Translations under genes and position numbers: made by a program
Source: Halarcobacter bivalviorum
Lineage (GTDB): Bacteria; Campylobacterota; Campylobacteria; Campylobacterales; Arcobacteraceae
Assembly: GCF_003346815.1 (NCBI RefSeq)
Contig: NZ_CP031217.1
Location: 434,001-498,000, forward strand
DNA length: 64,000 nucleotides
Reading direction: 5' to 3'
Shown: positions 1-64,000 of the stretch, in pieces
Layout: the number at the start of each line of letters is the position of its first letter
Numbering within the stretch: the first letter of the stretch is position 1
Notes under the pieces: generated by a model
Database searches by the model: none
What the model saw: the letters and a program-made list of their open reading frames with translations, nothing else
What the model was told of the DNA's origin: nothing

Positions 1-651
1 TTAGAGTATTTAGGATTAGACCTTTCAAAACATGATATTAGATTTGTAGAAGATAACTGGGAATCTCCAACTTTAGGAGCATGGGGACTTGGTTGGGAAG
101 TATGGCTTGATGGAATGGAAGTAACACAATTTACATATTTCCAACAAGTTGGAGGTCTAGCTTGTGACCCAGTAGCTGTTGAGATTACTTATGGTACAGA
201 AAGATTAGCAATGTATCTACAAGGTGTTGATTCTGTATTTGATATTGTATGGAATAAAAATGACTTTGGAACTACAACTTATGCAGATGTACATAAAGAA
301 GGAGAGTATGAGTTCTCTAAATATAACTTTGAAGTAGCAAATACACAAATGCTATTTAGACACTTTGAAGATGCTTTTAATGAGTGCAAATCTTGTTTAG
401 AAGCAGGGCTTCCTCTTCCAGCTTATGATCAATGTATGATTGCTTCTCATGCTTTTAATACACTAGATGCAAGAAAAGCTATCTCTGTAACAGAGAGACA
501 AAACTATATACTTAAAGTTAGAGAGTTAGCACAAGGTTGTGCTGTACTTTATAAAGAACAAGAAGTTCAAAGACTAGAAAAAGTAGGAAGTGAGTCTGCT
601 AAACAAGCTTTAGCAAATTTAAAAGAGAAAAACCCAGAATTATTTGTTTAG
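1..651 (+). CDS. glyQ: glycyl-tRNA synthetase alpha subunit (5' truncated by window)
   Basis: This is the catalytic alpha chain of the bacterial alpha2beta2 glycyl-tRNA synthetase, which charges tRNA-Gly in the cytosol. The reading frame is open from base 1, so the start lies outside the window. The first visible residues ([19 protein letters not shown], then [13 protein letters not shown]) are the highly conserved core of GlyQ, followed by [10 protein letters not shown]. About 216 residues are visible of a family length near 290. An ATG at 115 is internal and should not be taken as the start. The stop is 9 bp before the next gene, so cotranscription is likely. The beta subunit (glyS) is not in this window. 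Confidence 0.96.
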
Positions 652-660
652 GAATAAATT

Positions 661-1416
661 TTGAAAATAAAAGATATATATAATTTTTTAAATGAGCTTT
701 CACCTTTTGAGCTACAAGAGAAGTGGGATAACTCAGGTCTTTTAATTGGTAACTTTGAAGATGAGGTTAATAAAGTATATATCTCAATAGATTTAGATGA
801 AGAGATAGTTGATACTATGGAGGAAAACTCACTAGTTATCACTCATCATCCTCTAATCTTTTCAGCACTTAGAACAATAAATTATGATACTTATAGTTCT
901 AAGTTAGTAAAAAAATTAATTCAAAAAAATATTGCATTAATTTCAATGCATACAAATATTGATAAAACTCATTTAAATAAATATGTTGCAAAAGAAATTT
1001 TAGGTCTTGATGTAATTGATAGTGAAGAGTTTATCTGTTATGTAATAGTAGATGATAGTTTTGAAAACTTTGCAAAAAGGATTTCAAAAAGTTTAGGATT
1101 AGAATATTTAAAATATGTTAAATGCAATGAAAAAGTAAAAAAAGTTGCTTTAGTAACTGGTGCAGGTATGTCATTAATAAATGAAGTAAAAGCTGATCTG
1201 TTTTTAACAGGAGATATAAAATATCATGATGCTATGGAAGCAAAAGCAAGAGGGATTTCTCTAATTGATATTAGGCATTACGAAAGTGAAAAATACTTCA
1301 GCCCTTTATTAGAGGGACTTATTAGTGAATATTTGAAAAAAAATCAATTAAAAGCTATAATAACAGCTTCAAAAAACCCATTTAAGTTTTGTACACAAGG
1401 AGACACGGTTGAATAA
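661..1416 (+). CDS. NIF3/YbgI family metal-binding protein (GTP cyclohydrolase I type 2-like)
   Basis: A 251-residue member of the NIF3/DUF34 family, which forms toroidal hexamers with a di-metal site; some members are annotated as GTP cyclohydrolase 1 type 2, but the cellular role is not settled. The N-terminus (ELSPFELQEKWDNSGL) is the family signature. Metal-ligand positions are visible as HHPLIF near residue 63, MHTNID near 97 and RHYESE near 200. The start is a TTG 9 bp after the glyQ stop with a GGAAT-type ribosome site. It overlaps the next gene by 8 bp, indicating an operon. Function beyond family membership is inference. Confidence 0.9.
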   Translation: MKIKDIYNFLNELSPFELQEKWDNSGLLIGNFEDEVNKVYISIDLDEEIVDTMEENSLVITHHPLIFSALRTINYDTYSSKLVKKLIQKNIALISMHTNIDKTHLNKYVAKEILGLDVIDSEEFICYVIVDDSFENFAKRISKSLGLEYLKYVKCNEKVKKVALVTGAGMSLINEVKADLFLTGDIKYHDAMEAKARGISLIDIRHYESEKYFSPLLEGLISEYLKKNQLKAIITASKNPFKFCTQGDTVE

Positions 1417-2128
1417 GTATTTACAAGATTTAGTAAAACTATCTAAATATGATAGTTCTATTAGTATGTTTGAACCAAAAATAGAGAATGAAAAAGCAAA
1501 GTTATCTACATTTATTGAAGTAGCAGAAGCTATTAAAACTTCAATTAATGATACATATGCACATATTGATGATGTAAAATCAAAAAGAACAAAAAACAAC
1601 ATTCATTTAGCTGAATTAAAAACAAAATTAGATGATATTTCTAGAAAGCACAATGAAGTTACAAATGAAAAAGAAGTAAAAGCTTTACAATTAGAAGAAG
1701 AGATTGCTAAAGAGCAAATTACTTTTGCAAATGAAGAGATTGAAAGATTAGATGAGATTGCAGCTGCTAAAGAAGAAGAGTTAAAAGAGTTACAAGCTAA
1801 ATTAACAGAAGAAGAAGAATCAATCAAAGAGATTCAAATTGCAGTTGATAATGCTATTGATGAAATTAATCAAGAAAGAAATGTAGTTTATCAACAAAGA
1901 AGTGAATTATTAGAAAAATTTGATAATAAAATTTTAACATTCTATGAAAAAATTAGAAGATGGGCTAAAGATTCAGCAGTGGTTCCTGTTGTAGATCAAG
2001 CGTGTTATGGTTGTTTTATGAAAATTAATGACAAAACTTATTCAGAAGTTATTAAATCAGAAGAGATTATCAACTGTCCACACTGTGGAAGAATTCTTTA
2101 TAAAGAAGTTGAGACTGAAGAGGCTTAA
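1409..2128 (+). CDS. coiled-coil zinc-ribbon protein (C4-type zinc ribbon family)
   Basis: A 239-residue cytosolic protein with a long charged coiled coil (about residues 20-170) and a C-terminal zinc ribbon: CYGC near residue 199 and CPHC near 222 supply four cysteines. This architecture is the bacterial 'C4-type zinc ribbon' family (formerly DUF164), found beside NIF3-like genes in Campylobacterota and beside other housekeeping genes elsewhere; a role in nucleic-acid or translation-related binding is suspected but not shown. It starts with TTG inside the end of the NIF3 gene (8-bp overlap), so translation is probably coupled. Confidence 0.88.
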   Translation: MNKYLQDLVKLSKYDSSISMFEPKIENEKAKLSTFIEVAEAIKTSINDTYAHIDDVKSKRTKNNIHLAELKTKLDDISRKHNEVTNEKEVKALQLEEEIAKEQITFANEEIERLDEIAAAKEEELKELQAKLTEEEESIKEIQIAVDNAIDEINQERNVVYQQRSELLEKFDNKILTFYEKIRRWAKDSAVVPVVDQACYGCFMKINDKTYSEVIKSEEIINCPHCGRILYKEVETEEA

Positions 2129-2130
2129 TT

Positions 2131-3276
2131 TTGAGCCTTTTTAGTTTTTTTTATTATTTACTTACACTATTTATTTATATCCTAGCAATCCCTTATTTAT
2201 TATATAAAACAAGAAATAAAAAATATAAAGAAGCAATTCCTGCTAAGTTTTTTTTGAAAAACAATAACTCTTTTGAAAAGAGTTCTATTTGGTTTCATGT
2301 TTGTTCTATGGGAGAAGCAAAAGCAATAAAACCTCTGGTTGAAAGTTTAGATGAAACAAATATAAGTGTAATAACAAATACAGGTTTTGAAGAAGCTAAA
2401 AGTTTATCTACAAATGTAAGATATCTTCCTTTTGAAATCTTTTTACCCCTATGGATAAATAGACAAAAAGCTTTAGTAGTTATGGAAGCAGAGCTTTGGT
2501 ATTTTCTTTTTCTTTTTGCAAAAAAAAGAGGAGCAAAAACTTATTTAATAAATGCAAGAATTTCAGATAAGTCTTATAACTCTTATAAAAGATTTTCTTT
2601 TTTTTATAAAAAAGTATTTGCAAACATAGATAAAATTTTTGCTCAAACACAAGAAGATAAAGAGAGATTATTAGAACTTGGAGCAAAAGAAGTTGAAGTT
2701 ATTGGAAATATTAAATTAGCCCAACTTCCAAAAGTTACAAAAGAGTTTACTAAACCTGATGAAACATTAATTACAGCAGGAAGTACTCATGAAAAAGAAG
2801 AGGAACTAATTTTAAACGCTTATAAAAGAGAGTTTGGTAAATTAGTAATAGTTCCAAGACATCCAGAGAGATTTGAAAAGGTTGCTAAATTACTTGCTGA
2901 TTATGCAAAGAAAAATTCTCTTTCATTTCATAGATTTTCAAAGCAAGAAGACTTTTCTTCTGATATAATTTTAGTTGATAAATTAGGAGAACTTAATAAT
3001 ATCTACGCAGTTTCAGATATTGTTATTTTAGGAGGAGCCTTTGCTAATGTTGGAGGTCATAATCCTGTAGAACCAGCTTATTTTGGATGTAAGCTTATTT
3101 CAGGAAAGAGAATTTTTAATCAAAAGTCTCTTTTTGAGTGTGTTAAGAACTATAAAATCATTGAAGATGATGAGTTAAAACTGACACTAGAAAATATTAA
3201 AAATATAGAAAAATCATCTTTAGTTCAAAAAGGTGATATAAAGCCAATATTAAAGGAATTAAATGGCATACGATAA
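2131..3276 (+). CDS. waaA: 3-deoxy-D-manno-octulosonic acid (Kdo) transferase
   Basis: WaaA/KdtA adds Kdo from CMP-Kdo to lipid A precursor at the cytoplasmic face of the inner membrane, the first step of LPS core assembly. The 381-residue protein has an N-terminal membrane segment (about residues 3-22), then a GT-B fold. Family signatures include WFHVCSMGEAKA near residue 53, the second-domain GSTHEKEEE near 217 and the CMP-Kdo-binding GGHNPVEPA near 311. The start is TTG two bases after the zinc-ribbon stop. It overlaps the following pseudouridine synthase by 14 bp. Length is slightly below the E. coli enzyme (about 425) but complete. Confidence 0.93.
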   Translation: MSLFSFFYYLLTLFIYILAIPYLLYKTRNKKYKEAIPAKFFLKNNNSFEKSSIWFHVCSMGEAKAIKPLVESLDETNISVITNTGFEEAKSLSTNVRYLPFEIFLPLWINRQKALVVMEAELWYFLFLFAKKRGAKTYLINARISDKSYNSYKRFSFFYKKVFANIDKIFAQTQEDKERLLELGAKEVEVIGNIKLAQLPKVTKEFTKPDETLITAGSTHEKEEELILNAYKREFGKLVIVPRHPERFEKVAKLLADYAKKNSLSFHRFSKQEDFSSDIILVDKLGELNNIYAVSDIVILGGAFANVGGHNPVEPAYFGCKLISGKRIFNQKSLFECVKNYKIIEDDELKLTLENIKNIEKSSLVQKGDIKPILKELNGIR

Positions 3277-4009
3277 AGCATACAAAGTTCTTGCAAAACA
3301 AGAAGGAATTTCAAATTCAAAAGCAAAAGAGCTTATTGATAAAGGTTTAGTAAGAGCTCAAGGGAAAAAAGTATTAATTGCAAGAGGTGAAATTGATATA
3401 AATACTAAATTTTCAGTAAAAGATGTTGCTGATGTTAAAGTGATTTTTCAAGATAATGATATTTTAGCTGTAAATAAACCAGCTTTTTTAACCTCTGATG
3501 AAATAGCTAAAAAGTACCCAAAAGCAATTATGCTTAATAGACTTGATAAAGAGACAAGTGGTGTAATGCTTTTTGCAAAGAATGAAGAGTTTCAGAAAAA
3601 AGCGATTAAAGAGTTTAAATCAAATAATGTCTATAAAGAGTATGTAGCAATTGTTGATGGAAAAGTTATTGATGAAATCGAGATTGATAAACCAATTTTA
3701 ACTACAAAAGATAGAGGACAAGCAAAATCAAAAGTAGATAAAAAAGGGAAACCAGCAAAAACAACTGTTTATCCAATGTTTGTTGAGGGAAATAAATCAA
3801 AAGTAAGAGTAGTAATTGATACAGGAAGAACTCATCAAATTCGTGTGCACTTAAATTATATTGGTTTACCTATTATTGGAGATACAATTTATGGAAAACC
3901 AGTAGCTAATATTAATAGAGTATTACTTCATTCAAAAAGAACAAAAATATTTGATTATGATTTTGAAGCTGTAGAGCCAAGAGAATTTAAGGTGTATGAC
4001 TTTAATTAA
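3263..4009 (+). CDS. RluA-family pseudouridine synthase
   Basis: Converts uridine to pseudouridine in structured RNA, probably rRNA. An N-terminal S4-like RNA-binding segment (about residues 1-60) precedes the catalytic domain, whose motif RLDKETSG (residues 93-100) carries the catalytic Asp95. The later GRTHQIRVHL stretch is the family's second signature. At 248 residues it is compact compared with RluC/RluD (about 320). Which uridine is modified cannot be told from sequence. It overlaps waaA by 14 bp and is followed by a terminator-like hairpin. Confidence 0.92.
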   Translation: MAYDKAYKVLAKQEGISNSKAKELIDKGLVRAQGKKVLIARGEIDINTKFSVKDVADVKVIFQDNDILAVNKPAFLTSDEIAKKYPKAIMLNRLDKETSGVMLFAKNEEFQKKAIKEFKSNNVYKEYVAIVDGKVIDEIEIDKPILTTKDRGQAKSKVDKKGKPAKTTVYPMFVEGNKSKVRVVIDTGRTHQIRVHLNYIGLPIIGDTIYGKPVANINRVLLHSKRTKIFDYDFEAVEPREFKVYDFN

Positions 4010-4030
4010 AATTTAAGTTTACTAAAATCT

Positions 4031-4055
4031 AAATCTCCCTTATTTTGGGAGTTTT
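4031..4055 (+). terminator. intrinsic terminator after rluA-like gene
   Basis: CTCCC (4035-4039), a 7-nt loop and GGGAG (4047-4051) followed by TTTT, with outer A/T pairs. It closes the glyQ-rluA operon before the ffh promoter. Confidence 0.6.
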
Positions 4056-4124
4056 AGAAAAAAATAAATTTAAAAAATCCTTAAATCTTAAAAAGGTTTA
4101 AACTAACTTAAAGTATATTTTTAA

Positions 4125-4130
4125 TATAAT
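4125..4130 (+). promoter_or_regulatory. -10 box of ffh promoter
   Basis: Perfect TATAAT at 4125-4130, lying after the upstream terminator and about 33 bp before the ffh start. No clear -35 is seen, which is usual for Campylobacterota sigma70 promoters. The predicted transcript start is near 4137. Confidence 0.55.
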
Positions 4131-4162
4131 CCACAAAATTTATAAAAAGTTTGGAGTTTATT

Positions 4163-5524
4163 TTGTTTGATTCACTAACCGGTTCGATAAGAAATGCTGT
4201 TAATAAAATAAGACATAAAGATGACGCTGCTTCTCTAAAAAAAGCAGTTTTAGAACTTAGAAAATCATTATTAAAAGCTGATGTTCATCACAAGACGACA
4301 AAAGATTTAGTAACGGCAATTGAATTAGAAACAAAAAAGAATGGTATTGGACAAGATTCATTCTTAAAAGCATTAAGAGACGAATTAACAAATGTTCTTA
4401 CTACAGAAGGAAATCAAGGTTTTGTTTTCGCTTCTACTCCTCCAACAACTATTTTAATGACAGGGCTTCAAGGTTCTGGTAAGACAACAACAACTGGTAA
4501 GTTAGCAAATTATTTAAAATTAAGAAAGAAAAAAGTTTTAGTAGCTGCTTGTGACTTACAAAGATTAGCAGCGGTTGAACAATTAAAACAAATTGCAGCT
4601 CAAATTGAAGTAGATATTTACTTTGATGATAATGAAAAAGATCCAATTAAAATTGCATTAGCAGCACAAGAAAAAGCTAAAAAAGAGCATTTTGATGTTC
4701 TTTTAATAGATACAGCTGGACGACTTGCAATTGATGAAGAGTTAATGCAACAACTTCATGATGTAAAAAAAGCAGTAAATCCAAATGAGATTTTTTATGT
4801 TGCAGATTCTTTAACAGGACATGATGCAACTAAAACAGCAACTACATTCAAAGAAAAAATTGGTATTGATGGAGTTGTTCTTTCTAAATATGATGGTGAT
4901 ACTAAAGGTGGTGTTGCTATCTCTATTGCACATCAAGTTGGAGTACCTTTAAGATTTATTGGTATTGGTGAAAAAATGCCAGACCTTGAAGTATTTATCC
5001 CAGATAGAATTGTTTCTAGATTAATGGGAGCAGGGGATATTGAAGGTCTTGCAGAAAAAACAGCTGCAGTTATTGATGAGAAAAAAGCAAAAGAAGTATC
5101 TAAAAAGATTAAAAAAGGTGAATTTAACTTTAATGACTTTTTAGATCAATTATCAATGATGAGTAAATTAGGTTCTATGAAATCAATTCTTGGAATGATT
5201 CCAGGTCTTTCTCAAATGGCTGGACCGATAAAAGATATGGATTTTGAAAATTCTGATGAGATTAAAAGAATTAAAGCTTTAATTGGTTCTATGACTCCTA
5301 AAGAAAGAGAAAATCCAGATTTAATGAATCCAAGTAGAAAAAGAAGAATTTCTGTTGGTTCTGGACTTTCAGAGATGCAAGTAAATAAAATATTAAAGCA
5401 ATTCAAAAATGCTTCAAAAATGGCTAAGAAACTTTCTTCTAAAGGTGGAATGAAAGGTTTACAAAATATGATGAAGCAGATGCAAGGTGCAGGTGGTCCA
5501 GGAGGACTAAACTTACCTAGATAA
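4163..5524 (+). CDS. ffh: signal recognition particle GTPase Ffh
   Basis: Ffh binds 4.5S RNA and signal sequences and delivers ribosomes to FtsY and SecYEG. The 453-residue protein has an N domain (1-85), a G domain with P-loop TGLQGSGKTT, DTAGRLAID and SKYDGDTKGG, and a methionine-rich M domain ending in a Gly/Met-rich tail. The start is TTG at 4163 (MFDSLTGSI), because GGAG at 4153-4156 sits 6 bp upstream and this matches the family N-terminus; a TTG at 4151 would overlap the ribosome site. It has its own -10 box upstream. No 4.5S RNA gene was found next to it. Confidence 0.97.
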   Translation: MFDSLTGSIRNAVNKIRHKDDAASLKKAVLELRKSLLKADVHHKTTKDLVTAIELETKKNGIGQDSFLKALRDELTNVLTTEGNQGFVFASTPPTTILMTGLQGSGKTTTTGKLANYLKLRKKKVLVAACDLQRLAAVEQLKQIAAQIEVDIYFDDNEKDPIKIALAAQEKAKKEHFDVLLIDTAGRLAIDEELMQQLHDVKKAVNPNEIFYVADSLTGHDATKTATTFKEKIGIDGVVLSKYDGDTKGGVAISIAHQVGVPLRFIGIGEKMPDLEVFIPDRIVSRLMGAGDIEGLAEKTAAVIDEKKAKEVSKKIKKGEFNFNDFLDQLSMMSKLGSMKSILGMIPGLSQMAGPIKDMDFENSDEIKRIKALIGSMTPKERENPDLMNPSRKRRISVGSGLSEMQVNKILKQFKNASKMAKKLSSKGGMKGLQNMMKQMQGAGGPGGLNLPR

Positions 5525-5536
5525 GGTAATAATTAA

Positions 5537-5590
5537 ATAGTATTGAGTTGTAAACTTAAAAATAAAGAAGAGTTTAGAATTCAATACTAT
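5537..5590 (+). promoter_or_regulatory. long stem-loop in the ffh-rpsP intergenic region
   Basis: Positions 5537-5556 pair with 5571-5590 across a 14-nt loop: 20 positions, one mismatch (G50/G77) and one G-U pair. There is no T-tract after it, so it is not a standard terminator. It lies 22 bp upstream of rpsP and may act in processing, stability or leader control of the rpsP message. Confidence 0.6.
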
Positions 5591-5612
5591 AAATAAACAG
5601 AAGGAAAAAAAC

Positions 5613-5843
5613 ATGACAGTAATTAGATTAACTAGAATGGGTAGAAATAAAAAACCATTTTACAGAATCGTTGTAACAGACTCTAGAAAAAGAAGAGATT
5701 CAGGATGGATTGAATCTATTGGATACTATAACCCAGTTGTAGAGCCAAAAATATTAAAATTAGATGAAGAGAGATACAACTATTGGTTAAGCGTTGGTGC
5801 TAAACCATCTGAGAGAGTTAAGAAATTAGCTGAAAAAAAGTAA
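5613..5843 (+). CDS. rpsP: 30S ribosomal protein S16
   Basis: S16 is an assembly protein of the small ribosomal subunit. The 76-residue product shows the whole family pattern: [19 protein letters not shown] at the start, [19 protein letters not shown] in the middle, and [14 protein letters not shown] near the end. A good AGAAGGA ribosome site precedes the ATG. It heads the rpsP-khpA-rimM group typical of bacteria and is preceded by a long stem-loop. Confidence 0.98.
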
Positions 5844-5863
5844 ATTTATTATAAGATTTTATC

Positions 5864-6103
5864 ATGATTACTAAATTTATAGAAAACTATGCAAAACTTA
5901 TAGTGAGTTACCCAGAAGATGTTAGTCTTTCAACTAATATAGTTGATGAGACTTTTACTGAGATTACTATTAAAGCTAATAGTGCAGATATCGGTAAGCT
6001 TATCGGTAAAAATGGTAACATGATAAATGCACTTAAAACTATGGCAAATGGTTGCAAGGCAAAAGATGGTGTATCTTACAAAATACAAGTGTTATCTATT
6101 TAA
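5864..6103 (+). CDS. khpA: KH-domain RNA-binding protein KhpA
   Basis: A 79-residue single-KH protein; the GxxG RNA-binding loop is GKNG within IGKLIGKNGNMINAL. KhpA (YlqC) is encoded between rpsP and rimM in many bacteria and binds RNA, often as a partner of KhpB. Its stop codon overlaps the rimM start (TAATG at 6101-6105), so translation of the two is coupled. Confidence 0.92.
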   Translation: MITKFIENYAKLIVSYPEDVSLSTNIVDETFTEITIKANSADIGKLIGKNGNMINALKTMANGCKAKDGVSYKIQVLSI

Positions 6104-6633
6104 TGAATGATAAAATCTACGTTGCTAAATTAGGAAAAGCAGTAGGATTAAAAGGTCATTTAAGACTTTTTATTGACTCTGATTTTCCTGAGCAATTTAA
6201 AAAAGGCGCAAGCTTTACTACTAACAAAAAACTTGATTTAACTATTGAAGAATACAATCCAAATAGAGATTTAATTAAATTTGTTGATTATGATGATGTA
6301 GATACAGCTAAAAAGCTTACTAATCAATTTTTATATGTATCTATAGAACAAACTAAACAAAGCTGTAATTTAAAAGATAATGAGCACTTTTGGTTTGATA
6401 TAATTGATTGTGAAATTCTTGAAGAAAGCAAGCAACTTGGTAAAGTTGTTGAAATCCACAGATATCCTTTAACTGATTATTTAGAAATTAAAACTTCAAA
6501 TGATTTAGTAGAGCAAGGATTTCCAAAAACTTTTTTAGTACCTTATGATATGAGTTCTTATATTTTAGAGGTAGATATTGAAAATAAAACTATAAAGACA
6601 AATAAAGCTTATGAGATACTAGAAAACTCGTAA
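6103..6633 (+). CDS. rimM: ribosome maturation factor RimM
   Basis: RimM helps mature the 30S head around S19. The 176-residue protein has the N-terminal RimM barrel (IYVAKLGKAVGLKGHLRL) and a C-terminal PRC-barrel half (FWFDIIDCEIL, then FLVPYDMSSYI). I place the start at ATG 6103, overlapping the khpA stop, because upstream in-frame sequence is khpA coding and the protein then begins at the family start. In many genomes trmD and rplS follow; here the next gene is convergent and unrelated. Confidence 0.95.
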   Translation: MNDKIYVAKLGKAVGLKGHLRLFIDSDFPEQFKKGASFTTNKKLDLTIEEYNPNRDLIKFVDYDDVDTAKKLTNQFLYVSIEQTKQSCNLKDNEHFWFDIIDCEILEESKQLGKVVEIHRYPLTDYLEIKTSNDLVEQGFPKTFLVPYDMSSYILEVDIENKTIKTNKAYEILENS

Positions 6634-6643
6634 AAGTTTTCTA
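6620..6643. terminator. bidirectional hairpin between rimM and the convergent SPOR-like gene
   Basis: A perfect 9-bp stem (6620-6628 with 6635-6643) with a 6-nt loop overlaps the stop codons of both convergent genes. Flanking A/T runs fit termination in either direction, but the T-tracts are short. Confidence 0.45.
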
Positions 6644-7813
6644 ATATTTACATCTCTTTTCATACTCTTCTTTAGTAAAGTCTACTAAATAAGCCTCTTT
6701 ATATCCACTTTCCATTAATGTATTAAATACTTTAGTTCTTTCTTTCATAGAGTCATATGGACCAAAGTAAATCTCTATTCTATTTTTTGTATCTCTACAT
6801 AAAGATATCTTCTTATCAATGTTTTCTATTTTTTCTAAATACTCTTTATGTAAATCACCTTTTATTACAGCAACATTAATAAATGGTAAGAATAGATTTG
6901 CATTCATTATTTCATCTTCTTTTGTAGGGATAGGTGTTTCTTCTATAGGAAGGTTTACATCTGTAGGAACTTGAGTCTCTTCATTATTTGATGTAGTTGA
7001 AGTTTCCTCTTTCATCTCATCAGTATTAGTAGTAGAGTTTTCTTTATTATCATTAACAATTTCTGTCATAGTAGAAGTAGTTTTTTTATTCTCTAACTCT
7101 TTTAATAATTGATTTTTTTGATCTTCAAACTCTTGTTTTATTTGAGCTTGAAATTTTAAAAACTCTTCTTGTTCTTTTTGAATAGCAACCTGTCTCTCTT
7201 CTAATAATTGTTTCTCTTTTTCTAAAGCTTCTTTCTCTTTTGCAAGTTTTTCTTCTTCTTTTTTCTTTTCATCTTCTAAAGCTTTTTGTTCAGCTTCTTT
7301 TCTTTTTTGTTCTTCTTCTTGAATTCTTTTTTCTTCAGCTTCAAGCTCTTCTTTATCAAGAATTTCTGTTTTAGTTAACATTTTAAGTTTTTGATTTAAT
7401 TTATTTTTATCAATATCATTAATATCTACTTCAGGTTTTTTTTCTACTTTAATAGCTTGTGCTTTAGGCATCTCTTCTTTCACTTCTTCATCATCATAAA
7501 AACCTGTTAAGTAAAGAATAGTACCAATTGTAAGTATAATTGAAAGACCAGCAATAACTGCAATTAATAGTTTAAGAATTTTTGGCTTTTTCTTTTGTAC
7601 CGGAGCTTCATCATTATCTTCATTTTCAATAGTATTATTATCATAATCACTATTTTGTGAAACATCATCTATTCCCTCTGTATTTGTAAGCTCATTTTGT
7701 TCTTCATTATTTGGAACGGGTTCAAGTGAATCTTCATTTGAATCAAAGTTTTGATCTTTATCTTGTTCTAAACCTAACTCTTCAATTATTTCTTGATCTG
7801 TTTTTTCTGCCAT
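6641..7813 (-). CDS. membrane-anchored coiled-coil protein with SPOR-like C-terminus
   Basis: The 390-residue protein has an acidic, Asn/Glu-rich cytoplasmic N-terminus (1-72), one membrane segment (about 79-103), a long Lys/Glu/Gln coiled coil (about 125-255), a low-complexity Thr/Glu linker, and a folded C-terminal 85 residues containing IYFGPYDSMKERTKVFNTL and GYKEAYLVDF. That last pattern resembles the SPOR peptidoglycan-binding fold, but I cannot confirm it. A bitopic protein with a periplasmic coiled coil ending in a wall-binding module would fit. It is the last gene of the flgG group (4 bp after the preceding gene), hinting at a role tied to the flagellum or to the wall near it. Function unknown. 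Confidence 0.7.
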   Translation of the reverse strand: MAEKTDQEIIEELGLEQDKDQNFDSNEDSLEPVPNNEEQNELTNTEGIDDVSQNSDYDNNTIENEDNDEAPVQKKKPKILKLLIAVIAGLSIILTIGTILYLTGFYDDEEVKEEMPKAQAIKVEKKPEVDINDIDKNKLNQKLKMLTKTEILDKEELEAEEKRIQEEEQKRKEAEQKALEDEKKKEEEKLAKEKEALEKEKQLLEERQVAIQKEQEEFLKFQAQIKQEFEDQKNQLLKELENKKTTSTMTEIVNDNKENSTTNTDEMKEETSTTSNNEETQVPTDVNLPIEETPIPTKEDEIMNANLFLPFINVAVIKGDLHKEYLEKIENIDKKISLCRDTKNRIEIYFGPYDSMKERTKVFNTLMESGYKEAYLVDFTKEEYEKRCKY

Positions 7814-7816
7814 TTG

Positions 7817-8242
7817 TTACTCTTTATTTTGTTTTCTTTTTTCTCTTTGCTTTGCTAAGATTTTTTCTTTGTTTTTTTTATAATACTCTTTTCTATACTC
7901 TTTTAACTCTTCTTTCTTTCTCTCTCTATAAGCTTTATCATAATTAAGTCTCTCTTTTTTATTCTCTTTATAATAATCTTTTTTTTGTTTTTTATAATCT
8001 TCAATTTTTTTTATAATTTGATCTTTTCGATCATCAATATGCGTTTTTTGCTTTTTTGCAATTAACTTCATATTTTTTAGAAAGTTCTCTTCATTTAACT
8101 CTTCAGAATAATCTATTTCTTTAAAGTCTTTATACTTAGCAGGAGAATCTTTAGTTTTACTTTTTAAATAATATTCTCTTTTTTTCTTTTTATGTTTTAA
8201 AAAATTCTCTTCTCTAAGTTTTTTTAGTTTTTCTAAATCCAT
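7817..8242 (-). CDS. Lys/Glu/Tyr-rich helical protein of unknown function
   Basis: A 141-residue protein made almost entirely of charged helix: runs such as LKHKKKKREYYLK, KKDYYKENKKERL and EYRKEYYKKNKEK. It has no signal peptide, no membrane segment and no recognisable domain, and is strongly basic in the second half. It lies between flgG and the SPOR-like gene, 19 bp after flgG on the same strand and 3 bp before the next, so it is probably translated from the flgG transcript. The composition is extreme but the frame is clean and spaced like a true operon member. I do not recognise it. Confidence 0.65.
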   Translation of the reverse strand: MDLEKLKKLREENFLKHKKKKREYYLKSKTKDSPAKYKDFKEIDYSEELNEENFLKNMKLIAKKQKTHIDDRKDQIIKKIEDYKKQKKDYYKENKKERLNYDKAYRERKKEELKEYRKEYYKKNKEKILAKQREKRKQNKE

Positions 8243-8261
8243 GGACTTATATAATTAACTA

Positions 8262-9050
8262 TTATCTTTTTAATCTATTAACTGTATCAAGCATACTATC
8301 TGTTGTAGTAATTGCTTTTGAGTTAGCTTCATAAGCTCTTTGTGCAGTAATTAAATCTACCATTTCATTTACTAACTTAACATTTGAAAGTTCAATCATC
8401 CCTTGTCTTAAAGCTCCAAGTTGATCTTCAGTTGGATTTCCATCAATTGGGTCACCAGATGCCTCACTTGCTCTATATAAAGACTCTCCTATTGGAGTAA
8501 GTCCTGCTGGGTTAATAAAGTCAGTAATTGTGATTTGTCCTATCTCTACTTCTTCTTCAGTTGCAGGATCTTTACCTGTAACAATACCATCAGTACCTAT
8601 AGAGATATCCACTAAGTTATCAGGAATAGTAATTTGAGGTTCAAGTAGGTATCCATTTCCATTTACTATATTACCTTCATCACTTACTTTGAATTGCCCA
8701 TTTCTAGTATAAGCAATTTCTCCATTTGGAAGAGTGATTTGAAAGAAACCTTTCCCTTCAATTGCTATATCAAGTGGATTTGAAGTATTTTTTAAATCCC
8801 CTTGTAAAAAGTCTTTTTGAATACCAGAAATTCTAACACCAAGTCCTACATCCATTCCCGTAGGATTAATTGTATTTTGAGAAGTTCTTCCAGCTGTATA
8901 ATTAAGACTTTCGTACATTAAGTCCTGAAATTCTGCTCTATCTTTTTTAAAACCAGCAGTGTTTACATTTGAGATATTATTAGATGTTACATCAATTTGA
9001 TGCTGCATAGAATTCATTCCAGTGGCTGCAGTATATAAACCTCTTATCAT
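8262..9050 (-). CDS. flgG: flagellar distal rod protein FlgG
   Basis: FlgG builds the distal rod that crosses the peptidoglycan and outer membrane. The 262-residue length is standard. The N-terminus (MIRGLYTAATGMNSMQHQID, then VTSNNISNVNTAGFK) and the C-terminal helix (NEMVDLITAQRAYEANSKA) are the two ends of the family's coiled-coil D0 domain. It is transcribed opposite to cheY from a shared 162-bp intergenic region with its own -10 box, and an AAGGA site lies 5 bp before the ATG. It is the only rod gene in the window on the minus strand. Confidence 0.97.
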   Translation of the reverse strand: MIRGLYTAATGMNSMQHQIDVTSNNISNVNTAGFKKDRAEFQDLMYESLNYTAGRTSQNTINPTGMDVGLGVRISGIQKDFLQGDLKNTSNPLDIAIEGKGFFQITLPNGEIAYTRNGQFKVSDEGNIVNGNGYLLEPQITIPDNLVDISIGTDGIVTGKDPATEEEVEIGQITITDFINPAGLTPIGESLYRASEASGDPIDGNPTEDQLGALRQGMIELSNVKLVNEMVDLITAQRAYEANSKAITTTDSMLDTVNRLKR

Positions 9051-9082
9051 GGTATTCCTTTAAATTAAAGTAATGTTAAAAG

Positions 9083-9088
9083 ATTATA
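9083..9088 (-). promoter_or_regulatory. -10 box of flgG promoter
   Basis: On the minus strand this reads TATAAT, 32 bp upstream of the flgG ATG, giving a leader of about 26 nt with AAGGA inside it. No sigma54 (GG-N10-GC type) element was seen here. Confidence 0.55.
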
Positions 9089-9166
9089 TTTAAAGTACTT
9101 TTAAACTTTGATAAATTCTATTAAGCAATTTTTTATTTATTAAGTATAAATTTAAATCAAATTTTA

Positions 9167-9172
9167 TATAAT
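9167..9172 (+). promoter_or_regulatory. -10 box of cheY promoter
   Basis: Perfect TATAAT, 40 bp before the cheY ATG, with a predicted start near 9179. It forms a divergent pair with the flgG promoter. Confidence 0.55.
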
Positions 9173-9212
9173 GTATAGATTTGAATATAGTTTTTTTGAT
9201 AAGGGTTAAATT

Positions 9213-9581
9213 ATGAAAATTTTGATAGTAGATGATAGTTCTACAATGAGAAGAATCATTGGGAATGTTGTTATGCAGTTAGGTTTTGCAAAAGATGATT
9301 TTGATGAGGCTGAAGACGGGGTTAAAGCATGGAAATTATTAAGTGAAAGTCAATATGATATTATTTTAACTGACTGGAATATGCCTAATATGAATGGTCT
9401 AGACTTAGTTAAAAAAGTTAGATCAGAAGGTAACCATCAAAAAGTTCCAATTATTATGATTACTACAGAAGGTGGTAAAAGTGAAGTTATTACAGCATTA
9501 AAAGCTGGTGTAAATAACTATATTGTTAAGCCATTCAACGCACAAGTTTTAAAAGAGAAACTTGATGGAGTTTTAAAATAA
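9213..9581 (+). CDS. cheY: chemotaxis response regulator CheY
   Basis: A 122-residue single receiver domain. The acidic pocket is Asp7/Asp8 (LIVDDSS), the phosphorylated Asp54 lies in TDWNMP, the Thr84/Thr85 switch is in MITTEGG and the conserved lysine is Lys106 in VKPF. Phosphorylated CheY binds the flagellar switch to change rotation. It sits 36 bp upstream of a CheZ-like gene, a natural partner that removes the phosphate, and opens the plus-strand flagellar cluster. Confidence 0.96.
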   Translation: MKILIVDDSSTMRRIIGNVVMQLGFAKDDFDEAEDGVKAWKLLSESQYDIILTDWNMPNMNGLDLVKKVRSEGNHQKVPIIMITTEGGKSEVITALKAGVNNYIVKPFNAQVLKEKLDGVLK

Positions 9582-9617
9582 TAAATAATAGTATATAGTA
9601 CCAATAAAGGTTTTAAA

Positions 9618-10697
9618 ATGAGTATGAGTCAAGAAGAAATTGAAGCTTTAATGAATGGTTTAGACTTTGAGGATGATAGTCCAAAACAAGAGACTAAATC
9701 TGCAGAGGAAACTATTCAAGGGACACAAGAAGAGCCTCAAGAAGCGACTACAGAAAGTTCAACAATGTCTGAAGATGATATTAACGAGCTTATTGCCCAG
9801 ACAGAAGAAATAGTAAATAATAAAGAAGAAAATATTGAAGAAGAGTCTGTTGATGATATTTTAAATAATATTGAAGAAACAGTACCTTCTATTGAAACTT
9901 CAGATAATATTGATGATATTTTAAATGAAGTTGAAAATATTGAAGAAATAAAAGAAGAGATATCTGAAGATATTATTCCTCCTTCTGAAGAAGTTTCAGA
10001 AGCTATAGCAGAAGAAGAGAACAGTGAAGAAAACTTTGATGATATTTTAGCTTCAATAGATGGAATTCAAGATGCTGGTAGTTCAGTTGAAGAGCCTAAA
10101 ATTGAAGAAGAAAAGAAACCTGATGTAGATGAAGAAGATATTGATTTTAAAATCAATAGTGGAGTATTTCCTTTGCCAGTAGAACAAGACACTAAAGTAG
10201 TAAATCAATTAAGTCAAGTTGCAAATGACTCTGAAGAAAAAGCAACAAAAATCTTTGATGTATTAAGTAATATTCTTGATTATAATAATGAAATACAAAA
10301 TGATGTTCAAGAATTAGCTTCATTTAACGAAAAACAAACAGCAATGTTATCTTCTTTAAATCAAAAATTTCCTAAAATAGGAGCATTTAAAGAGAATTTA
10401 GAACAAGCTGAAAAAATGGGAGATTTTATTTCTGATATTAATGAAAAGTTAAATAATGGAAATATGGAAATCTTTCAAGCAATGGAATTAATGCAGTACC
10501 ATGATATTAATAGGCAAAAAATTGAAAGAGTAATGTCTGTAATTAGAAAACTTACTGTATATCTTAATAACCTTTTTGAAGATGAAAATGGATATCAAGA
10601 AATTGCAGTTGCAAAACATATCCATGGAGATTCATCAACTGGTGATTTAATGGCAGAAGACGATTTAGATGCATTAATTGCAGAATTTAATAATTAG
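9618..10697 (+). CDS. cheZ: CheZ-like CheY-P phosphatase with repeated acidic motifs
   Basis: The 359-residue protein has a folded helical C-terminal part (about 195-330) with the CheZ active-site pattern MQYHDINRQKIERV: Asp296 and Gln300 match the catalytic Asp/Gln pair of CheZ. The first 180 residues are acidic and probably disordered, and carry repeated short amphipathic segments: SQEEIEALMN (4-13), SEDDINELIA (51-60), SVDDILNNIE (77-86), NIDDILNEVE (97-106) and NFDDILASID (139-148). The extreme C-terminus, AEDDLDALIAEF (346-357), has the same shape. E. coli CheZ has one such CheY-binding helix at its C-terminus, and FliM has a related one at its N-terminus. It directly follows cheY. The phosphatase call is good; the function of the repeats is inference. 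Confidence 0.85.
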   Translation: MSMSQEEIEALMNGLDFEDDSPKQETKSAEETIQGTQEEPQEATTESSTMSEDDINELIAQTEEIVNNKEENIEEESVDDILNNIEETVPSIETSDNIDDILNEVENIEEIKEEISEDIIPPSEEVSEAIAEEENSEENFDDILASIDGIQDAGSSVEEPKIEEEKKPDVDEEDIDFKINSGVFPLPVEQDTKVVNQLSQVANDSEEKATKIFDVLSNILDYNNEIQNDVQELASFNEKQTAMLSSLNQKFPKIGAFKENLEQAEKMGDFISDINEKLNNGNMEIFQAMELMQYHDINRQKIERVMSVIRKLTVYLNNLFEDENGYQEIAVAKHIHGDSSTGDLMAEDDLDALIAEFNN

Positions 10698-10706
10698 GAG
10701 AATCCA

Positions 10707-11432
10707 ATGGCAAAGTACCCTTTAGCAGCATCAATGATTAATCAAATCAATAGAATTGATATGATTTCAAATAATTTAGCAAATGTAAATACTGTTGGGT
10801 TTAAGCAAGAAGGGACAACAGAGGGTTCATTTAATTATTATTTACAAAGAGCGCAACAAGATGGGTTTAATCCAACTAAATTAAATGAAGTTGTTAATAC
10901 TATTCCTAAAATGGATACAAAATATATACATGCTGAAATGGGTCCTATTGTAAGTACTGGAAACGCCTTAGATTTTTCACTAACACAATCAGATACTTTT
11001 TTTAAAGTAAGAGATGAAAAAAGTGGAGAAGTAGTATATACAAGAGATGGCTCTTTTAAAAATCTAAATGGTATGTTGGTTGATTCAAATGGTCAAGCTG
11101 TTTTATCAATTGATGATGAGCCTATTGCTATTGAAGCAGGTGAATATTTTCAAGGTGAAATTGGAGTAGTTAAAATAAATTATGATGATTTAGAAAAATA
11201 TAAAGATAATAATTTTAAAATAAAAGAAGCTGGTGTAAATATTGAACAATTAGAGAATAATGATGGTCAATTTATGCAAGGTTCTTTAGAAAAATCAAAT
11301 GTAAATAGTGTTTCTTCAATGGTTGCTTTAATTGATGCACATAGAAGATTAGAACAAGCTCAAAAAGCAATTCAATCAGAAAGTGAAATGAATGAAGTGC
11401 TAGTTCAAAAAATTGGGGATACAAGTAAATAA
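10707..11432 (+). CDS. flgF: flagellar rod protein, FlgF/FlgG family
   Basis: A 241-residue rod-family protein. The N-terminus (MINQINRIDMISNNLANVNT, then VGFKQEG) and C-terminus (SMVALIDAHRRLEQAQKAI) form the D0 coiled coil. It is shorter than FlgG and distinct from the flgG gene on the opposite strand, so the proximal rod protein FlgF is the most likely identity; the choice between FlgF and a second FlgG-like protein rests on length and context. An AGGAG site precedes the ATG. Its stop overlaps the flgB start by one base. Confidence 0.82.
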   Translation: MAKYPLAASMINQINRIDMISNNLANVNTVGFKQEGTTEGSFNYYLQRAQQDGFNPTKLNEVVNTIPKMDTKYIHAEMGPIVSTGNALDFSLTQSDTFFKVRDEKSGEVVYTRDGSFKNLNGMLVDSNGQAVLSIDDEPIAIEAGEYFQGEIGVVKINYDDLEKYKDNNFKIKEAGVNIEQLENNDGQFMQGSLEKSNVNSVSSMVALIDAHRRLEQAQKAIQSESEMNEVLVQKIGDTSK

Positions 11433-11842
11433 TGGAAGCAAGTAGTGTAACAGGATTACTTTTTAAGCACTTAAGTTTTAGAAGTGATAGACAAAATGTA
11501 ATTTCAAGTAATATTGCTAATGTTAATACTCCTGCATATAAAACAAAAGACTTAGTATTTGAAGATGAATTAAGTAGAGCTAATAAACAAAAAGACCTCG
11601 ATTTATTTGTAACAAATACAAAACACATAAATCCTTCATTAAATCAGATTGACAAATTAAATGAACCTAGGTTAGTTGAAGTAAAAGGATTAAAAGAACA
11701 AAATGATGGTAATAATGTAAGCTTAGATAATCAAATGAGTGAAATGTCAAAAAATAAGATTATTTTTGATGCTATACAATCATCAATTAAAAAAGATTCA
11801 AGACTTTTTAGGTCAGTTATTGAGTCATCACAAAAAAACTAA
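11432..11842 (+). CDS. flgB: flagellar proximal rod protein FlgB
   Basis: FlgB forms part of the proximal rod next to FliE. The 136-residue length is normal. The conserved N-terminal stretch is LSFRSDRQNVISSNIANVNT followed by PAYK; the C-terminal helix contains MSEMSKNKIIFDAIQSSI. Start and previous stop share one base (TAATG). The partner flgC and fliE lie 18 kb downstream in the same cluster rather than next to it as in many bacteria. Confidence 0.93.
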   Translation: MEASSVTGLLFKHLSFRSDRQNVISSNIANVNTPAYKTKDLVFEDELSRANKQKDLDLFVTNTKHINPSLNQIDKLNEPRLVEVKGLKEQNDGNNVSLDNQMSEMSKNKIIFDAIQSSIKKDSRLFRSVIESSQKN

Positions 11843-11858
11843 TTAGGATTATTATTTT

Positions 11859-13604
11859 ATGGATCAACTTTTAAAGTTTATTAACAACTTAAATGCTGCA
11901 CAAAGAGCCGTAATAATTGGAGGTTTTTCAATTCTTTTTGTGCTGTTAGTTGGGTTATTAATTTACTCAAATATAAAAGCAGAAGATAAAAAACTAAATT
12001 ATACAATTGCAAGTAATTTAACAAAAAATCAAGTTATGATGGCTAGTAATGAACTTGAAGCTTCAGGGGTTCCTTTTTCTGTAATTGGAAGTGGAAACTC
12101 ACTAACACTTAAAACATCTAAAGAATTTATAAATATTGCAAAAATAAAACTTGTTACAAGTGAAGCAGCTACAAGCAAACATGTGGGTTGGGAAATATTT
12201 GAAAAATCATCTTTAGGAACTACAAATTTTGAAAATAATGTTAAGTTTTTAAGAGCAACAGAGGGAGAATTATCAAGGTCTTTAGAGTCACTTTCTGGAG
12301 TTTTAAGTGCAAGTGTAAAAATTGCAATTCCTAAAAATACTATTTTTACAGAAAGAAAAACAGATCCAACAGCTTCAGCAGTACTTTCATTAAAACCTGG
12401 AGTTTTTTTAACTCAAAAACAAATTGATGGTATTAAAAACTTTATAGCTTCAGCTATTCCTGATTTAAAAACTGAAAATATTAAACTTATTGACCAAGAT
12501 GGTGCTTTATTACAATTATCAAATGATGATATTGAAAATGAAAAATCATTAACACAAAATAAATATAAACAAAAACTTGAAAAAGATTATGAAAAGAAGA
12601 TAGTTGAGTTATTAGAACCAGTTGTTGGAATTGGAAGAGTTGTAGCAAGAGTTACAATGGAACTTGATTTCAAAAAAAGACATGTTCAAGAAGAGATATA
12701 TGAACCTGAAGGAACAATAAGAAGTCAGCAAACAACTGAAAATAGTTCAAGCTCAATGGGTGGAAATGCAGGTACTGGTGGTACTGCAGGTGTTGAAAAT
12801 AATATTCAAGAACCTGATGAAGCAAATGGAAACAATGGAATTAATTCAAATAGTGAAAGTACAAAAAGTATAACAAACTATGAAATTTCTAAAAAAATTA
12901 TTGATGAAAAAAGTAATAACTATTCATCTGTAAAAAAAGTAAGTGCTGCTGTAACTTTTGATTCATCAGTTTTTGAAAATAGTGAAAATAAGGAAGAATT
13001 TGTCTCTTCTATTGAATCTATTGTACAAGAAACAATTGGCTTTAATGCAAAAAGAGGAGATAAAATTGCAGTAAAAGCCTTTAAATTTGTTACAATGAAA
13101 GATGCAAAAGTACAATTAGATGAAAATGGAAATCCTATATCTGTAAGTGGGAATGCAGAAGATTCATCTATTGATAATTTATCTATGGTAAGATCAATTT
13201 TAAAAGAGTTTAGTGAATATTTCCAATATTTAATTGCTGCAATTCTTTTATTTATTTTCTATAAGAAATTTATAGTTAACCATGAAGTTGTTATCTTAGG
13301 AGATGATGGGAAAAGAAAAGTAGATGCAGATGGAAATCCTATAGATGATGCTTTTATGAATGAATTCTTAGGGGACTATGAGCAAGAGTTTGATTCTAAT
13401 ACTGCAAAAGGCAGATTAAAATCAAAAGTTAAAAGTCAAATTATGAATAATATCGAAGGCTTAGATGAAGAGAGTGCTGCAAAATATGAAGTACTTATTG
13501 AAGCCTTAGATAAAGAGATAAATAATAATCCAGAAGAGATTGCAAGAATGATTGAACTACTTTTATCAGAAGGTAGTGCAAAATTTAAACCAGAAAGAAA
13601 ATAG
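11859..13604 (+). CDS. fliF: flagellar MS-ring protein FliF
   Basis: FliF forms the inner-membrane MS ring on which the motor is built. The 581-residue protein has two membrane segments (about 18-37 and about 449-466) flanking a periplasmic part with ring-building motifs (conserved VSAAVTFD near 365). The C-terminal cytoplasmic tail (about 470-581) is the FliG-binding region. Gly/Ser/Asn-rich low-complexity sequence (about 290-335) marks the variable middle loop. It lies just upstream of fliG, its direct partner, with a 3-bp gap. Confidence 0.96.
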   Translation: MDQLLKFINNLNAAQRAVIIGGFSILFVLLVGLLIYSNIKAEDKKLNYTIASNLTKNQVMMASNELEASGVPFSVIGSGNSLTLKTSKEFINIAKIKLVTSEAATSKHVGWEIFEKSSLGTTNFENNVKFLRATEGELSRSLESLSGVLSASVKIAIPKNTIFTERKTDPTASAVLSLKPGVFLTQKQIDGIKNFIASAIPDLKTENIKLIDQDGALLQLSNDDIENEKSLTQNKYKQKLEKDYEKKIVELLEPVVGIGRVVARVTMELDFKKRHVQEEIYEPEGTIRSQQTTENSSSSMGGNAGTGGTAGVENNIQEPDEANGNNGINSNSESTKSITNYEISKKIIDEKSNNYSSVKKVSAAVTFDSSVFENSENKEEFVSSIESIVQETIGFNAKRGDKIAVKAFKFVTMKDAKVQLDENGNPISVSGNAEDSSIDNLSMVRSILKEFSEYFQYLIAAILLFIFYKKFIVNHEVVILGDDGKRKVDADGNPIDDAFMNEFLGDYEQEFDSNTAKGRLKSKVKSQIMNNIEGLDEESAAKYEVLIEALDKEINNNPEEIARMIELLLSEGSAKFKPERK

Positions 13605-13607
13605 AAA

Positions 13608-14615
13608 ATGGCTGACGATAATAAAGATATATTAAAAGGGATGTCTATGCTTAGTAAGGTTGCACATTTTTGTGTCCTTATTGGCGAAGATGCAACTGTA
13701 AAAATTTTTCAACATTTACCTAAAAATATTGTTGAAGATATTTCTACTGAAATCACAATGATATCTTCAATTGATAAAGAGATTTCCTTAGCTATTTTAG
13801 AAGAGTTTCACCTTTTTACTAGGTCTAAAAACTTTATTAGTTCTGGTGGATATGATTATGCAAAAGATATTTTATATAAATCTTTAGGTAAAGGAGAAGC
13901 AGATGAAGTTTTAGCAAAACTTTCACGGATGAAACTTGCTGCTCAATCATTTGCTTATTTAGATGCAATTAATCCAAAACAATTATCAGACTTTATTAAA
14001 GATGAATCTCCTCAAACTATTGCAGTAATTCTATCTCATATGGAAGCTTCAAAAGCTGCTGATGTATTAATGCAACTTGAAGAAGATATAAAAGTTAAAG
14101 TAACAATGCAAATGGCTACAATTAAAGATGTATCTCCAGATGTAGTTCGCACTATTTCTGTAGTATTAGAGAAAAAACTAGAATCTTTATTATCATCTAT
14201 TGTTGATGTTGGTGGTGTAAAAGTTGTTGCTGATATGTTAAATAGAGTAGGTCCAAAATCACAAGATATTCTTAAAAATATTAATGGTGTTGATACTTCA
14301 TTAGCTACAAAAATTAAAGAGAATATGTTTGTATTCGAGGATCTATTAAAACTAGATTCAGAATATGTTATGAAAATTTTACAAAATGTTGATACCGCAG
14401 ATGTTGCAGTTGCAATGAAAAATGCTACAGAAGATGATATGACAAAAATTACTTCAGCTATGTCGCAAAGAGCAAGTGATAGATTTAAAGAAGAGTTTGA
14501 AATGCTTACTAAAGTTAAAATTAAAGACATTGAAGCTGCACAAAGAAAAATGCTTGATGTTGCACAGAAGATGATTGAAGAAGGTGCAATTGATAGAGAT
14601 ATGGATGATAACTAA
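13608..14615 (+). CDS. fliG: flagellar motor switch protein FliG
   Basis: FliG is the rotor protein that contacts MotA and transmits torque. Length 335 is standard. The middle domain carries DESPQTIAVILSHME (the EHPQTIA-type motif of FliG), and the C-terminal charged helix region includes EDLLKLDSEYVMKILQNVD and SQRASDRFKEEFEML. Stop and fliH start overlap (TAATG). An antisense open frame of 164 codons inside it is a codon shadow. Confidence 0.97.
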   Translation: MADDNKDILKGMSMLSKVAHFCVLIGEDATVKIFQHLPKNIVEDISTEITMISSIDKEISLAILEEFHLFTRSKNFISSGGYDYAKDILYKSLGKGEADEVLAKLSRMKLAAQSFAYLDAINPKQLSDFIKDESPQTIAVILSHMEASKAADVLMQLEEDIKVKVTMQMATIKDVSPDVVRTISVVLEKKLESLLSSIVDVGGVKVVADMLNRVGPKSQDILKNINGVDTSLATKIKENMFVFEDLLKLDSEYVMKILQNVDTADVAVAMKNATEDDMTKITSAMSQRASDRFKEEFEMLTKVKIKDIEAAQRKMLDVAQKMIEEGAIDRDMDDN

Positions 14616-15280
14616 TGAATAAAAGTAATAATGTATACTCAAGTGCAAAAGTTGTAAAAAATAGTGAAGTACAAGAGTATCAGTTAGGAACATTTGTACA
14701 AGATGAAGCAGGCCAAACACAACAAGTGAATCTTCCTCCAGCGGTTTTAAATACTAGCAATATCAATGGTGATATGGAAGCTGTACTAACAGGGATTAAG
14801 AACTTAAATAATCAATTAAATGAAATGAACTCTAAAATAGTAAATCTTGAAAATAATGGGGCAACTGCAAAAGATATAGATGCCCAAGTTGTTCAAGCAA
14901 TTAAAGATTTAAAACATTATGCTAACTTCTTTGAGCAAGCTACTTTTCAAATGGAGACTAAGTTACTTAAAACTTCTATCTCAATAGCTCAAAAAATCAT
15001 TGCAATCGAAATTGGAGAGAACTCTTCTGCAATAGCAAAACAGACAATAACACACCTTTTAGATAAAATTAAAAATGCTTCAAAAGTAAAAATACATTTA
15101 AACCCAAAAGATTTTGAACTTTTAAGAAATGAGTTAAAATTAGAGAGCTTTATTCAATTAGTTGAAGATCCTAATGTTACAGCTGGTGGAGTAGTAATTG
15201 CTAGTGATTTAGGAAATTTCGATGGTAATATTGAAGCAAAAGTAAGTACAATGCTTGAATCTTTAGACAACATTCTATAA
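14615..15280 (+). CDS. fliH: flagellar export stator protein FliH
   Basis: FliH holds the FliI ATPase and links it to the switch complex. The 221-residue protein has a variable N-terminus, a helical middle (KNLNNQLNEMNSKIVNLEN) and a C-terminal domain resembling the ATP-synthase delta-like half of FliH (TKLLKTSISIAQKIIAIEIG; IHLNPKDFELL; DPNVTAGGVVI). Its position after fliG in a fliF-fliG-fliH string supports the call. fliI is 21 kb further on. Confidence 0.9.
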   Translation: MNKSNNVYSSAKVVKNSEVQEYQLGTFVQDEAGQTQQVNLPPAVLNTSNINGDMEAVLTGIKNLNNQLNEMNSKIVNLENNGATAKDIDAQVVQAIKDLKHYANFFEQATFQMETKLLKTSISIAQKIIAIEIGENSSAIAKQTITHLLDKIKNASKVKIHLNPKDFELLRNELKLESFIQLVEDPNVTAGGVVIASDLGNFDGNIEAKVSTMLESLDNIL

Positions 15281-15351
15281 AAAATTAATTCTTTAAAATT
15301 AACTATTCAAATATTTCATTATATATAATCTTTTTTACTATATTTTTGTGA

Positions 15352-15357
15352 TATAAT
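15352..15357 (+). promoter_or_regulatory. extended -10 box of fliN promoter
   Basis: TGATATAAT at 15349-15357 is a perfect extended -10 (TGn + TATAAT), preceded by a T-rich stretch typical of Campylobacterota promoters. The predicted start is near 15364, 22 nt before the fliN ATG. A second TATAAT lies at 15324-15329. Confidence 0.65.
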
Positions 15358-15385
15358 CTAGTAACTTAATAAATAAAGTGTATTC

Positions 15386-15673
15386 ATGGAAATTACTGAA
15401 AGAGATTATGATTTATTAGTAGATACCGAAATTACTGTAGATGTAATGTTAGGAAGTGCAAACATTACAATAAAAGAGTTTTTAGAACTTACAGAAGGAG
15501 ATATCTTATCATTAGATAAGCTTGCTGGTTCTGGAGGTGATATCTTTGTTAATAAGAGAATTATTGGTACAGGTGATATAATTGTAATTGATGAAAAACT
15601 TGCTGTTAGAGTACAAGAAGCAATGGATTCTGACAATGTAGTTAGATATTTCTTCGATGAAAAAATGAATTAG
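15386..15673 (+). CDS. fliN: flagellar motor switch protein FliN
   Basis: A 95-residue FliN C-ring protein: a compact SpoA domain with ITVDVMLGSANITIKEFLEL, LDKLAGSGGDIFVN and GTGDIIVIDEKLAVRV. FliN binds FliH and shapes the base of the C ring. It has its own promoter in the 105-bp gap after fliH and is followed 9 bp later by flgD. A second SpoA protein, FliY, is encoded 8 kb downstream; fliM is not in the window. Confidence 0.93.
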   Translation: MEITERDYDLLVDTEITVDVMLGSANITIKEFLELTEGDILSLDKLAGSGGDIFVNKRIIGTGDIIVIDEKLAVRVQEAMDSDNVVRYFFDEKMN

Positions 15674-15682
15674 GAGATAATT

Positions 15683-16357
15683 ATGGCAGTAGAAAATAAT
15701 GTATCTGTAAATACTTCAACAGGTGTTGATGGGAACGCCTATACTTCTTCAATTAGTAACGACCAGTTAACTAATAATGACTTTTTAAGATTAATGATTG
15801 AAGAACTTAAAATGCAAGATCCAACAAAACCTATGGATTCTCAACAAATGTTATCAACTCAAATGCAAATGTCAAGTATTAATACTAACTTACAGACAAT
15901 CGAAACAATGAAATATCTTGCTGATTCATTTGCTCAATCAGGACTTTCAAATGCAGCAAATGTAATTGGACGAAATATTGAAGATGGCAATGTTGGAGAA
16001 AATGGTGTAAATAAAGCATATACTGTAAGATCTGTAGAGAGTATAGATGGTGTTGTTTATTTAAAAGCTCAACAAATACTTTATATTGAAGATCAAGTAA
16101 AAGATAAAGATGGTGAGTATATTTATTATAATGTACAGGGTGAAATTTTAGATAAAGAAGGTAATAAAACTGGAAATAAAGTTGCACTTGAAGGACCAGG
16201 AAGAATTATCTTAGGTGAAGATGGAAATCCTGTTATTTTAGATAAAAATAATGAAATAATAGAAGATTCTGGATATACAGCTGATGGTACAGTAATGCCT
16301 GTTTATTCAGACCAATTAACAAGTATACCTTTTTCAAGTGTTACAAAAATATTCTAA
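15683..16357 (+). CDS. flgD: flagellar hook cap protein FlgD
   Basis: FlgD caps the growing hook and places FlgE subunits. The conserved N-terminal region is visible: NDFLRLMIEELKMQDPTKPM followed by SQQMLSTQMQMSSI. The 224-residue length is normal; the C-terminal part is variable. An AGGAG site precedes the ATG. It stands immediately before a hook-type gene, the usual flgD-flgE order. Confidence 0.95.
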   Translation: MAVENNVSVNTSTGVDGNAYTSSISNDQLTNNDFLRLMIEELKMQDPTKPMDSQQMLSTQMQMSSINTNLQTIETMKYLADSFAQSGLSNAANVIGRNIEDGNVGENGVNKAYTVRSVESIDGVVYLKAQQILYIEDQVKDKDGEYIYYNVQGEILDKEGNKTGNKVALEGPGRIILGEDGNPVILDKNNEIIEDSGYTADGTVMPVYSDQLTSIPFSSVTKIF

Positions 16358-16366
16358 GGATAATTT

Positions 16367-17821
16367 ATGATTAGTGGTTTATGGAACGGTATTAGTGGAT
16401 TAGATACTTTTGAAAAGGCTTTAAGTAGCCAATCAAATAATATCTCTAATACAAATACAATTGGTCATAAGTCAGATACAATCTCTTTTCAAGATATGAT
16501 GTACCAATCAAGATATGGTAAAGGGGTTATGGTTCAAGATATAAGAAAAGATTTTTCTCAAGGTGGACTGAAAGTAACAAATAATGATTTAGATGTTGCT
16601 ATTGAGGGTAAAGGTTTTTTTATTGTAAATGATCCTCTTACTGGAGAAAATTTTTATACAAGGGCAGGTAACTTTAAAGTAGGTGCAAATGGAACACTTC
16701 AAACCGTTGATGGTAAAATGGTTTATGGTTCTACTCCTGTTTTAACAAATTTAACTAGTAGTGATGGAACTTCTCAATTTACTAATAAGTATAATACTGA
16801 AATTACTTCAAAACAAATTTCAACTGCAGATTATATTGAATCAATTAATGCTAAAACAACAGATTATACTTTAAGTGCTCAAGATAGTGGAGTATCAGGA
16901 AGTGGATTTAAAGATAGAGCTTCAAAAATTTCAGATATTAGAGATTTAATTACTAATTATAATGAAAAGTTAGATCTTTATGTTAGTAATCCAAATGCTG
17001 CAAGTACTCCTGCTACTTCTCAACAAACACAAATTTCTTATGCTTCATTTTTAACAGATTTACAAAGTGAAGATGATTATATTGAAGTATCAATTAATGG
17101 CGAAAATGTTAGACAATATTTTGATACAGATGTACAAACGACAATGAATCTTTTTGCTGATAAATTATCTTCTGTTACTGGTTTAACTGCAAGTGTTGAT
17201 ACAAGTGGATTAGTAACTATAGATTCTTTAGTACCAGGAAAAGACTTTGATATAAAAGATGCAGCTATTAATAATAATGCTCCTGTAATTACTGAAACTA
17301 TTGCACCTAGCATTGGTTCAGGAAGAGGTATGGTTGATTCTGCAAGAACAGCATTGAAAAATGCATTAGAAGCAGCAGATGCAAAGTTTTTAGAGATGAC
17401 ACATACAATTGGGAATAGCAATGCTGCTCTTACAGGAATAGGAGAAATCCAATTAAAATTAGATAGTTTAAATATTGTAGAGAATGTATTTGGAAATTTA
17501 TCTATTGAAAATGGTGTGATTTATGCTAAAGATGGCGAAAACAAATTTTTAATTGGTAAATTAGAAACAGCATATTTTATTAATCCAGAAGGCTTAAATC
17601 CTCAAGGAAATAATTTATATGCAGCAAATGTAGAAGCAGGAGATCCTCTAAATGCACAATATGTTAATAAATTAGTCGGTGGAGCGGTTGAGCTTAGTAA
17701 TACAAATTTAGGTGATGGACTTGTTGATATGATGGTATATCAAAGAGCTTTTGAAGCTAGTTCAAAATCAATTACTACAGCTGATGAATTTTTAAAAACA
17801 GCATTACAACTAAAGAAATAA
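16367..17821 (+). CDS. flgE: flagellar hook protein FlgE, shorter paralogue
   Basis: A 484-residue FlgE-family protein. The N-terminus (MISGLWNGISGLDTFEKAL, then SSQSNNISNTNT) and C-terminus (LVDMMVYQRAFEASSKSI) form the D0/D1 core; DVAIEGKGFFIV is the conserved FlgE/F/G beta motif. It follows flgD by 9 bp. A larger hook gene follows directly, so this genome makes two hook-type proteins, as Campylobacter and Helicobacter do (one beside flgD, one the major hook). Which of the two is the main hook subunit here is not certain; the longer one is the better candidate. Confidence 0.9.
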   Translation: MISGLWNGISGLDTFEKALSSQSNNISNTNTIGHKSDTISFQDMMYQSRYGKGVMVQDIRKDFSQGGLKVTNNDLDVAIEGKGFFIVNDPLTGENFYTRAGNFKVGANGTLQTVDGKMVYGSTPVLTNLTSSDGTSQFTNKYNTEITSKQISTADYIESINAKTTDYTLSAQDSGVSGSGFKDRASKISDIRDLITNYNEKLDLYVSNPNAASTPATSQQTQISYASFLTDLQSEDDYIEVSINGENVRQYFDTDVQTTMNLFADKLSSVTGLTASVDTSGLVTIDSLVPGKDFDIKDAAINNNAPVITETIAPSIGSGRGMVDSARTALKNALEAADAKFLEMTHTIGNSNAALTGIGEIQLKLDSLNIVENVFGNLSIENGVIYAKDGENKFLIGKLETAYFINPEGLNPQGNNLYAANVEAGDPLNAQYVNKLVGGAVELSNTNLGDGLVDMMVYQRAFEASSKSITTADEFLKTALQLKK

Positions 17822-17834
17822 TTTTCTTTAGTTA

Positions 17835-17878
17835 GTGTTTAAATATCAGTGCTTTTGTAAGCATTAATATTTGAACAT
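17835..17878 (+). promoter_or_regulatory. long stem-loop between the two hook genes
   Basis: 17835-17854 pairs with 17859-17878 around a 4-nt loop (TTGT), with G-U pairs and one C/A mismatch. No T-tract follows, so it may set relative expression of the two hook genes by processing or stability rather than full termination. Confidence 0.5.
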
Positions 17879-17914
17879 GTAAAAGTGTTTAAAAATTTAT
17901 CTAAAGGATAAATC

Positions 17915-20497
17915 ATGATCGGAGCATTATGGACAGGGATTTCAGGACTTTCGTCTCATCAAACAGCGTTAGATAATGAATCTCACAATATTTCAAATGT
18001 TAACACAGTAGGGTATAAAGCCTCTAGAATCTCTTTTGCAGATCAAATGTATCAAGATAGAATCGGTAAAGGTTCTAAAGTACTTGATGCAGAAAAACTG
18101 TATGTGCAAGGTAACTTGAAACTTACAGGAGTTGATTATGATATGGCAATTAGTGGAGATGGTTTCTTTACTGTAAAAAACACTAATGCAAGTGGATCAG
18201 GAGAAAACTATTATACTCGTGCTGGTAACTTCAGAATGGGTGATAATGGTACACTTCAAGATGCAGCTGGAAATGAAGTTCAAGGATGGGCCATGAGGCC
18301 TATTGATACTGATAAAGATGTTGTATCAACAAATCCAAATAATAAAACTTTTACAGGTGACTATACAAAACTTTTATCATCAAAAGTAATTAAGCACTCT
18401 AATTATATTGAAACAATTACAGCAAAAGCTACAGATTATAACTTAACAGCAAAAGCTGACTCAGATTCAGTTTTTGAAGGAGCAGGTGGTAAGAGTAAAG
18501 CATCTAAAATTTCTGATGTTGAAGCTTTAGTTGCTAGTTATGCATCATGGCTTCAAAAACTTCAAGATGAGCCAGATGGGGGAAGTGCTAGTTCTACTTC
18601 TCAAATTTCACAAATCAACTTTAAATCAGGTGAAGATGGACTTGTTACTAAAAATGGTGAGCAAATTTATGTATATATAGATGGAAATAAATATTCACAA
18701 GAGTATATTCCTACAACTGCAAGTAATGATTTTATTGAAAGTTTCTTAGGTACAACTGACTCAGCAAAAGCCTCTGTTGCAGGTACAACAGTTACTATTG
18801 ATTCAGTATCTAGTAATACAAGATATGAACTAACAATTGGTACTGAAACAGTATTTTATGATTCAGATTCAACTGCAACAATGGATGAAATTCTTGATGG
18901 ATTAGAAGATGCAATAAATTCAAATCCAAATATTACACCTACAATCACTAAAAATAGTGCTGCAGGTACAATTGATATTGCTGGTGCAGGTGCTGTATCA
19001 GAGCAAACTTTTGATAGTTCTTTAGATATTGATTATGATATTGCAGCAGGTAGGGTAGCAACTTATAGAGCATTAGCAGATAAAATATCAGAGATTCCAG
19101 GGCTTAGAGCTTATATGGTAAGCGAAGATGGTGGAACAAATAATGATGTATTAGAAGATAATGATATTTTCAAACTTTCTACATCAAATAAAGATATGCT
19201 AAAAGGTATTATTCAAATTGAATCATTAATTCCTGGTAAAGCTTTTGACATCTCAGAAGTAGGAGAAACTTCAAATAACAACTCTGTAGCAGGTGCTTAT
19301 CAATCTACGAGTATAGCAGTAGCTGGTACAGGTGTAGGTGCATTACAAAGTGCCAGAGATGCTTTAGCTCGTGCAATTACTGGTAATCAACAAGATGTAT
19401 ATACTCCAGCTGATTTAGGTTTATCTGGAAACTCAACATTAAATGATTTTAGATATTCTCTTACAATTTATGATAAAGAGTTAGAAAAAATCATTCCTGT
19501 ACCAAATGATAATGCAACAATTCCTCAACCTGTAGATATTAATATTACAGATGTTACAAGTGTACAAGATTTTGTAGATCAATTCAATGCTCAAGCTCAA
19601 AGCTCAAGTCCAGCTCTTGCAGATTATGTTGAAGCTTTAAATATCAATGGAAATGTTGTTATTCAAACAAAAGATCATAATTATGATGTTGAATTTAGTG
19701 GAAGCTTAAAAGATGCAGTAAATGTAGTTAACGTTGCTGGAACTACAGGTACTACTTCTTCAACTATTTCTGGAACAAATATTGATTTTGGAAAAGGTAT
19801 AGACTTCACATATACTTATGATGATGGTACTATTAATGGAAATGTAAATATTTCAGGCGCAAATAGTTTAGCAGATATTGCTACACAAATTAATGCAGTA
19901 TCTGGTTTAAGTGCTACTGTAGTAGGAAATGATGTTGTAGTAACATCTGATGCTGGTACTAACTTTACAACAAGTAACTTTACTAATGGTCTTACTGGTG
20001 TAACTAATGTGCCAATTGATAAAAATAATGATTATAGTGGAAGACAAGGTGCAGGTGCAGAGTTTATTGAATTAGTTAATACAGTTGATCAAACAACTAC
20101 TCAAAGTTCATTACAATTAAAACTTGATACTTTAGGTATTTCAGATTCAGCATTTGGTGAATTCTCTGTAGATAGTACAGGTTTAATTACTATGAAACAA
20201 GATGGTGCAGTATTTGCTATTGGACAAGTTTCTATTGCATTATTTAATAATACAAGAGGATTAAATCCAAGTGGAGATAACTTACTTGCTAAAACAAATG
20301 AATCTGGGGAACCAATTTATAACCTAAATAATGATAAAACAGCAAAAATTGAAGGTAAAACATTAGAACTTTCAACTGCAGATTTATCAGAAAGTTTAGT
20401 TAACCTAATGGTATTCCAAAGAGCATTTGAAGCAAATGCTAAATCAATTACTACATCAGATCAGTTATTAAATACACTGATCAATCTAAAAAGATAA
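17915..20497 (+). CDS. flgE2: flagellar hook protein FlgE, long paralogue (probable major hook)
   Basis: An 860-residue hook protein with the usual ends (MIGALWTGISGLSSHQTALD, then NESHNISNVNTVGYK; and LVNLMVFQRAFEANAKSI). The DMAISGDGFFTV motif near residue 83 is intact. The extra length lies in the middle (about 150-760), Ser/Thr/Asp/Gly-rich sequence that would form surface-exposed outer domains; large hook proteins of this kind are known in Campylobacterota. The frame is continuous with no sign of fusion. It is bracketed by a stem-loop upstream and a terminator-like hairpin downstream. Confidence 0.93.
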   Translation: MIGALWTGISGLSSHQTALDNESHNISNVNTVGYKASRISFADQMYQDRIGKGSKVLDAEKLYVQGNLKLTGVDYDMAISGDGFFTVKNTNASGSGENYYTRAGNFRMGDNGTLQDAAGNEVQGWAMRPIDTDKDVVSTNPNNKTFTGDYTKLLSSKVIKHSNYIETITAKATDYNLTAKADSDSVFEGAGGKSKASKISDVEALVASYASWLQKLQDEPDGGSASSTSQISQINFKSGEDGLVTKNGEQIYVYIDGNKYSQEYIPTTASNDFIESFLGTTDSAKASVAGTTVTIDSVSSNTRYELTIGTETVFYDSDSTATMDEILDGLEDAINSNPNITPTITKNSAAGTIDIAGAGAVSEQTFDSSLDIDYDIAAGRVATYRALADKISEIPGLRAYMVSEDGGTNNDVLEDNDIFKLSTSNKDMLKGIIQIESLIPGKAFDISEVGETSNNNSVAGAYQSTSIAVAGTGVGALQSARDALARAITGNQQDVYTPADLGLSGNSTLNDFRYSLTIYDKELEKIIPVPNDNATIPQPVDINITDVTSVQDFVDQFNAQAQSSSPALADYVEALNINGNVVIQTKDHNYDVEFSGSLKDAVNVVNVAGTTGTTSSTISGTNIDFGKGIDFTYTYDDGTINGNVNISGANSLADIATQINAVSGLSATVVGNDVVVTSDAGTNFTTSNFTNGLTGVTNVPIDKNNDYSGRQGAGAEFIELVNTVDQTTTQSSLQLKLDTLGISDSAFGEFSVDSTGLITMKQDGAVFAIGQVSIALFNNTRGLNPSGDNLLAKTNESGEPIYNLNNDKTAKIEGKTLELSTADLSESLVNLMVFQRAFEANAKSITTSDQLLNTLINLKR

Positions 20498-20498
20498 T

Positions 20499-20524
20499 TT
20501 TAAGAAGGCTTTTGCCTTCTTAAA
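20499..20524 (+). terminator. hairpin after the long hook gene
   Basis: An 11-bp perfect stem (TTTAAGAAGGC with GCCTTCTTAAA) around TTTT. No downstream T-run is present, so it may only reduce read-through into the following genes. Confidence 0.45.
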
Positions 20525-20543
20525 TACTTAAAAGAGGAAAAAA

Positions 20544-20873
20544 TTGGATAATTTTTTATTAGTTACAATAATTGGAGTTTTACTTTTATACTTTTTTTCA
20601 AGTACTAATGTTCACAAAGCTTTGTATAGAAAAGTTAATGAAGAAAAAAACATGGTAGAAGATGAGAATAAACGTTTACAAGAGATTATTGAAAGGTACG
20701 AAAAACAAGTTAAAGTTAGTGCTGGTACTTTAAAAAATTCTCAAGATTCTTTGCAAGTTGCAAGGGATGATTTACAAAAATTAAGACTTGAAAATGCAGA
20801 ATTAAAACATCAAGTTGATATATTAGAAAAAAGAACAGAAGAGCTTTACGCACAAGTAAATACAATGGTTTAG
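20544..20873 (+). CDS. small membrane-anchored coiled-coil protein
   Basis: A 109-residue protein: an N-terminal membrane segment (about residues 3-20, LLVTIIGVLLLYFF), then a continuous charged coiled coil (about 30-105). The start is TTG with AGAGGA 8 bp upstream. It is 10 bp from the following TPR gene, so the two are probably co-translated. I do not recognise a family. Its shape, a single anchor plus a helical rod, fits a scaffold or spacer in the membrane around the motor, but this is only inference from context. Confidence 0.7.
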   Translation: MDNFLLVTIIGVLLLYFFSSTNVHKALYRKVNEEKNMVEDENKRLQEIIERYEKQVKVSAGTLKNSQDSLQVARDDLQKLRLENAELKHQVDILEKRTEELYAQVNTMV

Positions 20874-20883
20874 GAAGACTTAT

Positions 20884-22881
20884 TTGAAAAAGATATTTAG
20901 TTTATTATTTATATTAATTATTATTCCTGTTGTATCTTTTTCAAATGAGGGTAAAATAGATTCTCAGCCTGAAATACTATTTAAATATGACAAATTAAAA
21001 GAAAATCAAGAAAAATTTAGACTACAAGTAGAATTTAATAAAGCTATTTTATTACTTGAAAAAGGGGAGTATAAAAAAGCAATTGATAGTTTTAAAGTTA
21101 CTTCAAAACTATTAAAAATACCATCTTTTTTAAATATTGGAATTGCTTATTACAAGTTGGGACAAATAGAAAATGCAGTTCTATACTTAAATAATATTTA
21201 TGAGTATAAAGAAGCTATTTATTCTGATACTTATTCTTATATCTCTGCCAGTTATTATCTTTATATGATAAAGAAAGAGAGAGTTTATTTAGAGACGATA
21301 ATTAATATTACTAAAAAATTCAAAAATCTAACAGAACATTCAAAAAGATTAGTCGTGGATACTTTTATTCTTTTAAAAGACTATGAAATGGCATTAAAAG
21401 TATTAGAAACTATGGATTTTCCTATGAATCTAAAGAAAGCTCTTTTATTTTTAAAATTACAAGATTATGTTAAAGCAGAAAGATATCTTCAAAAAGCAAA
21501 AGAAGAAACTTTTAATCAAGAGAGAATTAACTTGATTTTATGGCTAATGGTTTACAGAGATTTAAAAGCAAATGAAATCCCTAAGATATTAGATAGAATT
21601 AAAGAGATAGAAAAAGTAAAAGATAATTTTAAAGTAAATCAAGAATATCCTCTCAAAATCTTTTTTAATAGAGCAAAATTTACTCCAAAAGAGTATTTGA
21701 CTTTTGTAACAAAATTTAATCAAGAAAGAAAAATAGATTTTCTTTTTTATTTTGCACCCTTTGTTTTCTCTGATAAACAAGAGATCCTATATGATATTTC
21801 AAAAGGATTTATCTTTAAAGATCAACAAAATGTTGAAAGCTTAGAAGAGATGGTAAAGTATAATGCAAACTTCATTGAAATAATTCAAGAAGACCCAATT
21901 GTTAGAGTAAATAAAATGCAATCTTTTATAAAAGAGGATTCAAACTCATATATTTATTACAATCTTGCATTATGTTATGCTCAAATAAGTGATTTCCATA
22001 ATGCACATAAATATTTTTCAAAAGCATATAAATTAAATCCAGGTAATAAACTCTATTCTGTAATGACTTTAATAAGTGCTGATAAGATTAATAAAAAGAT
22101 AAAAGATAAAGAATATATTATTCAGAATATTAAATCAAAAAATGGTATGTATAAATATTTTGGACAAACAATATATAAAGAGTTTTTAGAACCAAAATTC
22201 AAAGTTGAATTTGAACCATTAACTTATAATCAAACAATATTTTATAAAGCTTTAGATTATTTAACTAAATTAAATGAAGATAAAGTAACTTTAGAACACC
22301 CTTTATTTTTAGATCATTATAAAGATCCATTAGTTTATTTAATGAAATCAACAATAAGAAGAGAAGGTGAAAATAACTTTGGGTATTTCGCTAGATTACA
22401 AGATAAGACACCATTAACAATAAATAATAATTTTCTTGAAGGCCCACTTATTATTACTAAATATTATATTGATTTATTAAAAGCAATTGGTTTATTTCAT
22501 AAAGCTGATTTAACATTAACAGGAGTTGAAACACCATCTTATTTAAGAACAAAAGCTTTAAGAGAATTACATGATGGAAATCCGAAAGAGAGTCTTTCTA
22601 TTTTACAAGCTTTACAAAAACTGTATAAATTAGAAGATAAATATACTATGTATTTAATTGTTGCTTCACAATTAGAAGATGATAAATATAATGAAGCTCT
22701 TTTACAAATTTCATTAATAAAAGCTATGTTAAAAGATCCTGGTGCAGATTTTTTAACAGGAGTACAACTTGTTCAAGATTTAAAACTTAATAGTGCCTCT
22801 CAATATTTTAGAGAACCTTATTTAGATTCTTTTATTGACTTTCAACTAACTAACTTTGATAGCCTCTTAGAGTCATTGTAA
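20884..22881 (+). CDS. secreted TPR-repeat protein in flagellar cluster
   Basis: A 665-residue protein with a signal peptide (about 1-19) and TPR-like helical pairs at about 40-110 (FNKAILLLEKGEYKKAIDSF; FLNIGIAYYKLGQIENAVLY) and again near 355-395 (YIYYNLALCYAQISDFHNAH). It is thus probably periplasmic. Campylobacter and Helicobacter need two periplasmic TPR proteins, PflA and PflB, for stator scaffolding; this gene or the one at 34156 may be their counterparts, but sequence similarity cannot be judged here. It starts with TTG, 10 bp after the coiled-coil gene, and is followed by a new promoter. Confidence 0.72.
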   Translation: MKKIFSLLFILIIIPVVSFSNEGKIDSQPEILFKYDKLKENQEKFRLQVEFNKAILLLEKGEYKKAIDSFKVTSKLLKIPSFLNIGIAYYKLGQIENAVLYLNNIYEYKEAIYSDTYSYISASYYLYMIKKERVYLETIINITKKFKNLTEHSKRLVVDTFILLKDYEMALKVLETMDFPMNLKKALLFLKLQDYVKAERYLQKAKEETFNQERINLILWLMVYRDLKANEIPKILDRIKEIEKVKDNFKVNQEYPLKIFFNRAKFTPKEYLTFVTKFNQERKIDFLFYFAPFVFSDKQEILYDISKGFIFKDQQNVESLEEMVKYNANFIEIIQEDPIVRVNKMQSFIKEDSNSYIYYNLALCYAQISDFHNAHKYFSKAYKLNPGNKLYSVMTLISADKINKKIKDKEYIIQNIKSKNGMYKYFGQTIYKEFLEPKFKVEFEPLTYNQTIFYKALDYLTKLNEDKVTLEHPLFLDHYKDPLVYLMKSTIRREGENNFGYFARLQDKTPLTINNNFLEGPLIITKYYIDLLKAIGLFHKADLTLTGVETPSYLRTKALRELHDGNPKESLSILQALQKLYKLEDKYTMYLIVASQLEDDKYNEALLQISLIKAMLKDPGADFLTGVQLVQDLKLNSASQYFREPYLDSFIDFQLTNFDSLLESL

Positions 22882-22940
22882 AAATAATATAATTTCCCTC
22901 GTTTTTTTCGTAATATTCATCTATTTTAATTTTTTTTTGA

Positions 22941-22946
22941 TATAAT
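22941..22946 (+). promoter_or_regulatory. -10 box of the flaG-fliY-mot operon
   Basis: Perfect TATAAT after a T8 run, with a predicted start near 22953. A strong AAAGGAGG ribosome site (22968-22975) precedes the ATG at 22981. It drives the longest gene string in the window. Confidence 0.6.
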
Positions 22947-22980
22947 AATTACAATTCTGTACTTTTTAAAGGAGGCTCTT

Positions 22981-23295
22981 ATGGAATTAGGAAGAATTGC
23001 TGAAATAGATAATGCACAAGTTAATCATACAGATAAAGCTAAAACAGTTCAAGAAGTCGATGAAAAGCATAAAACCATCCAAGACGACCAGTATAAAAAA
23101 GTACAAGGTTCACTACATGAAACTGAGAAAAATGAAGTTATTCTTGATAATATTAAATTTGGGTATAACAAACAGTCTCAGGACTTCTTTGTAAAAGTTA
23201 CTAGAGGGGATGCTGAATATAAGTATCCTACCGAAGATATGATGAGAATTAAAGCTCATATGATGGAATCTCTAGAAGAACACGAACTAAAATAG
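22981..23295 (+). CDS. flaG: FlaG-like protein
   Basis: A 104-residue protein whose C-terminal half matches the FlaG pattern: ILDNIKFGYNKQSQDFFVKV, then a short beta segment and TEDMMRIKAHMMESL. FlaG proteins are secreted or filament-associated and influence filament length. The N-terminal half is Lys/Gln/Asp-rich and variable. Strong ribosome site and its own promoter. The usual FlaG ending (V-x-R-Q-I-P) is replaced by EYKYPTED, so the family call is moderate. Confidence 0.68.
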   Translation: MELGRIAEIDNAQVNHTDKAKTVQEVDEKHKTIQDDQYKKVQGSLHETEKNEVILDNIKFGYNKQSQDFFVKVTRGDAEYKYPTEDMMRIKAHMMESLEEHELK

Positions 23296-23318
23296 AAATT
23301 TGAACAAAGGGTTTATTT

Positions 23319-24236
23319 TTGGCATCTGATTTATCAAGTTTTTTAAAAGATGAATTAGCTAATACTTTAGAACAACTACTTTCAAAAAGCACTACAGTTG
23401 ACTCTGTATCAGCATTAGATGTAAGTAGTTTAGATGATTCTCAATGTATTGAAGTATCAGTTAAGTTTGAATTTTCAACTATTAGCTCTATTTGGAAATT
23501 TTATATTCCTTCTATTACTGCAACGAAATTTGAATATTTCATGCTTGGAGGAATGGGAGATTTAAAAGAGCATATTGATGATGAAATTGCCGATGCAGTA
23601 AATGAGATTATCTCTAATGTATGTGGTAGTTTATGTACATCAATTAATGCACAAGGTTTTCCTGATGTAAGCTCTATAAAATCAGAAGTTGCAGAGTTTT
23701 CTATAAAAGTATGTAGTGATATTGAAGATAGTGATAATATATATACTCTTGATTTATCATTAGATGGAGAGAAACTACCAATTTATCTATTATTAGATGA
23801 AATAATATTACCTTATTTATCATCTATTACTGGATATGATGACTCAGCAGATGTAAATAATAGTGTCTCTACACCAGCAGCAGTAAGTGCTCCAAATAAT
23901 CAAGCACCAAATTCTATTGCAACTATGGGACCTAATGTAAGTACTATTAGTTCTTTATTATCTGAAGAATCAGCAGAAAACTTACAACTATTATTTAATA
24001 TAAAGCTAAAACTAAGTGTTAGATTAGGAACTAAAAACTTTTTATTAAAAGATATTTTAAGATGGGATATTGGAGAAATAATTGAACTAGAACAAATGGT
24101 TAATGAACCTTTAGACATTTTAGTAAATGGTGTTAAAATAGGTGAAGGTGAAGCTGTAATCGTTGAAGGTAAATTTGGTTTAAAAATCAAAAATATTGGT
24201 GATAGTTCAATGAAACTTAGTCAAATAGGAATGTAA
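23319..24236 (+). CDS. fliY: flagellar switch protein FliY (CheC-like plus FliN-type domain)
   Basis: A 305-residue protein with an N-terminal CheC/FliM-middle-like domain (about 1-170) and a C-terminal SpoA/FliN domain (about 225-303: FNIKLKLSVRLGTKNFLLKD; EPLDILVNGVKIGEGEAVIV). FliY stands with FliN and FliM in the C ring of Campylobacterota. The possible CheC phosphatase motif reads DAVNEIISNVCG, with one extra residue between Glu and Asn relative to the usual E-x2-N, so activity is doubtful. The N-terminus lacks the acidic CheY-binding helix seen in FliM and in some FliY. The start is TTG. It is followed 3 bp later by motA. Confidence 0.85.
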   Translation: MASDLSSFLKDELANTLEQLLSKSTTVDSVSALDVSSLDDSQCIEVSVKFEFSTISSIWKFYIPSITATKFEYFMLGGMGDLKEHIDDEIADAVNEIISNVCGSLCTSINAQGFPDVSSIKSEVAEFSIKVCSDIEDSDNIYTLDLSLDGEKLPIYLLLDEIILPYLSSITGYDDSADVNNSVSTPAAVSAPNNQAPNSIATMGPNVSTISSLLSEESAENLQLLFNIKLKLSVRLGTKNFLLKDILRWDIGEIIELEQMVNEPLDILVNGVKIGEGEAVIVEGKFGLKIKNIGDSSMKLSQIGM

Positions 24237-24239
24237 TTT

Positions 24240-24998
24240 ATGGATAAAAGTACTGCAGGTGGATTGGCTGGTGGTTGGGCCTTAGTTTCCTTAGCCATAA
24301 TGTTAGGTGGGGTTGGTTTTGGACCTTATATTGATGTTCCTTCATTTGTTATTGTTATTGGTGGAACATTGGCAGTTACTGCAGGACAATTTGAACCAGC
24401 AGATTTAAAAAGAATGTTCCCAGCAATGAAAGTTGCAATGAGTGAAGTAAAGGTTGAACCTCTTCCTGAGCTAATAGAAAAGATTACTTTTTATGCCACA
24501 GAAATTAAAAAACATGGTGTAATGCATATTGAACAAAAGGTTTTAGAAGAAGAAAATCCTTTTTTTAAAGAAGCTTTTCAACTATTAGTTGATGGTACTA
24601 AAGCTGAAACATTAACTCCTTTACTACAAACAAAGTTAGACTATATGGAAAAAAGACATAGTGTAATGCATAAGATGTTTGCTAATATTGGAGGAACTTC
24701 TGGTTCTATGGGAATGATTGGTACATTAGTTGGACTTGTAGCTATGCTTGCAAACCTTTCTGATCCTGCTTCAGTTGGTCCTGCAATGGCAGTTGCTTTA
24801 TTAACAACTATGTATGGAGCTTTAATTGGAACACTATTTGCAGGTCTTATTGAGAGTAAATTATCTCAAAAGCATGGAAAAGAGGTTGAAGCTTGTGAGG
24901 TTATTATTCTTGGTGCAACAATGATTGCAGCAGAAGAATCTATTGGAAATATAAAAATGCAGTTAAACGCAATTTTAGTTGATGAAGTAGAAGAGTAA
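24240..24998 (+). CDS. motA: flagellar stator subunit MotA
   Basis: MotA forms the ion channel ring of the stator with MotB. The 252-residue protein has paired membrane segments near the N-terminus (about 9-30 and 33-50) and again at about 145-200 (GMIGTLVGLVAMLANLSDP; AVALLTTMYGALIGTLFAGL), with a cytoplasmic loop between them that contacts FliG. The proton-type or sodium-type choice cannot be decided from sequence here. The motB gene follows 5 bp later. Confidence 0.96.
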   Translation: MDKSTAGGLAGGWALVSLAIMLGGVGFGPYIDVPSFVIVIGGTLAVTAGQFEPADLKRMFPAMKVAMSEVKVEPLPELIEKITFYATEIKKHGVMHIEQKVLEEENPFFKEAFQLLVDGTKAETLTPLLQTKLDYMEKRHSVMHKMFANIGGTSGSMGMIGTLVGLVAMLANLSDPASVGPAMAVALLTTMYGALIGTLFAGLIESKLSQKHGKEVEACEVIILGATMIAAEESIGNIKMQLNAILVDEVEE

Positions 24999-25003
24999 AA
25001 TTT

Positions 25004-25777
25004 ATGGCAGATAAAAAGTGTCCAGAATGTCCTAAATGTTTACCAGGTTGGCTAGTTCAATTTGGTGACTTAATGTCATTATTACTTACTTTTTTTATTT
25101 TACTTTTATCTATGGCAGTAATGGATAAGAAAAAAGTAGAAGAGTATTTTGATATTATGAAAAAAGCAATGGGCTTTATAGATGCTTCAACAGATGTTCA
25201 AACACAATCAGAAAAACACTCTTCTGAAACAAGTAATTCTTCAAATGATGAAACTGATTCAAATGATGAAACAGTTGAAGAGACAATGCAAGAAGTTGCT
25301 GAACTTGTAAATCAAATGAATGATATTAGTACCGTTGAAACTGAGCAAATTCAATTAGAAAAAGGGCAAAATGAGTTTACTCTGGATATTCCTTCTACTA
25401 TCATGTTTAAAGAAGGTGAGTATGAAATTACAAATCCTAATACAAAAAGATTTATTGCTAAGATAGCAAGAGTAATTAGAACAATGCCACAAGCTTTTAA
25501 TATTGAAATAATAGGACATACTGCAACAAGTGGCTTTAATGATGAAAAAATACCAAGAGATAATTGGGATTTATCAGCATTAAGATCAATTGCAGTTGTA
25601 AAAGAGTTAATTAAAAATAGAATAGACCCAAGTGCATTAAAAGTATCAGCTTACTCTTCTTATCATCCAAAAAGTGAATTAGCTTCAGATAATAGAAGAG
25701 TTGAGATGAAATTTTTTGCTGATAATACAAATGATGATATACTGTCAGAAGAGAGTTTCTTCGATAGATTGGAGTAA
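25004..25777 (+). CDS. motB: flagellar stator subunit MotB
   Basis: A 257-residue stator protein: cytoplasmic start CPECPKCLPGWLVQFGDLMS, one membrane helix with the ion-binding Asp (GDLMSLLLTFFILLLSMAV), a plug/linker, and a C-terminal OmpA-like wall-binding domain (IEIIGHTATSGF; LSALRSIAVVKELI; DNRRVEMKF). Two CxxC-like cysteine pairs precede the membrane helix, which is common in this family. It is translated right after motA. Confidence 0.95.
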   Translation: MADKKCPECPKCLPGWLVQFGDLMSLLLTFFILLLSMAVMDKKKVEEYFDIMKKAMGFIDASTDVQTQSEKHSSETSNSSNDETDSNDETVEETMQEVAELVNQMNDISTVETEQIQLEKGQNEFTLDIPSTIMFKEGEYEITNPNTKRFIAKIARVIRTMPQAFNIEIIGHTATSGFNDEKIPRDNWDLSALRSIAVVKELIKNRIDPSALKVSAYSSYHPKSELASDNRRVEMKFFADNTNDDILSEESFFDRLE

Positions 25778-25780
25778 AAG

Positions 25781-26083
25781 ATGGATATTAATACTAATTT
25801 TGTAGATATAAATACTATAAAGAAAAGCCCAGCTGATAATTATAAAAATATTGATACTTCTAAACTTGAAGATCAAAGTTTAAGAAAAGTAAGTGATGAC
25901 TTTGAAGCTTTTTTCATGAAACAACTTTTAGATATTTCTTTAAAAGAAAGTACTATTGCAGGAGAAGGTAGTGGTTCTGACATTATAAAAGGAATGTATA
26001 CAGATTCAATTTCTAGGCAATCTGCAGGTACTTTAGGTATTAGTGATATGCTATATAATTTTCTAAGTGAAAGAAAAAAATAA
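25781..26083 (+). CDS. flgJ: rod-binding protein, FlgJ N-terminal type
   Basis: A 100-residue protein matching only the rod-binding half of FlgJ (KVSDDFEAFFMKQLLDISLK; SDIIKGMYTDSISRQ; LGISDMLYNFL). It lacks the muramidase half found in enterobacterial FlgJ, which is usual in Campylobacterota, so a separate enzyme must open the wall. It lies in the mot-flgN string with gaps under 15 bp. Confidence 0.9.
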   Translation: MDINTNFVDINTIKKSPADNYKNIDTSKLEDQSLRKVSDDFEAFFMKQLLDISLKESTIAGEGSGSDIIKGMYTDSISRQSAGTLGISDMLYNFLSERKK

Positions 26084-26093
26084 GGTATTTAAA

Positions 26094-26471
26094 ATGGTTG
26101 ATTCAATAATAAATGAGATGGTAACTTTAATTAAACAAATGCAAGATTATATTAATCAAGATATTGAAGATATAAAACAAGCAAAACATGAAGAGCTTTT
26201 AACAAGAAATAGTGAAAAAGAGATGCTAATTGAAAAAATCACTTCATTCAAACAACAATTAAATGAAGAGATAGTAAAAGAGATGGAAAGTGGTGTAGAT
26301 GTTAATATCTATAGAAGTAAAGTAGATAATCTTGAAGCTGAACTAAGAAATCTTTATGAATTAAATAGAAAACTTGCATTAATAGTTCAACCAATCCAAC
26401 AAATGTATAAAGAAATTGTTGATGAAATAACACAATTAAACGGAGGACAAATGTTCGATGTTAAGGCTTAG
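26094..26471 (+). CDS. flgN: FlgN-like export chaperone
   Basis: A 125-residue all-helical protein (LIKQMQDYINQDIEDIKQAK; SEKEMLIEKITSFKQQLNEE; LYELNRKLALIVQPIQQMY) with the size and heptad character of FlgN, the chaperone for FlgK and FlgL. I use ATG 26094, because an in-frame ATG at 26067 would overlap the flgJ end and adds a non-family sequence. The helical pattern is suggestive but weak evidence on its own; the position between flgJ and flgA-like genes strengthens it. Confidence 0.7.
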   Translation: MVDSIINEMVTLIKQMQDYINQDIEDIKQAKHEELLTRNSEKEMLIEKITSFKQQLNEEIVKEMESGVDVNIYRSKVDNLEAELRNLYELNRKLALIVQPIQQMYKEIVDEITQLNGGQMFDVKA

Positions 26472-26859
26472 TAGTCTTTTTATAATTAGTTCTTTATTAT
26501 TAGCTAAACTTTTTGCTATTGAAGTAGTAGTCGCTACTCAAGATATTCACTATAATGAATTTGTAACAGATAAGATGGTACGAAAAACAGAAGTAAAAAG
26601 TGTAAAAAGAAATTGTATTCCTGCTTCATTTGAAGCTTTTAAAACAAAAAAACTACAAGCAACACATTACATGAAAAAGGGATTTATTATTTGCCAAAAT
26701 GATATAAAAGAGTATTCTAATGAATCAGTTTTATTTAATTTTGGTTCAATTCAAATTGAAAAACATGGTGAAATAATCTTTGAAAATGATGAGTATCTTA
26801 GAATTAGAAAAAGTGATGGTGAAATTGAAAAAATATATAAAGATGGACGAATAAAATGA
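26458..26859 (+). CDS. flgA: FlgA-like P-ring chaperone, SAF-domain form
   Basis: A 133-residue exported protein: signal peptide (about 1-20), then a SAF-like domain (IEVVVATQDIHYNEFVTDKM) and a short C-terminal beta module (EYLRIRKSDGEIEKIYKDGR) like that of FlgA, which helps FlgI form the P ring. It is much shorter than typical FlgA (about 220). The start overlaps the end of the FlgN-like gene (14 bp) with GGAGG 5-10 bp upstream. It overlaps flhF by 4 bp. flgI itself is not in the window. Confidence 0.72.
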   Translation: MLRLSSLFIISSLLLAKLFAIEVVVATQDIHYNEFVTDKMVRKTEVKSVKRNCIPASFEAFKTKKLQATHYMKKGFIICQNDIKEYSNESVLFNFGSIQIEKHGEIIFENDEYLRIRKSDGEIEKIYKDGRIK

Positions 26860-28013
26860 ATATGCTCTCATTTTTAGGAGAAACACCTACTGCTGCTTTA
26901 AAAAATGCACAAGCTGAATGTGGTGAAGAAGCAATAGTAATTTCTACAAAAAAGATATCTGATGCCAAAGATGGTAGTAAAGATATGTATGAAGTTATTG
27001 TAGCTTTAGAAGATGAAGATAAAGAGATAAAACATACAAAAAAAATAACAAGTCCTTCTGTATCAAATAATAGTACTAAAGATAAGAGTTTTCAAGCAAA
27101 AGTATATGATTTTAAAGAAGAGATACTAAAGATGCAAGATGCAATCATGCAAGTACAAAAATCTCTTTGGAATCCAAAAAGTCAACTATATGATTTAACT
27201 ATCCCTTTAGAATTTGTAGATATGTATAATCTTTTTGAACAAAATGAATTTGATCAAGAGATGACATATACAATTATGAAAAAAACAATTAAGCAACTAC
27301 CTATTGCTTTAAAAGCAAATCCAAAAAAAGTAAATGATTTTTTCAAATTAGTATTAAGAAGAATTATTCCTATAAAACAAGAAATACCACTTCGAAAGCA
27401 TCAAAGAAAGATTGTAATGATGGTAGGTCCTACTGGAGTTGGTAAAACTACTACAATTGCAAAATTAGCTGCAAGGTATGCTTATAAATTAGGTCAAAAC
27501 TATAAAGTGGGAATTGTAACCCTAGACTCTTTTAGAGTAGGAGCAATTGAACAATTGCAAGCCTATACAAATATTATGAGATTACCTTTAGAAGTAGTAA
27601 AAAAACCTGAAGATTTAGTAGAGGCTTTACTTAGATTAAAAGATTGTAATTATATTTTTATTGATACTGCTGGTTCAAGTCAGTATGATGTTGACAAAAT
27701 TGAAATGATTAATGAATATCAAGAAAAAGTACATGAACTACCTATAGAAAAGGTATTAGTACTTCCTGCAAATGTAAAGCATAGTGATTTAGTAGATATT
27801 TATACAAATTACTCACGATTAAATATAGATTATCTTACTTTTACAAAACTTGATGAAACAAGAAGTTTTGGAAACTTAATATCTTTTGCTCATAAAACAA
27901 AAAAATCAATTACTTATTTTTCTATAGGACAAAATGTTCCTGATGATTTAATTGTTTCTGATTCCTCTTTCTTAATTGATTGTTTTATGAATAATTCATG
28001 TGTTAGGAGATAA
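26856..28013 (+). CDS. flhF: flagellar placement GTPase FlhF
   Basis: FlhF is an SRP-type GTPase that places the polar flagellum. The 385-residue protein has a short N-terminal region (starting MNMLSFLGETPTAALKNAQA), an N domain and a G domain: P-loop GPTGVGKTTT (191-200), DSFRVGAIEQLQAY (224-237), DTAGSSQYD (270-278) and TKLDETRSFGN. The usual DTAGR arginine, found in the Ffh encoded here, is a serine in FlhF (Ser274). It overlaps flgA-like by 4 bp and is followed by flhG. Confidence 0.94.
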   Translation: MNMLSFLGETPTAALKNAQAECGEEAIVISTKKISDAKDGSKDMYEVIVALEDEDKEIKHTKKITSPSVSNNSTKDKSFQAKVYDFKEEILKMQDAIMQVQKSLWNPKSQLYDLTIPLEFVDMYNLFEQNEFDQEMTYTIMKKTIKQLPIALKANPKKVNDFFKLVLRRIIPIKQEIPLRKHQRKIVMMVGPTGVGKTTTIAKLAARYAYKLGQNYKVGIVTLDSFRVGAIEQLQAYTNIMRLPLEVVKKPEDLVEALLRLKDCNYIFIDTAGSSQYDVDKIEMINEYQEKVHELPIEKVLVLPANVKHSDLVDIYTNYSRLNIDYLTFTKLDETRSFGNLISFAHKTKKSITYFSIGQNVPDDLIVSDSSFLIDCFMNNSCVRR

Positions 28014-28017
28014 ATAA

Positions 28018-28833
28018 TTGTTTAATTCAATCTCTGCACAAGCTAGTAAACTTGTAAGTTTAACTAAAAGTAAATCAGTTGTCTCAAAAACCAAACTATT
28101 AACAATTACCTCTGGAAAAGGTGGTGTTGGAAAATCAACTTTTACTGCAAATATGGCATATCTTCTTGCAAGAAGAGGTTTTAAAGTTGCAGTAATTGAT
28201 GCTGATATTGGTCTTGCAAATATGCAAGTTCTTTTTGATATAAAGCCAAGATATTCATTATTTGATTATATTGAGGGACGAAATACTATAGAAGAGGTAA
28301 TCTCTCCTACTGCATATGAAAATATATCTTTAATTGCTGGAAAAAGTGGATATCAATATTCAAGTTTAAAAACATCATTAGTTCTAACAAGAATTGTTGA
28401 TGATGTAAAAAGTTTAAACAATTTTGATTATATTATTATTGATACAGGAGCTGGATTAAACGAATATGTTCAAGAATTCTTATCAATATCTGATAATATC
28501 TTAGCTTTAACCACAACTGATCCTTCAGCCTTAACAGACGTTTATGCCTTAATAAAAATGTTATCAAAAGATAAAGAAAAATTGCTAATATGTTTTAATC
28601 ATACAAAAAATTATAATATTGGTGAAACAATTTCCAAATCTTTAGTAAATTTAGCTAAAAAAAATAGGTTAAATTCAAATTTTATGGTAAAATATATAGG
28701 AAATGTGTCGACATCTGCAAATATTTCAACAACATCAAGGTTAAGAAAACTATTTGTGCAAGAGTTTACTCACGATGAAATAACTCTTCAATTGCAAAAA
28801 ATTATTGATATATTATTAAAAGAGATAAAGTAG
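28018..28833 (+). CDS. flhG: flagellar number regulator FlhG (MinD-like ATPase)
   Basis: A 271-residue ParA/MinD-type ATPase with deviant Walker A GKGGVGKSTF, DADIGLANMQVLF and DTGAGLNEYVQEF. FlhG limits flagellar number and stimulates FlhF; the activating N-terminal helix is visible as AQASKLVSL, like the known DQAxxLR motif. TTG start, 4 bp after the flhF stop. In Campylobacter and Helicobacter, flhG is followed by a small membrane protein, fliA and fliM; only the first of these is here. Confidence 0.95.
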   Translation: MFNSISAQASKLVSLTKSKSVVSKTKLLTITSGKGGVGKSTFTANMAYLLARRGFKVAVIDADIGLANMQVLFDIKPRYSLFDYIEGRNTIEEVISPTAYENISLIAGKSGYQYSSLKTSLVLTRIVDDVKSLNNFDYIIIDTGAGLNEYVQEFLSISDNILALTTTDPSALTDVYALIKMLSKDKEKLLICFNHTKNYNIGETISKSLVNLAKKNRLNSNFMVKYIGNVSTSANISTTSRLRKLFVQEFTHDEITLQLQKIIDILLKEIK

Positions 28834-28894
28834 TTATAGGTTAGTTTGTGCTAATAAGTAAGCAGAATATGGGTTTAATTATATTAGGAAAGAT

Positions 28895-29227
28895 ATGGTT
28901 GTAGAAAGATTTTCTCAAAATCTTATTAATAGTGGTATATTTAGACTATATATAGCTACAGGTTTCTTTGCCACTCTTATTTTCTTTGTAATTAATGCTG
29001 ATTTATTTACTCCTTTAGAAATGATATTTGGAATAATGGGTGTTACTATTGTTCTTAAAGGTATTACAAATATGATGCTCTCTTTACTAATCCTTCTTTT
29101 TAATCTTGACAATAAAAGAGATGAGTTGAAATTTAAATACAATGAAGATAAAATAGATGCAATGTTAGCAGAACTAAGTGTGCATGAAGCGCAAAATCAA
29201 GTTGATAAAAAAACTTCAGATAAATAA
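28895..29227 (+). CDS. small integral membrane protein downstream of flhG
   Basis: A 110-residue protein with two membrane segments (about 16-36 and 46-66: LYIATGFFATLIFFVINAD; MIFGIMGVTIVLKGITNMM) and a charged cytoplasmic tail. A membrane gene of this size also follows flhG in Campylobacter jejuni and Helicobacter pylori (recalled gene order), so this is probably the same family. Function unknown. The 61-bp gap before it contains only a weak AT-rich -10-like sequence. Confidence 0.75.
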   Translation: MVVERFSQNLINSGIFRLYIATGFFATLIFFVINADLFTPLEMIFGIMGVTIVLKGITNMMLSLLILLFNLDNKRDELKFKYNEDKIDAMLAELSVHEAQNQVDKKTSDK

Positions 29228-29237
29228 AGGGAATTAG

Positions 29238-29543
29238 ATGAATATTAATTCTATTACTGACTCAATAGGTTCAATTAGCTCAAAGCAGACAAATCAGGTT
29301 AATTTAAATAATACTCAAAATGATTTAAGCTTTAAAGATATGCTTAAAAATGCAGTTAATGAAGTAAATGATACTCAAGTTCAAGGTTATAATGCAATGG
29401 AAAATATTGCAACGGGAAGAGTTAAGAATCTTCAACAAGCAGTTCAAAAAATAGAAGAAGCTGAGTTATCATTAAAACTTGGATTAGAGGTTAAGAATAA
29501 AGCAATAAATGCTTATAGAGAAATAATGAAAATGCCAGTTTAA
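29238..29543 (+). CDS. fliE: flagellar hook-basal body protein FliE
   Basis: FliE joins the MS ring to the rod. The 101-residue length and C-terminal pattern (EAELSLKLGLEVKNKAINA, then YREIMKMPV) are standard. It is followed 12 bp later by flgC, a common pairing; flgB, often in the same trio, is 18 kb upstream in this island. Confidence 0.94.
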   Translation: MNINSITDSIGSISSKQTNQVNLNNTQNDLSFKDMLKNAVNEVNDTQVQGYNAMENIATGRVKNLQQAVQKIEEAELSLKLGLEVKNKAINAYREIMKMPV

Positions 29544-29555
29544 TAGGGGTGTATT

Positions 29556-30029
29556 ATGGGTTTTTTTGATGGATATGATATTGCTGTTTCTGGTATGAGT
29601 GCACAAAGAACAAGAGTAAATGTTACAAGTGCAAATATTGCAAATGCAAAGACTACACATACCGAAGAGGGTGGACCTTATAAAAGACAAAGTGTAGCTT
29701 TCCATGATGTTTTATTACATGAAAAAAATAAAACAAACGGAACAAATGATTTAAGAGCTCCTTTTGCTGAAGAAAATGATAAAAATCAATTAGCTTTAAG
29801 AGGAGTAGGAGTAAAATCTATTATAGAAGATGATTCTGCACCTGTGATGAGGTATGAACCTTCACATCCAGATGCAAATGATGAGGGTTATGTGGCTTAT
29901 CCTAATATTAATCCTGTAATTGAGATGATTAATTTATTAGAAGCAAGACGTTCTTATGAGGCAAATGTTACTGCATTTACAACTCATAAGAATATTGATG
30001 TGAGAACATTAGATATTTTAAAAGCTTAA
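29556..30029 (+). CDS. flgC: flagellar proximal rod protein FlgC
   Basis: A 157-residue rod protein. N-terminus FDGYDIAVSGMSAQRTRVN and C-terminus NPVIEMINLLEARRSYEANV are the D0 ends, and the inner loop has HPDANDEGYVAYPNIN. Normal size. It sits between fliE and fliK with tiny gaps. Confidence 0.95.
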   Translation: MGFFDGYDIAVSGMSAQRTRVNVTSANIANAKTTHTEEGGPYKRQSVAFHDVLLHEKNKTNGTNDLRAPFAEENDKNQLALRGVGVKSIIEDDSAPVMRYEPSHPDANDEGYVAYPNINPVIEMINLLEARRSYEANVTAFTTHKNIDVRTLDILKA

Positions 30030-30032
30030 TAA

Positions 30033-32336
30033 ATGAGTGAAGAAGTAAATTTTTTAAACCTTGGAAAAACACAAGATAGCAAAACTAGCACTACTGTAAA
30101 AACTTCTACTGAACCAAAAAAAGAAGGAATGTCTTTATTTGATTCTTTATTAGTAAGTAATAAAAAAGATACTTCTTCAGATTCTACAAAAGCAAAAGAT
30201 GAAACTACAAAAGCTACAATAAAAACTGCTACTTCTTCTGAAGAATCTACTAAAACAAAAACTAACTCTGAAATAGAAAAGAAAGAAGAAAAAACTTCTA
30301 ACACAAAAATTTTAAATAGTGAAAAGAAAGAAAATATAGAAGAAAAAAAACAAGAATCTAAAAAAGAAAATTCTTCAATAACGACACAAAATGATGAAAA
30401 AGAAATAAAAGAAGAAAAAAGTGAAAAAAAATCTACCTCTTCTTTATTAGATAGAATGATTCTTGAAGCAAAAAAGAAAAATAAAACTATAAGTACTTCA
30501 GAGATAAAAGAAGAAAAAAGTGAGACACAATCTTCTAAACAAAGTTCACTTTTTGATGAATTAATTTCAAAAAAAGATGAAAAAGTAAAAAAAACTATAA
30601 CTACAAACTCTTCAGATGCAAAGAGTGATAAAGTAATAGATAAAAATGAAGAACTACCTTTAAAAGAGATTAAAAATAATAAAAAAGAGTCTCTTGAAGA
30701 AAAAGTAGAAGATAGTAAAATAAAGCAAACTCAACCCTCTTTAATGGATCAAATTGCTGATAAAACAAAATCTGAAAAAGAAGATAAAACAGATGTAAAG
30801 ATTCAAAAAAAAGAGGCAAATGATTTAATCAATAAGAACTCTTCAATAAAAGAAGAAAATATAGCTGTTTCTGAAAATAAAAAGAGTGATAAAGTAGTTA
30901 AAAATGAATCTTCTATTTTAGCAAAAGATGAGACTACTACAAAAACTGAAAATAAATTAAATACTCAAAACTCAAAAGATAAGATTGATACTATTGTTTC
31001 TGAAAAGCAAACAGTAAAAAAACAAGCTTTAGATGAAAATAAAAATAGTAATACTTCTTTAAATGTAGAAAAAAAATCTGAAATACAGACAAAAGAAGTT
31101 AAAACAAATTTAGAAAATGCTATTAAGAAAGTAGATAAAGAAGAGACATCAAATGATTTATCTATTTTAAAAAAAGAAGAAGTAAAAACTACAAGTAAAG
31201 ATGAAAAATTAGTAGATTCTCAAAGTTCAAATAAAAAAGCAGAAAATACACAAATTATTAATAATTCAAAAGAGAGTGGTAATCTGTCAAAACTAGATAA
31301 AGAAGCTTTAGTAAAAGAACCACAAAAAGTAGAACTAAATAAAGAACAAGTTGTTGATAATAAAATAGAAGAGAATAAGCCTAAAGAACAAGTAAAAGAA
31401 AAATCTTTAATGGATCAAATATTAAAGAGTAATCAACCTAAAACTATTTCAACTGAAGATTTATCTGATTCTACAAAACAAGTTTCAAATAGTAATTCAA
31501 AAAATAATGATTTACTAACAAATATATATTTAGGTTCTCAAAAAAACTCAATATATAATCAAATAATTTCAAATAAAAGTGATGCCGTAAAAATTGTGAA
31601 AGAGGCTAAAAGTGTTGCTGATGTAAAAAAAGGTGCAGATAAATTAGATTTAAATGTTCAAAGTACTTCAGTTACAAAAGAGTCTAATGTTCAAAGCAGC
31701 TCTGAGCTTAATAGACAAAATGAGATTAAGTTTACAAGAGATAGTATTGATAGAATGATAATTGATCAAAATGCTAAAAAAGAGACATCAATCTCAGCAG
31801 CAACAGCAAAAATCAGTAGCTCTTCAAATAATGCAACAACTCAAGAACAAGTAGAAGTAAATCTTTCAGTTTCTAATGCTGCTGCTTTAACAATTCAAAA
31901 TAGAATTATAGGTGCAAGACAGCAAATGTCTTCAATGATGTCTGATATTGCAAGAAATATGTATGAAAACTATAAACCTCCAATTACTGCTTTTAGAATT
32001 AATCTTTTCCCTGCACAATTAGGGCAAATTGCTATTTTAATGAAAAATGATAGAGAGGGTGGAGGATTAAATATTTCTATGAATATGTCTAATTCTTCAA
32101 CACTTGATGCTATTGTTGATAACCAAAGCATATTAAAAGAAGCTATTACTAAGAATTTTAATAATGAAACAGAAGTTAATTTTGAATTTGGAATGCAAAG
32201 TGAAAATCAAAACAACTCTTCAGAAAATAATCAAAATGAGCAAGGACAATCTCAACTACAACAACACTCATCAAGTGATATTTTAGAAGCTGTTAGTGAA
32301 AATAAAACTGTAGCAGAAGATTTAAACTATATGTAA
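30033..32336 (+). CDS. fliK: flagellar hook-length control protein FliK with repeated N-terminal motifs
   Basis: FliK is a secreted ruler that stops hook growth and switches FlhB. The 767-residue protein has a folded C-terminal FliK domain (about 645-720: FRINLFPAQLGQIAILMKND) that would contact FlhB. The first 600 residues are Lys/Glu/Ser/Thr/Asn-rich and probably disordered. Within them the motif S-L-x-D-x-phi-phi recurs: SLFDSLL (34), SLLDRMI (137), SLFDELI (172), SLMDQIA (236) and SLMDQIL (458); SIDRMII (571) is a weaker sixth. The length is well above that of Salmonella FliK (405). Several A8 runs occur in the coding sequence. It is 3 bp after flgC and directly abuts fliR. Confidence 0.9.
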   Translation: MSEEVNFLNLGKTQDSKTSTTVKTSTEPKKEGMSLFDSLLVSNKKDTSSDSTKAKDETTKATIKTATSSEESTKTKTNSEIEKKEEKTSNTKILNSEKKENIEEKKQESKKENSSITTQNDEKEIKEEKSEKKSTSSLLDRMILEAKKKNKTISTSEIKEEKSETQSSKQSSLFDELISKKDEKVKKTITTNSSDAKSDKVIDKNEELPLKEIKNNKKESLEEKVEDSKIKQTQPSLMDQIADKTKSEKEDKTDVKIQKKEANDLINKNSSIKEENIAVSENKKSDKVVKNESSILAKDETTTKTENKLNTQNSKDKIDTIVSEKQTVKKQALDENKNSNTSLNVEKKSEIQTKEVKTNLENAIKKVDKEETSNDLSILKKEEVKTTSKDEKLVDSQSSNKKAENTQIINNSKESGNLSKLDKEALVKEPQKVELNKEQVVDNKIEENKPKEQVKEKSLMDQILKSNQPKTISTEDLSDSTKQVSNSNSKNNDLLTNIYLGSQKNSIYNQIISNKSDAVKIVKEAKSVADVKKGADKLDLNVQSTSVTKESNVQSSSELNRQNEIKFTRDSIDRMIIDQNAKKETSISAATAKISSSSNNATTQEQVEVNLSVSNAAALTIQNRIIGARQQMSSMMSDIARNMYENYKPPITAFRINLFPAQLGQIAILMKNDREGGGLNISMNMSNSSTLDAIVDNQSILKEAITKNFNNETEVNFEFGMQSENQNNSSENNQNEQGQSQLQQHSSSDILEAVSENKTVAEDLNYM

Positions 32337-33089
32337 ATGGAACAACTTTTATCATTACTAAATGAAGAACTACTATTTAGTTCTTTACTTTTATTTGCTA
32401 GAATATTAGCTTTTGTAGCATTTATGCCTCCTATTTTTGATCATAATTCTGTTAGTCCTACGGTTAGAGTTGGAATTGCTTTTTATCTTACAATATTTTT
32501 ATACCCTTTAATTGACGTAAAAGGTGATTTTTCACAAGATAATTTTATTTTATCTTTAATCTCTGAAATAACTCTTGGTTTAATAGCGTCATTCTTTATG
32601 CATGTTATTTTTGCAGCAGTAAGAATTATTGGAGAGTTTGTAGAATATGCAACTGCTTTATCTATGGCAAGTATGTTTGATGCTGCAAGTGGAACAAATT
32701 CAGGTTTAGTAAATAGATTATTATATTTAATAGCATTAATGCTTTTTTTCCAAACAGGAATGTATGAAATTACAATTATTATGCTTGTAAAAAGTTTTTC
32801 TATGGTTCATTTAGGGATGTTTGATATATTTTCTTATGATGGAATACAAATAGCAATTGATGAAATAAAAAGAATGTTTGCTTTTGCCTTTGCTTTTGCC
32901 TTACCTCTATTCTTTATAGGATTTATTTTAGATATATATTATGGATATGGAACAAAATCAATGCCTGCATTTTCGCCTTTTGTTATTACTTTTCAATTAA
33001 AGTTTGCATTGATTTTTATTTTTTTAATTTTAGGTATGGAAGTTTTTACAGAAAGTTTTACAAATTATATGATTAATAAGTTTGAATAG
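32337..33089 (+). CDS. fliR: flagellar export gate protein FliR
   Basis: FliR forms the export gate with FliP and FliQ. The 250-residue protein has several membrane helices; LLFARILAFVAFMPPIFDH near the start and ALPLFFIGFILDIYYGYGT near the end match the family. ATG immediately follows the fliK stop. fliP and fliQ are not in the window. Confidence 0.93.
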   Translation: MEQLLSLLNEELLFSSLLLFARILAFVAFMPPIFDHNSVSPTVRVGIAFYLTIFLYPLIDVKGDFSQDNFILSLISEITLGLIASFFMHVIFAAVRIIGEFVEYATALSMASMFDAASGTNSGLVNRLLYLIALMLFFQTGMYEITIIMLVKSFSMVHLGMFDIFSYDGIQIAIDEIKRMFAFAFAFALPLFFIGFILDIYYGYGTKSMPAFSPFVITFQLKFALIFIFLILGMEVFTESFTNYMINKFE

Positions 33090-33099
33090 GTAATTAGTT

Positions 33100-34152
33100 A
33101 TGGCTGATGAAGAAGAAAAAACCGAAGAACCCACCAGTAAAAAGATAGAAGATGCCAAAAAAGAGGGTAATGTTCCAAAGTCTATGGAAGTTACAGGAGC
33201 AGCTGTTTTACTCTTTGGTTCTGTATATTTATTATTTTTTTCTGGTTTTACCTTTGATTCAATTAAAAAGCTGATGTTATTCTCTTATAATTTTATAGGT
33301 GAAGAGATGAGTCCTGCTGTATATTATTCTATAGGCTATACTTTTATAATAACTGCTGTAAAAGCTCTTGCTCCTCTTTTTGCATTAGTTTTAGTTTTAG
33401 CGTTAGTAACTAACTGGACTCAATTTGGTTTTTTAGCAATTCCATTAAAAATAGATTTACAAAAGTTAGATCCTATAAAAGGGTTAAAAAATATTTTTGG
33501 TTTGAAAAAAGCTATTGAAGCTTTAAAATTAACTCTAAAATTAATTATTATTGTCGCTGTTATGTTTTTAGTTTTAGCTTTAACTCATAAAGCTTTTTTA
33601 GCTATGATGGATAAAGAGTTTTATTCAACATTTAATACAATAATTGAGTTAACAACATATTTTTTAGCAGCAATATTATTAATTATATTAATTTTTGCTA
33701 TAATAGATTTCTTTTTTACAAGACATTATTATTTTAAGTCTCTAAAAATGAGTAAACAAGAGATTAAAGATGAATATAAAAATATGGAAGGGGATCCTCA
33801 AGTAAAAGGAAGGATTCGTAAAATCCAAATGCAAATGCATTCAAAAAGAATGATGAATAGTGTCCCTGAAGCAGATGTTGTTATTACTAATCCAACACAT
33901 TATGCTGTTGCATTAAAATATGATAGTAGTAGTGATAATGCACCAAAAGTAGTTGCAAAAGGAATTGACTTTATTGCATTAAAAATAAAAGATATTGCAA
34001 GAGAGAATGATATTCCAATTATTGAAAATCCTGCGTTAGCTAGGTCTTTGCATGCTCAAATAGAAGTTGACCAAGAGATTCCAGGTGAGTTTTATAAGGC
34101 ATTAGCAGAAATTTTCTCTTATGTTTTTGAATTAAAAAAGAAAAAAAGGTAG
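33100..34152 (+). CDS. flhB: flagellar export switch protein FlhB
   Basis: FlhB controls export specificity. The N-terminus (EEEKTEEPTSKKIEDAKKEG) is the family signature, four membrane helices follow, and the cytoplasmic domain has the self-cleavage motif NPTH (residues 264-267) in VVITNPTHYAVAL. The 350-residue length is normal. It follows fliR by 10 bp, the usual order, and directly precedes the second TPR gene. Confidence 0.96.
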   Translation: MADEEEKTEEPTSKKIEDAKKEGNVPKSMEVTGAAVLLFGSVYLLFFSGFTFDSIKKLMLFSYNFIGEEMSPAVYYSIGYTFIITAVKALAPLFALVLVLALVTNWTQFGFLAIPLKIDLQKLDPIKGLKNIFGLKKAIEALKLTLKLIIIVAVMFLVLALTHKAFLAMMDKEFYSTFNTIIELTTYFLAAILLIILIFAIIDFFFTRHYYFKSLKMSKQEIKDEYKNMEGDPQVKGRIRKIQMQMHSKRMMNSVPEADVVITNPTHYAVALKYDSSSDNAPKVVAKGIDFIALKIKDIARENDIPIIENPALARSLHAQIEVDQEIPGEFYKALAEIFSYVFELKKKKR

Positions 34153-34155
34153 TTT

Positions 34156-36150
34156 TTGAAAGTTTTTTTATTTATCTTATTAATTTTTACTTTTTCAACT
34201 GCTAAAAAAGACTTTTATTATGGTTTTATTGATTCAACAGGAGATCAAATCTCTCAAAAAAGAATCCAAGAAATAGAAGATGGCTTTGCAACAGTTAAAA
34301 ATGCGAGACAGCTATCAAAAGAAGGAAGGATTGACGAAGCATATACTCAAGTTAATGCTTTAAAACAATTAAATAAAATTCCTATTTTATACTCAGATAT
34401 TATCATCCTTTATTCAGAATTAGCTTTAAAGAAAAAATCTAAAAGATTAATAATAGAAGCTGCAAAAGAGTTAGAAAAAGCAATAAATGACTCAAGAATT
34501 CATGAAAATGATTTAGCTCGTGCTTATATGGTTTTAGTTGAATTAAAATTAAATACTAATAAAGTAGAAGATGCTAAATACTTTGCAAATATTATTGTAA
34601 ATAACTTTGAAAATGAAGTTATAAATGCTTATGGGAAAATCTATTTAGCGAAAGTTTATAAGTATCAAAATAATTATGATATGTCAATAAAAGTTTTATA
34701 TGAAGTACTTACAAAAACAACAGACTTACTTGTAGCGACTCTTGTTGCAGATGAATTATTTGATGTATATATTTTAAATGATCAAAAAGATAAAGCTTAT
34801 GAATTAATCTCTAAAGTTTTAGAGAAAAATATGGATTATTATGCAAAAGATTCTTTTTTAGCTTTAGAAAAAGTAAATAGACTTTTAAAAGCAAATATGC
34901 CAGAGTTTGCTGTAAAAATATTAGAAGAATTATTAAGTAGAACAGATAAGCCAGCTTCGATAGAAGATTTTAAATACAAATTAGCAGATATCTATATGAA
35001 AATGTATGATGGTTCTGATAAATATTTAATCAAAGCAAGGGAGTTATATAAAGATATAATTAATGATTTTGCTGGTGGAATTTATGCAGAAAAATCTAAG
35101 ATGTATATAGATGAAATTTTGATGAGACAAGGGATTTTAGAACCAGCAGCTGTTGCAACTAAATATCCTGATTCAGAAGCAATGCAACAGAAAGTTTTAG
35201 TGCAAGAACTTTTAAATCACAAAAAACAAGGTAAATATGATTTAATCTTAAAGTCAAAAAGAATTTATGTAAAAATTTCAAATACAATTGCACAAAGATT
35301 TGGTTATGAATCTGTAGATGCAATTTTTGATGAAGTTACTATTGATTTGATTAAACAATATCTAGCAAGTGGAAAATGCTTTTTATTAAATGAGGCATTA
35401 CAAACTGCAAGAAATGAGACTTTTCAACAGTTAGTTGAAGATGATACAACAAAAGATAAATTTTTTGAATGTTTAATTGAAGTACCTTATGAAAAAGCTT
35501 ATGAGTTATTAAAAGAGACTTTTACAACAAGTAGAAATGCAAATTTATATTTATATTTAGAGAGAATGGCTTTATCTTTACAAAACTATACTGATGCCAA
35601 AACTTTTTCGGCAAAAATTGATATGGTAGATGATAGAAATGTTTTAGAAAAAGAGTTCTTATATAGATTTTTAATAAAAAATACAGAAGGGGACTCTGTT
35701 TCTATGGATAAATTCTTTAACTATGCATATAGAAATAAAGAGTTTATTGATGCAAATGCTGATAAACCAATGATTATCGACTTTTATTACTATTATTATT
35801 TATATTTAGTAAAAAGAGAATTAAAAGACGAAGCAGAAGATGTTTTAAATAAATTATATGCAAAACAAAAAGAGAATAATGCATATATCTATTCTCCATT
35901 TGTTGAGTTAGAATTAGCAAAAATAGCACAAACAAATAACCAAAATGATAAAGCTTTAAAACTATTATTGGACTCTTTAGACTATACAAGAAGAATTAGT
36001 CCAAATGATTTAGCACAGGTATATTATGAAACAATACTTCTATATGAAGAGTTTAATAATAATATAAAAAAAGATGAATATATAAATAGATGTAAAGCAA
36101 TTGAAGGAACAAATAATAGTTTTTATAAAAAAATGTGTGATGAGATGTAA
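34156..36150 (+). CDS. secreted TPR-type protein, PflA-like candidate
   Basis: A 664-residue protein with a signal peptide (about 1-16) and helical-repeat pairs across its length (EDAKYFANIIVNNFENEVIN; GKIYLAKVYKYQNNYDMSIK; VELELAKIAQTNNQNDKALK). The C-terminus (YINRCKAIEGTNNSFYKKMC) contains two cysteines that might pair. Size and design fit the periplasmic spoke protein PflA of Campylobacter, and it lies between flhB and fliI inside a flagellar operon; similarity to PflA itself needs a search. TTG start, 3 bp after flhB. Confidence 0.72.
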   Translation: MKVFLFILLIFTFSTAKKDFYYGFIDSTGDQISQKRIQEIEDGFATVKNARQLSKEGRIDEAYTQVNALKQLNKIPILYSDIIILYSELALKKKSKRLIIEAAKELEKAINDSRIHENDLARAYMVLVELKLNTNKVEDAKYFANIIVNNFENEVINAYGKIYLAKVYKYQNNYDMSIKVLYEVLTKTTDLLVATLVADELFDVYILNDQKDKAYELISKVLEKNMDYYAKDSFLALEKVNRLLKANMPEFAVKILEELLSRTDKPASIEDFKYKLADIYMKMYDGSDKYLIKARELYKDIINDFAGGIYAEKSKMYIDEILMRQGILEPAAVATKYPDSEAMQQKVLVQELLNHKKQGKYDLILKSKRIYVKISNTIAQRFGYESVDAIFDEVTIDLIKQYLASGKCFLLNEALQTARNETFQQLVEDDTTKDKFFECLIEVPYEKAYELLKETFTTSRNANLYLYLERMALSLQNYTDAKTFSAKIDMVDDRNVLEKEFLYRFLIKNTEGDSVSMDKFFNYAYRNKEFIDANADKPMIIDFYYYYYLYLVKRELKDEAEDVLNKLYAKQKENNAYIYSPFVELELAKIAQTNNQNDKALKLLLDSLDYTRRISPNDLAQVYYETILLYEEFNNNIKKDEYINRCKAIEGTNNSFYKKMCDEM

Positions 36151-36152
36151 AA

Positions 36153-37457
36153 ATGGATATTGATTCATTATTAAATAGCATTGATTCTTCATCACTATCA
36201 ATTCCCTTTGGAAGAATTAAACATATCTCTTCTACTACAATAAAAGCTTCAGGTATAGAAGTAGCAGTTGGCGATATTGTACGAATTGAGTCTCAACAAC
36301 ATATTTATTCTGTTCTTGGAATGGTTGCTTCAATTGAATCAAATGATTTTACAATTGTTCCTTTCTCTTTTATTGATGGATTTAGAATCCATGATAAAGT
36401 TTTTTTACAAAAAGATGGATTATCTGTTGCCACTGGATATGGTCTTTTAGGTAGAGTTGTAAATGCTTTAGGAGAACCAATTGATGATAAAGGGAAAATT
36501 AAAGATTTAACAGAAAATTCTGCTATTAATAAAGTTTCTATGTCTCCTTTAGAAAGAGGAGTTATAGATGAAAGATTTTCAACTGGTGTAAAAGCTATTG
36601 ATTCTATGTTGACAGCAGGAAAAGGACAAAAAGTAGGTATTTTTGCAGGTTCAGGGGTTGGAAAATCAACTCTAATGGGAATGATTGTAAAAGGATGTGA
36701 AGCTCAAATTAAAGTAGTTGCTTTAATTGGGGAAAGAGGGCGTGAGATTCCTGAATTTATTCATTATAATTTGAATAATAATTTAGAAAATACAATTATA
36801 GTTGCAGCAACTTCAGATGAATCAGCTTTAATGAGAAAATATGGAGCATTTACAGCAATGGCAATTGCGGAATTTTTTAGAGATAAAGGGCATGATGTTT
36901 TATTGATGATGGATTCTGTTACAAGATTTGCAATGGCTCAAAGAGAGATAGGATTAAGTACAGGAGAACCTCCTGTAAGTCGTGGTTATCCACCTTCAGT
37001 TTTTGCTTTATTACCTCAATTGATGGAGCGTGCTGGAAATAATGCAAAGGGTTCTATTACAGCATTTTTTACAGTTTTAGTTGATGGGGATGATATGAAT
37101 GATCCTATTGCTGACCAAAGTAGATCAATTCTAGATGGACATATTGTTTTAACAAGAGATTTAACAGAACAAGGTTTTTATCCTCCTATAAATTTATTAA
37201 AATCTGCTTCAAGGGTTATGGATAAAGTTGTGAATGATGAACACTATAATTATTTTTTAAAGCTAAAAAGGGTATTATCACTAATAAAAGAGAATGAAGT
37301 TTTAGTTCGTGTAGGGGCATATAAGCCTGGAATGGATAAAGAACTAGACGATGCTCTTGCAAGAAAAGATAAAATTAGAACTTTCTTGACACAAGGTATG
37401 AAAGAACAGTATAATTTTAATGAAATAGTAGCGAAGTTTAAGGAGGTATTCCAATGA
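36153..37457 (+). CDS. fliI: flagellar export ATPase FliI
   Basis: FliI is the F1-beta-like ATPase of the flagellar export apparatus. The 434-residue protein has the P-loop GSGVGKSTLMG, the catalytic-Glu region GERGREIPEF, Walker B MMDSVTRFAMAQREIG, and STGEPPVSRGYPPSVFALLP. It overlaps flgL by 4 bp (ATGA). FliH, its holder, is encoded 21 kb upstream. Confidence 0.96.
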   Translation: MDIDSLLNSIDSSSLSIPFGRIKHISSTTIKASGIEVAVGDIVRIESQQHIYSVLGMVASIESNDFTIVPFSFIDGFRIHDKVFLQKDGLSVATGYGLLGRVVNALGEPIDDKGKIKDLTENSAINKVSMSPLERGVIDERFSTGVKAIDSMLTAGKGQKVGIFAGSGVGKSTLMGMIVKGCEAQIKVVALIGERGREIPEFIHYNLNNNLENTIIVAATSDESALMRKYGAFTAMAIAEFFRDKGHDVLLMMDSVTRFAMAQREIGLSTGEPPVSRGYPPSVFALLPQLMERAGNNAKGSITAFFTVLVDGDDMNDPIADQSRSILDGHIVLTRDLTEQGFYPPINLLKSASRVMDKVVNDEHYNYFLKLKRVLSLIKENEVLVRVGAYKPGMDKELDDALARKDKIRTFLTQGMKEQYNFNEIVAKFKEVFQ

Positions 37458-38809
37458 TTAGATCAACTTCAGAAACATTATTTAGATTAGAAAATTTAAA
37501 TAAAGAACAATTAAGAATTAGTTATCAAATTAGTAGTACAAAGAAACTACAATATGGTAGTGATGATGCAAATCTATTTACAAGAGATATTTACTTAGAT
37601 GATAAACTAAAAGTATATGAAGGTATCAAACTTCAAATAGAAAAAACTACTGCACAAAATAATGTATCAGATTCAACTTTAGCAGAAGTTAAAAACTTAC
37701 TTACTTATGTAAAGCAAGAGTTAATAAAAGCTAATAATGGTACTACTAGTCAAGATGCAAGAGAAGCAATTGCCGTAAACTTAAAAGGTGTAAAAGAAAA
37801 TCTTTATATGTTATCAAATGAACAAGTAGAAGGTGAGTATATTTATGCTGGTTCAGATTCTATGGTTAAACCTTTTGTTCAAGATGCTTCAGGGAAAATT
37901 ACATATCAAGGAGATAGTTTTTTAAGAAAAACTGCTGTTGAAGATGGTTCTTATAGAGAAAAAGGTGTAACTGGATTTGAGACATTTCTTTATACTGCAA
38001 GTTTTGGATTAAAAGGTGAAACTTTAGAGTTTGAAAAAACTGATAGAATTATTGACCAAGGAAGCTTTGAGTGGAAAATTGAAGCAGTAGTACCATCAAC
38101 AACTGCAACTTCACCTTCTTCTGTTCTTTCTTTTGATGCAAATGAACCATTAATGGATGAAAATGGTGTTGAGTGGAGATTAAACGCAGGTGGAACAGCT
38201 GTTGAAAATGCAGCAGGAGATTCTATTGCTGTAACTGGTACTGGACCATACAGTATTGATATGGCTGCAATAACTATTACTCCTGCAACAGCAACTGCAC
38301 CAACAGAACTTAGTAAAGTACAAATTGTTAAATATGACGAAGAGGGTACTAGAACAAATGAAGTATTAGCAGTAAAAGCTGGTGCAAATAAAGATTATGA
38401 AGTTGTTTTACCAAATGTAGATGGAACAAAATTTGAAGCAAAAGGTAATACTTTTGATGTTTTAGACAAAATTATTAATGCTTTAGAATTAAAAGATGCT
38501 ACAGGTAATACAATTACAAAAGATGAAGCAGATGCAGAATTAGCAGAAGCTTTAGATATGATTTCTTTATCATTTGATACAGCAAATACAGGACATGCAA
38601 AACTGGGTGGAAGAAATAAAGTATTTGAAATTTCATTAGAAAGAGTAACTTCTAAAATCACTCAATTTAGTATTATGTCACATGAGGTTGGAGCAGCAGA
38701 TTTAACAAAATTAGCTGTAGAAGCAAAAGCTCTAGAAGTAACATATACAGCTTTATATTCAACAATAAATAAAATGAACCAACTTTCTTTAGTTAATTTT
38801 GTAAGATAA
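37454..38809 (+). CDS. flgL: hook-filament junction protein FlgL
   Basis: A 451-residue flagellin-like junction protein: N-terminal helix RSTSETLFRLENLNKEQLRI with the start of the D0 region, and the FlgL/flagellin pattern LSNEQVEGEYIYAGSDSM near residue 120. The C-terminal helices (LTKLAVEAKALEVTYTALYS) resemble flagellin family ends. Its usual partner flgK and the flagellins are not in the window. An AGGAGG site precedes the ATG. Confidence 0.92.
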   Translation: MIRSTSETLFRLENLNKEQLRISYQISSTKKLQYGSDDANLFTRDIYLDDKLKVYEGIKLQIEKTTAQNNVSDSTLAEVKNLLTYVKQELIKANNGTTSQDAREAIAVNLKGVKENLYMLSNEQVEGEYIYAGSDSMVKPFVQDASGKITYQGDSFLRKTAVEDGSYREKGVTGFETFLYTASFGLKGETLEFEKTDRIIDQGSFEWKIEAVVPSTTATSPSSVLSFDANEPLMDENGVEWRLNAGGTAVENAAGDSIAVTGTGPYSIDMAAITITPATATAPTELSKVQIVKYDEEGTRTNEVLAVKAGANKDYEVVLPNVDGTKFEAKGNTFDVLDKIINALELKDATGNTITKDEADAELAEALDMISLSFDTANTGHAKLGGRNKVFEISLERVTSKITQFSIMSHEVGAADLTKLAVEAKALEVTYTALYSTINKMNQLSLVNFVR

Positions 38810-38821
38810 GCTAAAGTTTAA

Positions 38822-40939
38822 ATGAATTTAAGAAGAATTTTTTCTAAAGACCTATTTGTTGTTGCACTTTTTGTAGCAATATTAATGATTATTATTGTAC
38901 CCCTTCCAAAAGGGGTACTTGACTTCTTTTTAATTGTTTCATTATCATTATCTTTATTAATTTTATTAATTTCATTATATATTCAAAAACCTTCGGACCT
39001 TACAACCTTTCCTACAATCATATTAGTATTAGCACTATTTAGGCTCTCTTTAAATATTGCAACAACAAGGTCAATATTAAGTGAAGGCCATAATGGACCT
39101 GAATCTGTAAGTTCAATTATCTCTGCTTTTGGAGAGTTTGTTGTTGGTGGAAATATGGTAATTGGTATTATCGTATTTATCATCTTGGTATTAATCAATT
39201 TTATGGTTGTAACAAAAGGTGCAACAAGGGTTGCAGAAGTTACTGCAAGATTTACTCTTGATTCTATGCCTGGTAAACAAATGGCAATTGATGCTGATTT
39301 AAATGCAGGATTTATTGATGATAAAGAGGCACAAAAAAGAAGAAGAGAACTAATTACAGAAGCAAACTTTTATGGAGCTATGGATGGTTCTTCTAAGTTT
39401 GTTAAAGGTGATGCTGTTGCTGGTATCATTATTACTTTAGTAAACTTAATTGGTGGTTTATTAATAGGTTTATTCCAGCATGATATGTCTGTAACACAAA
39501 GTGGAGAGATTTATACAATCTTAACAATTGGTGATGGACTTGTTGCTCAATTACCTGCTTTAATTTTATCAACGGCAACAGCTGTTATTATTACTCGTTC
39601 AAATATGGATGAGGATAAGTTTGCTAATCAATCTGTTTCTCAACTTATCAAAGATTCTAAATCTTTAATTTTAGTAGGTATTGGTTTAATATTATTTGGA
39701 TTTGTTCCTGGTTTCCCTACGGGAATTCTAATGGTAATGGGTATTTTACTTGCAGGAATTGGATATACAATCTCTATGATTGAAGATGGCAAAGATAATG
39801 TTATAACAAGACTATTTTCTTCTACTGAACAAAAAACTAAAAAAGTTGATGAGAAAAGTAGTATTGAAGCACTAAAAGAGAAGAAAAAACAAGAAGCTAT
39901 TCCTGATGAAAAACAAGTAATGGAGAATATCATGAAAATGGATGTTCTTGAACTTAAATTGGGTATTAGACTTTTACAGCTTGTTCAAGGAAATTCAGAG
40001 CTACTTGATAAGATTAAAGCAATTAGAAAAACAATTGCAGCTGATTTAGGATTTATTATTCCTCAAATTAGAATTTCAGATGATGCAAATTTACCAACAA
40101 ATGAGTATGAACTTTATTTAAAAAGAATTCCTTTAGCAAGAGGAAGAGTTGAGGTTAATAAGCTCCTTGCTATGGGAGGAATACCTGGAAAAATCAAAGG
40201 TATTAATGTAAAAGAACCTGTTTTTAATTTAGATGCTGTATGGATTGATGAAGAACAAAAAGATGATGCTTTAATGAATGGGTTTACAGTTGTTGATGCA
40301 CCAACAATTATCTCTACACATATTTCTGAATTAATTAAAAAACACTCTGAAGATATTATTACAAGACAAGATATTGTTGATATTGTTGAAAGACTAAAAA
40401 AAGACTTCCCTATTGTTATTGAAGAGGCTATGAAAGTTACTTCTTATGGAACTTTATTAAAAGTTTGTAAAGATTTATTACATGAAAAAATTCCAATTGT
40501 GGATATGCTTACAATCATTGAAGCAATTGCAGATATTGCAGAATTTACAAAAGCACCAGATATTTTATTAGAACATGTAAGAAGTAAACTATATAGACTT
40601 ATTACAAATAGATTTAAAGATGATGATGGGACTTTACATATTATTACTATAAAACCAGAGATTGAACAACAGTTTGTTGGTAAACTTCAAGAGCAACATG
40701 GAGTTTCTCAATTAATGCTTTCAATTGCAGAAATAAACAATCTAGTATCTAAAACAAAAGAGTTATTAGAACATGTTGAATCAAAAGGTTTCTCAAAAGT
40801 TGCCATGGTTGTTGATCCAATGCTTAGAAAAAGAATTTCAGAAATTTATGAAAAATTTGGATTACAAGTTGCTGTTTTATCACATGCCGAACTTGATTCA
40901 CGAGCTAACTTTGCAATAGAAGGAACATTAGATTTCTAA
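38822..40939 (+). CDS. flhA: flagellar export protein FlhA
   Basis: FlhA forms a ring in the export gate and docks cargo chaperones. The 705-residue protein has about eight membrane helices in the first half, with the FHIPEP-like cytoplasmic segment LDSMPGKQMAIDADLNAG and the four-subdomain cytoplasmic part in the second half (MLRKRISEIYEKFGLQVAVL near the end). Length is standard. Its stop overlaps the start of a BatD-like gene (TAATG). Confidence 0.96.
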   Translation: MNLRRIFSKDLFVVALFVAILMIIIVPLPKGVLDFFLIVSLSLSLLILLISLYIQKPSDLTTFPTIILVLALFRLSLNIATTRSILSEGHNGPESVSSIISAFGEFVVGGNMVIGIIVFIILVLINFMVVTKGATRVAEVTARFTLDSMPGKQMAIDADLNAGFIDDKEAQKRRRELITEANFYGAMDGSSKFVKGDAVAGIIITLVNLIGGLLIGLFQHDMSVTQSGEIYTILTIGDGLVAQLPALILSTATAVIITRSNMDEDKFANQSVSQLIKDSKSLILVGIGLILFGFVPGFPTGILMVMGILLAGIGYTISMIEDGKDNVITRLFSSTEQKTKKVDEKSSIEALKEKKKQEAIPDEKQVMENIMKMDVLELKLGIRLLQLVQGNSELLDKIKAIRKTIAADLGFIIPQIRISDDANLPTNEYELYLKRIPLARGRVEVNKLLAMGGIPGKIKGINVKEPVFNLDAVWIDEEQKDDALMNGFTVVDAPTIISTHISELIKKHSEDIITRQDIVDIVERLKKDFPIVIEEAMKVTSYGTLLKVCKDLLHEKIPIVDMLTIIEAIADIAEFTKAPDILLEHVRSKLYRLITNRFKDDDGTLHIITIKPEIEQQFVGKLQEQHGVSQLMLSIAEINNLVSKTKELLEHVESKGFSKVAMVVDPMLRKRISEIYEKFGLQVAVLSHAELDSRANFAIEGTLDF

Positions 40940-42402
40940 TGAAAACAGTATTTAGAACTTTAACTATTTTCATTTTATTTTCTCTACAACTATTTTCAAG
41001 TGTAAACTTAAATTCTTCAAATTCTTTTATAAAAGGTGAGCCTTTTATTTTTGAGTTTGAAGTAAGTGGTAGTTCTATAAACTTTCCAAAGATAGAAAAA
41101 ATAGAAGATTATGTGGTACAAAACTTAGGTACTTCAAGGTCTTTACAAATTATTAATGGAAAATATAGTGAAAAAATAAGCCAAAAATTTCAAATTTTAC
41201 CTCAAAAAGAGTTTACAATTCCCTCTTTTATTTTTGAAATTGATGGAATAAAAATAGAGAGTACTTCAAAAAAAATATTAGAAAAAAAAGCAGATAAAAC
41301 TATCTCTGATAATTTTGATTTACAGTTAATCTCTTCTAAAAAAGAGGCTTATATTGGAGAAGAGATTTTATTAACTTTAATATTTAAGTATAAAAAAAAT
41401 CTTCAAATTACAAACTTAGGTTTTGAACCACCACATTTTGAAAACTTTTGGTATAAAAAAGTAGATACAAATAGAAGATATGAAGAGAATGAGTATATAG
41501 TTCAAGAACTAGAATATATTCTTTTTGCTCAAAAGAGTGGAAAAGTTGAGATTAAACCTCTTTCTATTATTGTTCAACAAGTAAAACAAGATTCAAGATT
41601 TGGTAATTTCTCTTTCTTAGGAGTACCTACTGAAAAGAAAATTTATTCAAATCCTTTAGAATTTGAGATTAAGGAACTTCCAGAAAATACAGATTTAATA
41701 GGTGAGTTTTTTATTAATTCAGAAATTGATAAGCAAGAATTAAAAGAAGGGGAAGCTTTATCTTTAAAACTTAATATCAAAGGAGTAGGGAACTTCGATG
41801 ATATTAAAGATTATACTTTAGAATTAAAAGATGCAATTATATATGCTAATAAACCTAAAATTGAAACAAAATATTCAACTGCAGGTTTAGAAGGAACTTA
41901 TGAGAAGATATTTTCTATAGTGCCAAATAGCTCTTTAATAATTCCAAGTTTTTCAATAAAATATTTTGATAAAAAGCAGAATAAAGTTATAGAAAAAAGA
42001 ACAAAAGAGTATAAAGTTCTTGTAAATAATATCAAAAATAAAGAAGAACCAATTTTAGAAAAAGCTGTAAAAAAAGAGCCTACAAAAGTTATAGAAAAAA
42101 GTAGTTCTTTTGAAGAAAAACTATTGTTTTTTCTTTTTGGTTGTTTTGTGACACTATTAATATTTGGTTTATTTACTTATGTTAGGATTTCAAAAAATAG
42201 GATAAAAAAAGATAATAATCCTTTAATCAAAAAAATAAAATCAAGTAAAAATAAAGAGGAATTATTAAAGATACTTCTTCCATATTTAAAGTATAATAGC
42301 GAACTTGATGAATTAATCTTTAAGTGTGAAAAAACAAACAAATTTAAAGAGATTAAAAAAACTATTATCTCTTTAGTTAAACAATTAGATATAAAAGGTT
42401 AA
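40939..42402 (+). CDS. BatD-like periplasmic/membrane protein
   Basis: The 487-residue protein has a signal peptide (about 1-20), tandem beta-rich domains (for example SFIKGEPFIFEFEVSGSSI; KKEAYIGEEILLTLIFKYKK; EGEALSLKLNIKGVGNFDD) with spacing typical of BatD, a membrane segment (about 395-417) and a Lys-rich cytoplasmic tail. BatD-like proteins usually occur with BatA, BatB and MoxR, none of which is here. It shares one base with flhA, so translation is tied to the flagellar operon, though a flagellar role is not shown. Confidence 0.75.
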   Translation: MKTVFRTLTIFILFSLQLFSSVNLNSSNSFIKGEPFIFEFEVSGSSINFPKIEKIEDYVVQNLGTSRSLQIINGKYSEKISQKFQILPQKEFTIPSFIFEIDGIKIESTSKKILEKKADKTISDNFDLQLISSKKEAYIGEEILLTLIFKYKKNLQITNLGFEPPHFENFWYKKVDTNRRYEENEYIVQELEYILFAQKSGKVEIKPLSIIVQQVKQDSRFGNFSFLGVPTEKKIYSNPLEFEIKELPENTDLIGEFFINSEIDKQELKEGEALSLKLNIKGVGNFDDIKDYTLELKDAIIYANKPKIETKYSTAGLEGTYEKIFSIVPNSSLIIPSFSIKYFDKKQNKVIEKRTKEYKVLVNNIKNKEEPILEKAVKKEPTKVIEKSSSFEEKLLFFLFGCFVTLLIFGLFTYVRISKNRIKKDNNPLIKKIKSSKNKEELLKILLPYLKYNSELDELIFKCEKTNKFKEIKKTIISLVKQLDIKG

Positions 42403-42404
42403 AA

Positions 42405-43112
42405 ATGAGATATTTAATAGTTTCATTATTATTTATAAACTCTTTATTTGCATATGAATTTTATGCAAAATTAGAGCCAGTTAATTCTTATGCAATTAAA
42501 TCTTCTGTTAGTGGAAAAGTTTTATTTGTAAATGATGAAATAGAAGGAAAAGAAGCTAATAATTCTAAAATTATTGAAATAGACTCTTATGTAGATAGAA
42601 TTGATTTAAAACAATCAAAAATAAAACTTAAAGCAATATCTGAAATGCTTGAGATTGAAGAGAAAAATTATAATAGAATGTTAAAAGTCTCTTCTAAATC
42701 AGGTTTTGAAAAAGATTCACAAAAATTAAAAGCTATAAATTATAGAACAACAAAAGCAGATATTGAAGTAAAAATAGCAAATTTAGAAGATAGTATTAAA
42801 AATAAACTTTTAAAAGAAAAAAATAGATATATCTATAATATTGCAGTAGAAGAAGGAGATTATGTTACTCCGGGTACTTTACTTTATGAAGCAAAGGATT
42901 TATCAAAGGGTAAATTAGAGATTTATGTTCCTATTGATGATATTGAAACAATAAAAAATAAAAATATCTATATTGATGGTAAAAAGAGTGATTTAAAACT
43001 TAATAAAATTTATGAAGTGGCAGACTCTAAACATATCTCTTCTTATAAAGTAGAAATAGTTATTCCCTCTCCAAAAATATTTTCTAGGTTAGTAAAAATT
43101 GAATTCAAATAA
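42405..43112 (+). CDS. periplasmic adaptor-like protein (HlyD/RND membrane-fusion-like)
   Basis: A 235-residue protein with a signal peptide (about 1-16). It shows lipoyl-like halves: NSYAIKSSVSGKVLFVND near the start and YNIAVEEGDYVTPGTLLYEA later, with a coiled-coil hairpin between (about 60-130). That arrangement is that of membrane fusion proteins, but it is shorter than most (about 350) and no pump or TolC gene is next to it. It follows the BatD-like gene by 2 bp. The closest partner would be the MFS protein two genes on. The role is unknown. Confidence 0.65.
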   Translation: MRYLIVSLLFINSLFAYEFYAKLEPVNSYAIKSSVSGKVLFVNDEIEGKEANNSKIIEIDSYVDRIDLKQSKIKLKAISEMLEIEEKNYNRMLKVSSKSGFEKDSQKLKAINYRTTKADIEVKIANLEDSIKNKLLKEKNRYIYNIAVEEGDYVTPGTLLYEAKDLSKGKLEIYVPIDDIETIKNKNIYIDGKKSDLKLNKIYEVADSKHISSYKVEIVIPSPKIFSRLVKIEFK

Positions 43113-44808
43113 TTTAGTAGCTTGCCCTTTAGACTGCTTTGATACTTGCCAAGCTTTTGTTGATGAAAAAGGAAATTTAAAAGGCTCAAAAGAGCATTTA
43201 GTTACCCATGGAAAATTATGCGTAAATTTTGCAAATCTTGCAAAAGAAGAGTTTCTAACAAAAGCATATTTTGAAGATAAAGAGATTTCTTTAGAAGAGT
43301 CTTTAAATATTTTAGTTGAAAAAATAAAAGCAACTAAAAAAGAAGATGTCCTATTTTACAAAGGTGCTGGGAATTTAGGAGTAATGCAAAATAGTGTAAA
43401 AACTTTTTTTGCAAAATATGGAGCTACTCTTACAAAAGGTAGTCTTTGTGATGAAACTGGCTCTTTAGGTTTAGAGTTAGGGAGAGGGGGAATAAATGTT
43501 AATCCACCTTTAGAAAAATTGATTAATAGTGATGTTATTATTGCTTGGGGAAGAAATGTAGCTGTTACTTCTTCTCATATGTACGATTTAATAAAAGATA
43601 AAACTTTTATTACAATAGACCCTATAAGAACAAAAACAGCAAAAATTTCAGACCTTCATCTACAAATAAATCCAAAAACAGACCATGAATTAGCTCTTTT
43701 ACTAACAAGGTTTGCTCATATGGAAAATCTTGAAGATGAATCTTTTATCAATGAACATGAGGGAGCAGAATGGTTTTTTGATTTAGCTAAGTCAAGACCA
43801 CTTATCTCTTATGAAGAGACAATCGGTATTAAACTTCAAGAAATTACAAAACTATTTGAATTAATAAAAGATAAAAGTGTCTCTATTCTTTTAGGTTTAG
43901 GTCCTCAAAAGTATTATGAGGGAGCACAAATTTTTAGAGCAATTGATTCTTTTGCTGCTTATATTGGAGTTCATAATAAAAGTAAGGGTGGTTTATGGTA
44001 CTTAGATGATTCTTCTTATGGTTATGAAAAACAATTAGTAGCTGAAGCTAAAAATAAAATTGCCCTTCCAACTGTAGATTTCTCAAAATTTAAATTGGTT
44101 TTTATTCAAGGAACAGATCCTGTAGTTACAGCTCCAAATACAAAAAAAGTAATTGAAGGACTTCAAAATAGTTTTGTAGTTTTTTATGGAACAGTATTAA
44201 ATGAAACAAGTAAATATGCAGATTTAATTATTCCTTCAAGCTCATTTCTTTCAAAAAAAGATGTAAGACTCTCTTATGGACATGAGTTAAAAGCTATTTC
44301 AAACTATATTGAAAGCAAAAATGAAAATACAATTACAGAGTATGAATTAGCTAACTTTTTAAATGAAAAGTTTGCTTTTGAGAAATTAAAAGATGAAGAA
44401 GAGATTTTAAACTATTATATTAATACAAAAGTAGAAGACTACTCTTTTATTAAAAAATTTGAATTCTTAGAAGAGTTAGAAGTTGAAAGTTTATATGAAA
44501 AACAAAAAGAGAATCAATACTATTTTTTAACTTCAAAAAGAAAGAACTCTTTAAACTCTCAATTTAAAATAGATAACTATTTATATGTAAACCCATGTTT
44601 AGGTTTTAATAATGAAGATGAAGTTTTATTAAAATCACCATATGGACAAACAAAAATTAAAATTAAAAATAGTGAAGATATAAAAGAAAATTGTGTTGTT
44701 GCATACTCAGGAAATAAGTATGCAAACTATGTAACACCTTTTCTAACTGACGAAGCAGCTAATTCTGCAATTTTTCAAGAGGTTTTAGTAGAAATTGAAT
44801 TATCGTGA
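43099..44808 (+). CDS. molybdopterin-dependent oxidoreductase with N-terminal [4Fe-4S]
   Basis: A 569-residue cytosolic enzyme of the DMSO reductase/formate dehydrogenase family. The N-terminus CPLDCFDTC plus a later Cys (HGKLCVNF) supplies the four cysteines for a [4Fe-4S] cluster. GRNVAVTSSHMYDLI and FIQGTDPVVTAPNTKKV match cofactor-binding parts. No Tat signal is present, so it stays in the cytosol. It is shorter than most members (700 or more), and no electron-transfer subunit or chaperone gene adjoins it; the substrate cannot be named. The TTG start overlaps the adaptor gene by 14 bp, and the next gene by 14 bp. Confidence 0.82.
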   Translation: MNSNNLVACPLDCFDTCQAFVDEKGNLKGSKEHLVTHGKLCVNFANLAKEEFLTKAYFEDKEISLEESLNILVEKIKATKKEDVLFYKGAGNLGVMQNSVKTFFAKYGATLTKGSLCDETGSLGLELGRGGINVNPPLEKLINSDVIIAWGRNVAVTSSHMYDLIKDKTFITIDPIRTKTAKISDLHLQINPKTDHELALLLTRFAHMENLEDESFINEHEGAEWFFDLAKSRPLISYEETIGIKLQEITKLFELIKDKSVSILLGLGPQKYYEGAQIFRAIDSFAAYIGVHNKSKGGLWYLDDSSYGYEKQLVAEAKNKIALPTVDFSKFKLVFIQGTDPVVTAPNTKKVIEGLQNSFVVFYGTVLNETSKYADLIIPSSSFLSKKDVRLSYGHELKAISNYIESKNENTITEYELANFLNEKFAFEKLKDEEEILNYYINTKVEDYSFIKKFEFLEELEVESLYEKQKENQYYFLTSKRKNSLNSQFKIDNYLYVNPCLGFNNEDEVLLKSPYGQTKIKIKNSEDIKENCVVAYSGNKYANYVTPFLTDEAANSAIFQEVLVEIELS

Positions 44809-45976
44809 ATTATTAACAAACTATACTGTAATTAGACAACTATCTATTTTACAGTTAGTATCATACTTTGCTGCTTGGTTTTCAAATGTTGCTATTTATA
44901 CTATGTTAGTGCAGTTTGGCTCAACTGCTTTTGCTATTTCATTAGTAACTGCAATGCATTTTCTACCAGCAATTATAATAGCTCCTCTTTCAGGAGCTAT
45001 TATAGATAGGTTTAAAATTAAACCTTTGATGATAACTCTTTTATTAATTGAGTTATTAATGACTATTCTTTTTCTTACAATTGATAATAAAGAAGAGATA
45101 TGGATTTTAATGATTCTAATCTTTATAAGAATGGCAAGTGCTTCTATGTTTTTTTCAACAGAGATGTCTCTTCTTCCTAAACTTGTATCAGGTGTAGCTT
45201 TACAAAAAGCAAATGAGATTCACTCTATTATTTGGTCTTTTACTTTTGCAGCAGGGATGGCAGCAAGTGGAGTAATAGTAAATTTAGTTGGAGTTAAAAC
45301 AGCAATCATCATAGATGCCTTTATTATCCTCGCTGCAATAATATTATTGATAAATATCAATTTTAAAATAGAGATAATTCATACGAAAGAGAAGATATTA
45401 TCTTTAATAAAAGATGGTTTTTTATACTTAAAAAAGAACAAAATAGTAATTCATTTAATAGTTCTTCACTCTTCAGTAGGGCTTACAGTATTTGATACCT
45501 TAGTTACTCTATTAGCTAAAAATGAGTATAAGTATGTGATTTCTGTACCTTTAGCAATTGGAATTACAAATGCAGTTAGAGCCCTTGCTTTAATGATAGG
45601 TCCATTTTTTATTTCAAATAGAGTAAATAAAGATACTCTCTTTTATATTTTTATTTTTCAAGGTGCAGCTATTATTTTTTGGGCATTGGTTCAAGATAGT
45701 TTTTATTTATCTTTGATAGCAATATTTTTTGTAGGTTTTACAACAACTACAATTTGGTCATATACATATGCTTTAATTCAAGAAAAAACAGATAATAAAT
45801 ATCTTGGAAGAGTGATTTCATATAATGATATGATTTTTATGTTAACTAATGTTTTAACTACATTATTTATCGGAATTATGGCTGAATTAGTATCATTAAA
45901 AATTATTACTATTCTCCTTGGTCTTGCATTTTTTATAGTTTCTCTTTATTATAAGTGGTTAAAAGCAAAAATTTAA
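44795..45976 (+). CDS. major facilitator superfamily transporter
   Basis: A 393-residue MFS protein with about 12 membrane helices. The loop between helices 2 and 3 reads GAIIDRFKIKPLM, the usual MFS A-motif region, and the first helix is WFSNVAIYTMLVQFG. Relatives of this length include exporters such as EntS-like carriers, but the substrate is not deducible. TTG start overlapping the molybdoenzyme gene by 14 bp, so the four-gene tail of the flagellar operon ends here. Confidence 0.85.
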   Translation: MNYRELLTNYTVIRQLSILQLVSYFAAWFSNVAIYTMLVQFGSTAFAISLVTAMHFLPAIIIAPLSGAIIDRFKIKPLMITLLLIELLMTILFLTIDNKEEIWILMILIFIRMASASMFFSTEMSLLPKLVSGVALQKANEIHSIIWSFTFAAGMAASGVIVNLVGVKTAIIIDAFIILAAIILLININFKIEIIHTKEKILSLIKDGFLYLKKNKIVIHLIVLHSSVGLTVFDTLVTLLAKNEYKYVISVPLAIGITNAVRALALMIGPFFISNRVNKDTLFYIFIFQGAAIIFWALVQDSFYLSLIAIFFVGFTTTTIWSYTYALIQEKTDNKYLGRVISYNDMIFMLTNVLTTLFIGIMAELVSLKIITILLGLAFFIVSLYYKWLKAKI

Positions 45977-46070
45977 GTTAGATTTTTAAAAGTCACAAAA
46001 AAGTTTCATAAAAAATAGCAAAAAAAACAATAATCTTTTATTTATTATCAAAACTTATACATAAACTTAT

Positions 46071-46094
46071 ACAAAGCCTATTTATAGGCTTTGT
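46071..46094 (+). terminator. hairpin after the MFS gene
   Basis: A perfect 10-bp stem (ACAAAGCCTA with TAGGCTTTGT) around TTTA. The T-tract is poor (AATGCTTTTA). The rest of the 271-bp gap (45977-46247) holds AT-rich sequence, the FNR box and the nrfH promoter. Confidence 0.5.
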
Positions 46095-46181
46095 AATGCT
46101 TTTATAAACTTAAAGAAAAATAATCTTTATAGTCTCAATTATAACTTTAGATTAACTAAATATGAATATTCATTCAACTTC

Positions 46182-46195
46182 TTGACTCGTATCAA
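46182..46195 (+). promoter_or_regulatory. FNR/CRP-family binding site upstream of nrfH
   Basis: TTGAC-TCGT-ATCAA matches TTGAT-N4-ATCAA at 9 of 10 defined bases. Its centre (46188.5) is 41.5 bp upstream of the start predicted from the -10 box at 46218, the classic activating position for FNR-type regulators. Expected to activate nrfHA under low oxygen. Confidence 0.6.
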
Positions 46196-46217
46196 TTTTA
46201 ACTAAAAAAACTAATTG

Positions 46218-46223
46218 TATACT
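46218..46223 (+). promoter_or_regulatory. -10 box of nrfHA promoter
   Basis: TATACT at 46218-46223, five of six bases of TATAAT, giving a start near 46230 and a leader of about 18 nt with AAAGGA before the nrfH ATG. No -35 is needed if the upstream FNR-type site is used. Confidence 0.5.
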
Positions 46224-46247
46224 TTCAAAGTAAATAAAGGATAGGTG

Positions 46248-46784
46248 ATGGAGAAGAATAAAAAAATTGTGGTTTATGGTTCAATTTTAAGTTTTCTAAT
46301 CGCTTCAGCTCTTTTTGTTTACACAGTTTATGCATCAAATATGTTGTCATATTTATCAAGTGACCCAAAAGCCTGTATAAATTGTCATACGATGAATTCA
46401 GCGTATGCAACTTGGGAAAAAAGTTCACATAAGAATGTGGCAGGATGTGTCGATTGTCACTTGCCTGTAGGTGATGCTGTTGCAAAGTATAAAGCAAAAG
46501 CTATAGATGGGTGGAATCACTCAGTTGCATTCACTCTTAATACTTATAAGAATAATATTCATATAAGTGATGATGGAGCAAGCCGTGTACAAGCAAACTG
46601 TGTTAGATGTCATGCTAGTGAAAATGCAACACTAAAAATGAACGCTGACAAATATCACAGTGAAGAGGTTGGAAGTCTTGAAAATGGACGTAAATGTTGG
46701 GAGTGTCACAAATTTGTGCCACATGGAAAAGTTAGAAGTTTAACATCAACTCCATATAATCTTGGTGTTAAAGAAAAAGAATAA
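46248..46784 (+). CDS. nrfH: cytochrome c nitrite reductase membrane subunit NrfH
   Basis: NrfH takes electrons from menaquinol and passes them to NrfA. The 178-residue protein has one N-terminal membrane anchor (about 8-29) and four heme motifs: CINCH, CVDCH, CVRCH and CWECH. The ATG at 46248 is preferred over GTG 46245 because AAAGGA is then 7 bp upstream. It is followed by nrfA, the usual order. Confidence 0.95.
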   Translation: MEKNKKIVVYGSILSFLIASALFVYTVYASNMLSYLSSDPKACINCHTMNSAYATWEKSSHKNVAGCVDCHLPVGDAVAKYKAKAIDGWNHSVAFTLNTYKNNIHISDDGASRVQANCVRCHASENATLKMNADKYHSEEVGSLENGRKCWECHKFVPHGKVRSLTSTPYNLGVKEKE

Positions 46785-46800
46785 GTAGAGGTTGTTTGTT

Positions 46801-48291
46801 ATGAAAAAATACAAAATATTACTTGCAGTAAGTTTAGTTGCAATTGGTTTGATGACTGCCTTAGTAGCTTCGATTAATGAGAAAAAAGACGAGCAAGAGA
46901 AGTTAAATCAAGTTCCTAAAGTAGATAGATGGGAAACAAAAAACGAAGAGTTTAGAAAACACTATCCAAGACAATTTGATTCTTGGAAAGAGACTAAAAA
47001 ATCTGATGAAATTCATGATATGTTAAAAGAGTATCCTGAGTTAGTAGTTTTATGGGCTGGTTATGGTTTTGCAAAAGATTATAATGCACCAAGAGGTCAC
47101 TTCTATGCTGTAGAAGATAATAGAAATACATTAAGAACTGGTGGTCCAGTTGATGAGAAAACAGGTCCTATGCCAACTGCATGTTGGACATGTAAATCTC
47201 CTGATGTACCTAGAATTATGGCAGAAGATGGTGATATGGAGTATTATACAGGGAAATGGTCTAAATATGGTTCTGATATTATCAATCCAATTGGTTGTGT
47301 AGATTGTCATAATCCAGAAACTATGGAACTTCAAGTAAATAGAAAATATTTAGATGAAGGTTTAAAAGCTGCAGGTGAAAAAACTTTAGCTGAAGCTACT
47401 CAACAAGATATGAGATCAATGGTTTGTGCTCAATGTCACGTAGAGTATTATTTTGCAAAAACTCCATTAGCTGATGGGAAAAGTGCAGCAGTAGTAACTT
47501 TACCATGGGCAGAAGGTACACTAGTTGAAGATATGGAAAAATATTATGATAATATGGAGTTCAAAGATTGGACACATAAAGTTTCTAAAACACCAATGTT
47601 AAAAGCACAACACCCAGGTTGGGAAATGTGGAAAACTGGTGCGCATGGAAAAAATAATGTATCTTGTGCAGATTGTCACATGCCATATGTTCAAGAAGGT
47701 GGTATTAAATATACAGACCATAATATTGGAAATCCATTAGAAAATATGGATAAATCTTGTATGAATTGTCACAGAGTAAGTGAGAAATCATTACTTGCTA
47801 ATATTAATGAAAAAAGAGAAAGAAAAAATGAGCTTCACAAAAAAGCTATGAAAGCTCTTGCAGCGGCTCACTTAGAAGCAGGAAAAGCTTGGGAAGTTGG
47901 TGCTACTGAAGAAGAAATGGCTCCAATCTTAAAAGATATTAGACATGCTCAATGGAGATGGGATTATGCTGTTGCTTCGCATCCATCATTCTTCCACGCA
48001 CCAGAAGAGACTCTAAGAATTTTAGGTACTGCTTTAGGAAAAGCTGGTGATGCAAGAATCAAATTAGCTAAAGTATTAGCTAAACATGGTGCAGGTGATT
48101 ATAAAGCTCCTGAGATTAAAGACAAAAAACAAGCTCAAGAAATTATTGGATTACCATTTGAGAAATTAATTGAAGAAAAAATGAAATTTAGAAATGGTTT
48201 AATGCAAGAATGGAAAAAAGAAGCAGAGAAAAAAGGTGTTTATAACCCTAAATCAACAGAAGGTGTAGAAGATAAAACTTCATACAACTAA
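46801..48291 (+). CDS. nrfA: ammonia-forming cytochrome c nitrite reductase NrfA
   Basis: NrfA reduces nitrite to ammonium in the periplasm with six electrons. The 496-residue protein has a signal anchor (about 5-22), the catalytic-heme motif CWTCK with lysine as ligand, and four CxxCH motifs (CVDCH, CAQCH, CADCH, CMNCH). The ATG at 46801 is chosen because AGAGG lies 9 bp upstream; the in-frame TTG at 46792 has no room for a ribosome site. Gap to nrfH is 16 bp. The ccsBA gene for heme attachment follows. Confidence 0.97.
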   Translation: MKKYKILLAVSLVAIGLMTALVASINEKKDEQEKLNQVPKVDRWETKNEEFRKHYPRQFDSWKETKKSDEIHDMLKEYPELVVLWAGYGFAKDYNAPRGHFYAVEDNRNTLRTGGPVDEKTGPMPTACWTCKSPDVPRIMAEDGDMEYYTGKWSKYGSDIINPIGCVDCHNPETMELQVNRKYLDEGLKAAGEKTLAEATQQDMRSMVCAQCHVEYYFAKTPLADGKSAAVVTLPWAEGTLVEDMEKYYDNMEFKDWTHKVSKTPMLKAQHPGWEMWKTGAHGKNNVSCADCHMPYVQEGGIKYTDHNIGNPLENMDKSCMNCHRVSEKSLLANINEKRERKNELHKKAMKALAAAHLEAGKAWEVGATEEEMAPILKDIRHAQWRWDYAVASHPSFFHAPEETLRILGTALGKAGDARIKLAKVLAKHGAGDYKAPEIKDKKQAQEIIGLPFEKLIEEKMKFRNGLMQEWKKEAEKKGVYNPKSTEGVEDKTSYN

Positions 48292-48316
48292 AAACTAGAG
48301 AACTTCGGTTCTCTAG
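48290..48316 (-). terminator. intrinsic terminator on the minus strand downstream of nrfA
   Basis: A 9-bp perfect stem (48295-48303 with 48308-48316), with UUCG loop on the plus strand and CGAA on the minus. The T-tract (TTTTT) occurs only on the minus strand, from A48290-48294 on plus, so it best ends a minus-strand transcript. On plus it could only be a weak end for nrfA. Confidence 0.55.
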
Positions 48317-48331
48317 ACCAATAAAATTGGT

Positions 48332-48407
48332 ATTTGTAAGTAACATCAAATCTCTTTCATTTCAGTCTCCTTACTTATGATTAAATCTTTTGATGTTACT
48401 TACAAAT
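48332..48407. repeat. 19-bp perfect inverted repeat, 38-nt loop
   Basis: 48332-48350 (ATTTGTAAGTAACATCAAA) is the exact reverse complement of 48389-48407. It lies wholly in the gap between nrfA and ccsBA, ending 30 bp before the ccsBA ATG. Confidence 0.9.
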
Positions 48408-48437
48408 GCTAATTTACAAATATTACGGAAATCTAAA

Positions 48438-51400
48438 ATGTTTAAAATAATCAAATCAATTTTTTCAATGCCTTTAGTAATTGTCTTATTACTATTTTTT
48501 GCTCTTTCATGTGCTATTGCTACTTTTATTGAGAATGACTTTGGACCATTAGGGGCTAAATCTTTTATTTATGGTCAAACTTGGTTTGAGTTAATAATGC
48601 TTCTTTTAACTCTTGCTGTAATTATTAATATTTTTGTTTTTAAAATGTATAAAAAAGAGAAATTCTTTTTATTTATGATTCATATCTCTTTAGTTTTTAT
48701 TTTTGTAGGTTCTGCTATGACAAGATATTTAGGGTATGAAGCAAACATAACAATTTATGAAGGTAGAATGGAAAATAAAATGTACTCTATGGATGAGTAT
48801 ATAAAAATATATGAAGATGATAAATTGGTATATGATAAAAAAGTTTTAATGACAAAACTTGCACAGGATAATTTTTCATATACTACAGAAGTTGAAAAGA
48901 AAAAAGTAGAGATAACTTTTAATAGTTTTATAGATAATGCAGTAGAAAGAATAGTTCCAAGTGAAACTGGAAAAGCAATGATAAATATTGTTGTAAAAGG
49001 TTTTAATGGTTCAAGAAGTCTTGATTTAAAAGATAAAGAGTTAATTCAAACTCAATTTTTAGACTTTTCATTAAATAAAGATGTTGATAAAAGTAGGGCT
49101 TATGTAAATTTTGAAACTACAAATGAGAGTATATTTTATTCTTCAAATCTTGAAACAACTCTTTTTACAAAAGATTTTAAATCAACAAAAACAATTAAAG
49201 CAAATGAAAAAGTTTTATTAGAATTAGGAGTTATCTATAAAGTGGGGCAGACTCAATTTCTAATAAATGAAGCAGCTTTAAAAGGGGAGTTAAAAACTGT
49301 TTATGCAGGAGATATGATTCCTAAAGAGAAACAACTTTCTGCTGTGCTTGTTGATTTAGTAGTAGATGGTAAAAAAGAGCAAGTAGCTTTATTTGGAAAG
49401 AGTGGTTTCTCTGGATTTAAAAAAGAGGTAAAAATTGCTAATAAGAAGTTTTATCTTCAGTGGGGGACAAAAGAGTTAGAACTACCTTTTGCTATTTTAT
49501 TAAATGATTTTAGATTACATAGATATCCTGGTTCAAATGCACCTTCAGCTTATGAAAGTGATATTAAAATCTATGATACAAAAAATAAGAATACTTTAGA
49601 ATATACAATTTATATGAACAATACTTTAGATTATGCTGGATATAGATTCTTTCAATCTTCATATACAAAAAATGAGGATGGAACTATTCTGTTAGTAAAT
49701 AAAGATCCAGGAAAAATTCCTACTTATATAGGGTATTTTTTACTATTTACGGGACTTATCTTAAGTCTATTTGTAAAAAAAGGAAGATTAAAAAAATTGA
49801 GTTCAAAAAGATATGATGTTGAAAATATCAAAAAAATGTATTATGCTAAAAAAGCAGTGTTATCTCTGTTTTTTATTTTTTCTACACTTCTGTTTTTACC
49901 AAATAATTTAATAGCAAAGGATATTTTAAAAGAGAATCCTCAAATTTTAAATATAAATAAAGAACATGCTAATAAATTTGGTTCATTATTAGTTCAAGAT
50001 TACCAAGGAAGAATTAAACCTGTTAACTCTTTAGCTATTGAGATTATCAATAAAATCACAAGAAAAAATGAAATCTATGGTTTAGATGCAAATCAATTTT
50101 TTCTAAGTATGATGCTTTATCCAAAGATTTGGCAAGAGTTAGACTTTATAAATGTTAAAAGTAAAAGATTAAAAGAGATTGTAGGTGTAGATAAAAATGC
50201 AAAAACAATTAGTTTTATGGATATTTATACAAAAGAGGGCTTCTATAAACTTGAAGGGCATTTAGAAATAGCAAATGCAAAAAAGAGTTCAGCAAGAGAT
50301 GAGTTTGATAAGGATTTAATTAAAGTTGATGAGAGACTAAATATTGCATATACTCTTTTCACAGGAGACTTCTTAAGAGTTTTCCCTAAAAAAGATGATA
50401 TAAATAATAAATGGCTAAATACAAATGAAGCTGTAAATCTTCTAATCTCTAAAGATGCATCAAAAATTAAAGAGTTAATGCAAAACTACTATTTAAAGTT
50501 AAATGAAGCTACAAAAAATAGTATCTCATGGGAGGAAGTGGATGCCTCTTTTGAAGAAATAAAAGAGTTTCAAAAAAACAATGCAAATGCAAATATTCTT
50601 CCAAGTGAATTAAAGATTAAAGCTGAGTTGATTTTCAATAAATACAATATCTTTGAAAACCTAACACCAATATATTTAATTTTAGGTTTTTTTCTTTTAG
50701 TTTTAATTTTTGTAAATATTTTTAAAAGTAATGTTAAGTTAGAAAAAATAGCAAAAGTTGTGTTAGTTTTATTAACTATCTCATTTATTTTTCATACCCT
50801 TGCACTTGGATTAAGATGGTATGTTGCAGGTCATGCTCCTTGGTCAAATGGTTATGAGTCTATGATTTATATCTCATGGGCAATTGTTTTAGCTGGAATT
50901 ATCTTTTCAAGACAATCTATTTTAGCTTTATCAACAACAACTATTTTAAGTGGGGTTACGCTTTTTGTGGCTCACTTATCATGGCTAGAACCACAAATTA
51001 CAACTTTAGTACCAGTTTTAAAATCATATTGGTTAACAATTCATGTTAGTGTAATTACTGCAAGTTATGGTTTCTTAGGTTTAAGTTCTTTACTTGGATT
51101 TTTAAGTTTAATTCTTTTTGCTCTTGCAAATCCTAAAAAAGAGGATGAGAAGTTTTTTAATATCTTAGTTAGTATAAAAGAGTCAAATAGAATAAATGAA
51201 ATGTCTATTTTAATAGGGCTTGTATTATTAGTAATTGGTAACTTTCTTGGTGGTATCTGGGCAAATGAATCATGGGGAAGATATTGGGGATGGGATCCAA
51301 AAGAGACTTGGACTTTAGTATCTATTATTATTTATGCAATTATAATTCACTTAAAATATATAAAAGATATTTTATCTGATTTTGTTTTTGCTGTATTAAC

Positions 51401-51575
51401 TACAATCTCTTATGCTTCAATTATTATGACTTATTTTGGAGTGAACTATTACCTTGCAGGAAAACACTCATATGCAGCAGGTGATCCTGTACCAATTCCT
51501 ACCTTTGTACCGGTTACTTTAGTAATAATAGTACTTCTAATTGCAGTAGCTTATAGAAATAGAAAAATTATCTAA
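48438..51575 (+). CDS. ccsBA: cytochrome c biogenesis protein CcsBA (ResB-CcsA fusion)
   Basis: System II heme exporter and ligase that attaches heme to apocytochromes outside the membrane. The 1045-residue protein joins a ResB-like N-terminal half (helices near 5-35 and 45-100, then a large periplasmic region) to a CcsA-like C-terminal part (about 740-1045) containing the WWD heme-handling motif WGRYWGWDPKETW. Fusion is usual in Campylobacterota. The start is ATG 48438, with ACGGA upstream, not the TTG at 48390 that lies within the intergenic inverted repeat. It follows nrfHA, whose products need it. The following bioD is convergent and only 3 bp away. Confidence 0.95.
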   Translation: MFKIIKSIFSMPLVIVLLLFFALSCAIATFIENDFGPLGAKSFIYGQTWFELIMLLLTLAVIINIFVFKMYKKEKFFLFMIHISLVFIFVGSAMTRYLGYEANITIYEGRMENKMYSMDEYIKIYEDDKLVYDKKVLMTKLAQDNFSYTTEVEKKKVEITFNSFIDNAVERIVPSETGKAMINIVVKGFNGSRSLDLKDKELIQTQFLDFSLNKDVDKSRAYVNFETTNESIFYSSNLETTLFTKDFKSTKTIKANEKVLLELGVIYKVGQTQFLINEAALKGELKTVYAGDMIPKEKQLSAVLVDLVVDGKKEQVALFGKSGFSGFKKEVKIANKKFYLQWGTKELELPFAILLNDFRLHRYPGSNAPSAYESDIKIYDTKNKNTLEYTIYMNNTLDYAGYRFFQSSYTKNEDGTILLVNKDPGKIPTYIGYFLLFTGLILSLFVKKGRLKKLSSKRYDVENIKKMYYAKKAVLSLFFIFSTLLFLPNNLIAKDILKENPQILNINKEHANKFGSLLVQDYQGRIKPVNSLAIEIINKITRKNEIYGLDANQFFLSMMLYPKIWQELDFINVKSKRLKEIVGVDKNAKTISFMDIYTKEGFYKLEGHLEIANAKKSSARDEFDKDLIKVDERLNIAYTLFTGDFLRVFPKKDDINNKWLNTNEAVNLLISKDASKIKELMQNYYLKLNEATKNSISWEEVDASFEEIKEFQKNNANANILPSELKIKAELIFNKYNIFENLTPIYLILGFFLLVLIFVNIFKSNVKLEKIAKVVLVLLTISFIFHTLALGLRWYVAGHAPWSNGYESMIYISWAIVLAGIIFSRQSILALSTTTILSGVTLFVAHLSWLEPQITTLVPVLKSYWLTIHVSVITASYGFLGLSSLLGFLSLILFALANPKKEDEKFFNILVSIKESNRINEMSILIGLVLLVIGNFLGGIWANESWGRYWGWDPKETWTLVSIIIYAIIIHLKYIKDILSDFVFAVLTTISYASIIMTYFGVNYYLAGKHSYAAGDPVPIPTFVPVTLVIIVLLIAVAYRNRKII

Positions 51576-51584
51576 TTTCTATAG
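51551..51584. terminator. inverted repeat at the ccsBA/bioD convergent junction
   Basis: TATAGAAAT (51552-51560) pairs with ATTTCTATA (51575-51583), loop of 14 nt, covering both stop codons. No strong T-tract; possibly a weak two-way terminator. Confidence 0.3.
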
Positions 51585-52187
51585 CTCATGCAGATATTTT
51601 AACTCTTTAAAATACTCTTTGTAAAAAGGTAGTGAAACCTTTTCAAAACTATCTTTATCTAAAAATAGATTTATATACCAATCAAACTCAATCTCTTTAT
51701 CTTCTAAAGCTTTTATAGATAATAAAGTATCATTTATACAACCAAGTTTTGATGGCGTGATTAATTTTGCTTTTGCTTTAAAAAGTTTTATTAAATCAAT
51801 AATAAAAAACTCTTTTTCAATGGGAACCATAAGTCCTCCAGCTCCTTCAATTATCAAAATATCACACTTTTTTTCTAACTCTTGTTTTTTTTCAAGTAAA
51901 AAGTCTAAATCTATTTTTTTATCTTTTTTAGCTACAAAAGGAGCAGCAGGAAGTTCAAATTGATAAGGAACAACATCCTTGATTGAAACATCAAAAAAAG
52001 GATTCAGCTTTTTTACTAAATTTAACATCTTTGAACCATCTAAAGGTAACTCTATAACCCCTGTTTCAACTGGTTTAAAGTAGCCAACTTTTAAACCTTT
52101 TTTTGCATAAAAATTGATAAATTTTTCACAGGCATAAGTTTTTCCTACATCTGTATTTGTTGCTGTTATAAAAATTGATTTTTCCAT
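51579..52187 (-). CDS. bioD: dethiobiotin synthetase
   Basis: BioD closes the ureido ring of dethiobiotin from DAPA, CO2 and ATP in biotin synthesis. The 202-residue protein has the N-terminal ATP-binding motif TNTDVGKTYACE, the substrate-binding GYFKPVETGV and the later IEGAGGLMVPI. Length is slightly below the usual 220. It is a single gene, with other bio genes outside the window. Divergent from the GGDEF-EAL gene across a 117-bp AT-rich gap where I see no clear promoter. Confidence 0.95.
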   Translation of the reverse strand: MEKSIFITATNTDVGKTYACEKFINFYAKKGLKVGYFKPVETGVIELPLDGSKMLNLVKKLNPFFDVSIKDVVPYQFELPAAPFVAKKDKKIDLDFLLEKKQELEKKCDILIIEGAGGLMVPIEKEFFIIDLIKLFKAKAKLITPSKLGCINDTLLSIKALEDKEIEFDWYINLFLDKDSFEKVSLPFYKEYFKELKYLHEL

Positions 52188-52304
52188 AAACTATCTTTTT
52201 AATTTTTTTTGAATTTTATCTAAGTAAAATTAAAAACTATATATTGTATATTTTTTAATACCTTATGAAATTTTATCATTAGGTTATTTTTTATTAGGAA
52301 GATT

Positions 52305-54536
52305 ATGCCAAAGCTTAAAGAAGTTAACTTCTGGCTTGTTTATATCGTAGTTACTACATTAATATTAACTGCAGCAATTTTTATATTTTATTATGAATGG
52401 ATTATAAATAAAAACAAGTATACTGAAAGTTTAACAAATTTTAATAAAATCAGTGTCCAAAATACAATTTCATCATTTCGAAATAAAGAATCTACTTTAA
52501 GAATATTAGGTGAGAACCTTTTAGAATTAGATACTTTAAATAATCCAGAAAATGGAAGAAAAATTATAAATGATATGAAAAGAGTAAATAAAGGTATTGT
52601 GGCCTTTGGTTTAGCTCGTTATGATGGACAATTGATTCTAGTCTCTACTTTAAGTAATACAGATAATTTACCTAATTTAATGGATGATAAACTAACTGCA
52701 AAAAGTTTTGAAGAAGCAAGAGATAGTACTTCTATGAAATTAGGTAGAACTTATTATATGGAAAATCTTGCAAAATGGGTTATCCCTCTTAGAATGGGTA
52801 TTGAAACAAATGATGGGAAAATACTTCTTGTTATGACAGCTGGAGTTCAAGTAGATGGGGGAGATACGGTTTTAAATATCAAAGAGCTACCTGAAGATTT
52901 AAAAATACAATTAATAAGAGAAGATGGTTTTTTACAATTTGAGAATCCAGTAGAAAATAATTATGAGAAAATTTATTTAAAAGAGTTTGATTTTCATATC
53001 TTAAAAAAAATAGATGAAGTAAAAGAATTTACTCCAGAAGTTTTTATCTCTAATATCTCTAATCAAAAGAGATTAATCTCAGTAATTTATATAGAAGATT
53101 ATAATTTATACTCTTTAGTTTCTATCCCTTTTGATGTTGTTACAAAAGATTTTAATAAGAAACTTATTATTGCAATGATTTTATTGTTTATTCTTCTTTT
53201 AATTTTATACTTTCTTTTTAATTATAGTATTAAAATTCAAAATAAAACAAGAGACCAATTAAAATATATTGCTAATCATGATACTTTAACAGGCGTTTAT
53301 AATAGATACTCTTTGAATGAAGAGATAAAAAATAGAATGGAGAAAAAAAGAAACTTTTATGTCTTCTTTCTAGACTTGGATAATTTTAAATATATCAATG
53401 ATAACTATGGCCATTTAGTGGGAGATAAACTTTTAAAAGAGGTTGCTAAAAGATTAAAAGCAAGACTTTTTAAAAGAGATTATATTGCAAGAAATGCAGG
53501 AGATGAATTTATTATTTTAATCGATGAAAGAGATGAAGAGACCGTAAGAACAATAGCAAAAAAGATTTTAGATATTTTCTCAAATAACTTTAGAATTGAT
53601 GATATAGAAGTTTTTACGGGAGTTAGTATTGGAATCTCAAAATATTCTAAAAATAAAACTACAACCTCTGAACTTCTTAATCAAGCAGATATGGCTTTAT
53701 ATAAAGCAAAAGAGCATAAAAACTCATATGTAATCTTTTCAAAAGCAATATATGGAAATACAAAAGAGATAGTACAAATAGAGACTGAACTTAGACAAGC
53801 AATTGCACGAGAAGAATTTTCTTTAGTTTATCAACCAAAAATTAACTCTAAAACAAATAAGATAGTTGGAGTTGAGGCTTTAATTAGATGGTATAACTTA
53901 AAATTAGGTTTTGTATCTCCTGAAAAATTTATCAAAATAGCTGAAAAGAGTGGAATTATAAATGATATAGGAGAGTATGTTATTAAACAAGCTCAAAAAG
54001 ATATTAAAGAGGTTTGGGCTCAAACAAATGAAGAGTTTACTCTTTCTGTAAATGTATCTCCAAGGCAATTAGTTTCTATAAAAGAGATGAATAGATTTAA
54101 AAAGCTTATTTTAAATAGTAATTTCCCCAATGATAAGTTTATGATAGAGATTACAGAAAATATTTTTTTAGGAGATGTAAAAGGGATTATTCTTTTTTTA
54201 AATACTATAAAGTCATACAATATTAGTATTTCTTTAGATGATTTTGGTACAGGATATTCTTCTTTAAGTATTTTAAGTAAACTACCTATTTCTGAGCTAA
54301 AAATCGATAAATCATTTATTCATGATATGTTTTTAAATGAAGAGAATATGAAGTTAGTAAAATCAATTGTAAATATTGGAAAAGACATTAATCTTGAAGT
54401 GGTGGCTGAAGGTGTTGAAGAGCAAAATGAACTAAAACTATTAGAGAGTTTTGGTTGTAACATTTATCAAGGTTATTATTTTAGTAAACCTCTTAGTAAA
54501 GAAGAACTTATAGAGTTTATAAAGAACAAAATATAA
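52305..54536 (+). CDS. membrane sensor diguanylate cyclase/phosphodiesterase (GGDEF-EAL)
   Basis: A 743-residue c-di-GMP enzyme. Membrane helices at about 8-31 and 286-306 flank a periplasmic sensor region (about 35-280). The GGDEF domain starts HDTLTGVYNR (325) and has AGDEF (398-402), an accepted active form. The I-site RxxD position reads FKRD, without the arginine. The EAL domain has EALIRW, SVNVSPRQL, IEITEN, DDFGTGYSSL, KIDKSF, AEGVEE and QGYYFSKPL, all catalytic positions kept. Both activities are thus possible. A terminator follows. Confidence 0.92.
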   Translation: MPKLKEVNFWLVYIVVTTLILTAAIFIFYYEWIINKNKYTESLTNFNKISVQNTISSFRNKESTLRILGENLLELDTLNNPENGRKIINDMKRVNKGIVAFGLARYDGQLILVSTLSNTDNLPNLMDDKLTAKSFEEARDSTSMKLGRTYYMENLAKWVIPLRMGIETNDGKILLVMTAGVQVDGGDTVLNIKELPEDLKIQLIREDGFLQFENPVENNYEKIYLKEFDFHILKKIDEVKEFTPEVFISNISNQKRLISVIYIEDYNLYSLVSIPFDVVTKDFNKKLIIAMILLFILLLILYFLFNYSIKIQNKTRDQLKYIANHDTLTGVYNRYSLNEEIKNRMEKKRNFYVFFLDLDNFKYINDNYGHLVGDKLLKEVAKRLKARLFKRDYIARNAGDEFIILIDERDEETVRTIAKKILDIFSNNFRIDDIEVFTGVSIGISKYSKNKTTTSELLNQADMALYKAKEHKNSYVIFSKAIYGNTKEIVQIETELRQAIAREEFSLVYQPKINSKTNKIVGVEALIRWYNLKLGFVSPEKFIKIAEKSGIINDIGEYVIKQAQKDIKEVWAQTNEEFTLSVNVSPRQLVSIKEMNRFKKLILNSNFPNDKFMIEITENIFLGDVKGIILFLNTIKSYNISISLDDFGTGYSSLSILSKLPISELKIDKSFIHDMFLNEENMKLVKSIVNIGKDINLEVVAEGVEEQNELKLLESFGCNIYQGYYFSKPLSKEELIEFIKNKI

Positions 54537-54553
54537 ATATAGCTTAAAATATT

Positions 54554-54591
54554 TAATTGGCTATTTCTTTTACGAAGCTAATTACTTTTTT
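54554..54591 (+). terminator. intrinsic terminator after the GGDEF-EAL gene
   Basis: A 9-bp stem (54554-54562 with 54576-54584, one G-U) with a 13-nt loop is followed by C and TTTTTT. It abuts the clpS -10 box. Confidence 0.65.
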
Positions 54592-54594
54592 AGT

Positions 54595-54600
54595 TATAAT
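54595..54600 (+). promoter_or_regulatory. -10 box of clpS-clpA promoter
   Basis: Perfect TATAAT 30 bp before the clpS GTG, right behind the preceding terminator's T-tract; the predicted start is near 54607. Confidence 0.55.
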
Positions 54601-54629
54601 ACAAATAGATTAAATAAAAGGTGAAATGA

Positions 54630-54929
54630 GTGGCAAATGAATTAGAAATAGAATTGGATAGTAATTTAAAGGTTTCAGAACCAAAAAAATACAAAGTTAT
54701 TCTACTAAACGATGATTATTCAACTATGGATTTTGTTATTGATGTATTGACAAATATATTTAGAAAAAGTGTAGATGAGGCAACTCAAATTATGTTAAAT
54801 ATACATAATAATGGTAGAGAAGTTTGTGGTATCTATAGTCATGAGATAGCTGCTACAAAAGTTGCACAGGTTAAAACACTTGCAAGAGAAAAAGGCTTTC
54901 CTTTAAAAGCTATTATGGAAGAAGAATAA
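54630..54929 (+). CDS. clpS: ClpA adaptor protein ClpS
   Basis: ClpS hands N-degron proteins to ClpAP. The 99-residue protein carries KYKVILLNDDYSTMDFVIDV, the N-degron pocket region, and HNNGREVCGIYSHEIAATKV. GTG start: an overlapping ATG at 54626 meets a stop after four codons. AAAAGG lies 6-10 bp upstream. clpA follows 3 bp after the stop. Confidence 0.96.
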   Translation: MANELEIELDSNLKVSEPKKYKVILLNDDYSTMDFVIDVLTNIFRKSVDEATQIMLNIHNNGREVCGIYSHEIAATKVAQVKTLAREKGFPLKAIMEEE

Positions 54930-54932
54930 AAT

Positions 54933-57173
54933 ATGATAAGTAAAGAATTAAGAAATATATTTGCACAAGCTGTAAGTTATGCTAAGAAAAGTCGGCATGA
55001 GTATTTAACAGTAGAACATATTTTTCTTATGCTTCTACATGATGAGGTTATTGAAAATCTATTTGTAGATTTAGGTTTAGACCAAGAAAAATTTTTTAAT
55101 GAAATAAAAAAATATATTGAAGACAATACTCCTATTTTTCCAGAAAATGTAGAAGATGAACCTATTGAAACTCTTACTTTAACTTCTACAATTGAAAATA
55201 TGGTTGCACATACGCAAACAAGTGGTAGAGGAAATGCAAATGTAGAAGATATGTTTGTAGCTATTTTAAAAAATGAAAAATCTTATGCAACCTATCTTTT
55301 AAAATCTGCTGGAGTAGAGAGAGTAGATATTTTAGAAGAGATTTCTCATCGAGAAAATGAGCAAGAAGAGCAAATTAAAAATGATGAGAAAGAAGATGAT
55401 AATAAAGTATTAGATAGAAATTCTACTGAATTAGTAGCTTTAGCTAAGAAAGGGGAAATAGACCCTGTTATTGGTAGAGTAAATGAAATCAATAGAGTTA
55501 TTCAAATTCTAGGAAGAAGAAAGAAAAATAATCCAATTTTAGTAGGTGAACCAGGTGTTGGTAAAACAGCTATTGCTGAAGGTTTAGCCTTAGAAATTGC
55601 AAATAAAAGGGTTCCGGAGTTTTTAGAGAATGCTAAAGTTTTTTCTTTAGATATGGGTTCAATGGTTGCAGGAACAAAATATAGAGGAGATTTTGAAAAG
55701 AAATTAAAATCACTTTTAAAAGAGATTGTAAAAATCCCAAATGCTATTTTATTTATTGATGAAATTCATACAATAGTTGGTGCTGGAAGTGTTGGTGGAA
55801 GTGCGATGGATGCTTCAAATATCTTAAAACCAATGCTTGCAAATGGAAAATTAAAATGTATTGGAGCTACAACTTTTTCTGAGTTTAGAAATGATTTTTC
55901 TAAAGATAAAGCTTTAAGTAGAAGGTTTGCTAAAGTTGATATAAATGAACCAAGTCTTGAAGACGCAGTTACAATTTTAGAGGGTTTAAAATCTAAATAT
56001 GAAGAGTTCCATGGAGTTTCATACTCAAACACAGCAATTGAAGCAGCTGTAAATTTAAGTAAAAAATATATTTCAGATAGATTTTTACCTGATAGTGCAA
56101 TTGATGTAATTGATGAAGCAGGAGCAAGTAAAAAAATAGAGTATGCAGCTGTAAATAAAAAAAATATTAGAATTCTTCAAAAAGATATTGAAGATACAGT
56201 TGCAAGAATGGCACATGTGCCTTCAAAATCTACAACAAAATCTGATGTTTCTTTACTTAAAAATCTTGAAACAAATATGCAGAAAAGAGTATTTGGACAA
56301 GATAGTGCTATTGCAACAATTGTTCAATCAATTAAAAGAAACAAAGCAGGACTTGGTCTTGATAAAAAACCTATTGGAAGCTTTTTATTTACAGGACCTA
56401 CAGGAGTTGGTAAAACAGAAGTTGCAAAAGAGTTATCAAATCAATTAGGTATTCATTTTGAAAGATTTGATATGAGTGAATATATGGAAGCACATACAGT
56501 TTCAAGATTAATAGGAGCTCCAGCTGGATATGTTGGTTTTGAAAATGGAGGTTTATTAACAGAAGCAATTAGAAAACATCCTCACTGCGTACTTCTTTTA
56601 GATGAGATAGAAAAAGCTCATCCAGATTTAATGTCAATTTTACTTCAAGTTATGGATAATGCTGAATTAACTGATAATAGTGGTAATAAAGCAGATTTCC
56701 AAAATGTTGTATTAATTATGACTTCAAATTTAGGTGCAAGTGAAGCAAATGTAATGGGATTTGCTAAAGATGACTCTTTAAATGAAAGTAAGGCTGTTAA
56801 TAAATTCTTTGCACCAGAGTTTAGAAATAGACTTGATGCTATGGTTACTTTTAGCTCTTTAGAGCAAGATATTGTAGCAAGAGTAGCTGGAAAATTTATT
56901 GAAGATTTAGAAAAGCAACTTGAAAATAAAAAAATCAAAATTTCAATTACTGCAAAAGCTAAAAATGAGCTTGCAAGACTTGGATATGATAAAGCAATGG
57001 GTGCAAGACCTCTTAATAGAGTTATTTCTGATAAGATTAAAAATATTCTTACTGATGAAATTTTATTTGGAAAACTTAAAAAAGGTGGTCAAGTTAAAAT
57101 TGATTTTGTAAAAGATGAGTTTAAATTCTCTTATAAACCGCTTGAAACAAACTCTACAAAAACTATACAATAA
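54933..57173 (+). CDS. clpA: ATP-dependent Clp protease ATPase subunit ClpA
   Basis: ClpA is the hexameric unfoldase that feeds ClpP. The 746-residue protein has a ClpN domain (about 1-145), AAA1 with GEPGVGKTAIAE and DEIHTIVGAG, and AAA2 with GPTGVGKTEVAK and LLLDEIEKAHPD. It lacks the long middle coiled coil of ClpB, as expected of ClpA. It is translated after clpS. clpP is not in the window. Confidence 0.96.
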   Translation: MISKELRNIFAQAVSYAKKSRHEYLTVEHIFLMLLHDEVIENLFVDLGLDQEKFFNEIKKYIEDNTPIFPENVEDEPIETLTLTSTIENMVAHTQTSGRGNANVEDMFVAILKNEKSYATYLLKSAGVERVDILEEISHRENEQEEQIKNDEKEDDNKVLDRNSTELVALAKKGEIDPVIGRVNEINRVIQILGRRKKNNPILVGEPGVGKTAIAEGLALEIANKRVPEFLENAKVFSLDMGSMVAGTKYRGDFEKKLKSLLKEIVKIPNAILFIDEIHTIVGAGSVGGSAMDASNILKPMLANGKLKCIGATTFSEFRNDFSKDKALSRRFAKVDINEPSLEDAVTILEGLKSKYEEFHGVSYSNTAIEAAVNLSKKYISDRFLPDSAIDVIDEAGASKKIEYAAVNKKNIRILQKDIEDTVARMAHVPSKSTTKSDVSLLKNLETNMQKRVFGQDSAIATIVQSIKRNKAGLGLDKKPIGSFLFTGPTGVGKTEVAKELSNQLGIHFERFDMSEYMEAHTVSRLIGAPAGYVGFENGGLLTEAIRKHPHCVLLLDEIEKAHPDLMSILLQVMDNAELTDNSGNKADFQNVVLIMTSNLGASEANVMGFAKDDSLNESKAVNKFFAPEFRNRLDAMVTFSSLEQDIVARVAGKFIEDLEKQLENKKIKISITAKAKNELARLGYDKAMGARPLNRVISDKIKNILTDEILFGKLKKGGQVKIDFVKDEFKFSYKPLETNSTKTIQ

Positions 57174-57206
57174 AAAAGTAGAATTAAAAAAACACAAGGA
57201 TTGATT

Positions 57207-57848
57207 ATGAAAAAAGTATTACTAAGTTCTTTTGTAGCAATAGCTCTTTTAACAGGATGCTCAGATAGTACAGAAACAAAAACTGAAAAGCCAGTTGAAA
57301 CTGAAGTAAAAGTAGAAAAAGAAGCAAGTGCTGAGTCAAAACTTGTTGATCAAGTTAAAGAATCTACTGCAAAAATAACTCAAGTTGTAAAAGAAGCAAG
57401 TTCAGAAGTAGCTTCAAAAGTTGCTGAAGAGTCAAAAGAGATTGCACAAAAAAGTACTGAAGCCGCAAAAAGTATTGGCTCAAAAGCTGAAGTTGTAGCA
57501 AAAGAGTTAACTGATGAAATTGTAAATAAAACAAAAGAAGCAAAAGATAATATTGAAACAAGTATCAATAATATTGTAGAAACAAAGACAGATACTAATG
57601 TAGCATCAAAAGGTAAATCTTTATATTTAAAATGTGCAGGATGTCATGGACAAAATGGAGATATGAAAGCTTTAGGTAAATCTCAAATTATTAAAGGTTG
57701 GGATAAGCAAAAAGTACTTGATGCTTTAGTAGGATACAAAGAAGGAACTTATGGAGCAGCAATGAAAGGTGTAATGATTGCACAAGTAAGCTCGTTAAGT
57801 AATGAAGATTTAGATATTTTATCTGAATATATAGCTTCTTTCAAATAG
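57207..57848 (+). CDS. lipoprotein cytochrome c with amphipathic repeat linker
   Basis: A 213-residue lipoprotein: lipobox LLTGC (Cys18), a charged Ala/Lys/Glu/Thr-rich linker (about 20-135) with recurring amphipathic helix units like LEA or apolipoprotein sequences (KESTAKITQVVKEASSEVA; SKVAEESKEIAQKSTEAAK), and a class I cytochrome c domain with CAGCH (143-147) and a later Met (AAMKGVM) as a probable heme ligand. The ATG at 57207 follows AAGGA by 6 bp. A lipid-anchored electron carrier held off the membrane by a helix is the likely design; the donor and acceptor are unknown. Confidence 0.85.
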   Translation: MKKVLLSSFVAIALLTGCSDSTETKTEKPVETEVKVEKEASAESKLVDQVKESTAKITQVVKEASSEVASKVAEESKEIAQKSTEAAKSIGSKAEVVAKELTDEIVNKTKEAKDNIETSINNIVETKTDTNVASKGKSLYLKCAGCHGQNGDMKALGKSQIIKGWDKQKVLDALVGYKEGTYGAAMKGVMIAQVSSLSNEDLDILSEYIASFK

Positions 57849-57849
57849 T

Positions 57850-57880
57850 TTATAAACAATCACTTTGTGATTGTTTATAA
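57850..57880. terminator. bidirectional terminator hairpin
   Basis: A perfect 14-bp stem (57850-57863 with 57867-57880) around TTT, between the convergent cytochrome and HD-GYP genes. It overlaps the last codons of the HD-GYP gene. Confidence 0.65.
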
Positions 57881-60256
57881 GTACTTAGAAATATCAATTT
57901 CATCTAATTGCTCTTTTTTTAAATATTTCAGAGCATACTCTTTATAAACCCCACTTGTAAGAAAAAGTTTAAAAATATCTTCATCTATATGTTTATCTTT
58001 AACCATAAAACTAAGTATTTTAATTGATTCAGAAAGAGTTTTAGCTTCTTTATAAGGTCTATCAGCTGCAGTTAAAGCTTCAAATATATCTGCAACTGCC
58101 ATAATTCTTGCAGGAATAGACATCTGCTCTTTTATAAGTTTTCTAGGATAACCTGTACCTATTAAAGTCTCATGATGTGCACCTGCATATTCTGGTACTT
58201 TTTCTAATATTTTTGGGAAAGGAAGTTGTTCTAACATTTTTATTGACATTATCATGTGCTCATTGATTTTAAATCTCTCTTCTTCTGTTAATGTTCCTTT
58301 TTTTATTGTTAGATTGTAAACTTCTCCTAAATTATAAAGATACTTAGGTACCTCCATTTTAAATCTAAACTTTTCAAACTCTTCTTGTGAAAAATATTTT
58401 CTTTCAATTAGATGTTCTTTTTTGTCAACTAAAAGGTTTTCTTCTTTTGGAAAAACTCTATTTTTATCATCAATTCTTGATAGTTCATCTTGAGATAAAC
58501 CTAGGGTATCATTAAAATATTTTGTCCATTTTCTTTGAGAGATTTCATCTATTTTTTTAATATCTTTTTCATCCATAAACTCTCCACCAATATTAGCTGT
58601 GGCAACTATTTTAAACTCTTCAAATAGTTTTTTATGCTCTTCTTTTAAAAGCTGCTCTTCTTTTTCTTTATCAGCCCCTGAAAGAACATTTTCATACATT
58701 TTAATTGTAAGGTCTCTATGTATTACTTCAAATCTTGTTCTAATTTCATGAATTCTATTATAAAGTGTTTCTAGTTTTGTGGCCTTATCTACTACATATT
58801 CAGGAGTAGTGACTTTTCCGCAATCATGTAGCCAAGCAGCAACACTTAATTCTCTTTTTTCATCTTTTGTTTTTAAGTTAAAATCTTTGAAGATTCCTTC
58901 CTGAGATTTTGAAGCTGCATCTGCTAAAGCAATAGTTAAAACAGGAACTCTTTCACAATGTCCTCCTGTATATTTTGATTTAGCATCGATTGCACTTGCA
59001 ATAAGTTTAATAAAAGAGTCCATCAACTCTTCTTGTTTTAGTTCATACTCTTTAATAGATACTGACATACTATGTAAAGATAATGATAACTCATGATACT
59101 CTTTGATTCTAGTTTTTATAAGATTTACATCATCAAATTTTCTATTTGAAATCTTTTCATTCTCTTTTTCTAGTTTTTGTATAGGTTCCACAAGAATCCT
59201 TGTAGAATACCAAATTAGTGGAATTGTAAGAGTAAGAATTAATAAAGTTATTAAAAAAGAGTTATAGATTTTATCTATAAAGGGCTTCATTATTGTATCT
59301 ATAGGAATTAATATTGCTAAATAGTCTTTGTTCTTAAACTCTGTTTTAATTACAGAATAATAAACAAAATACTCTTTTTCAAGTTTTAGATTGAAATTTA
59401 GTGTTTGAATTTTTTTATCTTTAGAAAAAGCAATTAACTGCTTATATGGAACAGTTTTTGTGTTATTAGCCAAATTTGCAGCAGCAATAATTTTACTATC
59501 ATCTTGAAAAATTAAAATTTGTTTATCTTCTATATGTGTTTGTTTATCTAAAAAAGTTGAGATACTGTTTAATAGAACATCTACTCCTAAAACAATATCA
59601 TTATTTTTGATTTTCTTTGCATAAGTAATTCCTAACTCATCAAAGTTTGTGTATTTATATGGTTTTGTTTTTATAACATTTTTTGTTGAAAAAGCTTTTT
59701 TAAACCAAGGCCTTATACTTGGATTATATTTCGTTTGTTTCTTTATGGTTTTTAATATAATAAGGTCTTTATCTAAATATTCTTCATATTTGACTTTTTT
59801 ACCATCTTCTTCATAAATTTTTATAATAAGCCATTTTATCTCATTTGAAACTTCATATTTTGCTCTTAATTTTTCACTAACATTTAAGTTTATTACCTCA
59901 AAGAATTCACCTTTTTTATTTCCTGCATAAATGGCATAAATATGTTTTTTATTTTCTAAAATAACAGTTAATTGTTTTAATAATCTGTGGTTTTCTCCAA
60001 CTTTTGGAAATTCTTTCATCTCTTCAGAGTGAATAATTGTTGTTAATATATCGCTATTACTCTTATCAAATGTTATTATTTTTTGTTCTATTTTTTCAGC
60101 AGTTATTTTGAAATTATTTTCAGTCGCATTAAAAGCTAAATCTTTGGAAAAATAATATTGAAGAGAGAGTGTTATCACAATTACAGAGGCGATTAATAAA
60201 ATTAAAATAAAGGAAATTGTAGGTTTTATCTTTAAGAAGAATTTTGGTTTTTTCAT
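57875..60256 (-). CDS. membrane sensor HD-GYP domain protein
   Basis: The 793-residue protein has an N-terminal helix (about 13-33), a periplasmic dCache-like sensor (about 40-325; RPWFKKAF at 182-189 is a Cache signature), a second helix (about 333-352), a HAMP-like segment and an HD-GYP domain typical of c-di-GMP phosphodiesterases. The HD pair is at 477-478 (AAWLHDCGKV), HHE at 694-696 and GYP at 702-704. Between them lies about 145 extra residues (about 510-655), Lys/Glu-rich and helical, that ordinary HD-GYP domains lack. The expected D in HHE-x-x-D-G is Ile (LIGTGYP). It is monocistronic with its own -10 box. Confidence 0.88.
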   Translation of the reverse strand: MKKPKFFLKIKPTISFILILLIASVIVITLSLQYYFSKDLAFNATENNFKITAEKIEQKIITFDKSNSDILTTIIHSEEMKEFPKVGENHRLLKQLTVILENKKHIYAIYAGNKKGEFFEVINLNVSEKLRAKYEVSNEIKWLIIKIYEEDGKKVKYEEYLDKDLIILKTIKKQTKYNPSIRPWFKKAFSTKNVIKTKPYKYTNFDELGITYAKKIKNNDIVLGVDVLLNSISTFLDKQTHIEDKQILIFQDDSKIIAAANLANNTKTVPYKQLIAFSKDKKIQTLNFNLKLEKEYFVYYSVIKTEFKNKDYLAILIPIDTIMKPFIDKIYNSFLITLLILTLTIPLIWYSTRILVEPIQKLEKENEKISNRKFDDVNLIKTRIKEYHELSLSLHSMSVSIKEYELKQEELMDSFIKLIASAIDAKSKYTGGHCERVPVLTIALADAASKSQEGIFKDFNLKTKDEKRELSVAAWLHDCGKVTTPEYVVDKATKLETLYNRIHEIRTRFEVIHRDLTIKMYENVLSGADKEKEEQLLKEEHKKLFEEFKIVATANIGGEFMDEKDIKKIDEISQRKWTKYFNDTLGLSQDELSRIDDKNRVFPKEENLLVDKKEHLIERKYFSQEEFEKFRFKMEVPKYLYNLGEVYNLTIKKGTLTEEERFKINEHMIMSIKMLEQLPFPKILEKVPEYAGAHHETLIGTGYPRKLIKEQMSIPARIMAVADIFEALTAADRPYKEAKTLSESIKILSFMVKDKHIDEDIFKLFLTSGVYKEYALKYLKKEQLDEIDISKYL

Positions 60257-60290
60257 AGTTATTTCTTCGTGTTAAAATTGGTTATTTATT

Positions 60291-60296
60291 ATTATA
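60291..60296 (-). promoter_or_regulatory. -10 box of the HD-GYP gene
   Basis: Reads TATAAT on the minus strand, about 35 bp upstream of the start codon. The divergent gene may use TACAAT at 60322-60327; a perfect TATAAT at 60372-60377 is too close to that ATG to leave a leader with a ribosome site. Confidence 0.45.
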
Positions 60297-60390
60297 ATAA
60301 AAACTTTGTTAATTTTTTTAGTACAATTGTTTAATTTTTATATCTTTATTAATATGTTATTTTTACACAAATATAATTAGGATTATAATA

Positions 60391-61131
60391 ATGATTAAAA
60401 AAATAGATATTGAAAGTGAAGAGTTTCAAACAGAACTTGAGCTTACAAAACAGTTTACTACTAAAGTTTGTGAAGAACATGGATTTTTTTATAATCTGGA
60501 AGATGATGTAAATGAATCAATTCAATTAGGTTTAACAAGAAATAAAATGATTTATGGACAAAGATTTTGTCCCTGTTTTATGGTTATAGGAGAGACTCCT
60601 TCTCAAAGAGAAAAAGAGGATAATAGATTATGCCCTTGTACACCTGCTTTAACAAAAGAAATCCCTGAAAAAGGTCATTGTCACTGTGGAATTTTTTGTA
60701 CAAAAGAGTATGTTGATTCATTAAAGCAAGAAGAAGTTAAAGAAGAAGTTCCGACTCATTCCTTAGGTCTATCTAAAGAAGATTGTGAAAATATTCTAAA
60801 AAAAGAGCAAATAAATGCAAATGAAGTAGAAGCTTTATTAGAAGCTAGAGAGTTAAAGCTTATAAACTTTTTATTAGTAGATACAAGAGAGTGGATGGAA
60901 TGGGTAGGAGCTAGAATAAAAGGAACAGATTATTTAGTACCAACAACATCATTTTATCAAGCTTTAGAGCAAATAGAAAGTAAAAAAGAGACTCCTATTG
61001 TAGTATATTGTCACAGTGGAAGTAGAAGTGCATATTGTCAAAAAATTATGATTGATATGGGGTTTTCTTCAGTTGCAAATTTAGATTATGGAATAGTAAC
61101 TTACAGAGGGGAGTTATTATCAGGAGAGTAA
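60391..61131 (+). CDS. ferredoxin-thioredoxin reductase-like domain fused to rhodanese
   Basis: The 246-residue protein has an N-terminal domain like the catalytic beta chain of ferredoxin:thioredoxin reductase: CPC (60-62), CPC (81-83) and CHC (97-99), the six cysteines that hold the [4Fe-4S] cluster and the redox disulfide; Cys27 and Cys103 are extra. After a short linker, a rhodanese domain (about 125-245) has the active Cys207 in YCHSGSRS, and LLVDTREWMEW earlier. No ferredoxin or FTR alpha chain is next to it. The likely role is thiol or sulfur redox chemistry; reductant and target are unknown. It ends at a strong terminator. Confidence 0.85.
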   Translation: MIKKIDIESEEFQTELELTKQFTTKVCEEHGFFYNLEDDVNESIQLGLTRNKMIYGQRFCPCFMVIGETPSQREKEDNRLCPCTPALTKEIPEKGHCHCGIFCTKEYVDSLKQEEVKEEVPTHSLGLSKEDCENILKKEQINANEVEALLEARELKLINFLLVDTREWMEWVGARIKGTDYLVPTTSFYQALEQIESKKETPIVVYCHSGSRSAYCQKIMIDMGFSSVANLDYGIVTYRGELLSGE

Positions 61132-61132
61132 A

Positions 61133-61166
61133 GAAGTAAAGAACGATTATTCGTTCTTTATACTTC
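61133..61166. terminator. bidirectional terminator
   Basis: AAAGAACGA (61138-61146), loop TTAT, TCGTTCTTT (61151-61159), extended by GAAGT/ACTTC with a 2-nt bulge, then TTTT on the plus strand. It closes the fusion gene and overlaps the end of the convergent permease gene. Confidence 0.65.
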
Positions 61167-62208
61167 TTTTTATACTGTAAAAATCATCACTAAACTTATT
61201 AAGTAATTGAATAAGTGAAATAAAAAATGTAACCATAGCTGGTCCTATAATCATTCCCCAAAAACCAAAAGTAGAAAGTCCTGCAACAATTGCAAAGAAA
61301 ATTAAAAGTTCATTTACTGCACTTGGTGTTTTTACTACTCTTTGATTTATATATTTAATAATAATAGGTTTGATAAAAGTATCTGCAATAATTGAGATAA
61401 CTATAATAGAGTAAGCTACAATAGCAATAGCATTAGTAGTACTTCCTGTAAATATCTCATAAATAGCTACAGGAAGCCACATTATTAGACCTCCTACAAC
61501 TGGAACTAAAGAGGCAAAACCATATAATACACCTAATAAAATTCCATCATAACCAAAAAAGCTCACAAAAAAACCAAATAATAAACCTTCAAAAACAGCA
61601 GTTACTAATATTGAATATAAAACTACACTCATTACATTTGATGATTCATAAAATAAAGCATTTGAATCCTCTTTTTTTAGAGGCATTGCTTCTTTAAAAT
61701 AGTGTGATAAGCTTGTACTATAGTAATTGAAAAAGAAGTAGAAAATTAAAATCATAATCATATCTATAATAAATTTTGCAGAGTTTTTCCCTAAAAATGC
61801 ACCAAAAGAGATTAGATTTTGAATAAGTTGAGGAATATCAATCTTATCAAGAATTTTATTTAATTGCTCTTTTATAAATAGTAAATCATTTGGCATATTT
61901 TTTACCCAATGTTCCATTGCATTATAGATTTCAATTAAAGCTTTCTGGTCAATCTTATTAATCATTGTTGCAAATGAAAAAATACAATATAAGATAGGAA
62001 TAAAAAAGATTGCAGTTAAGAAGATTGTCATCAACATTGATGAAATAAACTGACTTGGAATTTGTCTTTTTAAATATATATTTAATGAGTTTGTTGCCAC
62101 AGCTAGAAGGAGGGCAACAAACATAGGTTTTAAAAATGGGCTAAAAAGCTCAAACATAAAAAAGAGTGTAACAGCTGTAAGGGCTATTAGAAAATATTGT
62201 GGTTTCAA
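61147..62208 (-). CDS. AI-2E family permease (YdiK/PerM type)
   Basis: A 353-residue membrane protein with seven or eight helices and the family loop [20 protein letters not shown], then [15 protein letters not shown]. The family covers AI-2 exporters, Na+/H+ antiporters and unknown transporters, so the substrate is not stated. Its ATG overlaps the ruvB stop by 4 bp, so it is translated from the panB-ruvB message. Confidence 0.88.
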
Positions 62209-63230
62209 AAAAGTGTTCCTTCATCTAGTTTTTCACTTCCTGGATAATTTAACCTAAATAGTTCATAGGTTTTTACACTTGCAACTCTTCCTCTTGCAGT
62301 CCTTTCAATATAACCATTTGCTAATAAATATGGTTCAATAGCATCTTCAATTGTACCTTCATCTTCACTAAGTGCAGCAGCAATTGTAGAAAGACCCATT
62401 GGTTTACCTTTATTTGAAACTAGAAGTTCAAGTAAATTGATATCCATCTCATCAAAACCTGTATCATTTACTCCTAATTCATCAAGGGCATATTTACATC
62501 TTTCAATTTTGATTGTATTCTCATTTTCAACTTCTGCAAAATCTCTAACACGTCTAAGAAGTCTTAGGGCAACCCTTGGTGTTCCTCTACTTCTTTTAGA
62601 TACTTCTAAAGCAGCATTATCTTCACAAAATTTATCAAGTTTTATAGAAGCTTTTTGAATAATTTTTGCTAACTCTTCAAAGGTATAAAATTGCATTCTA
62701 AAATGCATACCAAATCTCTCTCGTAAAGGGTTTGAAAGCATACCAGCTCTTGTTGTCGCTCCAATAAGAGTAAATCTTGGAAGGTCAATCTTAACTGTTT
62801 GTGCTGCTGGTCCAGAACCAATAATTATATCGAGTCTATAATCCTCCATAGCAGGATATAAAATCTCTTCAACTGCAGGACTTAAACGGTGAATTTCATC
62901 AATAAAAAGAATATCTCCTTCTTCAAGATTAGTTAAAATAGCTGCTAAATCACCACTTTTTTCAATCATTGGTCCAGCAGTTACTTTTATATTTGAATTC
63001 ATCTCATTTGAAATTAGATATGAGATTGTAGTTTTACCAAGTCCAGGAGGTCCATAAAAAAGGATATGGTCTAAGGCTTCACCTCTTTTTTTACTAGCTT
63101 CAATAAATACTTTTAGATTTTTTTTGATTTTTTCTTGACCAATATAATCATCCCAAGAAGAGGGTCTTAGATTAACTTCTGCATTATCTTCTTCAAATGA
63201 TACTTGTTCTACTTCTACAACTCTTTCCAT
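62205..63230 (-). CDS. ruvB: Holliday junction branch migration ATPase RuvB
   Basis: RuvB drives branch migration with RuvA. The 341-residue protein begins near [19 protein letters not shown]; Walker A is [11 protein letters not shown], Walker B is [10 protein letters not shown], and the C-terminal winged-helix has [19 protein letters not shown] and YIERTARGR. Standard length. It lies 3 bp after panB in the minus-strand group. Confidence 0.97.
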
Positions 63231-63233
63231 CTT

Positions 63234-64000
63234 TTAATACTCTTCTTCTTTTGAAGGGAATGTTTTTGATTGAACATCACTTCTATATTGATTTACAGCA
63301 TCTTTTACTAATTGAGCCCCATTTAAATAATGTCTTACAAATTTTGGTTTAAACTCTTCAAAGAAACCTAACATATCTGACCATACAAGAACTTGTCCAT
63401 CAGTTACATTTCCTGCTCCAATTCCTATTACTGGAATAGAAATTGCTTCTGTGATTTTTTGTGCAGCTTCTGACATCACTCCTTCAACTACAATACAAAA
63501 AGCACCAGCTTTTTCAATAGCAATAGCATCTTTGATTAATTGTTCTGTATCCTCTTTTGTTTTTCCTCTAACTTTATATCCACCTTCACTTCGTACATAT
63601 TGAGGCATTAACCCAATATGTCCCATAACTGCAATTGAATTTGAAGTAAGATGTTTTACAATATCTGCTCTATCTTCTCCACCTTCAATTTTTACAGCAG
63701 CAGCATTTGTCTCTTGATAAACTCTTACTGCATTTTTTAAGGCTTCATCTTTATTTATATAAGTTCCAAAAGGCATATCTAAAACTACAAAAGCTTTTGG
63801 TGCTCCAGCACAAACGGCATTTGTGTGATAAATCATTTGTTCTAAAGTAGCAGAAAGAGTATCAGGTTTTCCTGCGAAACTCATATTTAGGCTATCTCCT
63901 ACTAAGATAATATCAGCTATCTCTTCAAAAAGTTTTGCAAAAAGTGCATCATAAGCTGTAATCATTGTTAAGTTTTTACTATTTTTAGCTTTTTTGATTT
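63234..64000 (-). CDS. panB: 3-methyl-2-oxobutanoate hydroxymethyltransferase (5' truncated by window)
   Basis: PanB makes ketopantoate from 2-oxoisovalerate and methylene-THF, the first committed step of pantothenate synthesis. The frame is open to the window edge: the codons before the ATG at 63965 encode KKAKNSKNLT, joining the family's LTMITAYDALFAKLF, so that internal Met is not the start. Signatures: ILVGDSLNMSFAGKPDTL, and VKIEGGEDRADI for metal and substrate binding, then IPVIGIGAGN. About 255 residues are visible. It leads into ruvB. Confidence 0.95.
   Translation of the reverse strand, partial: IKKAKNSKNLTMITAYDALFAKLFEEIADIILVGDSLNMSFAGKPDTLSATLEQMIYHTNAVCAGAPKAFVVLDMPFGTYINKDEALKNAVRVYQETNAAAVKIEGGEDRADIVKHLTSNSIAVMGHIGLMPQYVRSEGGYKVRGKTKEDTEQLIKDAIAIEKAGAFCIVVEGVMSEAAQKITEAISIPVIGIGAGNVTDGQVLVWSDMLGFFEEFKPKFVRHYLNGAQLVKDAVNQYRSDVQSKTFPSKEEEY

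Follow-up and report, generated by a model that had tools for sequence, protein, structure and literature searches.

The gene at 9618–10697 on the forward strand of the analysed window (64,000 nucleotides, G000:C1:434001-498000 in a genome of 2.68 Mb) encodes a protein which, judging by its sequence, is a CheZ and which carries, besides the catalytic core, six short segments resembling known CheY-binding peptides: one at each end and four in a long arm preceding the core. The reading favoured here, with a probability of about 0.55, is that this phosphatase offers more than one tethered site for docking CheYz, the single-domain CheY encoded next to it. The six segments are real, though the motif by which the initial annotation had described them needs correcting.

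The open reading frame and the coordinates proposed earlier for a CheZ-like protein were borne out by the ORF listing and the translation (359 aa, ATG start, stop codon inside the coordinates). The gene starts 36 bases 3′ of the gene of the presumed substrate CheYz (9213–9581, forward strand), recognised from domain matches, alignment, and the relevant passages of PMC9321776; a rod gene of the FlgF/FlgG type (10707) lies directly 3′, and the surroundings consist of flagellar genes. On the opposite strand, two adjacent ORFs (6641–8242) matched no Pfam family at E 0.01; one of them is acidic and contains a hydrophobic stretch, the other is Lys/Glu-rich. The cheYz–cheZ pair of Arcobacter, identical to the one studied here, has already been described: according to the passages of PMC9321776 dealing with it, the pair sits in the largest flagellar locus and descends from the F3 class. 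In contrast to the present account, those passages mention neither an arm nor repeats, and the term “N-terminal” is absent from the paper.

The protein matched NF041271 over residues 164–358 (E 8.5e-33, 113.8 bits, below the equivalog cut-off of 350) and, weakly, PF04344 over residues 196–330 (E 8.9e-4, 19.6 bits, below the cut-off of 30.7); the latter family was matched by 18 of the 51 rows of the CheZ alignment A2 at E 0.01. Since both curated cut-offs are missed, it is the active site and the alignment, along with the neighbouring gene and the conservation of both ends, that carry the assignment as CheZ; the identity proposed initially is supported. The hhalign comparison with E. coli CheZ was faint (probability 11%, E 0.0027, 53 columns). 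The DxxxQ signature of the CheZ class is present as Asp296 to Gln300 (10503–10517, forward strand), and the claim that this predicted catalytic pair is intact stands: both residues are invariant in two alignments, of 45 and of 51 rows, and lie opposite Asp143 and Gln147 of the E. coli enzyme. They belong to a phosphatase core predicted by AlphaFold as a helical hairpin of residues 190–250 and 255–321 (10185–10580, forward strand), overlapping the PF04344 match.

The six segments, all on the forward strand, begin with the FliM-like N-terminal peptide MSMSQEEIEALMNGLD (9618–9665, residues 1–16, predicted helix 5–12). The arm follows with the internal copies A2, SEDDINELIAQ (9768–9821, residues 51–68, predicted helix 52–68), B1, ESVDDILNNI (9843–9878, residues 76–87, predicted helix 78–87), B2, DNIDDILNEV (9903–9947, residues 96–110, predicted helix 98–110), and B3, ENFDDILASIDG (10029–10064, residues 138–149, predicted helix 140–147 of low confidence), B1 and B2 being of the E. 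coli CheZ C-terminus type. The C-terminal peptide AEDDLDALIAEF (10653–10688, residues 346–357, predicted helix 347–358) closes the chain. Both comparisons drawn in the initial annotation were confirmed: E. coli FliM starts with SQAEIDALL, which the first peptide resembles, and E. coli CheZ ends with VDDLLDSLGF, the last peptide being of the CheZ type. The copies fall into two classes, FliM-like (residues 6, 348, and, more loosely, 53) versus E. coli CheZ-like (76, 96, and 138). The presence of an EIDALL-type N-terminal peptide of the FliM kind is evident from the alignment and the template score described below; the genome’s own FliM reads LSQDEIDALLD there, and CheZ reads MSQEEIEALMN. The CheZ lacks a FliM domain: the FliM middle domain PF02154 was not found in it, and its sole match in the genome lies elsewhere.

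The literal motif proposed initially, [SN]-x-[DE]-[DE]-[IL]-x-x-[ILM], did not survive along with the segments. It fits residues 4 and 51 only, since SVDDILNNI (77), NIDDILNEV (97), and NFDDILASI (139) break it at the last position and the segment at residue 346 opens with Ala; having fitted two of six places, it was dropped in favour of a shifted register. Inside this one arm, it occurred once, at chance level (P = 0.084). The common register [DE]-x-Phi-[DEN]-x-[IL]-[ILM], drawn up post hoc with the sequence already known, covers six starts (6, 53, 76, 96, 138, and 348). It gave four matches in the arm versus 0.12 expected (0 of 5000 shuffles reached this count) and 117 matches in 92 Arcobacteraceae arms versus 7.7 ± 2.7 in 200 shuffles; the E. 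coli CheZ-type pattern was found in the same arms 86 times versus 0.5 expected.

A test independent of the post hoc pattern scored every ten-residue window of the protein by its likeness to three templates: the start of E. coli FliM, the end of E. coli CheZ, and the genome’s own FliM. The five top-scoring windows start at residues 96 (29), 76 (28), 6 (28), 138 (23), and 348 (19). The window at 53 (A2) scores 15, less than a core window at 269 (17) and the same as the window at 344, which overlaps the C-terminal copy. Three arm windows score at least 20, a count that none of 1000 shuffles attained. The test weakens as the threshold is lowered, shuffles reaching the observed count in 14 (threshold 18), 114 (16), and 157 (14) cases per 1000, and this fading is due to the score of only 15 at residue 53. 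In the 92 family arms, 159 windows scored at least 20 versus 36.6 in shuffles (maximum 46 in 20 shuffles).

A profile of 46 distinct terminal peptides (Campylobacterota FliM and CheZ ends plus the E. coli CheZ end) gave a different ranking, which was counted against the docking reading. The two ends scored 24.0 and 22.7, A2 8.75, and the B copies from −3.3 to −0.25 in the shared register, B3 attaining 2.8 in another one. The non-repeat window at 173 (9.0) ranks above A2. By this profile and the template scores, the internal copies are closer to the E. coli CheZ end than to the local terminal peptides. FliI (36153–37457) also starts with a sequence resembling the docking motif, MDIDSLLNSIDSS (score 7.5), which may be due to chance.

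Conservation was followed in the family Arcobacteraceae, where 96 of 104 genomes gave a CheZ match; 92 proteins were used, and four genomes (G049, G071, G076, and G097) were left out as fragments, split genes, or short matches. Alignment A1 comprised 45 of the 92 family proteins, hand-picked for spread. Alignment A2 comprised 50 of 59 loci, after removal of the fragments L136 and L157, the distant Desulfurellales L158 and L159, and the short paralogues L160–L164. A further alignment, A3, in which rows of CheYz only and of CheZ only were mixed, was misaligned and discarded. Beyond the family, 37 other Campylobacterota CheZ were sampled (17 best-match loci and 20 hand-picked) from 196 genomes with a match, i.e., 209 less 13; family f9 lies outside this sample.

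Within the genus (16 rows including the protein’s own), identity to the residues of this CheZ is 0.95 for the N-terminal peptide, 0.91 for A2, 0.77 for B1, and 0.64 for both B2 and B3, versus only 0.23–0.53 in the stretches between the internal copies; the contrast was equalled by 2 of 156 circular shifts. A2, the weakest of the copies by template score, is yet the most conserved of the internal ones. The copies are aligned in the same order across the 16 members with two exceptions recognised by eye, L011 with a degraded B2 and L012 without B3; the relaxed pattern gives two to five copies per arm. Lack of conservation between relatives, which would have refuted the initial interpretation, was thus not observed within the genus. 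Across the family, the internal copies range from 0 to 5, so that only the two end peptides are constant. By the relaxed pattern, at least one internal copy is present in 85 of the 92 arms (194 copies in total versus 18.6 ± 4.2 in 300 shuffles) and none in 7; a stricter pattern finds none in 31 of the 92. Such arms show that the internal copies are dispensable. Two other arms, L063 and L093, contain near-identical tandem copies of the unit IDDILAGIDGIVD (two plus a similar third in L063, two in L093), which suggests a recent duplication of the motif.

The ends are conserved in nearly all the proteins examined. The N-terminal peptide is present in all 92 Arcobacteraceae and all 37 other Campylobacterota proteins (129/129), and residues M1, M3, Q5, E6, I8, E9, L11, and M12 are invariant in 45 rows, separated from the core by about 150 mostly variable residues. 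The C-terminal peptide occurs in 91 of the 92 and in all 37 (128/129); its score of 19 at residue 348, the predicted helix 347–358, and its presence in 91 of 92 relatives point to a C-terminal helix of the CheY-binding type. The other Campylobacterota CheZ (NF041271 type) share the MTQEELDALM-type N-terminal peptide, the core, and the DDIEALIASL-type C-terminal peptide, but differ in their arms, with a median length of 30 residues versus 116 in Arcobacteraceae and a single internal copy among the 37 arms taken together (0.5 expected). The wider design therefore consists of two end peptides and a core, to which Arcobacteraceae add a longer arm with further copies.

The same genome codes for a second, short CheZ-like protein (L094 2632–3015, i.e., G000:C1:658631-659014; about 121–127 aa), with a DxxxQ motif, the C-terminal peptide DDELEALIKSM, and no arm (NF041271, 40.8 bits); four relatives (L096, L097, L101, and L102) also start with a MTQEELDA-type peptide. 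An Arcobacteraceae-type CheZ along with a short paralogue was also found in L140 and L161 (CAMCYD010000002.1 and CAMCYD010000040.1), whose title, Helicobacter pylori PMSS1 (MAG), looks wrong.

In E. coli, the peptides at the start of FliM and at the end of CheZ dock on a common face of CheY. CheYz keeps Trp55, Tyr103, Lys106, and Lys116, corresponding to W58, Y106, K109, and K119 of E. coli CheY, and its gene lies 3–46 bases upstream of cheZ in 49 of 50 named loci. The pertinent passages of PMC9321776 name CheYz together with the residues by which it binds FliM. The favoured mechanism would be as follows. The core hairpin, presumably dimeric as in E. coli, would set Asp296 and Gln300 at the active site of phosphorylated CheYz. 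The helix at either end and the four of the acidic, low-confidence arm would act as short linear motifs gripping the alpha4-beta5-alpha5 face of CheYz, i.e., the face used by the FliM N-terminus. Several sites per chain would supply more CheYz-P locally to the active site and may let CheZ compete with FliM. By the sequence evidence, the terminal pair quite likely binds CheY; for the internal copies, binding is on balance probable. Several copies may be occupied by CheYz together, with an effect on signalling, and the arm may serve as a sink or a source of cooperativity, as supposed initially; such multivalent holding, sink action, and cooperativity presuppose binding by the internal copies.

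Since the internal copies resemble the local terminal peptides less than the E. coli CheZ end, their partner might be a second receiver domain. In this alternative, binding of CheYz is confined to the two terminal peptides, and the internal helices are short motifs for other receivers; Arcobacteraceae have several more CheY proteins, between which classes A and B may sort. The two distinguishable classes of copies are compatible with it, as are the 43 receiver-domain matches in the genome (E 1e-8 or better), other short single-domain ones among them, and the five CheY types, including CheYz, listed for Arcobacter in the passages of PMC9321776 on this subject. Still, the CheY most similar to CheYz in this genome (37% identity; the sole other one aligned) lacks the equivalents of Trp58, Tyr106, and Lys119, and this partner assignment seems rather unlikely.

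As stated in the initial annotation, FliM is not encoded in the window: its sole match in the genome is at G000:C1:2391283, with the N-terminus MAEFLSQDEIDALLDIAD, and FliY of the window (23319–24236) starts with MASDLSSFLKDELANTLEQLL, bearing no docking-type peptide there. A search for FliM covered 61 of the 104 family genomes, with 30 N-termini examined, and found it in 54; six of the seven genomes without it also lacked a CheZ match, the seventh (G074) being 61% complete. FliM is present without a CheZ match in G053 (97% complete) and with only a short CheZ-like match in G049 and G071, which speaks against a strict link of the two; hence CheZ of this type is not needed everywhere.

Another role considered for the arm is localisation: its helices would bind a polar or array partner rather than CheY, much as H. 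pylori CheZ is recruited by ChePep. ChePep-dependent localisation of CheZ is reported for Helicobacter pylori, and in Azorhizobium the N-terminal helical region is enough for polar localisation of CheZ. This improbable account would leave unexplained why the copies are the windows of the protein that best match CheY-binding peptides.

In the AlphaFold model (51 rows), all six motifs fall on helices (5–12, 52–68, 78–87, 98–110, 140–147, and 347–358, along with 172–180 and the hairpin 190–250/255–321), mostly low-confidence coil lying between those of the arm. The mean pLDDT is 66.8, with block values of 83 at 51–60 and 40–51 over 131–150, the region of B3; the hairpin, a feature that in dimeric CheZ builds a four-helix bundle, reaches 90–97 over 211–300 and 73–88 at its ends in this single-chain model. 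With Foldseek, nothing matched at E 0.001 (1kmi_Z at rank 12, E 1.9), VIA-align found only generic long-helix matches, with 1kmi absent among the best 50, and a PDB profile search hit 1kmi at E 0.42 only. In a tethered CheYz–CheZ chain, confidence did not clearly increase at the motifs and no clear docking signal emerged, which was weighed against the docking reading; the blocks of the N-terminal peptide were at 46 and 63 versus 78 and 62 for CheZ alone, a rough comparison since block frames and alignments differ. Modelled unphosphorylated, with one chain of each and a different alignment, it neither shows nor excludes docking.

The adjacency of the acidic helices to the helical bundle, and a conserved pre-core stretch with the helix 172–180, would also suit a brake acting inside CheZ, in which the helices fold onto the core or the partner subunit until relieved by CheYz-P. 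The arm, however, is mostly of low confidence, and the model does not position it reliably relative to the core (pTM 0.37); an internal brake is very unlikely. Chance matches in an acidic, Ile-rich disordered arm, in keeping with the literal motif at P = 0.084 and the non-significant template test at thresholds 16 and 14, are largely excluded by the same-arm shuffles at threshold 20, the family totals, and the conservation in the genus.

Compared with E. coli CheZ (214 aa), the present protein has in common the DxxxQ active site, the putative C-terminal CheY-binding helix, the position beside cheY, and a predicted helical hairpin like the one described for E. coli in PMC7750401. The E. coli protein differs in that each subunit has just one docking helix, at the C-terminus, as the same paper states, and by sequence neither a FliM-like N-terminus nor a repeat arm. 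Its cooperative action on CheY-P is disputed, according to PMC2673030. In the literature covered, partly as excerpts, no report was found of an N-terminal FliM-like peptide or of repeated docking motifs in CheZ, a mention in the work on ChePep and CheZ of H. pylori being possible. The 2007 genome paper of Arcobacter butzleri (PMC2147049) names CheC as the CheZ alternative and mentions CheZ once; this family of CheZ was apparently unrecognised at that time.

Overall, the sequences argue for a real, conserved elaboration of a known phosphatase, and its interpretation as multi-site docking is plausible. A bolder version, doubtful at present, is that CheZ became in Arcobacteraceae a trap of many valences for CheY-P. 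Each chain having six sites, a dimer might carry as many as about twelve CheYz-P during their dephosphorylation, competing directly with the near-identical peptide of FliM; the number of repeats would tune the steepness and delay of motor switching, and the trap might perhaps shield the motor now that the old F3 CheY has come under an acquired F7 kinase. The family offers a natural series of CheZ proteins with two to seven docking-type motifs (0–5 internal ones plus the two ends), which would make the relation between the number of docking sites and switching directly testable. The FliM look-alike at the N-terminus, general in the Campylobacterota CheZ examined, predicts head-on competition for CheY-P between CheZ and the motor.
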